From assembly GCF_008041935.1 (NCBI RefSeq), contig NZ_VKAC01000002.1, positions 248,001-312,000 of the forward strand: a DNA stretch of 64,000 bases. The letters run 5' to 3'. The stretch is from Quadrisphaera setariae (GTDB lineage: Bacteria > Actinomycetota > Actinomycetes > Actinomycetales > Quadrisphaeraceae). Shown here piece after piece: positions 1 to 64,000 of this stretch (positions are counted from its first letter, which is position 1; each line of letters begins with the position of its first letter). The notes below the pieces were generated by a model that did no database searches, was not told the DNA's origin, and was given only the letters and a program-made list of their open reading frames with translations. Both the position numbers and the translations under genes were made by a program.

Positions 1-1
1 G

Positions 2-592
2 TACGAGGCGGGAGGGGCCAGCGCCATCAGCGTGCTGACCGAGCGCCGCCGCTTCGGTGGCAGCCTCGACGACCTGCGCGCGGTGCGCGCCGCCGTCGAC
101 GTGCCGGTGCTCCGCAAGGACTTCGTGGTCTCGAGCTACCAGGTCTGGGAGGCCCGCGCGGCCGGTGCGGACCTGGTGCTCCTCATCGTGGCCGCCCTCG
201 AGCAGGAGGCGCTCGTCTCCCTCGTGGAGCGGATCCACTCCCTCGGCATGTGCGCGCTGGTCGAGGCGCACGACGAGGACGAGGTCGACCGCGCCGTGGC
301 CGCCGGGGCGAAGCTCATCGGCGTCAACGCCCGCAACCTCAAGACCCTCGAGGTCGACCCGACCACCTTCGCCCGCTGCGCGCACCGCATCCCCGACTCC
401 GTGGTCAGCGTCGCCGAGTCCGGCGTGCGCTCCGCGCACGACGTGGTCGAGCACGCCCGCGCCGGCGCCGACGCGGTGCTCGTGGGCGAGGCCCTGGTCA
501 CCGGTCGCGACCCCCGCACGGCCGTGGCCGACCTGGTCGCCGCCGGCTCCCACCCGTCGCTGCGCGCGGTCTCGCGCAGCGGCAAGCCGTGA
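2..592 (+). CDS. trpC: Indole-3-glycerol-phosphate synthase, 5' end cut by window edge
   Basis: Converts carboxyphenylaminodeoxyribulose phosphate to indole-3-glycerol phosphate, the step before tryptophan synthase. The frame is open from base 2 and begins mid-protein ([14 protein letters not shown]), so the true start lies upstream. Visible (beta/alpha)8-barrel motifs are VPVLRKDF with the conserved lysine of the second strand, [16 protein letters not shown] and [10 protein letters not shown] (phosphate-binding end). About 196 codons of a protein usually near 260-270 aa are present. The stop TGA overlaps the trpB GTG as GTGA, so the two are probably translationally coupled. Family assignment is secure; only the N-terminal quarter is missing. 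Confidence 0.95.
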
Positions 593-1905
593 GCGCCCCC
601 GTGTCGGCGTCGCCGACCCCGTCGCCGGAGCAGCTGCTCTTCGAGCGCGTCGGCGACCGCGGCCCGTACTTCGGCGAGTTCGGTGGGCGCTTCGTGCCCG
701 AGGCGCTCATCGCGGCGCTGGACGAGCTCGACGAGGAGTACTCCCGCGCCGCGGCCGACCCGGCCTTCGCGGCCGAGCTCGACCGGCTGCAGCGCGAGTA
801 CACCGGCCGGCCGAGCATCCTCACCGAGGTGCCCCGCTTCGCGGAGCACGCGGGCGGCGCGCGCGTGCTGCTCAAGCGGGAGGACCTCAACCACACGGGC
901 TCCCACAAGATCAACAACGTCCTCGGGCAGGCGCTGCTGACGGTCCGCATGGGCAAGAAGCGCGTCATCGCCGAGACCGGCGCGGGACAGCACGGCGTGG
1001 CCACCGCCACCGCCGCGGCGCTCATGGGCCTTGAGTGCACGGTCTACATGGGCGAGGTCGACACCCGCCGCCAGGCGCTCAACGTGGCCCGCATGCGCCT
1101 GCTGGGCGCCGAGGTGGTCCCGGTCAGCACCGGCACCGCCACCCTCAAGGACGCCCTCAACGAGGCCTTCCGCGACTGGGTCGCCCACGTCGACGACACC
1201 CACTACGTGCTCGGCACGGTGGCCGGCCCGCACCCGTTCCCGGCCATGGTCCGCGACTTCCACCGCACCATCGGCGTGGAGGCCCGCGCCCAGGTGCTCG
1301 AGCGCGTCGGGCGCCTGCCCGACCTCGTGGCGGCCTGCGTGGGCGGTGGCTCCAACGCCATCGGCATCTTCCACGCGTTCCTCGACGACCCGCAGGTCCA
1401 GCTGCTCGGGCTGGAGGCCGCGGGTGACGGCGTCGAGACCGGCCGCCACGCAGCGTCCATCACCGGTGGCGTCTCCGGCGTGCTCCACGGGGCCCGCTCG
1501 ATGATCCTCCAGGACGAGGACGGCCAGACCCTGGACAGCCACTCGATCTCCGCCGGGCTCGACTACCCCGGCGTGGGGCCCGAGCACGCCCACCTGGCCT
1601 CGATCGGGCGCGCCCGCTACGAGCCGGTCACCGACGACGAGGCCATGGAGGCGTTCCGCCTGCTGTGCCGCACCGAGGGGATCATCCCCGCCATCGAGAG
1701 CGCCCACGCCCTCGCCGGCGCCCTGCGCGCGGGCCGGGAGCTGGGCCCGGAGGGAGTCGTCCTCGTCAACCTGTCCGGCCGGGGTGACAAGGACGTGGAC
1801 ACCGCCGCCCGGTACTTCGGGCTGGTCAGCGACGCCGACCTCGTGGCCTCCGAGGCGGAGCGGGTCAGCGGGCCCGTGGAGCAGACGGAGGCGAACGGCT
1901 GGTGA
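589..1905 (+). CDS. trpB: Tryptophan synthase beta chain
   Basis: PLP enzyme that condenses indole with serine to give tryptophan; works as an alpha2beta2 complex with TrpA encoded next door. The 438-aa product shows the N-terminal [12 protein letters not shown] block, the PLP lysine in GSHKINN (about K107), the [11 protein letters not shown] substrate loop, the phosphate-binding GGGSNAIG loop, and C-terminal LSGRGDKD. I chose the GTG at 589 because it overlaps the trpC stop (GTGA); a second GTG at 601 is the alternative. Its stop overlaps the trpA GTG in the same way, which points to one coupled trpC-trpB-trpA transcript. Confidence 0.97.
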
Positions 1906-2765
1906 GCACCACGGACCTGCCCGCGGCGAGCGCCGGCGCTGACACCACCGCGCCCGTCCCGGCCGGCCTCAGCAGCGCCTCGGCGCTCGACGCCGCCCGC
2001 GCCGCCGGTCGCTCGGCCCTGGTCGGCTACCTGCCGGCCGGCTTCCCCGACCGCGCCGGCTGCGTCGACGCCCTGCGGGCCTCCGTGGCCGCGGGCCTCG
2101 ACGTCATCGAGCTGGGGCTGCCCTACTCCGACCCCGTCATGGACGGGCCGGTCATCCAGGCCGCCGCGGAGACGGCGCTGCGCGGGGGCACGCGCATCCG
2201 CCACGTGCTGGAGTCGGTGGAGCAGCTCGCCTCCGCCCCCGACGGCGAGCGCGCCCCGGTGCTCGTCATGAGCTACTGGGCGCCCGTGCTGCGGTACGGC
2301 GTCGCCGCCTTCGCCCGCGACCTGGCCTCCGCCGGTGGGGCCGGTCTCATCACCCCCGACCTCGTGCCCGACGAGGCGGGGGACTGGATCGCCGCCAGCG
2401 ACGAGCACGGGCTGGAGCGCGTCTTCCTGGTCGCGCCCTCGTCGACGCCGGCACGCCTGGCCTCCACCGCCGCTGCTTGCCGCGGGTGGACCTACGCCGC
2501 GTCCACCATGGGCGTCACCGGTGCCCGGACCTCGGTCGGATCGGCCGCCGAGGGCCTCGTCGCCGCCGCGCGCGGGGCCGGCGCCGAGCGGGTCTGCGTG
2601 GGCCTGGGAGTCTCGACGGGGGAGCAGGCCGCCGAGGTCGGCGCCTACGCCGACGGGGTGATCGTGGGCTCCGCCCTCGTGCGCGCGCTGTCCGACGACG
2701 GCGTCGCCGGTCTGGAGCGCGTCGTGCGCGACCTGGCCGCCGGCGTCGCCGGCGCCCGCGGGTGA
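1902..2765 (+). CDS. trpA: Tryptophan synthase alpha chain
   Basis: Cleaves indole-3-glycerol phosphate to indole and glyceraldehyde 3-phosphate; indole is channelled to TrpB. The 287-aa barrel contains [16 protein letters not shown], which carries the two catalytic acids (about E70 and D81, corresponding to E49 and D60 of the enteric enzyme), then VFLVAPSS and STMGVTGAR of the phosphate-binding region. The start GTG overlaps the trpB stop. A short N-terminal Ala/Thr-rich tail of about 25 residues precedes the conserved core. It is followed after 4 bp by lgt. Confidence 0.96.
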
Positions 2766-2769
2766 CCGC

Positions 2770-3798
2770 GTGGTGAGCGCCGTGCTGGCCGCGGACGTCC
2801 TGGCGTACATCCCCAGCCCGTCCCAGGGGGTGTGGCACCTCGGCCCCGTGCCGCTGCGCGCCTACGCCTTCTGCATCCTCGCCGGCATCGCGCTGGCGGT
2901 GTGGCTGACGGACCGCCGGTGGCGCGCCCGCGGTGGACTGCCCGGCCAGATCGCCGACATCGCCCTGTGGGCGGTCCCCTTCGGGATCGTCGGCGGCCGC
3001 TTGTACCACGTGGTCTCCTCGCCGGAGGCGTACTTCGGCCAGGGCGGTGACCCCGTCGCGGCCTTCTACATCTGGAACGGCGGCCTGGGCATCTGGGGCG
3101 CCATCGCGCTGGGTGCCGTCGGCGCCTGGATCGGGTGCCGCGCCGTCGGCGCCCGCTTCTCCTCCTACGCCGACACCCTCGCCCCGGGCCTGCTGGTCGC
3201 GCAGGCCGTGGGCCGCTTCGGCAACTGGTTCAACCAGGAGCTCTACGGTCGGCCCACCACGCTGCCCTGGGCGCTGGAGATCAGCCCGGAGCACCGCGAG
3301 CCCGGTTACGAGGACGTCGCCACCTACCACCCGACGTTCCTGTACGAGGCGCTGTGGAACGTCGCCGCGGCGGTCGTCCTCATCTGGGCCCAGCGCCGGT
3401 TCAAGCTCGGCCACGGCCGGGTCTTCTTCGGCTACGTCGTCCTCTACACGCTGGGGCGCGTCTGGATCGAGGCGCTGCGCATCGACCCGGCCGAGCAGGT
3501 CCTCGGGCTCCGGCTCAACATCTGGACGTGCCTCGTCGTCGGCCTGGCCGGCGTCGTGGCGTTCGTGGTGAGCGCTCGCCGGCACCCCGGCGTCGAGCCC
3601 TCCGTGCTCGTGCCGGCTCGCTCCGCGGGGTACCGGGACGCCCAGGCAGCCGCCGCTGGCGAGGACCTCGACCCGGCTGGTGCCGTCGCCGCGCCGGTCC
3701 GCAGCAAGGGCGGCGCTGTGACCGCCGACGGCGCCAGTGGCGTCGACGAGGGAGAACCGTCCGGTGGACGGGACGTCGCGTCTCGCGATGTGAGATAG
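2770..3798 (+). CDS. lgt: Prolipoprotein diacylglyceryl transferase
   Basis: Integral membrane enzyme that adds diacylglycerol to the lipobox cysteine of prolipoproteins, the first step of lipoprotein maturation; likely clients in this window are the LivK-like binding protein and the Rieske lipoprotein. The 342-aa product has several hydrophobic helices, the GGRLYHV motif with the essential histidine, and the Lgt signature [13 protein letters not shown] (about residues 147-159). The C-terminal ~65 residues form a hydrophilic Ala/Gly/Asp tail typical of actinobacterial Lgt. GTG codons at 2770 and 2773 are both possible starts. It sits 4 bp after trpA, so it probably shares the trp transcript; the trp-lgt linkage is known in mycobacteria. 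Confidence 0.95.
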
Positions 3799-3812
3799 CA
3801 GTCACGATCGCG

Positions 3813-3840
3813 AGCACCGGAGGTGTCCCCCGCCGGTGCT
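3813..3840. terminator. Hairpin downstream of lgt, possible terminator
   Basis: An 8-bp perfect stem (AGCACCGG with CCGGTGCT) and a 12-nt loop lies 14 bp after the lgt stop. There is no T tract. It could end the trp-lgt transcript; its right arm touches the TATCGT box suggested for gltB. Confidence 0.4.
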
Positions 3841-3845
3841 ATCGT
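3840..3845 (+). promoter_or_regulatory. Candidate -10 box of gltB
   Basis: TATCGT fits the TANNNT pattern seen before other genes here. It would place the transcription start near 3852 and leave a leader of about 130 nt before gltB. No convincing -35 was seen. Confidence 0.3.
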
Positions 3846-3941
3846 CCATGTCAGCGTGCCGGGCCAGCGCCGTCCCCGCTCGACGAGCCACTCACCACCA
3901 GTCGATCAGCAGCAGCACTGCCGCCAGCCCCGAGACCACAC

Positions 3942-3962
3942 CCGGCGGGCTCTGCCCGCCGG
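3942..3962 (+). promoter_or_regulatory. Stem-loop in the gltB leader
   Basis: An 8-bp all-GC perfect stem (CCGGCGGG / CCCGCCGG) with a 5-nt loop ends 21 bp before the gltB ATG. It is too close to the gene to terminate lgt. It may modulate gltB translation or transcription; that role is inference. Confidence 0.4.
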
Positions 3963-3983
3963 CCAGCCCCGAGGACGGTCACC

Positions 3984-6900
3984 ATGGCCCCCACGCGCGA
4001 CACCTCCCGCGCACTGCAGCGCTTCTCCGCGCAGCCCGGTGCGCAGGGCCTGTACGACCCCGCCGCGGAGAAGGACGCCTGCGGCGTGGCCTTCGTGGCC
4101 AACCTCCGGTCGGGAGCCACCCACGAGGTGGTGGAGCAGGCGCTCACCGCGCTGCGCAACCTCGACCACCGCGGCGCCGTCGGCGCCGAGGTCGACAGCG
4201 GCGACGGCGCCGGCATCCTCCTGCAGGTGCCCGACGCCTTCCTGCGCGCGGTCTGGGCCGAGCAGGCCGAGCCGCCGGGCGTGGAGCTGCCCCCGGCCGG
4301 CCAGTACGCGGTGGGCCTGGGGTTCCTGCCCGACGACGACGCCGAGGAGGCGATCGCCAAGGCTGAGATCGCCGCGACCGCCGCCGAGGAGGGGCTGCGC
4401 GTCGTGGGCTGGCGCGAGGTGCCCGTGACGGCATCGCTCGTGGGCCACACCGCCCGCTCCTGCATGCCCCGCTTCCGCCACCTCGTGGTGGCCGGCAACG
4501 GGTCGCAGCAGGGAGTCAGCGGCATCGAGCTCGACCGCCTCGCCTTCGTGCTGCGCAAGCGCGCGGAGCGCGAGCTCGACGTGTACTTCGCCTCCCTGAG
4601 CAGCCGCACCCTCGTCTACAAGGGCATGCTCACCACCGGGCAGCTCGAGCCGTTCTTCCCGGACCTGTCCGACCGCCGCCTGGCCACGCAGCTGGCGATC
4701 GTGCACTCGCGCTTCTCCACCAACACCTTCCCCAGCTGGCCGCTGGCGCACCCGTTCCGCTACATCGCCCACAACGGCGAGATCAACACGGTACGAGGCA
4801 ACCGCAACTGGATGCGGGCGCGCGAGAGCCAGCTGGCCACCCCCCTCATCGACGGTGACCTGTCCCGCCTGTTCCCCATCTGCACCCCGGGCGCCAGCGA
4901 CTCGGCGTCCTTCGACGAGGTGCTGGAGCTCCTGCACCTCACGGGGCGGTCGCTGCCGCACGCCGTCCTCATGATGATCCCCGAGGCGTGGGAGAACCAC
5001 GCCCAGATGGACGAGGCCCGGCGGGCCTTCTACGCCTTCCACGCCAGCTTCATGGAGCCCTGGGACGGCCCTGCCGCGGTGACGTTCACCGACGGCCGCC
5101 TCATCGGCGCGGTGCTCGACCGCAACGGCCTGCGCCCCTCGCGCTACTGGGTCACCGAGGACGGGCTGGTCGTGCTGGCCAGCGAGGTGGGCGTGCTCGA
5201 CATCGCCCCCGAGCGCGTGGTGAGCAAGGGCCGGCTCCAGCCGGGCCGGATGCTCCTGCTCGACGTCGGCACCGACACCGAGCCGGGCCGGATCATCCCG
5301 GACGACGAGGTGAAGGGTGAGCTCGCGGCCCAGCACCCGTACCGGGAGTGGCTGGCCGAGGGGCTCATCGAGCTCGGCGACCTCCCCGAGCGCGAGCACG
5401 TCCTGCACACCCACGCGTCGGTCACCCGCCGCCAGCAGGCGTTCGGCTACACCGAGGAGGAGCTGCGGCTGATCCTCGCGCCGATGGCCGCCGCCGGCGC
5501 CGAGCCCGTGGGCTCCATGGGCACGGACACGCCCATCGCCGTCCTGTCGGAGCGCCCGCGCCTGATCTTCGACTACTTCACCCAGCTCTTCGCCCAGGTC
5601 ACCAACCCGCCGCTGGACGCCATCCGCGAGGAGGTCGTCACCAGCCTCGGTGTGGAGATGGGGCCGGAGTCCAACGCCCTCGACGCGACCCCGGCGCACT
5701 GCCGCCAGCTGCGGCTGCCGTTCCCGGTGATCGACAACGACGAGCTCGCCAAGATCACCCACATCGGCGCGGACGGCGAGCTGGAGGGCTTCTCCACCCA
5801 CCGCGTGCGCGGGCTGTACCGCGTGGCCGGGGGCGGCGAGGAGCTGGAGCGGCGCCTGCGCGAGATCTGCGCGGAGGTCTCCGACGCCATCGCCGACGGT
5901 GCGCGCTTCGTGCTCCTGTCCGACCGCGACTCCGACGCCGTCTGGGCGCCGATCCCGTCGCTGCTGCTCACCAGCGCCGTCCACCACCACCTCATCCGCG
6001 AGAAGACCCGCACGCAGGTCGGCCTCGTGGTCGAGGCCGGAGACGTCCGCGAGGTGCACCACGTCGCGCTGCTCATCGGCTACGGCGCGGCCTGCATCAA
6101 CCCGTACCTGGCCATGGAGTCCGTCGAGGACCTCTGCCGCCACGGGCTCCTCGAGGGCTCCGACCCGCAGCAGGCGGTCCGCAAGCTCATCTACGCGCTC
6201 GGCAAGGGCGTGCTCAAGGTGATGTCCAAGATGGGCATCTCCACGGTCGCCTCCTACCGCGGCGCCCAGGTCTTCGAGGCGATCGGCCTGTCCCAGGAGC
6301 TGGTGGACCGCTGGTTCACCGGTACCACCACGCAGCTGGGCGGCGTCGGCATCGACGTGATCGCGGCCGAGGTGGCCGCCCGCCACGCCCGCGCCTACCC
6401 CGTCGAGGGCGCTGCCCCGGCGCACCGCCGCCTCGACGTGGGCGGCGAGTACCAGTGGAAGCGCGAGGGGGAGCCGCACCTGTTCGACCCGGAGACGGTG
6501 TTCCGCCTCCAGCACGCCACCCGCTCGCGCCGCTACGACGTCTTCCGGCAGTACACCGAGCGCGTCGACGACCAGTCCGAGCGGCTCATGACGCTGCGCG
6601 GCCTGTTCACGTTCAGGGACGCCGCCGCCACCGGTCGCCAGCCCGTGCCGATCGACGAGGTCGAGCCGGTCAGCGAGATCGTCAAGCGCTTCTCCACGGG
6701 GGCGATGAGCTACGGCTCCATCTCCGCCGAGGCGCACGAGACCCTCGCCGTCGCCATGAACCAGCTCGGCGCCAAGTCGAACACCGGTGAGGGCGGCGAG
6801 GACGTCGAGCGCCTCCTCGACCCGGAGCGCCGCAGCGCCATCAAGCAGATCGCCTCGGGTCGGTTCGGCGTCACCAGCGCCTACCTCACCCACGCGACCG

Positions 6901-8642
6901 ACCTGCAGATCAAGATGGCGCAGGGCGCGAAGCCGGGCGAGGGCGGCCAGCTGCCCGGCCCGAAGGTCTACCCGAACATCGCGAAGACCCGTCACGCGAC
7001 GCCGGGGGTGGGCCTCATCTCGCCGCCGCCGCACCACGACATCTACTCCATCGAGGACCTCGCCCAGCTCATCCACGACCTCAAGAACGCCAACCCCGCG
7101 GCGCGCGTGCACACCAAGCTCGTGTCCGAGGTCGGCGTCGGCACGGTCGCGGCGGGCGTGGCGAAGGCCCACTCCGACGTCGTCCTCATCTCCGGGCACG
7201 ACGGCGGCACCGGTGCGGCACCGCTCACCTCGCTGAAGCACACGGGCGCCCCCTGGGAGCTCGGCCTGGCCGAGACGCAGCAGACGCTGCTGCTCAACGG
7301 CCTGCGCGACCGGGTGAGCGTGCAGGTGGACGGTCAGCTCAAGACCGGCCGCGACGTCGTCGTGGCGGCGCTGCTCGGCGCGGAGGAGTACGGCTTCTCC
7401 ACCGCACCTCTCGTGGTCAGCGGCTGCATCATGATGCGCGTCTGCCAGCTCGACACCTGCCCGGTGGGCGTGGCCACCCAGAACCCCGTCCTGCGCGAGC
7501 GCTTCACCGGCAAGCCGGAGTTCGTGGTGACGTTCTTCGAGTTCCTGGCCGAGGAGGTGCGCGAGCACCTCGCCGCGCTGGGCTTCCGCAGCCTCGACGA
7601 GGCCGTCGGCCAGGTCGGCTCGCTCGACGTGCGCCGTGCGGTGGAGCACTGGAAGGCGTCCGGGCTGGACCTGTCCCCGGTGCTGGCGGACGTGGAGGTC
7701 GCCGACGGCGCCGCCCGCCGCCAGACCTCCGTGCAGGACCACGGCCTGGAGAAGGCGCTCGACCACCAGCTCGTCGCGGCCAGCCGGGCTGCGCTGGACA
7801 GCGGCGAGCGGGTGAGCGCCACCTTCGCCATCCGCAACGTCAACCGCACCGTCGGCACGATGCTCGGCCACGAGGTCACCAAGAGCTTCGGCCCTGACGG
7901 CGCCCCGGACGGGACCATCGACCTCACGCTCGTGGGGTCTGCGGGCCAGTCCTTCGGCGCGTTCCTGCCGGCCGGCATCACGCTGCGCCTCGTGGGAGAC
8001 GCCAACGACTACGTGGGCAAGGGCCTGTCCGGCGGCCGGGTCGTCGTCACGCCGCACGAGTCCGCGCCGTTCGCCGGCGCCGGCGCCGTGGAGAACGTCA
8101 TCGCCGGCAACACCGTCGGCTACGGCGCGACCTCCGGTGAGCTGTTCCTGTCCGGCCGGGTGGGCGAGCGGTTCGCCGTGCGCAACTCCGGCGCCTCCAT
8201 CGTCGTGGAGGGCACGGGCGACCACGCCTGCGAGTACATGACCGGAGGCGTCGTCGTCGTCCTCGGCGAGACCGGCCGCAACGTCGGCGCAGGCATGTCC
8301 GGCGGCACGGCGTACGTGCTCGACCTCGTGCCCGAGAAGCTGAACGCCGCTGCTCTGCGCAGCGGTGAGCTGACCTCCCGCCCCCTGGCGGAGGGCACCG
8401 ACGCCGAGCGCGAGCTCGTCGCGCGGCTGCTGGCCCGCCACGTCGAGGAGACCGGCTCCTCCGTCGCCTCGTCGCTGCTCGAGGGGAGCGCCCTGACGGG
8501 CGAGGCCCTCGGCAGGTTCACCGCACTCGTCCCGCGCGACTTCGCGCGCGTCACGGCGCTGCGCGAGCGCGCCATCGCCGAGGGGAACGACCCCGACGGC
8601 GCCGACGTCTGGCAGCAGATCATGGAGGCCGTCCGTGGCTGA
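3984..8642 (+). CDS. gltB: Glutamate synthase (NADPH) large subunit
   Basis: Transfers the glutamine amide to 2-oxoglutarate to form two glutamates, with electrons delivered by GltD. The product is 1552 aa. The N-terminal Ntn-type glutaminase starts at Cys33 (KDACGVAF) after removal of a propeptide; [12 protein letters not shown] follows. The FMN/3Fe-4S synthase domain carries C-x5-C-x4-C at about C1148, C1154 and C1159, followed by PVGVATQNP, and the C-terminal GXGXG repeat domain ([31 protein letters not shown]) closes the protein. I chose ATG 3984, preceded by GAGGACGG, over the long upstream open frame because the propeptide has the usual length. It overlaps gltD by 8 bp. Confidence 0.97.
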
Positions 8643-10116
8643 CCCCCGAGGGTTCCTCACCACCCCCGTCCGCGAGAACGCCCCGCGCCGCCCGGTGCCG
8701 GTGCGCATCAAGGACTGGCGCGAGGTCTACGAGCCCGTCGACCAGGCCGTCCTCAGCCGCCAGGCGGGGCGCTGCATGGACTGCGGCATCCCCTTCTGCC
8801 ACAACGGCTGCCCGCTGGGGAACCTCATCCCCGAGTGGAACGACCTCACGCGCCGCGGTGACTTCCGCGAGGCGATCGAGCAGCTGCACGCCACCAACAA
8901 CTTCCCGGAGTTCACCGGCAAGCTGTGCCCCGCCCCGTGCGAGGCGGCGTGCGTGCTCGGGATCAACCAGGACCCGGTGACCATCAAGCTGGTCGAGGAG
9001 TCGATCATCGAGCGGGCCTGGGACGAGGGCTGGGTGCAGCCCCTGCCGCCCGAGCGCCTCACGGGCAAGACCGTGGCCGTCATCGGTTCCGGCCCCGCGG
9101 GCCTGGCCGCCGCACAGCAGCTCACGCGCGCCGGTCACACCGTGGCCGTCTACGAGCGTGACGACGCCCTGGGCGGGCTCATGCGCTACGGCGTGCCCGA
9201 GTACAAGATGGAGAAGCGCCACATCGACCGGCGCGTCAAGCAGATGGAGGCGGAGGGCACCCGCTTCCGCACCGGGGTGGACGTCGGCGGCGCCGTCGAC
9301 GCCGCGCGCCTGGCCGACCGGTACGACGCCGTCGTGATGGCCGTGGGGGCGCTGCAGCCGCGAGAGCTGGACGTGCCCGGGCGCGACCTGCGCGGCGTGC
9401 TCCAGGCCATGGAGTTCCTGCCGCAGGGCAACAAGCTGGCCCTGGGCCAGCCGGTGCCCGACTCCGTGCCCGCCGAGAAGCGCCTGACGGCTGAGGGCAA
9501 GGACGTCATCATCATCGGCGCCGGCGACACCGGCGCGGACTGCCTCGGCACCGTGCTGCGGCAGAACCCGAAGTCGGTGACGCAGCTCGCGATCGGCCCG
9601 ACCCCGCCGCCGGACCGCACCGGCAACCAGCCCTGGCCGACCTACCCGCTGGTGTTCCGCACCTCCTCGGCCCACGAGGAGGGCGGCGAGCGCGTCTACA
9701 CCGCCTCCACCACCGAGCTGGTCGACGACGGCGAGGGTGGCGTGGCGGGGCTGCGCATGGTCGAGGTCGTCCGCCACCCCGACCGCACGTACACCGTGGT
9801 CGAGGGGTCCGAGCGCGAGCTGCCGGCGCAGCTGGTGCTCCTCGCGCTGGGCTTCTCCGGCGTCGAGAAGATGCCCATGGTGGAGCAGCTGGGCCTCGAG
9901 GTCGGTCGTGACGGTGCTCTCGTGCGCGACGCGGGGTGGCAGTCCTCACGCCCGGGCACGTTCGTGGTCGGCGACGCCGGTCGGGGCGCGAGCCTCATCG
10001 TGTGGGCCATCGCGGAGGGGCGCGCCTGCGCTGCCGCGGTCGACGAGTTCCTCACGGGCCGCCCGAGCACGCTGCCGGCGCCGGTGACGCCGTCGGCTCG
10101 CCCGCTCGTCGTCTGA
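8635..10116 (+). CDS. gltD: Glutamate synthase small subunit
   Basis: Flavoprotein partner of GltB that takes electrons from NADPH. The 493-aa product has two N-terminal iron-sulfur cysteine clusters (C47, C50, C55, C59 in [15 protein letters not shown], and C98, C102, C106 in CPAPCEAAC). It then has an FAD-binding [14 protein letters not shown] motif and an NADPH-binding [13 protein letters not shown] motif, and a C-terminal [15 protein letters not shown] block. The GTG start lies inside the end of gltB (8-bp overlap), so stoichiometric coupling is likely. A strong hairpin follows the stop. Confidence 0.97.
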
Positions 10117-10133
10117 CGCTCCGTCGCTCGACC

Positions 10134-10175
10134 GGTCATCCGGCGGCGGGACCACGGTTCCGCCGCCGGATGACC
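10134..10175 (+). terminator. Strong hairpin after gltD
   Basis: A stem of 16 perfect base pairs is extended by a G-U, an A-T and a C-G pair, with a 4-nt loop, starting 18 bp after the gltD stop. There is no T tract, as in most hairpins of this window. Confidence 0.75.
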
Positions 10176-10199
10176 AACTCCTGACCCAGGTGAACGCCG

Positions 10200-10213
10200 T
10201 GTGAACGTTCACA
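10200..10213. promoter_or_regulatory. Perfect 14-bp palindrome upstream of pyk
   Basis: TGTGAACGTTCACA is perfectly self-complementary. It resembles a CRP/GlxR-type site (TGTGA...TCACA) but has a 4-bp rather than 6-bp spacer. It ends about 50 bp upstream of the pyk -10 box, a usual place for an activator. GTGAACG also occurs once more immediately upstream (10190-10196). Confidence 0.5.
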
Positions 10214-10263
10214 TCGTGTCGCGCGCGAGCAGCCCCCGAGGTCGGGAGCGCCCGGCGCGGGCC

Positions 10264-10269
10264 TAGGGT
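10264..10269 (+). promoter_or_regulatory. -10 box of pyk, leaderless start predicted
   Basis: TAGGGT ends 7 nt before the pyk ATG, so transcription should start at or next to the A of the start codon. No Shine-Dalgarno sequence is present between them. Confidence 0.6.
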
Positions 10270-10276
10270 TGGGGCC

Positions 10277-11698
10277 ATGCGCCGCGCGAAGATCGTCTGC
10301 ACGCTGGGGCCGGCACTGGACACCCCGGAACGGATGGCAGCCGTCATCGAGGCCGGGATGGACGTCGCCCGCCTCAACATGTCCCACGGTGACCAGGCCG
10401 ACCACCTGCGTCGCTACAACCTCGTCCGCGAGGCCAGCGACGCCGCTGGCCACGCGGTCGCGATCCTGGCCGACCTCCAGGGCCCGAAGATCCGCCTCGG
10501 TCGCTTCACGGACGGACCGCACCAGCTGGCCGTCGGTGACAGCTTCACCATCACCACCGAGGACGTGCCGGGCACCAAGGAGATCTGCTCCACCACCTAC
10601 AAGGGCCTCGCCGGTGACGTGGCCCCCGGCGACCCGCTGCTCATCGACGACGGCCGCGTGGGCCTGGAGGTCCTCGCGGTCGACGGTCCCCGCGTCCGCA
10701 CGAAGGTCGTCGTGCCGGGCCCGGTCTCCAACAACAAGGGCATCAACCTGCCCGGTGTGGCCGTGAGCGTGCCCGCCCTGTCGGAGAAGGACGCCGACGA
10801 CCTGCGCTGGGCCCTCAAGACCGGCGTGGACTTCATCGCCCTGTCGTTCGTGCGCTCCGGTGCCGACATCCACGACGTCCACGCGATCATGGACGAGGTG
10901 GGCGTCCGCCGCCCGGTCATCGCCAAGGTCGAGAAGCCGCAGGCCGTCGCCGACCTCGACGGCATCGTCGCCGCGTTCGACGGCGTCATGGTCGCCCGCG
11001 GCGACCTGGGCGTGGAGCTCCCGCTGGAGCAGGTCCCGATCGTCCAGAAGCGCGCGGTCGAGCTGTGCCGCCGCAACGCCAAGCCGGTCATCGTGGCCAC
11101 GCAGATGCTCGAGTCGATGATCAGCGCCCCGCGCCCGACGCGCGCTGAGGCCAGCGACGTCGCCAACGCCGTCCTCGACGGCGCTGACGCGCTCATGCTG
11201 TCCGGTGAGACCAGCGTCGGCGAGTTCGCCATCGAGACGGTCCAGACGATGGCCCGGATCATCGCGAACACCGAGAAGGAGGCGCTCGACCGCATCCGCC
11301 CGCTCGGCACCACGCCCCACACCCAGGGCGGTGCGGTGACCTGGGCGGCGCGCGCCATCGCGGAGAACATCGGCGCCAGCCAGCTGGTCACCTTCACGGT
11401 CTCCGGAGACTCGGCCCGCCGCATGGCTCGCCTGCGCTCCCCGATCCCGGCGCTGGCGTTCACGCCCGACGCGGCCACCCGCAACCAGCTCGCCCTGACG
11501 TGGGGCACGGAGCCGTTCCTGGTGCCGTTCGTCGACACCACCGACGACATGGTCGCCCAGGTCGACAAGGCGCTCCTCGAGATCCACCGCGTGGAGAGCG
11601 GCTCGACCGTGGTCATCGTGGCCGGCTCGCTGCCGGGCAAGGTCGGGTCCACCAACGCGATCCGCGTGCACCGCGTGGGCGACGCCAAGAACCAGTAG
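10277..11698 (+). CDS. pyk: Pyruvate kinase
   Basis: Converts phosphoenolpyruvate and ADP to pyruvate and ATP, the last glycolytic step. The 473-aa protein begins MRRAKIVCTLGPA and shows NMSHGD, the substrate-loop ADLQGPKIRLG, the active-site IAKVEKPQAV lysine, MVARGDLGVEL and KPVIVATQMLESM, followed by DVANAVLDGADALMLSGETS; the allosteric C-terminal domain is complete. The ATG has no Shine-Dalgarno sequence and follows a -10 box by 7 nt, so the message is probably leaderless. A palindrome upstream suggests regulated transcription. Length is normal for the family. Confidence 0.97.
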   Translation: MRRAKIVCTLGPALDTPERMAAVIEAGMDVARLNMSHGDQADHLRRYNLVREASDAAGHAVAILADLQGPKIRLGRFTDGPHQLAVGDSFTITTEDVPGTKEICSTTYKGLAGDVAPGDPLLIDDGRVGLEVLAVDGPRVRTKVVVPGPVSNNKGINLPGVAVSVPALSEKDADDLRWALKTGVDFIALSFVRSGADIHDVHAIMDEVGVRRPVIAKVEKPQAVADLDGIVAAFDGVMVARGDLGVELPLEQVPIVQKRAVELCRRNAKPVIVATQMLESMISAPRPTRAEASDVANAVLDGADALMLSGETSVGEFAIETVQTMARIIANTEKEALDRIRPLGTTPHTQGGAVTWAARAIAENIGASQLVTFTVSGDSARRMARLRSPIPALAFTPDAATRNQLALTWGTEPFLVPFVDTTDDMVAQVDKALLEIHRVESGSTVVIVAGSLPGKVGSTNAIRVHRVGDAKNQ

Positions 11699-11702
11699 GA
11701 CG

Positions 11703-11763
11703 ACGACGGCGAGGGGCCGGGTCGGGCGCAGCTGCTGCGCCGGGCCCGGCCCCTCGCCGTCGT
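11703..11763. terminator. Long hairpin after pyk
   Basis: A perfect 19-bp stem with an additional inner stem separated by a mismatch begins 5 bp after the pyk stop. It lies between convergent pyk and the minus-strand HTH gene and could act in both directions. Confidence 0.8.
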
Positions 11764-11798
11764 TCCGGGGCGCAGCTCATCGCGCGGCGGGGGAGCGG

Positions 11799-12590
11799 TC
11801 AGCTCTTGGGGCCGACGTGCTCGTCGAGGATCGCCACGGATGCCTTGCGCGCCACGGAGACCACGTCGCGCCGTGGGTGCGTGTGGGCGACGCCCAGCCG
11901 GTCGAGGGCGGCGCAGCAGATGCTGATGATGTCGGCAGGGGCGTTGCTGAAGAGGTAGCGCGGGTACCCCTCGTAGCGCTGCCCGTTGGCGCCGATCGCC
12001 CAGTTCTGCACGCGGCAGCCGTCGCTGTGGAACAGGCCGCGCAGCAGCCGCCCGGGGTGCTCGTCGACGATGTTCTGCTGCCACGGCTCCAGCACGACGG
12101 GGCGGTCGTGCTTGTGGCCCTCCCCGTGCTGGGGGAGCAAGCAGGGCCAGTGGTGCCACGAGGCGCTGATGGCGCTGCAGCCCTTGAGGCGGCGCCGCCA
12201 GACGCTCGTGCCCGGCTGCACCGCCTTGATGGACGCCTCGACCTCGTCGTTCAGCGCGGGGTACCGATCGTCGTTGTAGATGGACAGCAGCCGCGACGTA
12301 CCGCGCGCGAGCGCGATGTGTCCGTCGCCGAGGTACCAGCCCAGGAGGTGGGCGTACGCGGCTCTGTCGAGCGTTCCGCTCTCGCAGCGCGGGCGAGGGG
12401 CCGATCCGGCGCGGCCCGGGGCGCTGGTCAGCCCCTCACGGCGGATGCGCCTCCGCCACCGCCGGATCGTGTTCACGCAGATGCCGAGCCGGAGCGCGAC
12501 CTGCGCGTCGGTCAGGCCAGCCGCGCGGAGACGGGCTGCTTCCTGCAGGACGGGCCAAGGCGTGGGGGCGGGCACGTGGTGATCGAACAC
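11799..12590 (-). CDS. HTH protein with two LAGLIDADG-like motifs
   Basis: The 263-aa protein has an N-terminal helix-turn-helix resembling transposase/resolvase HTHs (AAGLTDAQVALRLGICVNTIRRWRRRIR, split here as residues 23-50), a basic Pro/Arg linker, then two LAGLIDADG-like helices: LLGWYLGDGH (about 82-91) and LLRGLFHSDG (about 182-191). Between them is a PQHGEGHKHDR segment. This architecture matches freestanding homing-endonuclease-like proteins that are often annotated as transcriptional regulators in actinomycetes. Each LAGLIDADG helix carries an acidic residue (D89, D190), so nuclease activity is possible but unproven. The GTG start lies 29 bp downstream of the 3' end of tRNA-Leu on the same strand, so it may be read through from the tRNA promoter. 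No intron or intein is visible nearby. Confidence 0.75.
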   Translation of the reverse strand: MFDHHVPAPTPWPVLQEAARLRAAGLTDAQVALRLGICVNTIRRWRRRIRREGLTSAPGRAGSAPRPRCESGTLDRAAYAHLLGWYLGDGHIALARGTSRLLSIYNDDRYPALNDEVEASIKAVQPGTSVWRRRLKGCSAISASWHHWPCLLPQHGEGHKHDRPVVLEPWQQNIVDEHPGRLLRGLFHSDGCRVQNWAIGANGQRYEGYPRYLFSNAPADIISICCAALDRLGVAHTHPRRDVVSVARKASVAILDEHVGPKS

Positions 12591-12619
12591 GCGGCCACTG
12601 ACAGCGCCCGGGGGATGTG

Positions 12620-12703
12620 TGCCGGGTGCGGGACTCGAACCCGCACGCCCTTTCGGGCAGAGACTTTTGAGATCTCGGTGTCTGCCTGTTCCACCAACCC
12701 GGC
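12620..12703 (-). tRNA. tRNA-Leu (anticodon CAA)
   Basis: The minus strand folds as an 84-nt class II tRNA. The acceptor stem pairs GCCGGGT with ACCCGGC plus discriminator A. The anticodon stem GAGAT/GTCTC encloses the loop CTCAAAA, giving anticodon CAA (reads UUG). There is a long variable arm, and the T arm contains GGTTCGAGTCC. CCA is not encoded. The gene is intact and has no intron. Confidence 0.95.
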
Positions 12704-12745
12704 GGTGAGGGCACGACCTTCGTCAGGACCCCACTCCACGACCAC

Positions 12746-12751
12746 TAAAGT
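12746..12751 (+). promoter_or_regulatory. -10 box of the pdtaR-like gene, leaderless start predicted
   Basis: TAAAGT ends 7 nt before the GTG at 12759. No Shine-Dalgarno sequence is present. Confidence 0.55.
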
Positions 12752-12758
12752 ACCGGTC

Positions 12759-13370
12759 GTGAGCGAGCAGGGTACCCAGGCGGAGCCGGGCGCGGGGCCG
12801 CGTCGGCGCGTCGTCGTCGCGGAGGACGAGGCGATCATCCGCCTCGACGTCGTCGAGATCCTCCGTGAGGCGGGCTACGACGTGGTCGGAGAGGCCGGTG
12901 ACGGCGAGAGCGCCGTCCGCCTCGTCGAGGAGCTGCAGCCCGACCTGGTGGTCATGGACGTGAAGATGCCCGTCCTGGACGGCATCAGCGCCGCCGAGCG
13001 CATCGGCAAGGCGCGTCTGGCGCCCGTCGTCCTCCTGACGGCGTTCTCCCAGCGCGAGCTGGTGGACCGCGCCCGTGACGCCGGCGCCATGGCCTACGTG
13101 GTCAAGCCCTTCACCTCCGCGGACCTGCTGCCCGCCGTCGAGATCGCCGTCTCCCGCTTCCAGGAGATCGCCGACCTCGAGGAGGAGGTCGCCGACCTCA
13201 CCGAGCGCTTCGAGACCCGCAAGCGCGTCGAGCGGGCCAAGGGCCTGCTCATGACCCGCATGGGGCTCTCCGAGCCCGAGGCGTTCCGCTGGATCCAGAA
13301 GACCTCCATGGACCGCCGGCTGACGATGCGCGAGGTCGCCGACGCGGTGCTGAGCCAGGTCAGCAGCTGA
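12759..13370 (+). CDS. pdtaR: ANTAR-domain response regulator, PdtaR type
   Basis: RNA-binding antiterminator output of a two-component system; in mycobacteria PdtaR is phosphorylated by PdtaS and binds RNA hairpins. The 203-aa protein has a receiver domain with acidic pocket E22/D23, phosphoacceptor D67 (VVMDVKMP), T94 and K116 (VVKPF). A coiled-coil linker (about 130-145) leads to a C-terminal ANTAR domain with KRVERAKGLLMTRMGLSEPEAF and WIQKTSM. I chose the GTG at 12759 because it follows a -10 box and gives a short tail before the receiver domain. No pdtaS-like kinase gene is in the window. It is divergent from tRNA-Leu. Confidence 0.92.
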   Translation: MSEQGTQAEPGAGPRRRVVVAEDEAIIRLDVVEILREAGYDVVGEAGDGESAVRLVEELQPDLVVMDVKMPVLDGISAAERIGKARLAPVVLLTAFSQRELVDRARDAGAMAYVVKPFTSADLLPAVEIAVSRFQEIADLEEEVADLTERFETRKRVERAKGLLMTRMGLSEPEAFRWIQKTSMDRRLTMREVADAVLSQVSS

Positions 13371-13527
13371 CCCGCGGCTGAGCTCCGGGTGACGGGCGGT
13401 CACCGGGGGTGCTGAGCAAGATTCACAGCACCTTCGGAGGCCGCCCGCACGCGCGTCCGAGGCGCGTCTAGGTCACGGATGCACAACAACCGAGGTCAGG
13501 ACCTCCTCGGGCGGGCTCGCAGGCGCT

Positions 13528-13533
13528 TACGGT
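13528..13533 (+). promoter_or_regulatory. Candidate -10 box of the binding-protein gene
   Basis: TACGGT would give a start near 13540 and a leader of about 47 nt that contains the GAGAGG ribosome binding site at 13575. No clear -35. Confidence 0.3.
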
Positions 13534-13586
13534 CGCCAGACCCGCGCGGCGCCGCACGTGAGCGCCGCACCCCCGAGAGGACCTCC

Positions 13587-14894
13587 ATGATCCGATCCCT
13601 GCGCGGAGCCGGCGCCTTCGCCGTGCTCGGCGTCGCCTCCCTCACCCTGGCCGCGTGCGGCGGCGGCAGCAGCGACCCCGCTGCCACGTCCGCAGCGCCG
13701 GCCAGCTCCGACGCCTCCGCGAGCAGCACCGCGGGCACGGAGCAGGCCCCGGTCGAGCCCGGTGACGGCACGCTGACCATCGGCACGCTGCTCCCGCAGA
13801 CCGGTTCCCTCGCCTTCCTCGGTCCGCCGGAGTTCGCCGGCGTGCAGCTGGCCCTCAACGACATCAACGCCGCCGGTGGCTACAACGGCAAGGACGTCGT
13901 CTACAACCAGACGGACTCCGGCGACACGACCACCAACATCGCCTCGCAGTCGGTCGACCGCCTGATCGCCGCGAAGACCGACGCCATCATCGGCGCCGCC
14001 TCCTCGGGCGTCTCCAAGACCGTCATCGACGCCATCACCGGCGCCGGCGTCATCCAGGTCAGCCCGGCCAACACCTCGCCGGACTTCACCGACTACCCCG
14101 ACCGCGGCCTCTACTGGCGCACGGCGCCGTCCGACGTGCTCCAGGGCCGCGTCATGGGCGACCTGCTCCTGCAGGACAACCACCTCGACGTCGCGACCAT
14201 CACGCTGGACGACCCGTACGGCTCCGGCCTGCAGTCGAACATCCAGAAGTCGCTCGAGGCCGGCGGCGGCAAGATCGTGGCGAACAAGGTGTTCAACCCC
14301 GACGCCGCGACCTTCGACTCGATCGCCTCCGAGGTGTCCGCCGCCAAGCCCGAGGCCGTCGTGGTCATCGGCTTCGAGCAGACCGTCCAGATCATCCAGG
14401 CGATGATCGCCCAGGGCATCGGCCCGGACAAGATGCCGATCTACTTCGTCGACGGCAACCTGGCCGACTACTCGACCGACTTCCCGGCCGGCACGCTGAA
14501 GGGCGTCAAGGGCACCCTGCCCGGCGCGAAGACCAGCGACGACTTCCGCCAGCGGCTGCTGCAGGTGGACCCGAAGCTGACCGACTTCAGCTACGCCCCC
14601 GAGTCCTACGACGCGACCGTGCTCGTGGCGCTGGCCGCGGCCGCCGCCAAGGACGACAGCGGCACCGCCGTCGCTTCCAAGATGCAGGAGGTCTCCGAGG
14701 GCGGCACCAAGTGCACCGCCTACAAGGAGTGCCTGGACCTGCTGAACGCCGGCACGGACATCGACTACGACGGCTTCTCCGGCCCGATCGACTTCAGCGC
14801 CAAGGGTGACCCCACCAAGGCGACGATCGGCATCTACCAGTACGGCGACGACAACAAGTACACCAACGTCGACTACATCACCGGCTCCCTGTGA
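13587..14894 (+). CDS. Branched-chain amino-acid-type ABC importer, substrate-binding lipoprotein
   Basis: Extracellular binding protein of the LivK type (Peripla_BP_6 fold), anchored by lipid. The 435-aa product starts MIRSLRGAGAF, with a signal peptide ending in a lipobox (L21-A-A-C24), followed by an Ala/Ser-rich linker of about 30 residues and the mature domain (GTLLPQTGSLAFLGPPEFAG). A good GAGAGG ribosome binding site precedes ATG 13587 by 6 nt. The matching permease and ATPase genes lie immediately downstream on the opposite strand, tail to tail, an uncommon arrangement for one transporter. The true substrate cannot be read from the sequence; branched-chain amino acids are an inference from the family. 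Confidence 0.88.
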   Translation: MIRSLRGAGAFAVLGVASLTLAACGGGSSDPAATSAAPASSDASASSTAGTEQAPVEPGDGTLTIGTLLPQTGSLAFLGPPEFAGVQLALNDINAAGGYNGKDVVYNQTDSGDTTTNIASQSVDRLIAAKTDAIIGAASSGVSKTVIDAITGAGVIQVSPANTSPDFTDYPDRGLYWRTAPSDVLQGRVMGDLLLQDNHLDVATITLDDPYGSGLQSNIQKSLEAGGGKIVANKVFNPDAATFDSIASEVSAAKPEAVVVIGFEQTVQIIQAMIAQGIGPDKMPIYFVDGNLADYSTDFPAGTLKGVKGTLPGAKTSDDFRQRLLQVDPKLTDFSYAPESYDATVLVALAAAAAKDDSGTAVASKMQEVSEGGTKCTAYKECLDLLNAGTDIDYDGFSGPIDFSAKGDPTKATIGIYQYGDDNKYTNVDYITGSL

Positions 14895-14938
14895 CCTGCA
14901 GGTAGCCGCTGGCAGCCGATGGGCTGCCCGGACCGCGC

Positions 14939-14974
14939 CGAGGGCGCCGCTCCCACCCGGGGGCGGCGCCCTCG
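14939..14974 (+). terminator. Hairpin after the binding-protein gene
   Basis: A perfect 12-bp stem with a 12-nt loop begins 45 bp after the stop codon. No T tract. Confidence 0.7.
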
Positions 14975-15143
14975 CTGCGTGTGGCCGGGGGGCGAGGCCT
15001 GCGACCCCGCAGATCCGCGAGGCCCCCGGGGCGGGCCCCAGGGGCGCACGGGCGGGTCCCGGGTGGCAGAGGCTGTCCTCGGGGCGGCCCAGGGCGCGTC
15101 CGTCGTCGTCCTGAGCCCTCCACGGGCGGCCGGGAGCGGAGGA

Positions 15144-15189
15144 CGACGACGAGGGGCGCCACCCGGCCGGGTGGCGCCCCTCGTCGTCG
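15144..15189. terminator. 46-bp perfect palindrome, bidirectional terminator
   Basis: Two 23-nt arms are exactly self-complementary with no spacer, centred between 15166 and 15167. It lies 11 bp beyond the livF stop and between two converging units, so it is best read as a two-way terminator or transcription barrier. Confidence 0.8.
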
Positions 15190-15200
15190 GTGCGGGCTGC

Positions 15201-15980
15201 TCAGTTCTTGGCGAGCGTGCCCAGGTAGAGCTCGATGACCTTCGGGTCGTTCGCGAGGTCGCGACCGGTGCCCGTGTAGGCGTTGCGACCCTGGTCCAGC
15301 ACGTAGGCGCGGTCGCAGATCTGCAGGCACCGCGCGGCGTTCTGCTCGACCATGACCACGGACGTGCCGGTCTTGTTGATCTGGCGGGTGCGCAGGAACA
15401 CCTCGTCCTGCATGGCGGGTGACAGGCCCGCGCTGGGCTCGTCGAGCAGCAGCACCGACGGGTCCATCATGAGGGCCCGGCCCATCGCCACCATCTGGCG
15501 CTCACCGCCGGACAGGGACCCGGCGCGCTGGGCCCGCCGGGTGCCGAGGGCGGGGAACAGCTCCGTGACCACGTCGAACCGCTCCTTGAAGCGGTTCGGC
15601 GCCTGGTAGCAGCCCATCTGGAGGTTCTCCTCGATGGTCAGCGACGGGAAGACGTTGTTGTTCTGCGGCACGAAGCCGACGCCCTGCCGCACGAGGCGGT
15701 CGGCGCGCAGCCCGGTGATCTCCTCGCCCTTGAGCCTCACGCTCCCGGAACGGATCTTCACCAGGCCGAACAGCGCCTTGAGGAAGGTGGACTTCCCGGC
15801 GCCGTTGGGGCCGATGATGCCGACCAGCTCACCCTCGTGGCAGTACAGGTCGGTGCCGTTGAGGATGTTCACCCCGGGGAAGTACCCGGCCACCAGCTCG
15901 TCGGAGCGCAGCACGGCCCCTTCGGCGGCGGCGACGTGCACCGACCGGTCCTGGATGGTCGTGGCCCCCGCGCCGCTCAT
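15201..15980 (-). CDS. livF: Branched-chain amino-acid-type ABC importer ATPase LivF
   Basis: Second nucleotide-binding subunit of the high-affinity importer. The 259-aa product has Walker A GPNGAGKST, a Q-loop VGFVPQNNNVFPSLTI, the ABC signature LSGGERQ, Walker B VLLLDEPSAG and the H-loop region VVMVEQNA, in which glutamine-asparagine replaces the switch histidine as usual in LivF. The start ATG overlaps the livG stop as ATGA, so translation is coupled. It is the last gene of the minus-strand livH-livM-livG-livF operon. Confidence 0.93.
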   Translation of the reverse strand: MSGAGATTIQDRSVHVAAAEGAVLRSDELVAGYFPGVNILNGTDLYCHEGELVGIIGPNGAGKSTFLKALFGLVKIRSGSVRLKGEEITGLRADRLVRQGVGFVPQNNNVFPSLTIEENLQMGCYQAPNRFKERFDVVTELFPALGTRRAQRAGSLSGGERQMVAMGRALMMDPSVLLLDEPSAGLSPAMQDEVFLRTRQINKTGTSVVMVEQNAARCLQICDRAYVLDQGRNAYTGTGRDLANDPKVIELYLGTLAKN

Positions 15981-16957
15981 GCTCGGCCGCCCTTCGCGTC
16001 GTCGTCGCTGTGCTCGGCGGCGATCTCCGCCTCGACCTCGGCCTCGACGGCCCTCTCCAGCGCCTCCGCGGCGGAGTCGTCGGCGAGGGAGACGTCGTGG
16101 TGGCCGCCGAGGTAGGCCTCGATGACGGCGGGATCGGCCATGACGGAGTCCGGCGGGCCCTCCGCGACGACCTTGCCCTGCGCCATGACGACCACCCAGT
16201 CGGCGATGTCGCGGACCATGTCCATGTCGTGCTCGACGAAGAGCACCGTCATGCCCTGCTCGCGCAGGTCCTTGACGTGGCCCAGCAGCGACTGCGTCAG
16301 CGCGGGGTTCACCCCGGCCATCGGCTCGTCGAGCATGACCACCTGCGGGTCGCTCATGAGCGCCCGGGCCATCTCGAGGAGCTTGCGCTGGCCGCCGGAG
16401 AGGCTGCCGGCGAAGTCGTCGGCCTTCGTGTCGAGCTTGAAGCGTCCGAGGAGCTCCATGGCGCGCTCGGTGTTGGCCTTCTCCTGGCTGCGCCAGGTGC
16501 CGGCGAACGCCGCGCGCAGCAGGCTCTCGCCCTTCTGGCCGGAGGCGCCCAGCAGCATGTTCTGCATCACCGTCAGGCGCGAGAGCGCCTTGGTGAGCTG
16601 GAACGTGCGGACCATGCCGCGCCGGGCCACCTTGTGGGCGGGCACCCGCGCCAGGTCCGTCCCGTCGAACGACCACTTCCCCTCGTCCGGCCTGTCGAAG
16701 CCGGTCAGCAGGTTGAAGAACGTGGTCTTGCCGGCGCCGTTGGGCCCGATCAGCGCGGTGATCGCACCGCGCTGGACCTCCACGTGGTCGACGGACACGG
16801 CGGCGAGGCCGCCGAAGCGGCGCACCACGCCGTCGGCGACGAGCACCGGGTCCGGCTTCTCAGCCCCGGGCACGCGGGGGACGTCGGCCAGCGCGCGCGT
16901 CGCGGCCTGCTTGCGAGTGCCCTCTGCCGCAGCAGGGGCGGTCGTGTCACCGGCCAT
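15977..16957 (-). CDS. livG: Branched-chain amino-acid-type ABC importer ATPase LivG
   Basis: First nucleotide-binding subunit. The 326-aa protein carries Walker A GPNGAGKTT, GMVRTFQLTKALSRLT (Q-loop), signature LSGGQRK, Walker B VVMLDEPMAG and switch EHDMD, followed by the LivG-type extension around VIEAYLGG. It is longer than a standard LivG (about 255 aa) because of a roughly 35-residue N-terminal tail and an acidic 40-residue C-terminal tail. It overlaps livM by 11 bp and livF by 4 bp. Confidence 0.93.
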   Translation of the reverse strand: MAGDTTAPAAAEGTRKQAATRALADVPRVPGAEKPDPVLVADGVVRRFGGLAAVSVDHVEVQRGAITALIGPNGAGKTTFFNLLTGFDRPDEGKWSFDGTDLARVPAHKVARRGMVRTFQLTKALSRLTVMQNMLLGASGQKGESLLRAAFAGTWRSQEKANTERAMELLGRFKLDTKADDFAGSLSGGQRKLLEMARALMSDPQVVMLDEPMAGVNPALTQSLLGHVKDLREQGMTVLFVEHDMDMVRDIADWVVVMAQGKVVAEGPPDSVMADPAVIEAYLGGHHDVSLADDSAAEALERAVEAEVEAEIAAEHSDDDAKGGRA

Positions 16958-17936
16958 CGAGAGCCAGCTCCCTCCGGTCGCCGAAGATGCCTTGCGGCCT
17001 GTAGATCATGAGCAGCATGAGCGCGAGCCCCACCAGCATGAACCGGACCTGGCCGACCTGCGTGGTCGACATGAGCCCGTCGGGGATCCAGCCCTCGGCG
17101 ATGGCGCCGCGCAGGACGCCGTCGGTGAGGGACAGCACCACCCAGAAGATCGCCGCGCCGACCACGGGGCCGAGCACGCGGGCGGCGCCGCCGAGCAGCA
17201 GCACGGTGTAGGCGAAGAACGTGAAGGCGGTGGCGTAGTTGTCGGGCTGGACCGCCGCGCGACCCACCGAGAACACGAAGCCCGCCAGGGTGCCCACGAG
17301 GCCCCCCAGGACGAGCGCCTGCATCTTGTACGCGTAGACGTTCTTGCCGAGGGCGCGCACGGCGTCCTCGTCCTCGCGGATGCCCTTGAGCACGCGCCCC
17401 CACGGGCTGCGCATGAGCGCCCAGGTGACCAGCGCGACGAACGCGACCAGCAGCCAGCCGACGAGCAGGACCCACGTGGTCCGCTCGTTGTTCTGCCACG
17501 GGCCGAAGCCGTACGTGCCCTGGGGGAACGGGTTCATGGCGTAGAAGTCGTCGGCGAAGCCGGTGAGGCCGTTGGAGCCGCCGGTGTAGGCGCCCAGGCT
17601 GTTCGACCGCGCCAGCAGGCGCACCACCTCGGAGGCCGCGATGGTGGCGATGGCGAGGTAGTCGGCTCGCAGCCGCAGCGTGGGGACGCCGAGCAGCAGC
17701 GCGAAGACCACCGAGCCGAGGAGGCCGACGAGCACGCCCACCCAGAAGGGCAGCCCGGCGATGCTCACGATGCTGGCGATGCCGTAGGAGCCGATGGCCA
17801 CGAACGCGGCCTGGCCGAAGTTCAGCAGGCCCGCGTAGCCGAACTGGATGTTCAGGCCGAGCGCCGCGAGGGCGTAGATGACGGTGTCGAGGCCGATCGC
17901 CGCGGCGAGGGCGTTGTTGAGGATGGAGATGTCCAT
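16947..17936 (-). CDS. livM: Branched-chain amino-acid-type ABC importer permease LivM
   Basis: Membrane subunit of the importer, 329 aa with about eight to ten hydrophobic helices. Family signatures are LNIQFGYAGLLNFGQAAFVAIG near the N terminus (shown over two helices) and the coupling region WGRVLKGIREDEDAVRALGKN, which contacts the ATPase. A GAGAGG ribosome binding site lies 5 nt before the ATG. It is 9 bp after livH and overlaps livG. Confidence 0.92.
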   Translation of the reverse strand: MDISILNNALAAAIGLDTVIYALAALGLNIQFGYAGLLNFGQAAFVAIGSYGIASIVSIAGLPFWVGVLVGLLGSVVFALLLGVPTLRLRADYLAIATIAASEVVRLLARSNSLGAYTGGSNGLTGFADDFYAMNPFPQGTYGFGPWQNNERTTWVLLVGWLLVAFVALVTWALMRSPWGRVLKGIREDEDAVRALGKNVYAYKMQALVLGGLVGTLAGFVFSVGRAAVQPDNYATAFTFFAYTVLLLGGAARVLGPVVGAAIFWVVLSLTDGVLRGAIAEGWIPDGLMSTTQVGQVRFMLVGLALMLLMIYRPQGIFGDRRELALDGR

Positions 17937-17945
17937 GGTGGCCTC

Positions 17946-19322
17946 TCAGCCGATCCGCTGGGCGCGGCCGAGGATGCCCTGGGGCCGCACGAGCAGGATG
18001 AGGATCAGGATGACGAGCGCGCCCAGGTTCTGGAGCTCCGTCGGGATGACCAGCGTGGAGATCTCGACGAACAGCCCCACGATGAGCGACCCGAGCACGG
18101 CGCCGAACGCCGTGCCGAGACCGCCGAGGGTGACCGCCGCGAACACCAGCAGCAGGATCTGGAAACCCATCTGGAAGCTGATGCCCTGCTGCAGGCCCAG
18201 CACCACGCCGGACAGGCCCGCCAGGGCCGACCCGACGATCCACACGGTGCGGATGACCCTGTCCACGTCGATGCCGGAGGCCGAGGCGAGGGCCGGGTTG
18301 TCGGCCACCGCGCGGGTGGCCTTGCCCAGACGGGTCTTCACCAGCGCCAGGGCCACGACCACCAGGACGACGACGGACAGGCCCATCGTCCACAGGTCCA
18401 GCGGACGCAGCAGCACCCCGGGGAGCACCTGGACGCCCGCCTGGCCGGCGTAGCCCGGGAAGGTGCGCACGCCGCCGCCGAAGAGGTAGAGGTAGAAGTA
18501 GCGCAGGAACAGCGAGAGGCCGATCGACACGATCATCATGGCGATGAGCCCGGTGCCGCGGCGCCGCAGCGGCTGCCAGAGCACCCTGTCGTTGAGGTAG
18601 CCGAAGACCGCGCAGCTCACCAGCCCGAGGGCCGCGGCGAGGAGGAACGGCAGCCCGGCGACCGCCGTGTACAGGTAGGTGGTGAGCGCACCGAGGGTGA
18701 TGAGCTCGGAGTGGGCGAAGTTGGTCAGGCCCGTCGTGCCGAAGATGAGCGACAGGCCGATGGCGCCCAGGGCGATGACCAGGCCGAAGCGCAGGCCCGT
18801 CGCGATGCGCTGCAGGACCTGGCTGCTGGAGGCGCCGCCGGCGGCCTCGTCGCTGCCGGGCTCGGACAGGCGGAACGCCACGGTGCGGCCCAGGCCCTCC
18901 TGCACGGTGGTGGCGATGGTGTCGCTGCGCGGCTCCAGGCCCTTGGCCGCCGAGGGCAGGGAGGCGACGTCGAGCTTGACCTGGTAGTCGCCGGGAGAGG
19001 GGGCAGCCAGCGCGGCGGTGCCGCGGTCGTCGGTCTCCGCGGTGGCGACCTGCTGGCCGCCCTGCAGCAGCTGCACCGTGGCGCCGGGCACGTCCTCACC
19101 GTCGCCGGTGCGGACCCTGACGTTGATGGACAGCCCGCTCGCCGCGGCGCCGTCACCCGCGCTGGCCGAGGGGTCGGCAGCGGACGGGCTCGCCGAGGGC
19201 GAGGCGGCAGCTGTGGCCGGTGCTGCGCCGGCGACGCCGACGACCAGGACGGCCAGCAGTGCTGCCGCGGCGAGCACGAGGCCCAGGAGCACCTGGGCTG
19301 CTCGTCGGGGTGTTCTCCGCAC
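17946..19322 (-). CDS. livH: LivH-type permease with an N-terminal extracytoplasmic domain
   Basis: The C-terminal ~290 residues are a normal LivH permease (GLSLIFGTTGLTNFAHSELI; coupling segment TRAVADNPALASASGID). Ahead of them is an extra part of about 165 residues: a signal-like hydrophobic helix (about 8-33), an Ala/Pro/Ser linker, and a roughly 90-residue beta-rich domain with VPGATVQL, ETDDRGTAAL and PGDYQVKLD, features of carboxypeptidase-regulatory or SpaA/Ig-like sandwiches. A second linker joins it to the permease. I chose GTG 19322 because GGAGG lies 8 nt before it; an in-frame TTG at 19337 overlaps that GGAGG. The domain should sit outside the membrane and might meet the binding protein; that is inference. 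Confidence 0.88.
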   Translation of the reverse strand: MRRTPRRAAQVLLGLVLAAAALLAVLVVGVAGAAPATAAASPSASPSAADPSASAGDGAAASGLSINVRVRTGDGEDVPGATVQLLQGGQQVATAETDDRGTAALAAPSPGDYQVKLDVASLPSAAKGLEPRSDTIATTVQEGLGRTVAFRLSEPGSDEAAGGASSSQVLQRIATGLRFGLVIALGAIGLSLIFGTTGLTNFAHSELITLGALTTYLYTAVAGLPFLLAAALGLVSCAVFGYLNDRVLWQPLRRRGTGLIAMMIVSIGLSLFLRYFYLYLFGGGVRTFPGYAGQAGVQVLPGVLLRPLDLWTMGLSVVVLVVVALALVKTRLGKATRAVADNPALASASGIDVDRVIRTVWIVGSALAGLSGVVLGLQQGISFQMGFQILLLVFAAVTLGGLGTAFGAVLGSLIVGLFVEISTLVIPTELQNLGALVILILILLVRPQGILGRAQRIG

Positions 19323-19405
19323 GGTGCGGACCTCCAAGGGGTGTGGCGCGGGTGGTGCACCGCACGTCGTCGTGGGGGCACACAGCCTGTCGTCAGGGGC
19401 GGGCG

Positions 19406-19411
19406 AGCATA
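19406..19411 (-). promoter_or_regulatory. Candidate -10 box of the liv operon
   Basis: On the minus strand TATGCT lies 84 nt upstream of the livH GTG and would give a leader of about 75 nt. No consensus -35 was found. Confidence 0.35.
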
Positions 19412-19529
19412 ACTTCCAGGTGGGCGTGCTGGCTGAGCCGTGACCTGGCTGTGATGCAGCAGTCTGCGGGGCTGGAGCCCCGGGCGCACGAGGGGCCCCG
19501 CACGGGTGCCCCCAACCAGGCCGCAGGGC

Positions 19530-19535
19530 TACTCT
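19530..19535 (+). promoter_or_regulatory. Candidate -10 box of the GNAT gene
   Basis: TACTCT lies 19 nt before GTG 19555 and 40 nt before GTG 19576, predicting a short leader. Confidence 0.4.
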
Positions 19536-19554
19536 CCCGCGGGGGACCGGAGCG

Positions 19555-20211
19555 GTGCGCGAGCTGGAGGGTGCGGTGGCGAGCAGGACCTTCGCGGTGC
19601 GGCGAGCGGACCCCGCCGACCCGGTCGACCTCTCGCTGCTCCAGGAGGCGGTGGCGGCGGCCCCCGGAGCCGCACCGGTGCCCGCCCAGCGCGAGCCCCT
19701 CGCCGCCGCGGCCGAGGCCCCGGAGGGCTCGACCGCCTCGGCCGGGGCTGTCGCTGCGCTGCTGGCCCACCCCGACGTCGACGTCCTCCTGGCGCTGTCG
19801 GCCGACGGCGAGCGTCCCGAGGTGGTGGGTCTGGCGGTGCTGCGCCGCGGGCAGGTCGTGCTGCCCGCCCCCGCCGTCGTCGTCCACGTCGAGCAGCTGT
19901 GGGTCGACCCGGCCTGGCGCCGCCGCGGCGTCGGCCACCAGCTCGTGGCCGCGGCCGCCGCGTGCGCGGAGGCCGCGGGGGCCGACGAGGTCAGCGCGGC
20001 GGCCGCGTCCGGCCAGCGCGACGTGCAGCGCTTTCTGGCCCGCCTGGGCTTCGCCCGGCCGATGGTGGTCCGCTCGGCACCGCTGCCGGTGCTCCGCTCC
20101 CGGCTCGCCGCGGCGGGCCCGGCGGCCGGCGTGCGGCGCGACCGGCGTCGCGCCGCCCTCGACGAGCTGGTCGCCCGCCGCCGCCGGCAGCTGGACCGCG
20201 CGCCCGGCTGA
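19555..20211 (+). CDS. GNAT-family N-acetyltransferase, substrate unknown
   Basis: The 218-aa product has a GNAT core: VEQLWVDPAWRRRGVGHQL contains the acetyl-CoA pyrophosphate loop (R/Q-x-x-G-x-G/A type, here RRRGVG), followed by AEAAGADEVSAAAASG and FLARLGFARP of the last strand. A Pro/Ala insert lies between the first strand and the core, and about 45 basic residues follow it. The start is uncertain: GTG 19555 lacks a good ribosome binding site, while GTG 19576 follows GGAGGG by 4 nt and starts VASRTFAVRRA, close to where the fold begins. The acceptor substrate cannot be predicted. It is divergent from livH and convergent with the thioesterase. Confidence 0.75.
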   Translation: MRELEGAVASRTFAVRRADPADPVDLSLLQEAVAAAPGAAPVPAQREPLAAAAEAPEGSTASAGAVAALLAHPDVDVLLALSADGERPEVVGLAVLRRGQVVLPAPAVVVHVEQLWVDPAWRRRGVGHQLVAAAAACAEAAGADEVSAAAASGQRDVQRFLARLGFARPMVVRSAPLPVLRSRLAAAGPAAGVRRDRRRAALDELVARRRRQLDRAPG

Positions 20212-20238
20212 CCCGGGCCGGCGCGGGGCGGCAGCGGG

Positions 20239-20682
20239 TCAGCGCGGAGGGGCGTCCCTCAGCTGGCAGGTGATGCGGGACGTGCACACGCGCCGCCCCT
20301 GCTCGTCGGTGACGACGACCTCGTAGGTCGCGGTGGTCCGCCCCTGGTGCAGCGGCTCCGTCCGACCGGTGACCACGCCGGAGCGCACCGCGCGGTGGTG
20401 GGTGGCGTTGATGTCCACGCCCACCGCCACCCGCCCGGGGCCGGCGCCCAGCGCCGCCGCCACGGAGCCGAGGGTCTCGGCGAGCACCACCGAGGCGCCG
20501 CCGTGCAGGAGCCCGTACGGCTGGGTGTTGCCCTCCACCGGCATCGTGCCGGTGGGCCGGGAGGGGTCGCTCAGGTCCAGGCGGATGCCCATCCGCTCGA
20601 TGAGCGTGCCCGCGGTGAGCAGGACGGCGTTGCCGGCGAGGTCCGCCGGGACGCCGGTCAGGGTGGTCGGGCTGTCGGTCAC
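20239..20682 (-). CDS. PaaI-type hotdog thioesterase
   Basis: A 147-aa single hotdog domain. The conserved stretch MPVEGNTQPYGLLHGGASVV contains the PaaI/YbdB-type N-x-x-G-x-x-HGG active-site loop; VGVDINATHHRAV follows. Such enzymes hydrolyse acyl-CoA thioesters, often aryl- or hydroxybenzoyl-CoA; the substrate here is unknown. I chose GTG 20682 (VTDSPTTLTG) over an upstream start at 20724, which would run into the polA coding sequence. Only 19 bp separate it from divergent polA, so their promoters must overlap. Confidence 0.8.
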   Translation of the reverse strand: MTDSPTTLTGVPADLAGNAVLLTAGTLIERMGIRLDLSDPSRPTGTMPVEGNTQPYGLLHGGASVVLAETLGSVAAALGAGPGRVAVGVDINATHHRAVRSGVVTGRTEPLHQGRTTATYEVVVTDEQGRRVCTSRITCQLRDAPPR

Positions 20683-20688
20683 CCCGCC

Positions 20689-20694
20689 TAGGCT
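20689..20694 (+). promoter_or_regulatory. -10 box of polA, leaderless start predicted
   Basis: TAGGCT ends 7 nt before the polA GTG. It lies within an 8-bp palindrome (GCCTAGGC) that also fronts the divergent thioesterase gene. Confidence 0.5.
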
Positions 20695-20701
20695 GGCAGA
20701 C

Positions 20702-23458
20702 GTGACGACGACGAGCAGCGCCACCAGCGACGACGCCGTGCTGGACGGACCCCGCCCGCGCCTGCTGCTGGTCGACGGGCACTCCCTGGCCTACCGCGCG
20801 TTCTTCGCGCTGCCCGCGGAGAACTTCTCCACCTCCACCGGCCAGGTCACCAACGCCGTCTACGGCTTCACCTCCATGCTCATCAACCTCCTGCGCGACG
20901 AGGCGCCCACGCACGTCGGGGTGGCCTTCGACGTCTCCAAGCGCACCTTCCGCACCGAGGAGTACCCCGAGTACAAGGCGGGGCGGGCGTCCACCCCCAC
21001 CGAGTTCCTCGGCCAGGTCGACCTCGTCAAGGAGGTCCTCGCGGCGCTGCGCATCCGCGTGGTGACCAAGGAGGGCTACGAGGCCGACGACGTCATCGCC
21101 ACCCTCACGGGCGCCGCCCGTGCGCAGGGCGCCGAGGTGCTCGTGGTCACCGGAGACCGCGACGCGTTCCAGCTCGTCGACGACGCCACCACCGTCCTGT
21201 ACCCCCGCAAGGGCGTCTCCGACCTCGCCCGCATGACCCCGGCGGCCGTCGAGGAGAAGTACGGGGTGCGCCCGGAGCGCTACGGGGACCTCGCCGCGCT
21301 CGTCGGCGAGAGCAGCGACAACCTCCCGGGCGTGCCCGGCGTCGGCCCCAAGACCGCCGCCAAGTGGCTCACCGCCCACGGCGACCTGGAGGGCCTCGTG
21401 GCGGGCGTCGGGTCCCTGACCGGGAAGGCGGGCCAGTCCCTGCGCGACCACCTCGACCAGGTGCTGCGCAACAAGCGCCTCAACGCCCCCGTGCGCGACC
21501 TGGAGCTTCCGGTCGTCGTCGACGACCTCGCCGTGCGCCCGTGGGACCGCGAGGAGGTGCACCGGGTCTTCGACGGCCTGGAGTTCCGCGTCCTGCGCGA
21601 CCGGCTCTTCGCCACCCTGTCCGCCGACGAGCCCGAGGTGGACGGCGGCTTCGCCGTCAGCGCCGAGCGCCCCGCCGGTGAGGACGCCGCCGCCTGGCTC
21701 GCCGCCCACGCCGCTCCCGGCGGTCCCGCCTCCGGCGTGGCGGTGCTGGGCCGCTGGAGCGGCGGTGCCGGCGACGCGTGGGGCCTGGCCCTGGCGGGCG
21801 CCGACGGCGCCACCGCGTGGTTCGACCTGCGCGAGCTCTCGCCGGAGGCCGAGTCGGCGCTCGCGGCCTGGCTGGCCGACGAGAGCGCGCCGAAGGTCCT
21901 GCACGACGCCAAGACCGCCCTCCACGCCCTCGCCGAGCGGGGCACGCCCCTGGAGGGTCTGTCGGCCGACACGGCGCTGGCGGCCTACCTGTGCCAGCCG
22001 GACCAGCGCAGCTACGACCTGGCCGACCTCGCGGTGAGGTTCCTGCAGCGCGAGCTGCGCGTCGACGAGGGCTCCTCCGACCCCGGGGAGGAGCAGGGCG
22101 TGCTCGACCTCGACGGGGACGCCAGCGGCCCCGACGAGGGACAGCTCGCGTGCGTGCGCGCGGCCGCGACCCTGGAGCTGTCGCAGGTCCTCGCCCAGCA
22201 GGTCGAGCAGCGCGGGGGCACGGCCCTGCTGCGTGACCTCGAGCTCCCGCTGGTGCCTCTGCTGGCGCAGATGGAGGCCGACGGCATCGCGGTCGACACG
22301 ACGGCGCTGGAGCGCCTCGAGGGCGAGTTCGCCGAGGTGGTCGCCGACGCCGCCGAGGAGGCCTACGCCGCCATCGGCGGCCAGAAGATCAACCTCGGGT
22401 CGCCGAAGCAGCTGCAGGTGGTGCTCTTCGAGCAGCTGGGCATGCCCAAGACCAAGCGCACCAAGACCGGGTACACCACCGACGCCGAGGCCCTGGCCGA
22501 CCTCAACGTCCGCCAGCCCCACCCCTTCCTCGACCACCTGCTGCGCCACCGCGACGCCTCCCGGCTGCGCCAGACCGTGGAGGGGCTGCTGAAGTCCGTC
22601 GCCGCCGACGGGCGCATCCACACGACGTTCCAGCAGACCATCGCGGCCACGGGGCGCCTGTCGTCCACGGACCCGAACCTGCAGAACATCCCCATCCGCA
22701 CCGCCGAGGGCCGTCGGATCCGGGAGGCGTTCGTCGTCGGCAGGGACGCCGAGGTGCTGCTCACAGCTGACTACAGCCAGATCGAGATGCGGATCATGGC
22801 GCACCTCTCGGGCGATGAGGGCCTCATCGAGGCGTTCCGCTCCGGGGAGGACCTGCACCGCTTCGTCGGCGCCCGCGTCTTCGGCGTGGAGCCGGCCGAC
22901 GTCACCGGCGAGATGCGCGCCAAGATCAAGGCGATGTCCTACGGGCTGGCCTACGGCCTGTCGGCGTTCGGGCTGTCGCGCCAGCTGACCATCCCGGTCG
23001 ACGAGGCCCGCGGCCTCATGGACGACTACTTCGCGCGCTTCGGCGGCGTGCGCGACTACCTGCGCGGCGTCGTGGAGGAGGCTCGCGCCACCGGGTTCAC
23101 CGAGACCGTGCTCGGCCGCCGCCGCTACCTGCCCGACCTCACCAGCGACAACCGCCAGCGCCGCGAGATCGCGGAGCGGATGGCCCTCAACGCCCCCATC
23201 CAGGGCTCTGCCGCCGACGTCATCAAGCTGGCGATGCTCGGCGTGGAGCGCGCCCTGCGCAGCCAGGACCTGCGCTCGCGCCTGCTGCTGCAGGTGCACG
23301 ACGAGCTCGTCGTCGACGTCGCCCCGGGGGAGCGGGAGGCCGTGGAGGCCCTGCTGCGCGAGGAGATGGGCACGCGGGTGCAGGAGCGCACCCGGCTGTC
23401 CGTTCCGCTGGACGTGTCGGTGGGCGTCGGGGCGTCGTGGCACGAGGCCGGTCACTGA
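20702..23458 (+). CDS. polA: DNA polymerase I
   Basis: Repair and Okazaki-fragment polymerase of 918 aa. Domain 1 (about 15-310) is the 5'-3' exonuclease/flap nuclease (LLLVDGHSLAYRAFFA, YEADDVIATL, VTGDRDAFQLV, GVPGVGPKTA). Domain 2 (about 330-540) has the 3'-5' exonuclease fold but lacks the D-x-E metal ligands (GVAVLGRWSG), so proofreading is probably absent, as in other actinobacterial PolA. Domain 3 is the polymerase with motif A DYSQIEMRIMAHLSGDE, the O-helix region (KIKAMSYGLAYG), and motif C QVHDELVVD. GTG 20702 follows a -10 box by 7 nt, so the mRNA is predicted leaderless. Confidence 0.97.
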   Translation: MTTTSSATSDDAVLDGPRPRLLLVDGHSLAYRAFFALPAENFSTSTGQVTNAVYGFTSMLINLLRDEAPTHVGVAFDVSKRTFRTEEYPEYKAGRASTPTEFLGQVDLVKEVLAALRIRVVTKEGYEADDVIATLTGAARAQGAEVLVVTGDRDAFQLVDDATTVLYPRKGVSDLARMTPAAVEEKYGVRPERYGDLAALVGESSDNLPGVPGVGPKTAAKWLTAHGDLEGLVAGVGSLTGKAGQSLRDHLDQVLRNKRLNAPVRDLELPVVVDDLAVRPWDREEVHRVFDGLEFRVLRDRLFATLSADEPEVDGGFAVSAERPAGEDAAAWLAAHAAPGGPASGVAVLGRWSGGAGDAWGLALAGADGATAWFDLRELSPEAESALAAWLADESAPKVLHDAKTALHALAERGTPLEGLSADTALAAYLCQPDQRSYDLADLAVRFLQRELRVDEGSSDPGEEQGVLDLDGDASGPDEGQLACVRAAATLELSQVLAQQVEQRGGTALLRDLELPLVPLLAQMEADGIAVDTTALERLEGEFAEVVADAAEEAYAAIGGQKINLGSPKQLQVVLFEQLGMPKTKRTKTGYTTDAEALADLNVRQPHPFLDHLLRHRDASRLRQTVEGLLKSVAADGRIHTTFQQTIAATGRLSSTDPNLQNIPIRTAEGRRIREAFVVGRDAEVLLTADYSQIEMRIMAHLSGDEGLIEAFRSGEDLHRFVGARVFGVEPADVTGEMRAKIKAMSYGLAYGLSAFGLSRQLTIPVDEARGLMDDYFARFGGVRDYLRGVVEEARATGFTETVLGRRRYLPDLTSDNRQRREIAERMALNAPIQGSAADVIKLAMLGVERALRSQDLRSRLLLQVHDELVVDVAPGEREAVEALLREEMGTRVQERTRLSVPLDVSVGVGASWHEAGH

Positions 23459-23466
23459 CGCCGAGG

Positions 23467-23495
23467 CGGTCCGCCGCCTGACGGGTGGCGGACCG
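23467..23495 (+). terminator. Hairpin after polA
   Basis: A stem of 9 perfect pairs plus three inner pairs (one G-U) with a 5-nt loop begins 8 bp after the stop. Confidence 0.65.
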
Positions 23496-23554
23496 ACCGG
23501 GTGACGGCGTGCGGCGCCTGCTGCGCCGCCGGGCCGGTCTGCCGGTGGAGGGGC

Positions 23555-24112
23555 GTGGAGTCCCGCGCGCACGACGGTGCCGGCTCCGAGCCGCACGCCG
23601 GTCGTCCGGTGGTGGCGCGGTGGACCGGCGTCCTCGTCGACGACGCGCAGGAGCAGCGCTTCCGGGCCAGCGGCCAGCGGGTGCTGCGGCGCGACGTGCA
23701 GGTGGTCTGCGCAGCCGGGCTGGTCTACAACGCGTGGGCGGTGCTGGACCAGGTGCAGCAGGCCGGCGGGCTGTCCGCAGCGCTCGGTGGCCTGGTCACC
23801 AGCGCCGTCCTGCTCACCGCGGCCACCGCTGCGATCATCGCCGTACGGGCGAGCCGCACGTGGACGGCGGCGGCGAGCGTCCTCGTCGCAGGGGTGGTCC
23901 TCTGCACGGCGGTCACGGTGGTCAGCATCCTCACCGGTGCGCTCACCCCGCTCACCCCGCTCAACGCGGTGCTCATCGCGGTGATGACGGTGGTCGTCCT
24001 GCACCCGCACGCGCAGCTGCAGCTCGTCCTCACGGCGTGCGTCACGCTCGCCTGGACGGCAGCCAGCACCGGCGCCGTCGCCCTGGCGCCGCCCAGGCCG
24101 ACGACCCGGTGA
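23555..24112 (+). CDS. Hypothetical membrane protein
   Basis: I do not recognise the family. From GTG 23555 the product is 185 aa: a hydrophilic start of about 50 residues with WTGVLVDDAQEQRFRASGQRVLRRDVQVV, then four to five hydrophobic segments (VCAAGLVYNAWAVL; LVTSAVLLTAATAAIIAV; a helix ending TAVTVVSIL; LNAVLIAVMTVVVLH; LVLTACVTLAWTAAS). This resembles membrane sensor regions that precede signalling domains, but no GGDEF or cyclase domain follows, so it may be a truncated sensor. An upstream GTG (23501) is an alternative start. Its stop overlaps a GTG of a 54-codon frame (24109-24273) that I do not count as a gene. Confidence 0.55.
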   Translation: MESRAHDGAGSEPHAGRPVVARWTGVLVDDAQEQRFRASGQRVLRRDVQVVCAAGLVYNAWAVLDQVQQAGGLSAALGGLVTSAVLLTAATAAIIAVRASRTWTAAASVLVAGVVLCTAVTVVSILTGALTPLTPLNAVLIAVMTVVVLHPHAQLQLVLTACVTLAWTAASTGAVALAPPRPTTR

Positions 24113-24262
24113 GCGCACTGACGCTGAGCGTCGGCGCTGGGACCGCGCAGCCGCACCCGCAGGAGGCGTGGACCGCGGCCTTCCACCACGTGGACCCGCT
24201 GCCGCCCCCGCCCGCCCGGGAGCCGGTCGTGGGCGCGGCGGTCCCGGAGTCCCCTCCGGCGG

Positions 24263-25081
24263 TCAGCGGCTGAGCCGCTCGCAGACGAAGACGGCGGTGC
24301 CGGGCAGGTGCTCGCCGCGCAGCGCGCTCCAGCCGCCCCAGGTGGGCTGCTCCGGGTGGCTCCACTCCGGCTCCACCAGGTCGAGCAGCCCGAAGCCGGC
24401 GGCGCGCAGCATGCGCACCCAGTCGCCGAGGGTGCGGTGGTGCTCGGCGTACAGGAGCGCGCCGTCGTCGTCCCGCTCCACGTAGGGAGTCCTGTCGAAG
24501 TAGGAGCGCTCCGCCACCAGGCCCCGGGGTCCGGGGTCGTCCGGGAACGCCCACCGCACGGGGTGGCTGACGGAGAAGGTCCACCGCCCGCCCGGCCGGA
24601 GCACCCGGTGCACCTCGGCGAGCACGCCGGCGGCGTCGGCGGTGAAGGGCAGAGCGCCGTAGGCCGAGAAGGCCACCGCGGCGCTGCCGCCGGCCAGCGG
24701 GATGGCCCCGGCGTCGGCCTGCAGGACCGGCACCGACGCGCCCGTGGCGGCGTCCAGGGCCCGGCTGCGGGCGAGCATGCCGGCGGACAGGTCCACCCCG
24801 ACGGGCCGGGCGCCGTGGCGGGCCGCCCAGCGCGACCCCTGGCCCGCACCGCAGCCGACCTCGAGGACGACGGTGCCGGCGAGGTCGGCGGGGTCCCCGA
24901 GCAGGTGCGCCTCGTCCTCGGTGAGCCCCTCGGGGCCCCAGACGAGCACGTCGGTCCCCAGGGTGTCCCCGTGCTCCTCGAGGTAGGTGCGGGAGGCGCC
25001 GTCCCAGTGGCTCCGGCTGGCGCGCACGCTCTCGTCGCTGCCGGCGTGGCCGTAGCCCGCGCTGGAAAGGGATCCGCTCAT
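24263..25081 (-). CDS. Class I SAM-dependent methyltransferase
   Basis: A 272-aa Rossmann-fold methyltransferase. Motif I VLEVGCGAGQGSRW binds SAM, followed by GVDLSAGML (motif II acidic residue), QADAGAIPL and VLRPGGRWTFSV (post motif III). Such genes next to rpsA are seen in other actinomycetes. The substrate is unknown. I chose ATG 25081; it follows GAGACT by 6 nt, matching the leaderless pattern of this window. An upstream GTG at 25120 would add 13 residues. It is divergent from rpsA. Confidence 0.85.
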   Translation of the reverse strand: MSGSLSSAGYGHAGSDESVRASRSHWDGASRTYLEEHGDTLGTDVLVWGPEGLTEDEAHLLGDPADLAGTVVLEVGCGAGQGSRWAARHGARPVGVDLSAGMLARSRALDAATGASVPVLQADAGAIPLAGGSAAVAFSAYGALPFTADAAGVLAEVHRVLRPGGRWTFSVSHPVRWAFPDDPGPRGLVAERSYFDRTPYVERDDDGALLYAEHHRTLGDWVRMLRAAGFGLLDLVEPEWSHPEQPTWGGWSALRGEHLPGTAVFVCERLSR

Positions 25082-25273
25082 TCCGGTAGTCTCTCCGCTG
25101 GGTGTGTCGTGCGCTGTCACAGGTCCCGCCGGGCGGGGTCGATGTCAGCAGCGCCGGCCGCTGCGGTGCAGAGGGTGTGCTTTCCGGTGCTACTCCCCGT
25201 GGTGGTCGCGCGAGCGTCGCTCCCGTCAACCGTCCACCACTCATTCCCTGTCCGCATCGGAGCCCACCCCTTC

Positions 25274-26767
25274 ATGACCGCCACCCTCCCGACGTCGAGC
25301 GCTCCCCAGGTCGCCATCAACGACATCGGCACCGCCGAAGAGCTGCTCGCCGCGATCGACGAGACGATCAAGTACTTCAACGACGGGGACATCGTCTCCG
25401 GCACCATCGTCAAGGTCGACCGCGACGAGGTCCTCCTCGACATCGGCTACAAGACCGAGGGCGTCATCCCCTCGCGCGAGCTGTCCATCAAGCACGACGT
25501 CGACCCCAGCGAGGTCGTCGGCGTCGGTGACGAGGTCGAGGCCCTCGTCCTCCAGAAGGAGGACAAGGAAGGCCGCCTCATCCTGTCCAAGAAGCGGGCT
25601 CAGTACGAGCGCGCCTGGGGCACGATCGAGAAGCTGAAGGACGAGGACGGGGTCGTCACCGGCACCGTCATCGAGGTCGTCAAGGGCGGCCTCATCCTCG
25701 ACATCGGCCTGCGCGGCTTCCTGCCGGCCTCCCTCGTCGAGATGCGCCGCGTGCGCGACCTGGCCCCCTACGTGGGCCAGCAGCTCGAGGCGAAGATCAT
25801 CGAGCTCGACAAGAACCGCAACAACGTGGTCCTGTCGCGCCGCGCCTGGCTGGAGGAGACCCAGTCGGCCGTCCGCCAGAACTTCCTGCAGACCCTGCAG
25901 CGCGGTCAGGTCCGCCCGGGCGTCGTGTCCTCGATCGTCAACTTCGGCGCCTTCGTCGACCTCGGCGGCGTGGACGGCCTGGTGCACGTCTCGGAGCTGT
26001 CCTGGAAGCACATCGACCACCCCTCCGAGGTGGTCGAGGTCGGCCAGGAGGTCAAGGTCGAGGTCCTCGACGTCGACATGGACCGCGAGCGCGTCTCCCT
26101 GTCGCTGAAGGCGACCCAGGAGGACCCGTGGCAGCAGTTCGCCCGGACCCACGCGATCGGCCAGGTCGTGCCGGGCAAGGTCACCAAGCTCGTCCCGTTC
26201 GGTGCGTTCGTGCGCGTCGAGGAGGGCATCGAGGGCCTGGTGCACATCTCCGAGCTGGCCGAGCGCCACGTGGAGCTGCCGGAGCAGGTCGTCAACGTCG
26301 GTGACGACATCTTCGTCAAGGTCATCGACATCGACCTCGAGCGCCGCCGCATCTCCCTGTCGCTCAAGCAGGCGAACCAGGGCGTCGACACCGAGTCGGA
26401 CGACTTCGACCCGTCGCTGTACGGCATGGCCGCGGAGTACGACGAGGCGGGGAACTACAAGTACCCCGAGGGCTTCGACCCCGAGACCAACGACTGGCTC
26501 GAGGGCTTCGAGCGCCAGCGCGAGGAGTGGGAGCGGCAGTACGCCGAGGCCCACGCCCGCTGGGAGGCGCACCGCAAGCAGGTCGCCGAGGCGCGCGAGC
26601 GCGACGCCGAGGCAGCGACCTCCGGCGAGTCGGCCGCGACGAGCTACTCCAGCTCGGCTCCGGCGGAGTCCACCAGCTCGAGCCGCTCCAGCGGCCCCGC
26701 GGCGGAGGGCACCCTGGCCTCCGACGAGGCGCTGGCCGCTCTGCGCGAGAAGCTCACCGGCGGCTGA
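25274..26767 (+). CDS. rpsA: 30S ribosomal protein S1
   Basis: Ribosomal protein that helps load mRNA. The 497-aa product contains four S1/OB domains (about residues 38-105, 120-185, 205-275 and 290-360), recognisable by repeats of GTIVKVDRDEVLLDIGYKTEG, FGAFVDLGGVDGLVHVSELS and FGAFVRVEEGIEGLVHISEL types (each shown only in part). An acidic, then Ser/Ala-rich tail of about 120 residues ends in ALAALREKLTGG. Actinobacterial S1 has four domains rather than the six of enterics. A strong hairpin follows. The leader of up to 175 nt has no obvious Shine-Dalgarno sequence. Confidence 0.96.
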   Translation: MTATLPTSSAPQVAINDIGTAEELLAAIDETIKYFNDGDIVSGTIVKVDRDEVLLDIGYKTEGVIPSRELSIKHDVDPSEVVGVGDEVEALVLQKEDKEGRLILSKKRAQYERAWGTIEKLKDEDGVVTGTVIEVVKGGLILDIGLRGFLPASLVEMRRVRDLAPYVGQQLEAKIIELDKNRNNVVLSRRAWLEETQSAVRQNFLQTLQRGQVRPGVVSSIVNFGAFVDLGGVDGLVHVSELSWKHIDHPSEVVEVGQEVKVEVLDVDMDRERVSLSLKATQEDPWQQFARTHAIGQVVPGKVTKLVPFGAFVRVEEGIEGLVHISELAERHVELPEQVVNVGDDIFVKVIDIDLERRRISLSLKQANQGVDTESDDFDPSLYGMAAEYDEAGNYKYPEGFDPETNDWLEGFERQREEWERQYAEAHARWEAHRKQVAEARERDAEAATSGESAATSYSSSAPAESTSSSRSSGPAAEGTLASDEALAALREKLTGG

Positions 26768-26795
26768 CCACCGCTGAGCGCTCGCTCACGCACGA

Positions 26796-26835
26796 CGAGG
26801 CCCCGCAGCCCCTTCCCAGGGGGTGCGGGGCCTCG
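26796..26835 (+). terminator. Hairpin after rpsA
   Basis: A perfect 12-bp outer stem and a 4-bp inner stem separated by one bulged G begin 28 bp after the stop. Confidence 0.75.
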
Positions 26836-26858
26836 CCCGTGTCCGGCCGTCCCCGCCG

Positions 26859-26864
26859 TAGGGT
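26859..26864 (+). promoter_or_regulatory. -10 box of coaE, leaderless start predicted
   Basis: TAGGGT ends 6 nt before the GTG of coaE. Confidence 0.6.
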
Positions 26865-26870
26865 CACCGG

Positions 26871-28049
26871 GTGCTGTTCGTGGGGCTGACCGGTGGCGTG
26901 GGTGCGGGCAAGAGCACGGCGGCCGCCGCGCTGCGGGACCTGGGGGCGGTGGTGGTCGACGCCGACGCCATCGCGCGGGAGGTGGTCGCGCCGGGCACGC
27001 CCGGGCTCGCCGCCGTCGTCGCCGAGTTCGGGGAGGGCGTGCTGGGTGCCGACGGAGCGCTCGACCGCCCGGCGCTGGGGCGGGTGGTCTTCGCGGACCC
27101 GCAGCGGCGTCGGGCGCTGGAGGCGATCACCCACCCCCTGGTGCTGGAGCGCACCGAGGCCCTCGTGGCCGCGGCGGTGGCGGCCGACCCCACCGCCGTC
27201 GTCGTCCATGACATCCCGCTGCTCGTGGAGCTGCGCCGCACGGATTGGTACCACCTCGTGCTGGCGGTCATGGCGGACGAGGGGGTGCGGCTGCGCCGGC
27301 TCGTGGAGGGCCGCGGGATGGCGGACGACGACGCGCGCGCCCGCGTCGCGGCGCAGGCCGACGACGACGCCCGCCGCACCGCGTCCGACGTGCTGCTCGA
27401 CGGCTCCGGCTCCCCGGAGGACCTGGCGGACCAGCTGAGGGGGCTGTGGGTCGAGCGGCTGTCGCCGTTCGAGGAGCACCTGCGCACCGGTGTGCGGGCG
27501 CCGCGCCCGGACCACCCGGTGCTCGTGCCGGCGGACCCGGCGTGGGCGGTGGCGGGGGAGCGTCTGGTGGCGCGCGTCGCGCGGGCCGCGGGGGGGCGCG
27601 CGCTGGACGTGCAGCACACCGGCTCGACGGCGGTGCCCGGCCTGCTGGCGAAGGACTGCATCGACCTGCAGGTCGTCTGCGCGGACCTCGCGACGGCCCG
27701 GGAGGTGGCCGCAGACCTGCGCTCCGCCGGGCTCGTGGCGGAGGCGGGGGAGTGGTGGGACGAGCCGACGTCGCGCCGGGGCCAGGGGGGCGAGGCCTAC
27801 CGGCGCGTGCCGAAGGCCTTCGCCGCGAACGCCGACCCGGGCAGGCTCGTCAACTGCCACGTGCGCGACGCCGCCAACCCCGAGGCGCGCGAGGTGCTGG
27901 CCTTCCGCGACGCCCTGCGCGCCGACCCGCACGCCCGCGAGGCGTACGCACTGCTCAAGCGCGGTCTGGCGCTGAAGCACCGCGACATCGACAGCTACGC
28001 GGCAGGCAAGACCGAGTTCATCGCCGAGGTGCTGTCCCGCGCGTCGTGA
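26871..28049 (+). CDS. coaE: Dephospho-CoA kinase fused to a GrpB/UPF0157 domain
   Basis: The first ~200 residues phosphorylate dephospho-CoA, the last step of CoA synthesis: P-loop [42 protein letters not shown] and the lid around [12 protein letters not shown]. The second part (about 215-392) is a GrpB domain of the nucleotidyltransferase fold, with [22 protein letters not shown] and KDLNCHV-like region LVNCHVRD. This fusion of about 390-410 aa is known in mycobacteria (Rv1631), where the GrpB part is proposed to assist folding or regulate activity. One continuous frame, no frameshift. Confidence 0.95.
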
Positions 28050-28104
28050 TCGTCGGGCACCTGGTGGGCACCTGCTGGGAACAGCGGATGTCAGACCCGG
28101 CGTT

Positions 28105-28110
28105 CAGACT
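28105..28110 (+). promoter_or_regulatory. -10 box of uvrB, leaderless start predicted
   Basis: CAGACT (first base differs from TANNNT) ends 6 nt before the uvrB ATG. Confidence 0.4.
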
Positions 28111-28116
28111 GTCACC

Positions 28117-30219
28117 ATGCGCCCGGTCACCGATCTCCAGCGTCGCGTCGCGCCCTTCACCGTCGAGTCCGAGTTCTCGCCCGCCGGTGACCAGCCGACA
28201 GCCATCGCCGACATCACCCGCCGCATCCGCGCCGGTGAGAAGGACGTCGTGCTGCTGGGCGCCACGGGCACCGGCAAGTCCGCGACCACGGCGTGGACGA
28301 TCGAGCAGCTGCAGCGGCCGACGCTGGTGCTGGCGCCCAACAAGACCCTCGCCGCGCAGCTGGCGAACGAGTTCCGCGAGCTGCTGCCGAACAACGCCGT
28401 CGAGTACTTCGTCTCGTACTACGACTACTACCAGCCCGAGGCGTACGTCCCGCAGTCCGACACCTACATCGAGAAGGACTCCTCCATCAACGAGGAGGTC
28501 GAGCGGCTGAGGCACTCGGCGACCAACTCGCTGCTGACCCGCCGCGACGTCGTCGTGGTGGCGTCGGTCTCGTGCATCTACGGCCTGGGCACGCCGCAGG
28601 AGTACGTCGACAGGATGGTGACGCTGAAGGTCGGGGACACCGTCGAGCGGGACGACCTGCTCCGCCAGTTCGTCACCATGCAGTACACCCGCAACGACCT
28701 GTCGTTCACCCGCGGCACCTTCCGCGTCCGGGGTGACACGATCGAGATCATCCCGGTGTACGAGGAGCACGCGATCCGCATCGAGATGTTCGGTGACGAG
28801 ATCGAGAAGCTCTACCTGCTGCACCCCCTCACCGGCGAGGTGCTGCGCGACGAGCAGACGATGCACCTCTTCCCGGCCACGCACTACGTCGCAGGGCCAG
28901 AGCGCATGGAGCGGGCCATCGGCACCATCGAGGCCGAGCTGGCGTCCCGCCTGGCCGAGATGGAGGCGCAGGGCAAGCTGCTCGAGGCCCAGCGGCTGCG
29001 CATGAGGACCACCTACGACATCGAGATGATGCGCCAGGTCGGCACGTGCGCCGGGATCGAGAACTACTCCCGCCACATCGACGGCCGCGCTCCCGGCACC
29101 GCCCCGCACACGCTGCTCGACTACTTCCCCGAGGACTTCCTGCTCGTCATCGACGAGTCCCACGTCACCGTGCCGCAGATCGGCGCCATGTACGAGGGCG
29201 ACATGAGCCGCAAGCGCACCCTGGTCGACCACGGCTTCCGCCTGCCCTCCGCCATGGACAACCGCCCGCTGACGTGGGAGGAGTTCCTCGAGCGGATCGG
29301 GCAGACGGTCTACCTGTCGGCCACCCCCGGCGACTACGAGATGTCGCGCGTCGGGGGGGAGTTCGTCGAGCAGGTCATCCGCCCCACGGGCCTCATCGAC
29401 CCGCAGGTGGTGCTGCGGCCCACGAAGGGCCAGATCGACGACCTGCTCGGGCAGATCCGCGAGCGCGCGGCCAAGGACGAGCGCGTCCTGGTCACCACGC
29501 TCACCAAGAAGATGGCCGAGGACCTCACCGACTACCTGCTGGACCAGGGCGTGCGGGTGCGCTACCTGCACTCCGAGGTCGACACGCTGCGCCGCGTGGA
29601 GCTGCTGCGCGAGCTGCGCCAGGGCGACTACGACGTGCTCGTGGGCATCAACCTGCTCCGCGAGGGCCTCGACCTGCCGGAGGTGAGCCTGGTGAGCATC
29701 CTCGACGCCGACAAGGAGGGCTTCCTGCGCTCGGCGCGCTCGCTCATCCAGACCATCGGCCGCGCGGCCCGCAACGTCTCCGGCCAGGTGCACATGTACG
29801 CGGACCGGGTGACGCCGTCGATGGAGCAGGCCATCGACGAGACCAACCGCCGCCGCGAGAAGCAGATCGCCTACAACCGCGAGCGCGGTGTCGACCCGAT
29901 GCCGCTGCGCAAGAAGATCGCGGACATCACCGACCTCATCGCCCGGGAGGACGCCGACACGGCCGCGCTGCTCGGTGGTGGTGGGCGTCAGCAGTCGCGG
30001 GGGAAGGCGCCCGTCCCCGGCATGGCGTCGAAGGGGGCCGAGGGCCGTTCGACCGCGGGCATGGCGGGCGCCGAGCTGTCCGACCTCATCCAGCAGCTGT
30101 CCGACCAGATGCACGCCGCGGCCGCGGAGCTGCAGTTCGAGCTGGCGGCGCGGTTGCGCGACGAGATCGGCGACCTCAAGCGCGAGCTGCGGGGCATGCA
30201 GCGGGCCACGACCGTCTGA
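28117..30219 (+). CDS. uvrB: Excinuclease ABC subunit B
   Basis: Damage-verifying helicase-like subunit of nucleotide excision repair; receives DNA from UvrA and recruits UvrC. The 700-aa product has Walker [11 protein letters not shown], the damage-probing beta-hairpin [20 protein letters not shown], Walker B VIDESHVT, helicase motifs [14 protein letters not shown] and IGRAARN, and a C-terminal UVR domain ([20 protein letters not shown]) that binds UvrC. The ATG has no ribosome binding site and follows a -10-like box by 6 nt. All three uvr genes occur in this window as separate units. Confidence 0.97.
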
Positions 30220-30241
30220 CGGGCTGGTCGCGCGGGCGGCG

Positions 30242-30260
30242 GGCGGGCGGCTCGCCCGTC
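30242..30260 (+). terminator. Small hairpin after uvrB
   Basis: A stem of 6 strong pairs plus a G-U and a G-C pair with a 3-nt loop lies 23 bp after the uvrB stop. Confidence 0.4.
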
Positions 30261-30296
30261 TGATCGTCACAGCGTGCCGCGGGCGGATGTTCAAGG

Positions 30297-30302
30297 TACG
30301 GT
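30297..30302 (+). promoter_or_regulatory. -10 box of the terC operon
   Basis: TACGGT would start transcription at about 30309, right at the 5' edge of the riboswitch candidate. Confidence 0.5.
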
Positions 30303-30310
30303 AAAGAGAA

Positions 30311-30420
30311 CGTGAGGGGAGTATCCCTGCGCGCAGGTCCGTCATCACGGATCCCGGTCGGTGCCGGGACCCGGGCCTGCGGCTGACCGGCCCACCGCCG
30401 GCAGTGGGAGAGACCTCCGG
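30311..30420 (+). promoter_or_regulatory. yybP-ykoY-like (Mn2+) riboswitch candidate
   Basis: The terC1 leader carries the conserved ends of this class: GGGGAGTAT near the 5' end and GAGAGACCTC at the 3' end, with GTCATCACGGA-type and GC-rich helices between them. P1 would pair GAGG (30314-30317) with CCTC (30414-30417). Known family members sit before terC or mntP genes and respond to manganese. The assignment is by recall of the consensus; a covariance-model search was not possible here. Confidence 0.65.
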
Positions 30421-30450
30421 TCATTTCGCATCAGCTCGAAAACCGGAGGT
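30413..30450 (+). promoter_or_regulatory. Shine-Dalgarno-sequestering stem before terC1
   Basis: ACCTCCGGT (30413-30421), part of the riboswitch 3' strand, is exactly complementary to ACCGGAGGT (30442-30450), which contains the terC1 ribosome binding site GGAGG. P1 formation and ribosome-site masking are therefore mutually exclusive, predicting that ligand binding turns translation on. Confidence 0.65.
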
Positions 30451-30454
30451 TCTG

Positions 30455-31516
30455 ATGGACGTCCCCCTCTGGCTGTGGGGAGCCACCCTCGCCGCCATCC
30501 TCGGCATGATCGTGTACGACTTCGTCGGGCACGTGCGCACGCCGCACGCCCCGACCATCCGCGAGGCCGCCATCTGGTCCGCGGCGTACGTGGGCATCGC
30601 CGTGCTCTTCGGCCTGGGCATCCTCGTCTTCTACGGCGGGCAGTACGGCGGGGAGTACTTCGCCGGGTACATCACGGAGAAGGCGCTCAGCGTCGACAAC
30701 CTCTTCGTGTTCGTGCTGATCCTCGGCAGCTTCGGCGTCCCGCGCGAGTACCAGCAGAAGGTGCTGCTCATCGGCATCGCCATCGCCATCGTGCTCCGCG
30801 GCATCTTCATCGCGGTGGGTGCCGCGGCCATCCAGAACTTCTCCTGGATCTTCTGGATCTTCGGCGCCATCCTCATCTACACGGCGATCGCCCAGGTGAG
30901 GGCCCAGAACGACCACGACGAGGAGTTCAAGGAGAACGCGGTCCTGCGCTTCACCAAGCGCGTGCTGCCGACCACCGACGACTACCACGGCGACAAGTTC
31001 ACGACGAAGATCGACGGCAAGCGGTTCGTCACCCCGATGCTCGTCGTGATCATCGCCATCGGGACGGCCGACCTGATCTTCGCCGTCGACTCGATCCCGG
31101 CCATCTTCGGCCTCACCCAGGAGGCCTACCTGGTCTTCGCCGCCAACGCGTTCTCGCTGCTCGGCCTGCGTCAGCTGTACTTCCTCATCGACGGCCTCCT
31201 CGACCGCCTCGTGTACCTGCACTACGGCCTCGCCGCGATCCTCGCCTTCATCGGCGCCAAGCTGATCATCCACGCCATGCACGAGAACGAGCTGCCGTTC
31301 CTCAACGGCGGCGAGCACATCACCGCCATCCCGGAGATCTCCACGCCCGTGTCGCTAGGGTTCATCGTCGTCGCGCTCGCAGTCACCACGGTGCTGAGCC
31401 TGCGCAAGTCCAAGAAGGACTCGCAGTCGGGCGCCGGCAAGGACTCCGAGCGTGAGGGGAACACGATGAGCAGCACCACTGGAGCCGGCACAGGCTCCAC
31501 CCGCCAGGACGGCTGA
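30455..31516 (+). CDS. terC: TerC family membrane protein (first copy)
   Basis: Integral membrane protein of the TerC/Alx family; relatives export Mn2+ or are linked to tellurite resistance. The 353-aa product has seven to nine hydrophobic helices and the two hallmark acidic helices LSVDNLFVFVLIL and FAVDSIPAIFGLT, which probably bind metal. It ends in a hydrophilic Lys/Ser/Gly tail of about 40 residues. ATG 30455 follows GGAGG by 5 nt; that site is masked by the upstream stem. The gene is 2 bp from a second terC. Metal export is inference from family and riboswitch. Confidence 0.92.
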   Translation: MDVPLWLWGATLAAILGMIVYDFVGHVRTPHAPTIREAAIWSAAYVGIAVLFGLGILVFYGGQYGGEYFAGYITEKALSVDNLFVFVLILGSFGVPREYQQKVLLIGIAIAIVLRGIFIAVGAAAIQNFSWIFWIFGAILIYTAIAQVRAQNDHDEEFKENAVLRFTKRVLPTTDDYHGDKFTTKIDGKRFVTPMLVVIIAIGTADLIFAVDSIPAIFGLTQEAYLVFAANAFSLLGLRQLYFLIDGLLDRLVYLHYGLAAILAFIGAKLIIHAMHENELPFLNGGEHITAIPEISTPVSLGFIVVALAVTTVLSLRKSKKDSQSGAGKDSEREGNTMSSTTGAGTGSTRQDG

Positions 31517-31518
31517 CG

Positions 31519-32514
31519 GTGCAGGAGCTGCCGACCTGGTTCGAGGTCGGCACTCTCATCGCGCTCGTGGGGCTGCTGCTCGCCGACCTGCTGGTCGTCG
31601 GGCGGCGGCCCCACGTGCCGTCCACCAAGGAGAGCGCCCTGTGGGTCTCCTTCTACGTGGCCCTCGCCATCGTCTTCGGCGTGGTCATGCTCCTCATCCC
31701 CGGCGGAGGCACCGAACCGGCGTCGGAGTTCTTCGCCGGGTGGATCACCGAGTACTCGCTCAGCGTCGACAACCTCTTCGTCTTCGTCATCATCATGTCG
31801 AGGTTCGCGGTGCCCGCGGAGGACCAGCAGAAGGTCCTCATGGTGGGCATCCTCATCGCGCTGGTGCTGCGAGGGATCTTCATCCTGCTCGGGGCAGCGG
31901 TCATCGAGCAGTTCAGCTGGGTGTTCTACATCTTCGGCGCGTTCCTCATCTACACCGCGGTCAAGCTGGTGCTCGACAGGGACGAGGACGAGGAGTACGA
32001 GGACAACGTCCTCATCCGCCGGATGCGGAAGGTGCTGCCCCTCAGCGAGCACTACGACGGCGCGAAGGTCCGCACCGTGGTGGACGGCAAGAAGCTGTTC
32101 ACCCCGATGGTCATCGTGTTCTTCGCCATCGGCAGCACCGACCTGCTGTTCGCGCTCGACTCGATCCCGGCGATCTTCGGCCTCACCGAGGACCCGTTCA
32201 TCGTGTTCACCGCCAACCTCTTCGCGCTCATGGGGCTGCGCCAGCTGTACTTCCTGCTGGGCGGTCTGCTGGACCGGCTCGTCTACCTGTCCATCGGACT
32301 GGCGGTGGTGCTCGGCGGCATCGGCGTGAAGCTGGTGCTGGAGGCGCTGCACACCAACGAGCTGCCGTTCCTCAACGGCGGCGAGCCGTTCCCGTGGGCC
32401 CCGGAGGTCCCGATCTGGGTCTCGCTGGTGTTCATCGTGGCCGTCCTGGCCATCACCACGGTGGCGAGCCTGCTGCGCAGCCGCCAGCTGGAGCGCCGGG
32501 GCGAGAAGGCCTGA
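31519..32514 (+). CDS. terC: TerC family membrane protein (second copy)
   Basis: A 331-aa paralogue of the preceding gene, with LSVDNLFVFVIIMSRF and FALDSIPAIFGLT and the same helix pattern, but a shorter basic C terminus. GTG 31519 lies 2 bp after the first terC stop, so the pair should share one riboswitch-controlled mRNA and be translationally coupled. The cytoplasmic loop in the middle (RDEDEEYEDN) is more acidic than in copy one, which may mark different partners or heteromer formation; that is speculation. Confidence 0.92.
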   Translation: MQELPTWFEVGTLIALVGLLLADLLVVGRRPHVPSTKESALWVSFYVALAIVFGVVMLLIPGGGTEPASEFFAGWITEYSLSVDNLFVFVIIMSRFAVPAEDQQKVLMVGILIALVLRGIFILLGAAVIEQFSWVFYIFGAFLIYTAVKLVLDRDEDEEYEDNVLIRRMRKVLPLSEHYDGAKVRTVVDGKKLFTPMVIVFFAIGSTDLLFALDSIPAIFGLTEDPFIVFTANLFALMGLRQLYFLLGGLLDRLVYLSIGLAVVLGGIGVKLVLEALHTNELPFLNGGEPFPWAPEVPIWVSLVFIVAVLAITTVASLLRSRQLERRGEKA

Positions 32515-32550
32515 GGGCCTGACGGCCCCCGTCGACGGCACGACCGGCAA

Positions 32551-32587
32551 GGGCCGTCGTCCTCCCCGCGGGGGAGGACGACGGCCC
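32551..32587. terminator. Hairpin between convergent terC2 and MBL gene
   Basis: A perfect 17-bp stem with a 3-nt loop, 36 bp after the terC2 stop and about 50 bp from the MBL stop. It can serve both strands. Confidence 0.8.
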
Positions 32588-32638
32588 CTTGCGTGCGCAC
32601 GACGTTCTCAGACCGTGCCGGGTCGTCTCAGGGGGAGG

Positions 32639-33280
32639 TCACCAGCCGCGCGCCCGGTACTCGCCCAGGCGCGGCCTCTCGGCGCCGAGCGTCGTGGTCT
32701 CCCCGTGGCCGGGGTGCACCACGGTGCTGTCGGGCAGGACGGCGAAGACGCGCTCCTCCAGGTCGTCCATGAGCGAGGTGAAGTCCTCCGGCGACCACGT
32801 CCTGCCCGGCCCGCCCGGGAACAGGGAGTCACCGGTGAACAGGTGCGCCACCTCGCCCTCGGCCCCGGGCAGCGCCCCCGCCGGCAGCAGCAGCGCCACC
32901 GACCCCGGTGTGTGACCGCGCAGGGCCGTGACGCCCAGCTCGTGCTCGCCGACGCGCACGACGTCGCCGTGGCGCAGGCGGCGGTCGGGCGCCAGCGGCA
33001 GCGCGTCGGCGTCGTCGTCGCCAGCCGCGGTGGTGGCGCCGGTGGCGGCCGCGAAGCGGACGAGGGCGCCGGTGTGGTCGTCGTGGCGGTGCGTCGTCAC
33101 CACCAGGCCCTGGCCCCGGCGCTCCGCCGGCAGGGCCTCCTCCAGCAGCTCCAGGAGCCGGTCGGGCTCGGCCGCCGCGTCGACGAGCAGCCAGGCGCCG
33201 CTGCCTCCCGGCACGGCGTCCGTCAGCAGGTGGGCGCGGTTGTCCATCGGCCCCACCGAGACCGTCCGCAGGTCCAGCAT
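32639..33280 (-). CDS. Metallo-beta-lactamase-fold hydrolase, glyoxalase II-like
   Basis: A 213-aa single-domain MBL hydrolase. It shows the metal-binding THRHDDHTG (H-x-H-x-D-H), GHTPGSVALL with the third histidine, FTGDSLF with the bridging aspartate, and VHPGHGE with the last histidine, so the di-metal site is complete. The closest described groups are hydroxyacylglutathione hydrolase-like proteins; the substrate is unknown. Its ATG overlaps the stop of the GH15 gene as ATGA, which suggests coupled expression. Confidence 0.85.
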   Translation of the reverse strand: MLDLRTVSVGPMDNRAHLLTDAVPGGSGAWLLVDAAAEPDRLLELLEEALPAERRGQGLVVTTHRHDDHTGALVRFAAATGATTAAGDDDADALPLAPDRRLRHGDVVRVGEHELGVTALRGHTPGSVALLLPAGALPGAEGEVAHLFTGDSLFPGGPGRTWSPEDFTSLMDDLEERVFAVLPDSTVVHPGHGETTTLGAERPRLGEYRARGW

Positions 33281-35229
33281 CAGCGCTCCAGCTCCTGTCC
33301 GTCGGGCCGTCCTGCGCGCTGGTCCGCCGCGGCCAGCGCGTCCGCCGCTCTCACGAGCGCCAGGTGGGACAGCGCCTGCGGAGTGTTGCCCAGCTGGTGG
33401 CCCCCGTGCACGTCATACTCCTCGGAGAGCAGGCCGACGTCGTTGCGCAGCTCCAGCAGGCGGCGCATGAGGGCGTGCCCGGCCTCGGCCCGGCCGCTGC
33501 GGGCGTACTGCTCCACGAGCCAGAACGAGCAGGCCAGGAACGGGTGCTCGCCGGGGGGGAGGCCGTCGGAGGACGCCTCGGTGCGGTAGCGCAGCACCAG
33601 CCCGTCCGGCAGGAGGTCGGACTCGATCGCGGCCACGGTGGCGAGCATCGCCGGGTGGTCGGGCTCGACGAAGCCCACCTGAGGCAGCTGCAGCAGCGAG
33701 GCGTCCACCTCGCGCGTCCCGTAGTGCTGCACGAAGCAGCCGCGACCGGGTCGGTCGGGCGTCCCGGTGTCGACGCCGTGCTCGAGGACCTCGTCGCGCA
33801 CCTGGTCGCGCAGGACCTCCCACTGCTCCGCGGGCCCGTCGAGGCCCCTCTCGCGCACGGCGCGCACGCCGCGGTCCAGCGCGGCCCACACCATGACCCG
33901 TGAGTGCACGTAGAACTGCTCCGGCCCGCGCATCTCCCAGATGCCGGAGTCCTTGCGGTCGCTGTGCGACACCACGAAGTCGAGGAGGGCGCGCTGCATC
34001 GGCCAGGAGAACTCGTCCTCCGCCAGCCCCGCGCGGCGCGCGGCGTCGAGCGCCACCATCACCTCGCCGAGCACGTCCGCCTGGTACTGCTCGACCGCGC
34101 CGTTGCCGATCCGCACCGGCTTCGCGCCGCCGAAGCCGGGCAGGTGGTCCAGCTCGCGCTCGGGCAGGTCCCGCGCGCCGTCCACCGCGTACATGATCTG
34201 CACGTCCTCGGGGTCTCCGGCGATGGCGCGCAGCAGCCACCCCCGCCACTCCCGCGCCTCCTCGGTGTACCCGTGCTCCAGGAGCGCCTCGAGCGTGAGG
34301 GCCGCGTCGCGCAGCCAGCAGAAGCGGTAGTCCCAGTTGCGGGTGCCTCCGGGCATCTCGGGCAGCGACGTCGTGGCGGCCGCGACGATGCCGCCGGTGT
34401 CCTCGTGGGTGAGGGCCCGCAGCACCAGCAGGGAGCGGACGACGGCGGCGGCGTACGGACCCTCCGCCGCCGGACCGTCGCCGCGCGCCGCCCACTCGTG
34501 CCACCACCGGCGGGTGGCCTCGAGGCGGTCGGAGACGGACATCGCCGCCGGCGGCTCGCGGTGGGACGGGTACCAGGTGAGCACGGTGTCGACCACCTGC
34601 CCCGCGGACACCTTGACCTTGCCGACGTGGGTGCGCCCCTTCGCCTTGGGCAGCTTGCCGGTGGTCCGCAGCAGCACCGCGTCCGGGCCGGCGCTGGCCA
34701 GCAGCCCCTTCGCCGCGTCACCCTTGCCGCCCACCCGGCGGACCCACGGCACCACCGAGCCGTACCCGAAGCGGATCACCAGCTCCTGGCGCAGCTCCAC
34801 GTCACCCGACACACCGACCACCCGCCGCACGAGGTCGGCGCGCCGGTCCCCCATGGGCATGCAGTCGACGACGTCCACCACGCCGCCGTCCTCCAGCGTC
34901 CACCGGGTGCGCAGCAGGAAGGAGTCGCCCTCGTAGGCGCGCTCCACCGACACCACCGCCGGCCCGTCCTCGGGCGGCGCGATGGTCCAGTGGCCGTGCT
35001 CGCGGGTCCCCAGCAGCGCCGCGAACGCCGCGGGAGAGTCGAACCGCGGCAGGCACATCCAGTCGATCGACCCGCGCTCGCTCACCAGGGCCGCGGTGTG
35101 GCAGTCGCCCACGAGGGCGTAGTCCTCGATCCAGTGCCGCGGCTGGTCGGCTCGCTGGTCGGCTCGCTGGTCGGACTGCTGGTCGGACTGCTGGTCGGTG
35201 GTGGTCGCTGGCACGGCGTCATCGTGCAC
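33280..35229 (-). CDS. GH15 glycosidase, trehalase/glucoamylase-like
   Basis: Hydrolyses alpha-glucosides from the non-reducing end; mycobacterial relatives of this layout are trehalases. The 649-aa product has an N-terminal beta-domain (HWIEDYALVGDCHTAALVS, IDWMCLPRFDSPAAF) and an (alpha/alpha)6 barrel with RNWDYRFCWLRDAALTLEAL, GIWEMRGPEQFYVHSRVMVW (general-acid glutamate) and LLSEEYDVHGGHQLGNTPQ (second glutamate). GTG 35229 is the only start that fits before the conserved core. The first 30 residues are a DQ-rich tetrapeptide repeat from a 12-bp tandem repeat. Trehalase versus glucoamylase cannot be settled by eye. No secretion signal is seen. Confidence 0.88.
   Translation of the reverse strand: MHDDAVPATTTDQQSDQQSDQRADQRADQPRHWIEDYALVGDCHTAALVSERGSIDWMCLPRFDSPAAFAALLGTREHGHWTIAPPEDGPAVVSVERAYEGDSFLLRTRWTLEDGGVVDVVDCMPMGDRRADLVRRVVGVSGDVELRQELVIRFGYGSVVPWVRRVGGKGDAAKGLLASAGPDAVLLRTTGKLPKAKGRTHVGKVKVSAGQVVDTVLTWYPSHREPPAAMSVSDRLEATRRWWHEWAARGDGPAAEGPYAAAVVRSLLVLRALTHEDTGGIVAAATTSLPEMPGGTRNWDYRFCWLRDAALTLEALLEHGYTEEAREWRGWLLRAIAGDPEDVQIMYAVDGARDLPERELDHLPGFGGAKPVRIGNGAVEQYQADVLGEVMVALDAARRAGLAEDEFSWPMQRALLDFVVSHSDRKDSGIWEMRGPEQFYVHSRVMVWAALDRGVRAVRERGLDGPAEQWEVLRDQVRDEVLEHGVDTGTPDRPGRGCFVQHYGTREVDASLLQLPQVGFVEPDHPAMLATVAAIESDLLPDGLVLRYRTEASSDGLPPGEHPFLACSFWLVEQYARSGRAEAGHALMRRLLELRNDVGLLSEEYDVHGGHQLGNTPQALSHLALVRAADALAAADQRAGRPDGQELER
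35143..35198. repeat. 12-bp tandem repeat, about 4.7 copies
   Basis: Units CTGGTCGGCTCG and CTGGTCGGACTG repeat head to tail within the 5' end of the GH15 gene and encode (QSDQ)2(RADQ)2 on the minus strand. Such repeats slip easily, so copy number may vary between strains; the reading frame is kept because the unit is a multiple of three. Confidence 0.85.
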
Positions 35230-35246
35230 CCGTCCCCGATCTTCGG

Positions 35247-35252
35247 CAGGCT
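35247..35252 (+). promoter_or_regulatory. -10-like box of the G6PDH paralogue
   Basis: CAGGCT ends 7 nt before GTG 35260, in the 30-bp space between two divergent genes. Confidence 0.35.
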
Positions 35253-35259
35253 GAGGGCC

Positions 35260-36804
35260 GTGAGCGAGCGCGAGGAGCAGGCGACCGGCGGTACCGAGAG
35301 CGGTCGCGGCGGCAGCAGCGGACCCGAGCAGCCCGGCGGCGGCGGCCACGGGGCCTCCGGAGCGCGGGGCCACTCCGGCGGCGACCCCGTCGCCACCCTG
35401 CTGGTGCTGGGCGCCAGCGGTGACCTCGCCTCCCGCCTCCTGCTGCCCGGGTTGGCCCGCCTGCTCGTCTCCGACCGCAACGAGGACCCGGGCCACGGCC
35501 ACGGGGCGTCCCTGCAGCTGGTGGGGGCGGGCTCGGAGGACTGGGACGACGACCGCTGGCGCGAGGTCGTCACGAAGGCCTTCGCCGACGCGGAGCACCA
35601 CGAGGACGCCGACCGCCCCGGAGGCTGGGAGGCGGTGTGCGCCGTCCGCGACGCCAGCCGCTACCGGCAGGTGGACGTCACCGACCCGGACGCGCTGACC
35701 GACCTCCTGCACTCCTGCACCGCCCCGGTGGCGGTCTACTTCGCCCTCCCACCCGCCATCACGGCCACGGCCTGCGAGAACCTCGTCGGCAAGCAGCTGC
35801 CGGAGAGCACCCGGCTGGTCATGGAGAAGCCGTTCGGCTCCGACGAGGCCTCGGCCCACCACCTCAACGAGGTGGTCGCCCAGCTCGTCCCCGAGGAGCA
35901 CGTGCACCGGGTCGACCACTTCCTGGGCACCTCCGCGGTGCTCAACGTCTTCGGCGTGCGCTTCGCCAACCGGCTCTTCGAGCCGACGTGGAACGCCAGC
36001 CACGTCGAGCGGGTGGACGTCGTCTACGACGAGGACCTCGGCCTCGAGGGCAGGGCCCGGTACTACGACAGGGCCGGCGCGCTGAAGGACATGATCCAGA
36101 GCCACCTGCTGCAGGTGCTCGCCGTGCTCGCCATGGACGCCCCCGCCGCCCTCGACGAGCGCGAGTTCCGGGACCGCAAGGCCCAGCTGCTGCGGGCCAC
36201 GCGCCTGGCCGGCTCCCCGCAGGAGGCCAGCCGGCGAGCCGTCTACACGGCCGGGCGCATGGGGGAGCGCGACCTGCCCGACTACCAGTCCGAGGACGGC
36301 GTCGACCCCTCTCGCCAGACCGAGACCCTCGCCGAGGTGGTGCTGCACGTCGACACCTGGCGCTGGGCGGGCGTGCCGTTCCGGCTGCGATCGGGCAAGG
36401 GCCTGGGGCGGGCCCGCAAGGAGGCGGTCATCACCTTCAAGCCGGTGCCCCACCTCATGGAGGGCCTGCGCGGCGAGGCGCGCCCCACGAGGCTGAGGCT
36501 CTCGTTCAAGCCGGGGACCATCAACCTCGACCTGACGGTGAACGCCGAGGGCGACCCCTTCGACCTCGAGGAGGCCACCCTGAGCGCGCAGCTGGGCGAC
36601 TCCCAGCTGCCGGCCTACGGCGAGGTCCTCGCCGGCGTGCTCGACGGCGACCCGCTGCTGTCGGTGCGCGGCGACACCGCCGAGGACTGCTGGCGGATCC
36701 TCGCCCCCGTCATCGCCGCGTGGGAGGCCGACGAGGTGCCGCTGGAGACCTACCCGGCCGGCAGCGGCGGCCCCGAGCCCACCGAGACCTTCCCCGCCGT
36801 GTGA
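35260..36804 (+). CDS. Glucose-6-phosphate dehydrogenase paralogue with altered substrate motif
   Basis: A 514-aa member of the G6PDH family. It has the NADP-binding [17 protein letters not shown] (about 48-64) and EKPFG (189-193), and the catalytic segment [10 protein letters not shown] (216-225). In canonical enzymes this last segment reads RIDHYLGKE; here the lysine is T224 and E is S225, while the D-H pair is kept. The N-terminal 40 residues are Gly/Ser/His-rich. The later GH15-like sugar context and the second, canonical zwf at 57.2-58.8 kb suggest this copy has a different substrate or cofactor preference. It is divergent from the GH15 gene with only 30 bp between starts. Confidence 0.85.
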
Positions 36805-36878
36805 CCCCTGGTGCGGCGGCGGGTGTGACCCAGGTCGCCCGCCGTCGCGCGCTCGGTCGCGCTGTCGGTGGTGCGACC

Positions 36879-36884
36879 TACAGT
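36879..36884 (+). promoter_or_regulatory. -10 box of uvrA, leaderless start predicted
   Basis: TACAGT ends 8 nt before the GTG at 36893. Confidence 0.55.
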
Positions 36885-36892
36885 TGACGTCC

Positions 36893-39849
<2,957 letters not shown>

Positions 39850-39853
<4 letters not shown>

Positions 39854-40407
39854 CGACGGAACCGCAGACAGCCGAGTCCCGCCACGCCACGACCGACCCC
39901 TCCTCAGCCGCTCCCGCGGAAGAGATCTCTGCACGCGTGCTGCCGTGCTCGCGCCGGGCCCTGCTCGCGCGCGCCGGGGCCGGCGGCGCCGTGCTCGGCG
40001 CCGCCGGCCTGCTCGCCGCGTGCGGCGGCACCGGCGAGCCCGCCGGGTCCGCAGGTGGCGACACCGCCTCCGCCTCCGGCTCGGACAGCTCCGCTGCCGG
40101 TGGCAGCGGCTCGGGCGCCGGGGTCGCGGCCTCCGAGGTGCCCGAGGGCACCGCGGTGGTCGTGCAGGTGGGGGGCGAGGACGTGGTGCTGGCGCAGCCC
40201 ACGGCCGGCCAGTACGTCGCGTTCTCGGCGGTCTGCACCCACGCCGGTGGCAAGGTCCAGGCCGACCAGGGCACCGAGGTGCGCTGTCCGCTGCACGGCA
40301 GCGTCTTCGACGCCGGCAAGGACGGTGAGGTGCTGCAGGGCCCGGCCACCTCACCGCTGCCCGCCAAGACCGTGACGCAGGAGGGCGACCAGCTCCTCGT
40401 CAGCTGA
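39850..40407 (+). CDS. Rieske 2Fe-2S lipoprotein, Tat-exported
   Basis: A 185-aa secreted iron-sulfur protein. A twin-arginine signal ([13 protein letters not shown], about 34-46) ends in a lipobox LLAAC, so it is folded with its cluster in the cytoplasm, exported by Tat and lipid-anchored. A Gly/Ser/Ala linker of about 40 residues leads to a small Rieske domain with CTHAGG and CPLHGS, the two Cys-X-His ligand pairs. Its redox partner is unknown; the nearest non-repair genes do not indicate one. The ATG overlaps the uvrA stop (ATGA). Confidence 0.9.
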
Positions 40408-41000
40408 GCTCGCGCGGGCCGCCTCCCGTCCGCTCGCGGACCAGAGAGGCGGTCCGCCATCCCGCAGCGGCTGCGGCCCCACGAGGAGCCCAACGGCTCC
40501 TGCCAGCAGGACGACGCCCGGCGCGCGCGGGATCGCGGAACCGCTCGTACGGCGGAGCCGGTACCGCGCCGTCCCGCACAGCGGCTCCGGTGAGGGCCGC
40601 GTCAGGCACCTGCAGCCGCGGCACGGCGAAGGCGACCCCGCCGTCCTCCACGGCCGACGGCCGGCTGCGGGCGCGGCCGTGGAGGACCACAGCCACCACG
40701 GGCTGGGAGCCGTTCTCACGGCTCTCGGTGCCGGGGCCACCTGCAGGGCGGTCGTGCGCGGCCCCGCCCACCCGACGAAGACGTGCAGCGTGCCGACGCC
40801 GAGCCTCCGGCGCCGCCGGAGGTCGCCTCGACGTCCTCGAAGATGCTCCGACGACCTGAGGACCGGCGAGTCGCCCGAGCGGCACCTGGAGGGCCTCCTG
40901 CCCGTCGGCCGAGGGGCAGACGCGCGTTCCGAGGCGGGTCCGGGCCACGGGGTCGCGGGGCGTCAGCACGCGCGGGCCCGTCAGGTGGCAGGGTGTCGCC
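40408..41000. other. 593-bp interval without a supported gene
   Basis: No intact gene is evident. A 7-bp stem (40436-40442 with 40451-40457) could end the Rieske transcript. On the minus strand, patches in two frames look protein-like (LHVFVGWAGPRTTALQ; VEDGGVAFAVPRLQVPDAA; a hydrophobic APGVVLLAGAVGLLVG), which could be a decayed gene with frameshifts. I cannot name a family, and GC-rich noise remains possible. Confidence 0.4.
40989..40994 (+). promoter_or_regulatory. -10-like box of the GH63-type gene
   Basis: CAGGGT ends 6 nt before GTG 41001; the first base departs from TANNNT. Confidence 0.35.
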
Positions 41001-43820
41001 GTGCCCTCCGCTCCCACCGGCGGCTCTCCCGCCGGCGCCTCTCGCGACGCCTCGACCACCGCCGGCGCCACCGGGCCCGCTGCGCCTGCGGGCCCCGACG
41101 CGACGACGGCCCCGGTCGGCCACCACGCCGAGCCCGTCGTGCCGCCGCAGACCGCCGAGCACGCGCGGCTCGACGAGTGCACCGGCTCCGCGGGCCCGTG
41201 GCGCCTGTGGGGCCCGTACCTGGCGGGGCGCCAGTGGGGCACCGTCCGCGAGGACTACTCCGCCGACGGCGACGCGTGGCGCTCCTTCCCCTTCGACCAC
41301 GCCCGCTCCCGCGCCTACCGCTGGGGCGAGGACGGCCTGGGCGGGTTCTGCGACAGGTTCGGCTTCCTCAACCTGGCTGTGGCGATGTGGAACGGCAAGG
41401 ACCCCTTCCTCAAGGAGCGCCTGTTCGGCCTCACCAACGAGGAGGGCAACCACGGCGAGGACGCCAAGGAGCACTGGTGGGCCGTGGACGGCACGCCCAC
41501 GCACTCCTGGGCCCAGTGGCTGTACCGGTACCCGCAGGCGGAGTTCCCCTACCAGCGGCTGCGGGAGGAGAACGCCCGCCGCAGCCGGGACGAGCGCGAG
41601 TTCGAGCTGTCCGACACCGGCGTCCTCGACGAGGACCGCTTCTTCGACGTGCAGGTCACCTACGCCAAGGCAGCCCCCGATGACGTCTGCGTGGTCGTCG
41701 AGGCGACCAACCACGGCCCGGAGGCCGCGCCACTGCACCTGCTGCCGCAGCTGTGGTTCCGCAACACCTGGTCCTGGGGGCGCGACCTGCGCCGCGGCGT
41801 GCTCAGCCAGCTGCTCGCCCCCACCCTCACCGTGCCGGGCCTGGAGGCCGTCGAGGCCGAGCACGGGTACCTCGGCCGGTACGTGCTGGCCGCCGAGGGC
41901 TCCCCGGCGGTGCTGTTCTGCGACAACGAGACCAACGCGGCGCTGCTCTTCGGCGACCAGCGCTCCAGCAGCCCCCGCTTCCCCAAGGACGGCGTCGACA
42001 GGGCCGTCGTCCAGGGCGACTCCAGCGGCGTGAACCCCGCTGACACGGGCACGAAGGCCGCGTTCTGGTACCACTGGAAGAGCGTGGCGCCGGGGGAGAC
42101 GGTCACGGTGCGCCTGCGCCTCACGCCGTCGGACCCCACGCAGGCCACGTTCGGCCCCGGCTTCGACGACGTCGTGGCCGCGCGCCGCGCCGAGGCCGAC
42201 GAGTTCTACGAGACCGTCATCGACCCGTCCCTGCCCGAGGCCGACCGGCACGTGGCGCGCCGCGCCTACGCGGGCCTGCTGTGGACCAAGCAGCTGTACA
42301 GGTTCGACGTGGCGCAGTGGCTCGACGGCGACCCCAGTGCGCCGTCCCCCGCCGAGCGCGACGCGACCGGACGGCGCAACACCACGTGGCGCCACGTGGC
42401 CCTGGCCGACGTCATCTCCATGCCCGACGAGTGGGAGTACCCCTGGTTCGCGGCCTGGGACACCGCCTTCCACACCATCCCCCTGGCGCACGTCGACCCC
42501 GACTTCGCCAAGGAGCAGCTGGTGCTCATGTGCCGCGAGTGGGCCATGCACCCCAACGGCCAGCTGCCCGCCTACGAGTGGGAGTTCGGCGACGTCAACC
42601 CGCCCGTGCACGCCTGGGCCGCCTGGCACGTGTACCGGATCGACGGCTACCGCGACCGCGACTTCCTCATCCGCGTCTTCACCAAGCTGCTGCTGAACTT
42701 CTCGTGGTGGGTGAACCGCAAGGACGCCTCCGGCTCCAACCTCTTCGAAGGCGGCTTCCTCGGGATGGACAACATCGCCCTGTTCGACAGGTCCGCGCCG
42801 CTGCCGCCCGGCTACCGCCTGGAGCAGTCCGACGCCACCAGCTGGATGGCGTTCTACTGCCAGCAGATGTTCAAGATCGCCCTCGAGCTGAGCCGGCACG
42901 ACCGCGCCTGGGACGACACCGCCACCAAGTTCCTCGAGCACTTCCTGTCCATCGCGCAGGCGATGAACAGCTTCGGCACCCGCGGCGCCAAGCTCTGGGA
43001 CGACGACGACGGCTTCTTCTACGACGTCCTCGTCGACCCCTCCGGCCACGCCGAGCCGATGCGGGTCCGCTCGATGGTGGGCCTGCTGCCGATCCTCGGC
43101 GCCACCGAGGTGCCCGCGTGGATCTCCACCGAGTGCCCCGACGTCACCACCCGCCTGCGGTGGCTGCAGCGGCGCCGCCCGGAGGTCATGGGCCCGCTGC
43201 GCTCGCGGTCGGGCCCCGACGGGCGGCGCATGCTGCTGTCCCTCGTGGGGCCGGAGCGGCTGCGCCGCATCCTGGAGCGGATGTTCGACACCGAGGAGTT
43301 CTGGACGCCCTACGGCATCCGGTCCCTCTCGCGCTCCACCGGCCAGGTGTACGCCAACGTGGGTGGGCGCGACGTGTCCCTGGAGTACGAGCCGGGGGAG
43401 AGCCGCACCGGCCTGTTCGGCGGCAACTCCAACTGGCGCGGCCCGATCTGGTTCCCGGTCAACGTGCTCCTCGCCGACAAGCTGCGCACGATGGGCCGCC
43501 ACTACGGCGACACCTTCACGATCGAGGTGCCCACGGGCTCGGGCAACGTCGTGACCCTCGACCAGGCCGCCGACCTGATCGACGGCGGGCTGACCGCGCT
43601 GTTCCGCCCCGACCCCGCCCGCGGGGACCGCCGTCCCACCGACGGCGACCGCGTGGAGGCGAGCGACTCCCCGCTGTGGCGCGAGCAGGTCACCTTCAGC
43701 GAGTTCTTCGACGGCGACACCGGCGAGGGCCTCGGCGCCACCCACCAGACGGGGTGGACGGCCCTGGTCGCGCACCTGCTCAACCCGCGCCTGCCCGCCG
43801 ACCCCCGCCGCATGGGCTGA
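41001..43820 (+). CDS. GH63-type (MGH1-like) glucosidase
   Basis: A 939-aa cytoplasmic glycosidase of the bacterial GH63 group. An Ala/Pro/Gly-rich N terminus of about 50 residues precedes the conserved start ([33 protein letters not shown]). Family blocks follow: [64 protein letters not shown], and near the end [11 protein letters not shown] and [20 protein letters not shown], where the catalytic acids are expected. Members act on alpha-glucosidic or mannosyl-glycerate-type substrates; the exact one is unknown. There is no signal peptide. The start GTG follows a -10-like box by 6 nt. Confidence 0.85.
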
Positions 43821-43871
43821 GCGCCAGCGGGCTGCAAGCGGCTCGCAAGGGCGCGGCGGCACCGTCGTCCC

Positions 43872-44309
43872 ATGAGCAGCCAGCACAGCCCCAGCAAGCA
43901 CACCCCCGGCCGGCCCAGCGGTGCAGCCCCCGCCGAGGTTCTCGTCAGCCCGGTGTGGGTGCTGCGCGGGATCATGAACGACCCCGGCTACCTCGTCGCC
44001 GCCGGGGGGCGCCTCGTCCTGGTGGCCGAGCACGCCGACGGGCCGGCCTTCGACGTGGGCCTGGCCGAGCTCACCGACGTCCAGTGGCCGTGGTGGTGGT
44101 TCGGCGGGGGCTTCCGGGCCACCGTGCGGGGCACCCGCCACAAGCTGACCTTCGTGCGGCCGAACGGCGCGCCCGGCCCGGACCGGGGCCTGCTCTCGCT
44201 GGTCGACTCCTCGCTGTGGGACGGCGGCGGTCACTCCTTGGCCGGCCTCGCCGACGTGGTCGAGGGTCGGGCCCAGGCGAAGCTCTGGCGCGAGGTCCTG
44301 CCGGGCTGA
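43872..44309 (+). CDS. Hypothetical protein with a small beta domain
   Basis: A 145-aa protein I cannot assign to a named function. After a Ser/Pro/His-rich start of about 22 residues there is a compact domain with [50 protein letters not shown] (both given in part) and LWREVLPG. The tryptophan-rich strand pattern suggests a PH/GRAM-like fold. It lies between the GH63 gene and uvrC in the same direction; similar small genes occur upstream of uvrC in other actinomycetes, as far as I recall. Confidence 0.7.
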
Positions 44310-44338
44310 GCCCGAGCCGGGCTGTCGCACGGTCTGCT

Positions 44339-44344
44339 TACGCT
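44339..44344 (+). promoter_or_regulatory. -10 box of uvrC, leaderless start predicted
   Basis: TACGCT ends 6 nt before the GTG of uvrC. Confidence 0.55.
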
Positions 44345-44350
44345 TCTCGG

Positions 44351-46378
44351 GTGACGAACCCCGCCTCCTACCGCCCGAAGCCGGGGGAGGTGCCCGACTC
44401 CCCGGGCGTGTACCGGTTCCGCGACCCGCAGGGCCGCGTGGTCTACGTCGGCAAGGCCAAGAGCCTGCGGCAGCGGCTGGCCAACTACTTCCAGCCGCTG
44501 CACGCGCTGCACCCCCGCACCGCCACGATGGTCACCACCGCTGCGAGCGTCGAGTGGACGGTGGTGAGCACCGAGGTCGAGGCCCTCCAGCTGGAGTACT
44601 CCTGGATCAAGGAGTACGACCCGCGCTTCAACGTCAAGTACCGCGACGACAAGTCCTACCCCTACCTCGCGGTGACGATGGGCGAGGAGTTCCCGCGGGT
44701 CCAGGTGCTGCGCGGCGCCAAGCGCAAGGGCACCCGCTACTTCGGGCCCTACGCGCACGCCTGGGCCATCCGCGAGACCGTCGACCTGCTCCTGCGCGTC
44801 TTCCCCGTGCGCACCTGCTCCACGGGCGTCTTCAAGCGCGCCGGCCAGGTGGGCAGGCCCTGCCTGCTGGGGTACATCGACAAGTGCTCCGCGCCCTGCG
44901 TCGGGAAGGTCAGCCCCGAGGAGCACCGCGCGCTGGCCCAGGAGTTCGCCGACTTCATGGGCGGTTCCACCGCCAAGTACGTCAAGCGCGTCGAGGCGCA
45001 GATGCGCGAGGCCGCCGCCGAGATGGACTTCGAGCGGGCCGCGCGCCTGCGCGACGACGCCGGCGCGCTGCGCAAGGCCCTCGAGAAGAGCGCCGTGGTC
45101 CTCCCGGACGCCACCGACGCCGACGTCTTCGCCCTCGCCGAGGACGAGCTCGAGGCCGCCGTCCAGGTCTTCCACGTCCGCGGCGGCCGCGTCCGCGGCC
45201 AGCGCGGGTGGGTGGTGGAGAAGGTCGAGGACGTCACCACCGCCGACCTCGTCCAGCACCTGCTGCAGCAGGTCTACGGCGGAGCGTCCGACGACGGAGG
45301 AGCCGACGACGGTGGCCCGGGGGAGCAGGTCCCGCGCGAGGTGCTCGTCCCCGTCGAGCCGGCCGACTCCGAGCAGACCGCGGCCTGGCTCTCGCGCCTG
45401 CGGGGTTCGCGGGTGGACGTGCGCGTCCCGCAGCGCGGTGACAAGCGGGCCCTGCTGGAGACCGTGGAGCGCAACGCCACCGGCGCCCTGAACCTCCACA
45501 AGACCCGCCGCGGCGGGGACCTCACGAGCCGGTCCCTGGCCCTGCAGGAGCTCCAGGAGGCGCTCGGGCTGGACGAGGCCCCGCTGCGCATCGAGTGCTA
45601 CGACGTCTCCCACCTGCAGGGCAGCGAGGTCGTGGCGTCCATGGTCGTCTTCGAGGACGGCCTTCCGCGCAAGAGCGAGTACCGGAAGTTCAACGTCCGC
45701 GGGGACGGACCCGACGGCCGGACGGACGACCTCGCGTCGATGAACGAGGTGCTCACCCGCCGCTTCCGCCGCCACGTCGACCAGCAGGCCGCCGACGGCG
45801 CCCGCGACGGCGAGCTCGTCGAGCAGGTCAGCGGGCCTGTCAGCGGAGAGGTCCAGCCGGGCATCGACCCCACCACCGGGCGCGCGCGCCGCTTCGCCTA
45901 CGCGCCGCAGCTCGTCGTCGTCGACGGCGGGCAGCCGCAGGTCGAGGCCGCCGCGGCCGCGCTCGCGGACGTCGGCGTCACCGACGTCGCCCTGTGCGGC
46001 CTGGCCAAGCGGCTGGAGGAGGTGTGGCTGCCGGGGGAGGACCACCCCGTCGTCCTGCCGCGCACCAGCGAGGGCCTCTACCTGCTGCAGCGCCTGCGCG
46101 ACGAGGCCCACCGGTTCGCCATCAGCCACCACCGCTCCAAGCGCAGCAAGACGATGACCACGAGCGCCCTCGACGGGGTCCCCGGCCTCGGGCCGGCGCG
46201 CAAGCAGGCGCTCATGGCGAGGTTCGGAACGCTGAAGGCGCTGCGCGCCGCCACCCCCGAGCAGGTCGCCGAGGTGCCAGGGGTCGGCCCCGCGACCGCG
46301 GCGGCCGTGGTCGCCGCGCTCGCCGCCGACGCCCCCGCACCGGCCGTCGACACCGCCACCGGGGAGCTCGTGGAGTGA
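44351..46378 (+). CDS. uvrC: Excinuclease ABC subunit C
   Basis: Dual-incision nuclease of nucleotide excision repair, 675 aa. The N-terminal GIY-YIG nuclease (GVYRF...[14 protein letters not shown]) makes the 3' cut. A cysteine-containing segment ([28 protein letters not shown]) and a UVR domain ([16 protein letters not shown]) bind UvrB. The RNase H-like domain ([32 protein letters not shown]) makes the 5' cut, and two helix-hairpin-helix motifs ([27 protein letters not shown]) end the protein. GTG 44351 follows a -10 box by 6 nt. rapZ starts 4 bp downstream. Confidence 0.97.
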
Positions 46379-46382
46379 CGCG

Positions 46383-47369
46383 ATGGGCCAGGATGGCGGC
46401 GTGAGCGCGCCGCCCGAGCACCCTCAGCCCCAGCAGCAGCCTCCCCAGCCGCCCCAGCAGGAGGGCGAGCACGACCTGCTCGTCATCACCGGCCTGTCCG
46501 GGGCGGGCCGGTCGACCGTGGCCCACGTCCTGGAGGACCTCGGCTGGTACGTCGTCGACAACCTGCCGCCGCAGATGCTCGGGCCGCTCGCGCAGCTCGC
46601 GGCGCAGACCTCCACCGCCGTCCCCAAGGTGGCCGTGGTGCTCGACGTGCGCGGCCGCGGGTTCTCCGCCGACCTCGCCGCGGCCCTGGCGGAGGTCCGC
46701 GTGCGGCGCAGCATCCTCTTCCTCGAGGCGAGCGACGCGGTGCTGGTCCGCAGGTTCGAGTCCGTGCGGCGGCCCCACCCGCTGCAGGAGGAGGGGCGCA
46801 TCCTCGACGGCATCGAGACCGAGCGCGAGCTCCTGCGCGACCTGCGCGCGGCCGCCGACGTGGTCATCGACACCTCCGACCTCAACGTCCACCAGCTCGC
46901 CGCCTCCATCACCCGCGCCTTCGGCGAGGCCGAGGCCACCCGGCTGCGGCTGACGCTGCTGTCGTTCGGCTTCAAGTACGGCCTGCCCACCGACGCCGAC
47001 CACGTCGTCGACGTGAGGTTCCTGCCCAACCCGCACTGGATCCCCGAACTGCGGCCCCTCACCGGCCGGGACGCGCCCGTGGCCGGCTTCGTGCTGGGGC
47101 AGGACGGCGCGGAGGAGTTCCTCGACAGGTACGCCGCCGCCCTGCAGCCGGTCATCGCGGGCTACCAGCGAGAGCACCGCCGGTACGCCACCGTCGCCAT
47201 CGGCTGCACGGGCGGCAAGCACCGCTCCGTGGCCATGACGGAGGCGCTGGCCGCGCGGCTGCAGGCGCTCGCCGACGCCGCCACCTCGTCGTCGGCCCCG
47301 CCCGAGGGGGCCGAGGAGCACCCGGCGCCCGTGCTGCGGGTCGCCCACCGCGACCTCGGGCGAGAGTGA
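46383..47369 (+). CDS. rapZ: RNase adapter RapZ / YvcJ-type P-loop protein
   Basis: Nucleotide-binding regulator; in E. coli it delivers a small RNA to RNase E, and its role in actinomycetes is unsettled. The 328-aa product has a Gln/Pro-rich N terminus, the P-loop GLSGAGRS (about 37-44), [29 protein letters not shown] and the hallmark [10 protein letters not shown] of the C-terminal domain. ATG 46383 follows GGAG by 7 nt; GTG 46401, after CAGGAT by 6 nt, is an alternative leaderless start. It lies in the conserved uvrC-rapZ-yvcK-whiA order. Confidence 0.93.
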
Positions 47370-47376
47370 GGGCCGC

Positions 47377-48387
47377 GTGAGACCGGGCGTCGGCCCCGGC
47401 AGCGGGCTCGCTCCCGGTGTGCAGCCGGGGTCCGGCCCCGCCGTCGTCGCGTGCGGCGGCGGTCACGGCCTGGCCGCCTCCCTGCAGGCGCTGCGGCACC
47501 TGTCGGACAGGATCACGGCCGTCGTCACGGTCGCCGACGACGGCGGCTCCAGCGGCCGCCTGCGCGCGGAGCTGGGCATCATGCCGCCGGGGGACCTGCG
47601 GATGGCGCTCGCGGCGCTGTGCGACGACACCGAGTGGGGCCGCACCTGGCGCGACGTGCTGCAGCACCGCTTCACCGGGGACGGGCCGCTGGCCGACCAC
47701 GCCGTCGGCAACCTCCTCATCGCCGCCCTGTGGCAGCGCCTGGGTGACAGCGTCGAGGGGCTCGACCTCGTCGGCCGGCTGCTCGGCGCGCGCGGCCGGG
47801 TGCTGCCGATGTCGTCCGTGCCGCTGGAGATCGAGGCGGACGTGCGCGTGAGCGCCACGCGCTCGGCGCCCGCCCGCCGGGAGGTGGTGCGCGGCCAGAA
47901 GGCCGTGGCCACCACGCGCGGCACCGTGGAGGAGGTGCGCCTGCTGCCGGTGGACCCCCCGGCCCGCCCGGAGGTGGTCGAGGCGGTCCGCGCCGCCGAC
48001 TGGGTGGTCCTGGGTCCCGGCAGCTGGTTCACCAGCGTCATGCCGCACCTGCTGGTGCCGGACCTGGCCGCCGCCCTGCGCGAGACCCGAGCCCGCCGCT
48101 GCCTGGTGCTCAACCTCGTCAGCGAGAGGGGGGAGACCAGTGGCCTGAGTCCCGCGGCGCACGTGCGGGCGCTCACCGCCCACGCCCGCGGGCTGCGGTT
48201 CGACGTGGTGCTGGCCGACCCGAGCGCCGTGGAGGACGTCGAGGCCCTGGTGGCCGCCGCCGAGGACGCCGGCGCGCGGCTCGTGCTGCGCCAGGTCCGC
48301 CGCGGGCGCACCGCCGAGCACGACCCGCTGCGCCTGGCCGCCGCCCTGCGGGACGTGCTGGAGGGCTCCTGGGGCGACGTGTCCTGA
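47377..48387 (+). CDS. yvcK: YvcK/CofD-like gluconeogenesis factor
   Basis: Rossmann-like protein that in Bacillus binds UDP-GlcNAc and is needed for growth on gluconeogenic carbon and for cell-wall homeostasis. The 336-aa product has VACGGGHGLAASL near the N terminus, VTVADDGGSSGRLR, MPPGDLRMAL, ADHAVGNLLIAAL and VLGPGSWFTSVMPHLL. A Gly/Pro-rich start of about 20 residues precedes the fold. GTG 47377 is 7 bp after rapZ, so the two are cotranscribed; 187 bp with no clear signal follow before whiA. Confidence 0.93.
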   Translation: MRPGVGPGSGLAPGVQPGSGPAVVACGGGHGLAASLQALRHLSDRITAVVTVADDGGSSGRLRAELGIMPPGDLRMALAALCDDTEWGRTWRDVLQHRFTGDGPLADHAVGNLLIAALWQRLGDSVEGLDLVGRLLGARGRVLPMSSVPLEIEADVRVSATRSAPARREVVRGQKAVATTRGTVEEVRLLPVDPPARPEVVEAVRAADWVVLGPGSWFTSVMPHLLVPDLAAALRETRARRCLVLNLVSERGETSGLSPAAHVRALTAHARGLRFDVVLADPSAVEDVEALVAAAEDAGARLVLRQVRRGRTAEHDPLRLAAALRDVLEGSWGDVS

Positions 48388-48574
48388 CCTCCGGGGAGGC
48401 CGGGCCCCGCGTGGTGGTCGCGCAGGCGCCGTTCCGGTCGAGGTCCGGCGGAGGGCGGTGAAGAGGGTCTGACCAGCCCCCTCCTGGCCCCGGACTGATC
48501 AGGCCGACCTAGTCACACCGGTGGAATTCGGCGAGTCGTCCCCCCGGGCGTGTCGCGGTGGCACCATGGCTGGC

Positions 48575-49555
48575 ATGGCACTGACGGCACAGGTGAAGGA
48601 CGAGCTCAGCCGTCTTCCCATCCAGCGCTCCTGCTGCCGCAAGGCCGAGGTGTCGGCCCTGCTGCGCTTCGCGGGGGGCCTGCACATCATCGCCGGCCGC
48701 GTGGTGGTGGAGGCGGAGCTCGACACCGGCGCCGCCGCGCGCCGGCTGCGGCGCGACCTGGCCGACGTGTACCGCGCGGCCAGCGAGGTGCTCGTGGTGG
48801 CCGGCGGCGGGCTGCGGCGCGGCTCGCGCTACGTCGTCAGGGTGGTGCACAACGCCGAGTCGCTGGCCCACCAGACGGGGCTGCTCGACCAGCGCGGCCG
48901 TCCCGTGCGCGGCCTGCCGCCCCAGGTGGTGGCCGGTGCGGTCTGCGACGCCGAGTCCGCCTGGCGCGGCGCGTTCCTCGCGCACGGCTCGCTCACCGAG
49001 CCCGGCCGCTCCTCGGCCCTGGAGATCACCTGTCCCGGCCCCGAGGCCGCGCTGGCGCTGGTGGGGGCCGCTCGCCGCCTCGACATCCAGGCCAAGGCCC
49101 GCGACGTCCGCGGCACCGACCGCGTGGTCATCCGTGACGGCGAGGCCATCGGCGACCTGCTCACCCACCTGGGCGCCCACGGCGCGAAGCTCGTGTGGGA
49201 GGAGCGGCGGATGCGCCGGGAGGTGCGCGCCACCGCCAACCGCCTGGCCAACTTCGACGACGCCAACCTGCGCCGCTCGGCGCGCGCCGCGGTGGCCGCC
49301 GGCTCCCGCGTGGAGCGCGCCCTGGAGATCCTCGGGGAGGAGGTGCCCGAGCACCTGCGGGTGGCCGGCGCGCTGCGCCTGGAGCACAAGCAGGCCTCCC
49401 TGGAGGAGCTCGGTGCGCTCGCCGACCCCCCGATGAGCAAGGACGCCGTGGCGGGCCGCATCCGCCGCCTGCTGGCCATGGCCGACCGCCGCGCCCAGGA
49501 GCTCGGGATGCCGGGCACCGAGGCCAACCTGACCCCTGACATGTTGGACGCCTGA
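48575..49555 (+). CDS. whiA: Sporulation/cell-division regulator WhiA
   Basis: DNA-binding protein that in Streptomyces works with WhiB to switch from growth to septation; homologues occur in nearly all Gram-positives. The 326-aa product has an N-terminal LAGLIDADG-like fold ([37 protein letters not shown]) and a C-terminal HTH domain ([39 protein letters not shown]). I chose ATG 48575 ([11 protein letters not shown]) by the conserved N terminus; an upstream ATG adds 18 unrelated residues. The gap promoter lies directly behind the stop. Confidence 0.95.
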
Positions 49556-50602
<1,047 letters not shown>

Positions 50603-50605
50603 GCC

Positions 50606-51838
50606 TTGGCGCTCTCGTCCCTCGACGACCTGGTGGCCGCGCAGGGTGACCTGCGCGGCCGCCGGGTGCTGGTCCGCTCCGACCTCAACGTGCCGCTCGA
50701 CGGCACGACCATCACCGACGACGGCCGCGTGCGCGCCTCCGTGCCGACGTGGCAGCGCCTGCTCGACGCAGGCGCTCGCGTCGTCGTCGTCGCCCATCTG
50801 GGACGCCCCAAGGGCGCGCCGGAGGCGAAGTACTCTCTGGCCCCCGTGGCCGAGCGGGTGCGCGAGCTGCTGCCGTCCACCGCGGTCCGCTTCGCGGACG
50901 TGACGGTCGGCGGGAGCGCGCAGGAGGCTGCCGACGCCCTCGGCGACGGCGAGCTGCTGCTCGTGGAGAACCTCCGCTTCAACGCCGGCGAGACCAGCAA
51001 GGACGACGCCGAGCGCGCCGCCTTCGCCGGTGAGCTGGCTGCCCTGGTGGGCGGGCCCGAGCAGGGCCTGTTCGTCTCGGACGGCTTCGGCGTGGTGCAC
51101 CGCAAGCAGGCCAGCGTCTACGACGTCGCCCAGCTGCTCCCGCACGCCGCCGGCGGCCTCGTCGAGGCCGAGACCGCGGTGCTGCAGCGCCTCACCACCG
51201 ACCCCGCCCGGCCCTACGCCGTGGTGCTGGGCGGCGCGAAGGTCTCGGACAAGCTCGCCGTCATTGAGAACCTGCTGGGCACGGCCGACCGGCTCCTCGT
51301 CGGCGGCGGCATGGTCTTCACCTTCCTCGCGGCCCAGGGCCACGAGGTCGGCACGTCCCTGCTCGAGGCCGACCAGGTCGAGACCGTCAAGGGCTACCTC
51401 GCCACCGCCGCCGAGCGCGGCGTGGAGGTCGTCCTGCCGGTCGACGTCGTCGCGGCGACGGCGTTCTCCGCCGACGCCGAGCACGAGGTCGTCGCGGCCG
51501 ACGCCATCCCGGCCGACCGCATGGGCCTGGACATCGGCCCGAGGAGCGCAGAGCTCTTCGCCTCGAAGCTGGCCGACACCCGCACGGTCTTCTGGAACGG
51601 CCCGATGGGCGCGTTCGAGATGGCGCCGTACGCCGAGGGCACCCGCGAGCTCGCGAAGGCCCTCGCCGAGGTCACCCGCGCCGGCGGCCTCACCGTGGTC
51701 GGAGGCGGCGACTCCGCCGCCGCGGTCCGCTCGCTCGGCTTCGCCGACAGCGACTTCGGCCACATCTCCACCGGCGGCGGCGCGAGCCTGGAGTACCTCG
51801 AGGGCAAGACCCTCCCCGGGCTCTCCGTCCTCGCCTGA
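50606..51838 (+). CDS. pgk: Phosphoglycerate kinase
   Basis: Transfers phosphate from 1,3-bisphosphoglycerate to ADP. The 410-aa product has the substrate loop [57 protein letters not shown], and the nucleotide loops [10 protein letters not shown] and [11 protein letters not shown]. The best start is a rare TTG at 50606 ([16 protein letters not shown]), supported by homology to the usual N terminus; it has no strong ribosome binding site and lies 3 bp after gap, so it probably relies on coupling. Confidence 0.95.
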
Positions 51839-51883
51839 CCGGCAGCTCCACCAGCAGCGGCCGACGCACCCCGTCGGCGCACC

Positions 51884-51917
51884 GGCTCCCCGCCCGCGGC
51901 ACCGCGGGCGGGGAGCC
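51884..51917 (+). terminator. Near-perfect palindrome between pgk and tpiA
   Basis: Two 16-nt complementary arms separated by 2 nt. It may end or attenuate gap-pgk transcripts ahead of tpiA. Confidence 0.6.
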
Positions 51918-51970
51918 TTCCGCACGCACTCCCTTCTCACCGCCCTGACCGAACCCCAGGAGGACTCCCC

Positions 51971-52753
51971 GTGGCACGCACCCCGCTCATGGCCGGCAAC
52001 TGGAAGATGAACGTCGACCACGTGCAGGCCACGGCCCTGGTCCAGCGCCTCGCGTGGACGCTGCGCGACGCCAAGCACGACCCGGCCTCCGTCGAGGCCG
52101 TCGTCATCCCCCCCTTCACCGACCTCCGCTCGGTGCAGACCCTCATCGAGGGCGACAAGCTGGAGCTCGGCCTGGGCGCCCAGGACGTCTCCGCCCACGA
52201 GCCCGGCGCCCGCACCGGTGAGGTCGCCGCCTCCATGCTGGCGCGCCTCGGCGTGCAGTACGTGGTCGTCGGCCACAGCGAGCGCCGCCAGTACCACGGC
52301 GAGGACGACGCGCTGGTGGCCGCGAAGGCCGCCAAGGTCCTCGAGCACGGCATGACCCCGATCGTCTGCCTCGGCGAGCAGCTGGAGGTCCGCGAGGCCG
52401 GCGAGCACGTCGCCGACTGCATCGGCCAGCTCGACGGCTCCCTCGCGGGCATCTCCGCGGAGGACCTGCCGAAGGTCGTCGTCGCCTACGAGCCCGTCTG
52501 GGCCATCGGCACCGGCAAGGTCGCCACCCCCGAGGACGCCCAGGAGGTCTGCGCGGCCCTGCGCGCGCGCCTGGCCGACGCCCACGGCGCCGAGGTGGCC
52601 GACGCCGTGCGCGTGCTGTACGGCGGCTCGGTGAAGTCCTCCAACGTCGCCGCGATCATGGCCGGTGAGGACGTCGACGGCGCCCTCGTCGGTGGCGCGA
52701 GCCTCGACGCCGGTGAGTTCGCCGGCATCGTCACGGGCGGGGCGGCGTCCTGA
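51971..52753 (+). CDS. tpiA: Triosephosphate isomerase
   Basis: Interconverts glyceraldehyde 3-phosphate and dihydroxyacetone phosphate. The 260-aa barrel has LMAGNWKMN with the catalytic lysine, [14 protein letters not shown] with the histidine, [19 protein letters not shown] with the glutamate and flexible loop 6, and [11 protein letters not shown] and ALVGGASL of the phosphate site. AGGAGG precedes the GTG by about 6-8 nt. A 130-bp space containing a palindrome separates it from pgk. Confidence 0.97.
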
Positions 52754-52836
52754 CCGCTCCGCGGCCGGGTGGTCTGGGCGCGCGGCGCGACACGGCCGGC
52801 TGCGTGATGGCGGTCACCGCGGCGCCCACCAGCAAG

Positions 52837-52842
52837 TACTCT
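52837..52842 (+). promoter_or_regulatory. -10 box of secG, leaderless start predicted
   Basis: TACTCT ends 8 nt before the GTG at 52851. Confidence 0.5.
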
Positions 52843-52850
52843 GGTCGGCT

Positions 52851-53105
52851 GTGACCGTCCTGCGGATCGTGCTCCAGGTGCTGCTGGCGCTGACGAGCCT
52901 CTTCCTGACCCTGCTGATCCTGCTCCACAAGGGCAAGGGCGGCGGTCTGTCGGACATGTTCGGCGGCGGGATGTCCGCCAGCGTGGGCAGCTCCGGGGTG
53001 GCCGAGCGCAACCTCAACCGCATCACCGTGGCGAACGCCGTCCTCTGGGCGGCCGTGGTCGTGGCGCTCGGCCTCGTCGAGCGCTTCGACCCCAGCGGTT
53101 CCTGA
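52851..53105 (+). CDS. secG: Protein translocase subunit SecG
   Basis: Small membrane partner of SecYE that aids SecA-driven export. The 84-aa product has two hydrophobic helices (VLRIVLQVLLALTSLFLTLL, in part, and VLWAAVVVALGLV) joined by the conserved loop HKGKGGGLSDMFGGG. GTG 52851 follows a -10 box and gives the normal length of about 75-85 aa. Position after tpiA is conserved in actinomycetes. Confidence 0.93.
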   Translation: MTVLRIVLQVLLALTSLFLTLLILLHKGKGGGLSDMFGGGMSASVGSSGVAERNLNRITVANAVLWAAVVVALGLVERFDPSGS

Positions 53106-53134
53106 CCCCCACTCCTGCAGACGAAGGGATCACC

Positions 53135-53482
53135 GTGGCAGGTGGCAACGCGATCCGGGGCAGCCGTGTCGGCGCCGGTCCCATGGGCGAGGCGGAGCGC
53201 GGCGACGCCGCGCCCCGGCGGCGCGTCTCCTACTGGTGCGCCAACGCGCACGAGACGCAGCCGAGCTTCGCCTTCGACCCCGGCTCCGAGGTCCCCGAGA
53301 CCTGGGACTGCCCGCGCTGCGGGCTCCCCGCCGGCCAGGACCGGGCCAACCCGCCCCAGCCGCCCAAGACCGAGCCGTACAAGACGCACCTCGCGTACGT
53401 GAAGGAGCGCCGGTCCGAGAGCGACGGCAAGGCCATCCTCGAGGCGGCCCTCGCCAAGCACCGCGCCAAGCGCGGTCTCTGA
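53135..53482 (+). CDS. rbpA: RNA polymerase-binding protein RbpA
   Basis: Actinobacteria-specific activator that binds RNA polymerase and group 1 sigma factors and stabilises the open complex. The 115-aa product has the basic N-terminal tail (GNAIRGSRVGAGPMGE), the zinc-binding core domain with WCANAHETQPSFA and WDCPRCGLPAG, the basic linker and the sigma-interaction region (KTHLAYVKERRS). An AAGGGA site lies 5 nt before the GTG. A 42-bp palindromic hairpin follows. Confidence 0.94.
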   Translation: MAGGNAIRGSRVGAGPMGEAERGDAAPRRRVSYWCANAHETQPSFAFDPGSEVPETWDCPRCGLPAGQDRANPPQPPKTEPYKTHLAYVKERRSESDGKAILEAALAKHRAKRGL

Positions 53483-53498
53483 CGGCGGTCCGACCACA

Positions 53499-53540
53499 CG
53501 CGAAGGGCCCCCGGGACGCACGTCCCGGGGGCCCTTCGCG
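53499..53540. terminator. Palindromic hairpin between rbpA and pgi
   Basis: Two perfect 20-nt arms with only 2 nt between them, 16 bp after rbpA and 23 bp from the convergent pgi stop. Likely bidirectional. Confidence 0.8.
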
Positions 53541-53563
53541 CTCTCCGCGCCGGAGCGGCCAGC

Positions 53564-55249
53564 TCAGACGGTGCGCTGCGCCAGGTAGTGCTCGATCAGC
53601 TCCCGCGTCGACGGGTCCTGGGCCTCGAGCGCCGCGGAGTCGCCCGTGAGGGCGGGCGCGATCTCCAGGGCGAGCTTCTTGCCCAGCTCGACGCCCCACT
53701 GGTCGAAGCTGTCGATGCCCCACACGACGCCCTCGACGAACGTGATGTGCTCGTACAGCGCGATCAGCTGGCCGAGCACCGACGGGGTCAGCGACGCAGC
53801 GAGGATCGAGGTGGTGGGCCGGTTGCCGCTGAAGACCCGCGCCGACACGACGTCCTCCGCGGTCCCCTCGGCGCGGACCTCCTCGGCGGTCTTGCCGAAC
53901 GCCAGCGCCTTGGTCTGCGCGAAGTAGTTGGCCATGAAGAGGGCGTGCACGTCGACGTCGCCGTCCCGCAGCGGGTGCGCGGGGTTGGCGAACGCGATGA
54001 AGTCCGCCGGGATGACCCGCGTGCCCTGGTGGATCAGCTGGTAGAAGGCGTGCTGGCCGTTGGTGCCGGGCTCTCCCCAGAACACCTCGCCGGTGGCGGT
54101 GGTGACGGGGGAGCCGTCCCAGCGCACCGACTTGCCGTTGGACTCCATCGTCAGCTGCTGCAGGTACGCGGGGAAGCGGTGCAGGTACTGGCTGTACGGC
54201 AGGACGGCGTGGGTGTGGGCGTCCAGGAAGTTGACGTACCAGACGTTGAGCAGGCCCAGGAGCACGGGGACGTTGGTGGCGAGCGGCTCGGTGCGCACGT
54301 GCTCGTCGACCGCGTGGAACCCGGCGAGGAACTCCCGGAACCCCTCCGGCCCGATCGCCACCGCCAGCGAGGTGCCGATGGCGGAGTCGACGGAGTAGCG
54401 CCCGCCGACCCAGTCCCAGAAGCCGAACGCGTTCTCCGGGTCGATGCCGAAGTCGGCGACCTTGTCCAGGGCGGTGGAGACGGCCACGAAGTGCTTCGCG
54501 ACGGCCGCGCGGCGCGCGTCGTCGTCGTCCTCCAGCGCGCCGGCGGCGCTGAGCTGCTCCCACAGCCAGGCCCGGGCCAGACGCGCGTTGGTCAGCGTCT
54601 CCAGGGTCCCGAAGGTCTTGGAGGCGACGATGAACAGCGTCGAGGCCGCGTCGAGGTCGGCGACGGTCTCGGCCAGGTCGGTCGGGTCGATGTTCGAGAC
54701 GAACCGGACCTCGACGTCAGGGTGCTTGTAGGCCTTGAGCGCCTCGTAGGCCATCACCGGGCCGAGGTCGGACCCGCCGATGCCGATGTTGACGACCGTG
54801 CGGATCCGCTGGCCGGTGACGCCCGTCCAGGTGCCGGAGCGCACGTCGTCCGCGAAGGCGGACACCTTCTCCAGGACCGCCTGGACGTCGGCGTCGACGT
54901 CCTGGCCGTCGACCACCAGCGGGGGGTCCGCGTGCGGCGGGCGGCGCAGCGCGGTGTGCAGGACGGCGCGGTCCTCAGTGACGTTGATGTGCTCGCCGGC
55001 GAACATCGCCTGCAGCCGCTCCGGCAGCCGCACCTCCTCGGCCAGCTGCACCAGCAGGGACAGCGTGGTGTCCGTGACGAGGTTCTTGGACAGGTCCACG
55101 TGGAGGTCCGCGGCGTCGAGGGTCAGCCGGCGGGCTCGGTCAGGGTCCTCGGCGAACCACCCGCGCAGGTCGGGGACCAGCTCGGCGTGGTGGGCCCGGA
55201 GGCGGGTCCAGGCGGACGTGGTGGTCGGGTCCACGGGAGGGGTGCTCAC
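53564..55249 (-). CDS. pgi: Glucose-6-phosphate isomerase
   Basis: Interconverts glucose 6-phosphate and fructose 6-phosphate, linking glycolysis with the adjacent pentose phosphate genes. The 561-aa product shows [38 protein letters not shown] (sugar-phosphate site), [19 protein letters not shown] with the catalytic glutamate region and histidine, and GVELGKKLA with the catalytic lysine. I chose GTG 55249 ([14 protein letters not shown]) because TAGCGT lies 7 nt upstream; earlier starts would cross the pgl terminator. Confidence 0.96.
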
Positions 55250-55256
55250 GCAGGAG

Positions 55257-55262
55257 ACGCTA
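55257..55262 (-). promoter_or_regulatory. -10 box of pgi, leaderless start predicted
   Basis: On the minus strand TAGCGT ends 7 nt before the pgi GTG. Confidence 0.5.
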
Positions 55263-55313
55263 GGGCAGACGGGTGACCTCGTGACACCCAGCCTCCGACC
55301 CGGCAGCGACCCG

Positions 55314-55344
55314 GCTCCGAGCCCGCTCGGAGCGGGCTCGGAGC
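55314..55344 (-). terminator. Hairpin after pgl
   Basis: A perfect 14-bp stem with a 3-nt loop lies 6 bp beyond the pgl stop and separates the tal-zwf-opcA-pgl unit from pgi. Confidence 0.75.
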
Positions 55345-55350
55345 ACGGCG

Positions 55351-56136
55351 TCACAGCCGGCTGGCGGCCTCCCGGTCGAGCAGCCACAGCGTGCGCTGCG
55401 TCCCGCTGACCAGGCTCGCCGGCAGGCGCCCCGGCCCGGCGAGGGCCTCGGCGACGGCCTCGGCCTTGTCCGCGCCCCCCACCACGAGCCAGACCTCCTC
55501 GGCGGAGGCGATGACCGGCAGCGTCAGCGACAGGCGCGTGGGCGGCGGCTTGGGGGAGTCCCTCACCGCGATCACCTCGTGGCCGACCTCCTGGCCCTGC
55601 TCCAGGGACGGGTGGCCGGGGAACAGGCTCGCGACGTGCCCGTCGGGGCCCACGCCGAGCATGAGCACGTCGAAGACCGGCACCGCCCCCCCGACGCCCT
55701 CCTCGCGGGCCGCGGTGGCCAGCTCGGCGGCGTAGCGGGCCGCGGCCGCGTCGGGGTCGTCACCGTCAGGCCCGTCGCTGGCGGGCATGACGTGGACCGC
55801 CTCCTCGCGCAGGCCCTGCCGGGCGAGGGCGTCGAGCACCGCCTCGCGCGCCTGGACGGCGTTGCGGTCGCCGTCGTCGGCGGTCACGAACCGCTCGTCG
55901 CCCCACCACAGGTCCACCCGCGACCAGTCGACGGCGCGGGAGGCGGGGGAGGAGGCGACGTCGCGCAGCACCTGCGTGCCCACGGTGCCTCCCGTGAGGA
56001 CCACGGACGCCCGGCCGCGGCGCACCTGCGCGTCGAGCACGCGCACCACGAGGCGCGCGGCCACCGCCGCGGCCAGGGAGCCCTTGTCGGGGTGGACGAC
56101 CACCTCGGCGGCCGACCGGGACCCGTAGCTGCTCAT
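55351..56136 (-). CDS. pgl: 6-phosphogluconolactonase
   Basis: Hydrolyses 6-phosphogluconolactone, the product of Zwf. The 261-aa NagB/DevB-type protein has [29 protein letters not shown], and [18 protein letters not shown], all active-site blocks. The ATG overlaps the opcA stop as ATGA, so it is coupled to the G6PDH genes. Length is normal. Confidence 0.94.
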
Positions 56137-57220
56137 GAGGCGTCCTCTCCCACGGTCTGCTTCTCGGCCGGCGGATCGGCCGCCGCGATCGCCGCGGCGC
56201 GGGCGTGCGCGGCGGCGTCGAGCTCGGCGCCGCGGCGCAGCTGCTCGGCCACGTCGGGACCGCGCCCGGCGGACCGCGCCTCGGCCATCGCCACGTGGCC
56301 GCCCTCCTCCGCGTCCAGCGCCGCCAGACCGGTGGTGAGGACCTCGCCGTAGATGTCGTCGGGGTCCAGGCGCCGCAACTCCTCCGCGAGGCAGTCGCGG
56401 TTGGATCGGCGCGGCAGCGCCAGGCGGCGCTCGGGCTGCCCGGGCTGGGTCAGCGTGGCCACCTGCCCGTCCGGGCGGGCCAGCTCGACAGCGCCGGAGG
56501 GGCGCTCCAGGCGCACGCCGACGATGCCGCCGCCGGAGCGGCCGCTGACCCGGGTCACCGGGCACCCGAGGGTCAGCGCGAGCCAGGCGGCCAGCAGCTC
56601 GGTGCTGGGGCTGTCGCTGGCGCCGGTCACCGTGGCCGCCGTCACGCGGTCCGCGGGGACCTGGTCCAGCGCCGCGGCGAGCAGGCCCCGCCACAGCGTC
56701 AGCCGCGACCAGGCGAAGTCGGTGTCACCGGGCACGTGGCGAGCCGCGAGGCGGTGCAGCACCTCCACCGGGTCGCCGCAGGCCGCGGCGTCGGTGATCC
56801 GCCGCTGCGCCATCGCCCCGATGGGGTCCGTGGCGGGATGCTCAGGGGCCTCGCCCGGCCACCAGACCACGACCGGCGCGTCCGGCAGGAGCAGGGGGAT
56901 GACCATCGAGGCGCCGTGGGCCGTGAGCGGCCCGTAGCTGCGCAGGACGATGACCTCGCTGGCGCCGGCGTCACCGCCCACGCGGATCTGCCCGTCCAGG
57001 CGGGAGGTGCCCCGCTCGTCCGCCGCGGCGAGCACCACGATGCGGCACGGGTGCTCGCGGCTGGCGTCGTTCGCGGCCTCGATGGCCGTCTCGGCGTGCT
57101 CGTCGTCGGTGGGCACCACCAGCGTGAGCACCCGGCCCAGGGCCACGGCCCCGCCGGAGTCGCGCAGGTCGACGAGCTTCTTGGCGATGGCCGCCGTCGA
57201 GGTGCGCGGCATGTCGACGA

Positions 57221-57224
<4 letters not shown>
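56133..57224 (-). CDS. opcA: OpcA, glucose-6-phosphate dehydrogenase assembly/allosteric factor
   Basis: Partner that assembles or activates G6PDH in cyanobacteria and actinobacteria. The 363-aa product shows VLTLVVPTDDE, RIVVLAAADERG, GGDAGASEVIVLRSYGPL, VIPLLLPDAPVVVWWPG and the region AMAQRRITDAA. The GTG at 57224 overlaps the zwf stop (GTGA); an in-frame ATG four codons later is an alternative. Acidic, Ala-rich residues make up the last ~50 aa. Confidence 0.94.
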
Positions 57225-58774
<1,550 letters not shown>

Positions 58775-58829
58775 CAGCGCACCACCGGACCGGCGGGGCG
58801 GTGAGCTGTGACGTGCCGGGGGGAGCGCG

Positions 58830-59966
58830 TCACGCGTCGCTGCCACCGGACTGGGCGGCGGCGCGCTCGAGCTCGTCGCGCACGGAGTCGCCCAGCTCGG
58901 TCCAGGACTTCTCGAACTTGTCGACGGCCTCGGTCTCGAGGTCCTCGACGACCTTCGTGTAGGAGATGCCCAGGCGCTCGAGCCCGTCCATGACCTGCTC
59001 GGCCTCGGCGTAGGAGCCCTTGATGGTGTCGCCGGTGACCTGGCCGTGGTCGGCGAAGGCCTCCAGCGTGGTGCCGGGCATGGTGTTCACGACGCCGTCG
59101 GTCACGAGCTCGCTGACGTAGAGGGTGTCCGGGTAGGCCGGGTCCTTGACACCGGTGGAGGCCCACAGCGGACGCTGCACCTGGGCGCCGGCCTCGGCCA
59201 GCACCTGCCAGCGCGGGGAGGAGAACACCTCCTCGTAGGCCTGGAACGCCAGGCGCGCGTTGGCGAGGGCGGCCTTGCCGCGCAGCGCCTTCGCCTCGTC
59301 GGTGCCGATCGCGTCGAGCTGCGGGTCGATCGCGGTGTCGACGCGGGAGACGAAGAAGCTCGCCACCGAGGCGATGGGGGCCAGGTCGAGGCCCTTCTCA
59401 CGGGCCTGCTCCAGGCCGGTGAGGAAGGCGTTCATGACCGCGCGGTAGCGGTCGAGGGAGAAGATCAGCGTGACGTTGACGCTGATGCCCTCGGAGATCG
59501 CCGTGGTGATGGCGGGCAGACCCTCCACCGTCGCGGGGATCTTGATGTACAGGTTCTCGCGGTCCACGGCGGACCACAGGGTCCGGGCCGACTCGGACGT
59601 CGCCTGGGTGTCGCGCGCCAGGCGCGGGTCCACCTCGAGCGAGACGCGGCCGTCGCCCTTGCCGCCCGTGCGGTCGTGCACGGGGCGGAGCACGTCACAG
59701 GCCTCGCGCACGTCGCGCGTGGTGATCTGGAAGACCGCCTCGTCGACGTCGACGCCGGAGGCCGCCAGCTCGCGGACCTGGTCCTCGTAGCGGTCGCCCT
59801 TCTTGAGGGCGGTGGCGAAGATCGTGGGGTTGCTCGTCACACCGACGACGCTCTGCTGCTCGACGTGGTCGGCCAGGCGGCCGGTCTGCACGAGCTCGCG
59901 CGAGAGGTCGTCGAGCCAGACGGCGACGCCGGCCTGGGAGAGGGCGGCGAGGTTGGCGTTGGTCAT
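58830..59966 (-). CDS. tal: Transaldolase
   Basis: Moves a dihydroxyacetone unit between sugar phosphates. The 378-aa product has [25 protein letters not shown] with the active-site aspartate region upstream, the Schiff-base lysine K142 in [20 protein letters not shown] and [12 protein letters not shown]. Length and motifs fit the actinobacterial TalB-like/Tal-type 2 group. ATG 59966 follows GGAG by about 9 nt. It is probably the first gene of a tal-zwf-opcA-pgl transcript, since a strong hairpin separates it from tkt. Confidence 0.96.
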
Positions 59967-60089
59967 GGTGATCGCTCCAGGTGGGTGACTGGTCAGTCGG
60001 GCGGGGACGTCTGACGTCTCTGGGTGCCGATCGGCTGGGCGGACCGGAAGATGAGCGATCTCGCAGGTGAGAGGCCGATCGACGTGGAG

Positions 60090-60134
60090 CTCGTGCGCCG
60101 GCGGCGGGCCACCGGCCCGCCGCCGGCGCACGAG
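60090..60134 (-). terminator. Hairpin after tkt
   Basis: A perfect 21-bp stem with a 3-nt loop begins 6 bp beyond the tkt stop on the minus strand. It isolates tkt from tal. Confidence 0.85.
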
Positions 60135-60140
60135 GGTGGG

Positions 60141-62318
60141 TCAGCGGTCGCCGGTGCCGCCGGTCGGGGACGACGAGCCGGCGACCGAGCCGGGGCTGTC
60201 GCCGCCGGCGGCCGCCTGCAGCGACTCGTGGGCCTTGGCGACGACGTTCTCGGCGGTGAAGCCGAACTCCTGCATCAGGCGTGCGCCGTCGGCGGAGGCG
60301 CCGAAGTGCTCCAGGGAGACCGTGCGCCCGGCGTCGCCGACGATGTCGCGCCACCCGGCGGCCACGCCGGCCTCGACGGACACGCGCGCCTTGACGGACG
60401 GCGGCAGCACGGACGCGCGGTAGGCGTCGTCCTGCTCGGCGAACCACTCGCGGCACGGCATGGACACCACGCGGGTGCCGACGCCGGCGGCCTGCAGCTG
60501 CTCGCGGGCCGCCACGGCCACCTCGACCTCGGAGCCCGTGGCCACGATGATGACCTGGAGGTCACCCTCGGCGTCCACCAGCACGTAGCCGCCCTTGAGG
60601 GTGCCCTCGGCGCTCCCGAAGACCTCGCGGTCGTAGACCGGCAGGTTCTGGCGCGAGAGCACCAGGCCCGTCGGGCTCTCGGTGTGCTCCAGCGCTCCGC
60701 GCCAGGCGTACGCCGTCTCGTTCGCGTCGGCCGGGCGGACCACGGCCAGGCCCGGGATGAGGCGCAGCGCGGCCACGTGCTCGACCGGCTGGTGGGTCGG
60801 GCCGTCTTCGCCCAGGCCGATGGAGTCGTGCGTCCACACGAAGATCGACGGGATCTCCATCAGCGCCGCCAGGCGCACCGAGGCGCGCATGTAGTCGCTG
60901 AACTGCAGGAAGGTGCCGCCGTAGGCGCGGGTGCCGCCGTGGAGGACGATGCCGTTGATCGCGGCGCCCATGGCGTGCTCGCGGATGCCGAAGTGGAGGG
61001 TGCGCCCGTAGGGGCCACCGCTCCACGAGCGGGTCTGGCGCGACGGCGGCAGGAAGGAGGGCTCGCCCTCCATCGTGGTGTTGTTCGACTCCGCCAGGTC
61101 GGCCGAGCCGCCCCACAGCTCCGGCAGCACGCCGGCCAGACCGGTGAGGACCTCACCGCTCGCCTTGCGGGTGGAGACGGCCTTGCCCGCGGGGAAGGAC
61201 TTCAGCGAGTCCGTCCAGCCCTCGGGGAGCGTGCGGGTCTTGAGGCGGGCCAGCAGCGCGGCGCGCTCCGGGTTCGCCTCCTGCCACGCGGCGAAGCGGG
61301 CGTCCCAGTCCTTGCGGACCTCGGCGGCGCGGGCGGCGAGGCCCCGGGTGCGCTCGAGCACCTCGTCGTCCACGGCGAAGGTCTTCTCCGGGTCGAGCCC
61401 GGTGGCGGCCTTGAGGCCCTTGATGGCCTCCTCGCCGAGCGCGGAGCCGTGCGACTTGCCGGTGTTCTGCAGCTTCGGCACCGGCCAGGCGATGATCGTG
61501 CGCAGCCGGATGAAGCTCGGGCGGGTGGTCTCCGCCTTCGCGGCCTGCAGCGCGTCCCACAGGGCCTGGACGTCCTCGTGGTAGCCCTCGCCGTCGGTGT
61601 GGTCACCGCCGCGGGTCCAGTCGACGGTCTGGACGTGCCAGCCGTACGCCTCGTACCGCGCAGCGACGTCCTCGGTGAAGGCGACGTCGGTGACGTCCTC
61701 GATGGAGATCGAGTTCGCGTCGTAGATGACGGTGAGGTTGCCCAGCTCCTGCGTGCCCGCCAGGGAGGAGGCCTCGCCGGAGACGCCCTCCTGCAGGTCG
61801 CCGTCGGAGGCGATCGCCACGACCTGGTGGTCGAAGACGGACTCGCCCGGGGCGGCGTCCGGGTCGAGCAGGCCCCGCTCGCGGCGGGCGGCCATCGCCA
61901 TGCCCACGGCGTTGGCGACGCCCTGGCCCAGCGGGCCGGTCGTGACCTCGACGCCCTTGGTGTGCTTGTACTCGGGGTGGCCGGGGGTCTTGGAGCCCCA
62001 GGTGCGCAGCGCCTTGAGGTCGTCCAGCTCGAGCCCGAAACCGCCCAGGTACAGCTGGATGTACTGCGTCAGCGCGGAGTGGCCCGCGGACAGGACGAAG
62101 CGGTCGCGGCCGTCCCAGGTGGTGTCGGCCGGGTCGTGCGTGAGCAGCTTCTGGTAGAGCAGGTACGCCAGCGGCGCGAGGCTGATGGCGGTGCCGGGGT
62201 GGCCGTTGCCGACCTTCTGCACGGCGTCGGCGGCGAGCGCGCGGACGGTGTCCACGGCGCGCTGGTCGACCTCGTCCCACTCGAGCTTGCTCGGGGCGCT
62301 GGTCTGCGTCTGGGTCAC
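60141..62318 (-). CDS. tkt: Transketolase
   Basis: Thiamine-diphosphate enzyme of the non-oxidative pentose phosphate pathway. The 725-aa product has GNGHPGTAIS, TTGPLGQGVANAVG, the ThDP/metal motif ASDGDLQEGVSGEA followed by NLTVIYDANSIS, FVWTHDSIGLGEDGPTHQPVEH, and RPADANETAYAW. GTG 62318 (VTQTQTSAPSKLEW) follows AAGGGA by about 9 nt. The leader of about 110 nt contains a tandem repeat (listed). It is divergent from ctaB. Confidence 0.97.
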   Translation of the reverse strand: MTQTQTSAPSKLEWDEVDQRAVDTVRALAADAVQKVGNGHPGTAISLAPLAYLLYQKLLTHDPADTTWDGRDRFVLSAGHSALTQYIQLYLGGFGLELDDLKALRTWGSKTPGHPEYKHTKGVEVTTGPLGQGVANAVGMAMAARRERGLLDPDAAPGESVFDHQVVAIASDGDLQEGVSGEASSLAGTQELGNLTVIYDANSISIEDVTDVAFTEDVAARYEAYGWHVQTVDWTRGGDHTDGEGYHEDVQALWDALQAAKAETTRPSFIRLRTIIAWPVPKLQNTGKSHGSALGEEAIKGLKAATGLDPEKTFAVDDEVLERTRGLAARAAEVRKDWDARFAAWQEANPERAALLARLKTRTLPEGWTDSLKSFPAGKAVSTRKASGEVLTGLAGVLPELWGGSADLAESNNTTMEGEPSFLPPSRQTRSWSGGPYGRTLHFGIREHAMGAAINGIVLHGGTRAYGGTFLQFSDYMRASVRLAALMEIPSIFVWTHDSIGLGEDGPTHQPVEHVAALRLIPGLAVVRPADANETAYAWRGALEHTESPTGLVLSRQNLPVYDREVFGSAEGTLKGGYVLVDAEGDLQVIIVATGSEVEVAVAAREQLQAAGVGTRVVSMPCREWFAEQDDAYRASVLPPSVKARVSVEAGVAAGWRDIVGDAGRTVSLEHFGASADGARLMQEFGFTAENVVAKAHESLQAAAGGDSPGSVAGSSSPTGGTGDR

Positions 62319-62370
62319 GGTGTGCTGTCCCTTTCCTCCGCGCGGCGCGGAGGCGGCCGCCGCGCGCATG

Positions 62371-62435
62371 TGTCGTCCAGTGGTGCGGCTCTGTCGCTGT
62401 GGTGTCGTCCCGTGGTGCGGCTCGCTGTCGCTGTG
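62371..62435. repeat. Imperfect tandem repeat in the tkt leader
   Basis: Two copies, 31 nt (62371-62401) and 33 nt (62403-62435), differ by one substitution and a 2-nt insertion. They fall between the predicted tkt start site and the coding start. Confidence 0.85.
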
Positions 62436-62441
62436 AGCCTA
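62436..62441 (-). promoter_or_regulatory. -10 box of tkt
   Basis: On the minus strand TAGGCT predicts transcription from about 62429, giving a leader of about 110 nt. Confidence 0.45.
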
Positions 62442-62498
62442 CTCACCGCCCGGGGTTCACCCGCGCGGCGGCATGGCACCCGGACGGCCCGCGGGCCG

Positions 62499-62504
62499 TA
62501 CAGT
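62499..62504 (+). promoter_or_regulatory. Candidate -10 box of ctaB
   Basis: TACAGT lies 85 nt before the ctaB GTG and predicts a leader of nearly 80 nt. Confidence 0.35.
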
Positions 62505-62589
62505 GGCCCCGTCCGTGCCCTGAGGACCGCCGCGCCCCGTCTGGGGGCACGTCCCCAGGCCCCTGCTCCAGCGAGGACCGCGACCGCCC

Positions 62590-63534
62590 GTGACCGCCGT
62601 CGAGGACGCCCGTGGCGCCCGCTCCCGCTGGACCCGGCGCCAGCGGGTGGCCGGTTTCGTCGCACTCACCAAGCCCCGCATCATCGAGCTGCTCCTCATG
62701 ACGACGGTGCCGACGATGATGCTCGCGCAGCGCGGCCTGCCGCCGCTGTGGCTGCTGGGGGCGACCCTCGTCGGCGGCACCCTGGCCGCGGGCAGCGCCA
62801 ACGCCCTGAACTGCTACATCGACCGCGACATCGACATGCGGATGCACCGCACGGGCAAGCGCCCGCTGGTCACCGGCGTGGTGGCGCCGCGCGAGGCGCT
62901 GGTCTTCGGGTTCGTGCTGGGGCTGCTGTCGGTGGTGTGGCTCGGGCTGGTCGTGAACCCGCTCTCCGCGCTGCTGGCGGCCCTCGCGATCGCCTTCTAC
63001 GTGGTCGTCTACACCCTCGGCCTCAAGCGCCGGACCAGCCAGAACATCGTCTGGGGCGGCGCCGCCGGGTGCATGCCGGTGCTCATCGGCTGGTCGGCCG
63101 TCACCGGCAGCCTCTCCTGGGCGCCGTGGGTGCTCTTCGCGGTGATCTTCCTGTGGACCCCGCCGCACTACTGGCCGCTGTCCATCAAGTACCGCGCCGA
63201 CTACGCCGAGGTCGGCGTGCCGATGCTGCCGGTGGTCGCCTCCCCCCTGACCGTCGGGCGCCAGGTGGTCGGCTACGCCTGGGCGATGGTCGCCGCCACG
63301 CTGGTGCTCGTGCCGGTCGCACCGACCGGTCCGGTCTACGCCGTGGCCGCCGTCCTGCTGGGCGCCTGGTTCCTCGCGGAGTCCCACGGCCTGCTCCGCC
63401 GCGCCAAGCGCGTGACCTCCGCTGACGAGGTCGGCGCCATGCGCCTGTTCCACACCTCGATCAGCTACCTGACGCTGCTGTTCCTGGCGCTCGCCGTCGA
63501 CGCGGTCGTGCCGCTGCAGCCGCTGTTCTCCTGA
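62590..63534 (+). CDS. ctaB: Protoheme IX farnesyltransferase
   Basis: UbiA-family prenyltransferase that makes heme O for cytochrome oxidase. The 314-aa membrane protein has about nine helices, [20 protein letters not shown], and the two metal/diphosphate-binding aspartate motifs [15 protein letters not shown] (N-x3-D-x-D-x2-M) and the loop with [17 protein letters not shown] 62590 lacks a strong ribosome binding site. The tkt/ctaB divergence is conserved in mycobacteria. A perfect hairpin follows the stop. Confidence 0.96.
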
Positions 63535-63554
63535 CCCGCTGACGCGCTGCCCCT

Positions 63555-63595
63555 GACGGGCGCAGCCGGCCCCGCCCGGGCCGGCTGCGCCCGTC
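63555..63595 (+). terminator. Hairpin after ctaB
   Basis: A perfect 18-bp stem with a 5-nt loop begins 21 bp after the stop. Confidence 0.8.
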
Positions 63596-63627
63596 GTCGT
63601 CCTCACCCCTGCGCCTGCCCGTCTGGT

Positions 63628-63682
63628 CTGGCACGGGGTGGCCCTGTGCTCGTGGGGCTGGCACAGGGCCACCCCGTGCCAG
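63628..63682. repeat. 22-bp perfect inverted repeat
   Basis: Arms 63628-63649 and 63661-63682 are exact complements around an 11-nt loop. Each arm is itself nearly palindromic (GGCAC...GTGCC). It lies 33 bp beyond the ctaB terminator. It could end the minus-strand gene at the edge or belong to a dispersed intergenic repeat family. Confidence 0.7.
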
Positions 63683-63926
63683 CAGAGGAGTGGCGCGGAG
63701 CACCCCACGGCCGTCCGAGCGGCCCACCAGGACGACGACGGCGACGTCCACGGGAGCAGGTGTCGCCGCGCTGGCGGAGTCCAGGGCCAGGAACTGCCCC
63801 GGCGTGACCCCGGACCCCGCCAGCGCGCTGCCAGCCCTCGCGAGCGGTGCGACCGGTCGGCGCGGTCCGGCACGGGCCCCGCAGCGCCCCGTGCTCGAGG
63901 CCGCCCGAGACGTCCCAGAGGCGGCG

Positions 63927-64000
63927 TCAGGCGCGGCGGGCGGGGGCGGCGCCGGTGCGCTCGCGCAGCGACGTCCACTGCGCCGTCACGGCCACCACGA
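63927..64000 (-). CDS. 3' end of a gene cut by the window edge, possibly ctaA
   Basis: A minus-strand frame enters from the right edge and stops at 63927-63929, giving VVAVTAQWTSLRERTGAAPARRA, which looks like the end of a last membrane helix followed by a basic tail. In related genomes heme A synthase (ctaA) or an ABC permease lies beyond ctaB, so ctaA is possible from context only. Twenty-three residues are too few to identify the family. Confidence 0.35.
   Translation of the reverse strand, partial: VVAVTAQWTSLRERTGAAPARRA

Follow-up and report, generated by a model that had tools for sequence, protein, structure and literature searches.

The window analysed here is a stretch of 64,000 nucleotides from the actinobacterium Quadrisphaera setariae. 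It contains a set of genes for an ABC importer of the branched-chain-amino-acid type, laid out as follows:

13587..14894, plus strand: lipoprotein substrate-binding protein (Peripla_BP_6), tail-to-tail with livF; lipobox read from the sequence
15201..15980, minus strand: livF-like ATPase gene (ABC_tran)
15977..16957, minus strand: livG-like ATPase gene, assigned from the ORF and its collinearity with livH, livM and livF in other loci
16947..17936, minus strand: livM-like permease partner, lacking an N-terminal extension
17946..19322, minus strand: livH-like permease gene, GTG start, 458 amino acids, with BPD_transp_2 at residues 173-443
19330..19335, minus strand: Shine-Dalgarno-like GGAGGT, 7 bases upstream of the GTG at 19322

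Among the best 80 of 564 loci, livH, livM, livG and livF are collinear in 76 and incomplete in 4. Of the same best 80 of 564, where the ends of the loci limit the counts, 66 have a gene for the binding protein (65 of them on the opposite strand), 37 have polA (33 opposite), 30 a thioesterase (29 on the same strand) and 18 a pdtaR-like gene (12 opposite). In the window the transporter genes are flanked by a response regulator gene at 12726-13370 on the plus strand, presumably pdtaR/ANTAR-like. A tRNA-Leu gene with a CAA anticodon (12619-12703, minus strand) adjoins an ORF at 11799-12590 on the same strand, which has an N-terminal helix-turn-helix (HTH_23) and a remainder that looks LAGLIDADG-like by eye only. 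None of the RNA families searched in the window reached its gathering score.

The livH gene reads from 19322 down to 17946; the preliminary description had these coordinates right and gave no strand. It had also named a start near residue 165, at the permease helix, as the alternative to an N-terminal extension, and this was looked for and not found. No ATG, GTG or TTG codon occurs between livH residues 149 and 199 in the window, and GTG148, the last possible start before the permease, has an AGGAGG only about 14 bases upstream. A longer alternative, the TTG at 19337, overlaps the GGAGGT ribosome site. Across the 119 domain-bearing loci, a Shine-Dalgarno-preceded start codon lies upstream of the domain in 104; near the permease helix, some ATG, GTG or TTG is present in 93, and it is Shine-Dalgarno-preceded in only 7. 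A translation start near the permease was rejected on these grounds. The pairwise matches with 18 other domain-bearing loci (L003-L020) begin at query residues 1-20 in 16 of them and at residues 28 and 45 in the other two; for L021-L024 the match covers the permease only, the domain being detected by profile. The G+C content of the domain by codon position 1/2/3 is 0.75/0.54/0.97. As far as the sequence can tell, the N-terminal extension of LivH is predicted to be translated. A second LivH close to this one was not found in the genome; a further match, located on contig C1, is weak (29% identity, E 5e-5).

The encoded protein can be divided into five parts, all on the minus strand:

19203..19322: predicted Sec signal peptide, residues 1-40, with a charged start, a hydrophobic core and an Ala-rich end placed by eye
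19137..19202: Pro/Ala/Ser linker, residues 41-62, predicted disordered (residues 31-62 have pLDDT <50)
18858..19136: transthyretin-like beta-sandwich domain (CarboxypepD_reg, PF13620), residues 63-155, from Pfam, structure prediction and structural matches
18828..18857: short connector, residues 156-165, from the AlphaFold2 model
17949..18827: BtuC-like permease core, residues 166-458, with nine predicted membrane helices read from the model

We regard this overall anatomy as almost certain. Searches against Pfam place a CarboxypepD_reg match at residues 65-151; it scores 32.4 bits with the full protein, just over the gathering cut-off of 32.3 bits, 34.8 bits with residues 1-174 and 36.3 bits with the domain alone, and 66 of the 67 aligned domains match the same family at E 0.01. 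The full-length AlphaFold2 model, built with 20 orthologs, has a mean pLDDT of 80.6: values of 28-68 over residues 1-60, a disordered linker, strands spanning residues 65-153 in a domain with pLDDT near 90, and the permease helix from residue 166. Predicted on its own from 67 sequences, the domain forms seven strands with pLDDT 91.1 and pTM 0.82. Its best structural matches are UafA (Z 11.9, rmsd 2.3, 85 residues), CnaB2 (8bdw; Z 11.5, rmsd 2.4, 90 residues), SdrD (Z 11.5, rmsd 2.5, 92 residues) and carboxypeptidase D (1qmu; Z 10.4, rmsd 2.2, 83 residues). On these models the domain is predicted to adopt the transthyretin-like/CnaB fold. The preliminary description had proposed a signal-like helix, a linker and a folded domain of CarboxypepD_reg or SpaA type ahead of a normal LivH; the Pfam match and the predicted structure confirm that arrangement, the structural matches agree with the guess at the family, and the absence of any domain-like fold, which it had named as the adverse outcome, was not what the prediction returned.

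The best-conserved among the well-filled sites of the domain are G101, L122, Y113, F150, D118 and P123. Most of the best-conserved positions, namely G101, Y113 and F150 along with G80 and G89, are of the kind expected of a fold. D118, L122 and P123 (conserved in 61/67, 64/67 and 59/65, respectively) lie in the turn after strand 5, and this set is a possible candidate for a contact site. Among the 67 aligned domains, T97, D98 and D118 are the only polar columns conserved at 60% or more. CnaB isopeptide domains are defined by a conserved lysine and an Asn/Asp that form an intramolecular bond; here no more than 13 of the 67 domains share a lysine in any one of the 86 well-filled columns, and an isopeptide domain of this type was rejected for want of the conserved lysine.

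We then considered the side of the membrane on which the domain resides. The permease superimposes on BtuC (1l7v) with Z 16.1 and rmsd 3.9 over 247 residues, with the model from residue 162 onward corresponding to BtuC from residue 36 onward. Because the match begins at BtuC residue 36, the first helix of BtuC, which we take to be the residues ahead of the matched part, would have no counterpart in the permease core. The nine helices, with the arginine-bearing C-terminus taken as cytoplasmic, would place the N-terminus of the permease outside, and an outside-facing N-terminus would in turn explain the presence of a signal peptide. Along similar lines, PMC3098086 describes UrtB, a relative, as lacking the N-terminal helix of the crystallised ten-helix permeases.

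The signal features recur across 127 rows, among them three signal-only proteins and rows from four duplicate genomes: 122 have a net positive start, 126 a hydrophobic core and 117 an Ala-x-Ala after the core, the last of these being found at 169 of 864 control helix ends. Between a point just ahead of the domain and the permease, 101 of 119 loci have no cysteine and 16 have two; the remaining two loci have a single cysteine, placed by eye inside the signal core. Since 11 of the 16 two-cysteine loci belong to Nonomuraea or a near relative, they represent few independent events. The paired cysteines fit disulfides formed outside the cell in some lineages. Taken together, the BtuC alignment, the signal features and the cysteine pattern make it very probable that the domain is located outside the membrane, in line with the extracytoplasmic, permease-tethered domain of the preliminary description. 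As the connector is only 10 residues long, the domain would lie near the mouth of the channel.

The same architecture is widespread in actinobacteria and is not an oddity of one genome. A search of 59 near genomes, counting the window's own, gave a match at E 1e-30 in 28 (at most 28 candidates scored per genome); 23 of these carry the domain, 3 are signal-only (L025-L027) and 2 have plain LivH alone. Among 198 genomes of the phylum, 33 have a match at E 1e-60 (at most 8 candidates per genome), comprising 24 with the domain (one of them weak, at 14.4 bits), 1 signal-only (G183), 7 without the domain and 1 truncated where its contig ends. Three genomes (G000, G013 and G017) are common to both samples. 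All 80 named loci carry the domain, this being a biased set, namely the best 80 of 564 that were confirmed through their likeness to a query which itself has the domain; they include Nonomuraea, Actinoplanes, Arthrobacter, Microbacterium, Cryobacterium and Ilumatobacter. A congeneric genome, G002, gives no LivH match at E 1e-30, and its LivM matches are all weak, the best having E 5e-18 and 29% identity; the operon seems to be missing there. The permease was found at E 1e-50 in 1 of the 61 genomes of the family to which G183 belongs. Beyond Actinomycetota the search covered plasmids, where 2 of the 204 matching records cover at least 80% of the query, both of them actinobacterial.

A quick tree of 135 permease cores was made without bootstrap, has unsure long branches, and leaves out L025 and four duplicates. 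It puts 120 domain-bearing and 3 signal-only rows on one side of a branch with 100% SH-aLRT and 12 plain LivH proteins outside it. Together with the spread, this rules out a recent fusion peculiar to this genome. On the same tree the LivH of L109, a metagenome bin titled Bifidobacterium breve, groups with Candidatus Planktophila, the title being probably misassigned. The domain label requires at least two changes on the tree, most simply read as a single gain followed by at least one loss; the loss falls in the L026/L027 lineage, where the signal peptide was kept. The L026/L027 loss is the only one well placed, and the warning over long branches touches this group too. The row for G183 sits at a basal fork of the clade that the tree leaves unresolved, where it could represent a second loss or the primitive state; the domain may never have been there. 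At that locus (L148) a domain-like stretch upstream of LivH runs through stop codons, and G183 is accordingly counted as signal-only.

Four genomes thus have signal-only orthologs (L025, L026, L027 and G183, the signal of L025 being judged by eye). In the regions around L026, L027 and L025 (L146, L147 and L149, respectively), polA, the thioesterase, livHMGF, the binding protein and the pdtaR-like gene are all in place. As three of the four signal-only genomes keep the whole gene neighbourhood, the domain is best regarded as an accessory of the transporter. Its rate of change points to loose constraint. In comparisons with the two nearest orthologs, the domain has dN/dS ratios of 0.079 and 0.215 where the permease has 0.061 and 0.053; with five orthologs further away, the ratios span 0.55 to 1.12 (domain) and 0.09 to 0.40 (permease). 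The ratios for these five were obtained by simple counting, and third positions are 97% G+C, for which reasons they are not read as positive selection. In all seven pairs the dN of the domain is 1.4 to 8.6 times that of the permease. Purifying selection on the domain is clear only for the near pairs; overall it is loosely constrained and evolves fast.

As a whole, these observations are best explained, at somewhat less than an even chance of being right, by a LivH with an outside domain that aids the binding protein. The protein would be the LivH subunit of an actinobacterial ABC importer of the branched-chain-amino-acid type. A Sec-type signal peptide would export the N-terminus and would probably be cleaved, after which the domain would remain attached through the short connector, next to the outer opening of the channel. 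There it may serve as an accessory, steadying the lipid-anchored binding protein or positioning it at the permease, by analogy with MalF-P2 and MalE.

The docking role itself is a tentative proposal, somewhat doubtful, drawn from the position of the domain and the MalF-P2 analogy. The binding-protein gene that accompanies the operon in 66 of the best 80 of 564 loci counts in its favour. We measured the distance covariation of the domain with its partners over 58 loci, having dropped the truncated L050, L053, L063 and L090 and the duplicates L032, L033, L036 and L087. The partial r is 0.03 with the permease core, 0.18 with LivM, 0.32 with LivG and 0.13 with the binding protein, and values as high arose in 280, 0, 0 and 11 of 1000 shuffles, respectively. 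Since the strongest partner is the cytoplasmic LivG, we read these covariations as leftover phylogeny and not as contact; in these 58 loci there is no covariation specific to the binding protein, its r being below those of LivG and LivM. Further points speak against docking: three of the four genomes with a signal-only ortholog keep the binding-protein gene in its usual place, the domain evolves fast, most of its best-conserved positions are of the kind expected of a fold, and MalF-P2 lies between two helices and not at an N-terminus. The docking function offered in the preliminary description is a possibility, for which the covariation signal is weak and not specific. It seems rather unlikely that the full account holds in every part, namely that a cleavable signal peptide sets the topology, that a transthyretin-like arm docks the binding protein, and that an actinobacterial LivH clade acquired this arm a single time, with at least one later loss in which the signal was left behind.

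In the main rival to an arm that aids the binding protein, the signal peptide is the working part, forcing the N-out topology of the first helix, while the domain is only a dispensable soluble spacer or folding aid that was lost in some lineages. This is unlikely, if far from negligible: the signal-like N-terminus persists without the domain in L025-L027 and G183, and the fast evolution of the domain would suit a spacer. However, plain LivH manages without a signal peptide, which is therefore not needed for the fold as such, and of the 123 rows in the clade, 120 carry the domain, although the sampling favours domain-bearing rows.

An improbable alternative is that the domain binds the cell wall or another component of the envelope, thereby anchoring the transporter or holding off the wall. 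Its top structural matches, UafA, SdrD and CnaB2, are indeed surface adhesins and pilins, but similarity of fold shows no function and the leading Pfam match is not a wall-binding family. We likewise give only a small chance to an uncleaved N-terminal stretch that would itself be the missing first helix of BtuC, in which case the first outer loop would contain the domain as an insertion. At about 25 residues by eye the hydrophobic stretch is long for a signal peptide, and BtuC does have residues ahead of the matched part; nevertheless, the stretch is followed by Ala-x-Ala in nearly all rows, and the helix and linker are of low confidence in the model. Sensing or binding of a ligand by the domain is highly improbable, since the three polar columns noted above are the only ones kept, even if PDB titles record transthyretin itself as binding small molecules.

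If the domain of the preferred reading does dock the binding protein, the actinobacteria would supply, in addition to MalF, an example of a permease whose outside domain aids substrate hand-over. The natural signal-only permeases provide a ready comparison set.

Viewed against known systems, the protein shares its permease core and operon partners with LIV-type LivH (PF02653, BPD_transp_2; 129.8 bits against a cut-off of 26.8), to which it adds the signal peptide and a predicted exported domain of about 93 residues. It scores 105.1 of 379 bits with the E. coli LivH equivalog NF008011, and the UrtB urea permease was rejected at 130.2 of 250.3 bits (TIGR03409). As both scores are below the equivalog cut-offs, the substrate is left unassigned. 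Searching PDB sequences with the LivH profile at E 0.01 gave no solved relative of the permease core, the one hit being an SdrD domain. The domain, searched as residues 1-174, shows weak similarity (E 0.0007) to the NikL-type accessory subunit of nickel/cobalt ECF importers (NF058648), at 19.6 of 100 bits far below the cut-off and in another transporter class. A literature search found no functional description of a signal- and domain-bearing LivH permease. The domain has its seven-strand fold in common with carboxypeptidase D, SdrD B and CnaB-type domains (Z 10.4 to 11.9); here it is instead tethered to an ABC permease, with no sign of the CnaB isopeptide bond. MalF-P2 is inserted between two helices rather than N-terminal, and involves another permease fold class and another domain. 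The P2 of MalF likewise adds an outside domain to the permease of an ABC importer, and the P2 loop is reported to interact with MalE. Thus, both parts of the present protein belong to known families, and their combination is a conserved architecture on a known transporter.
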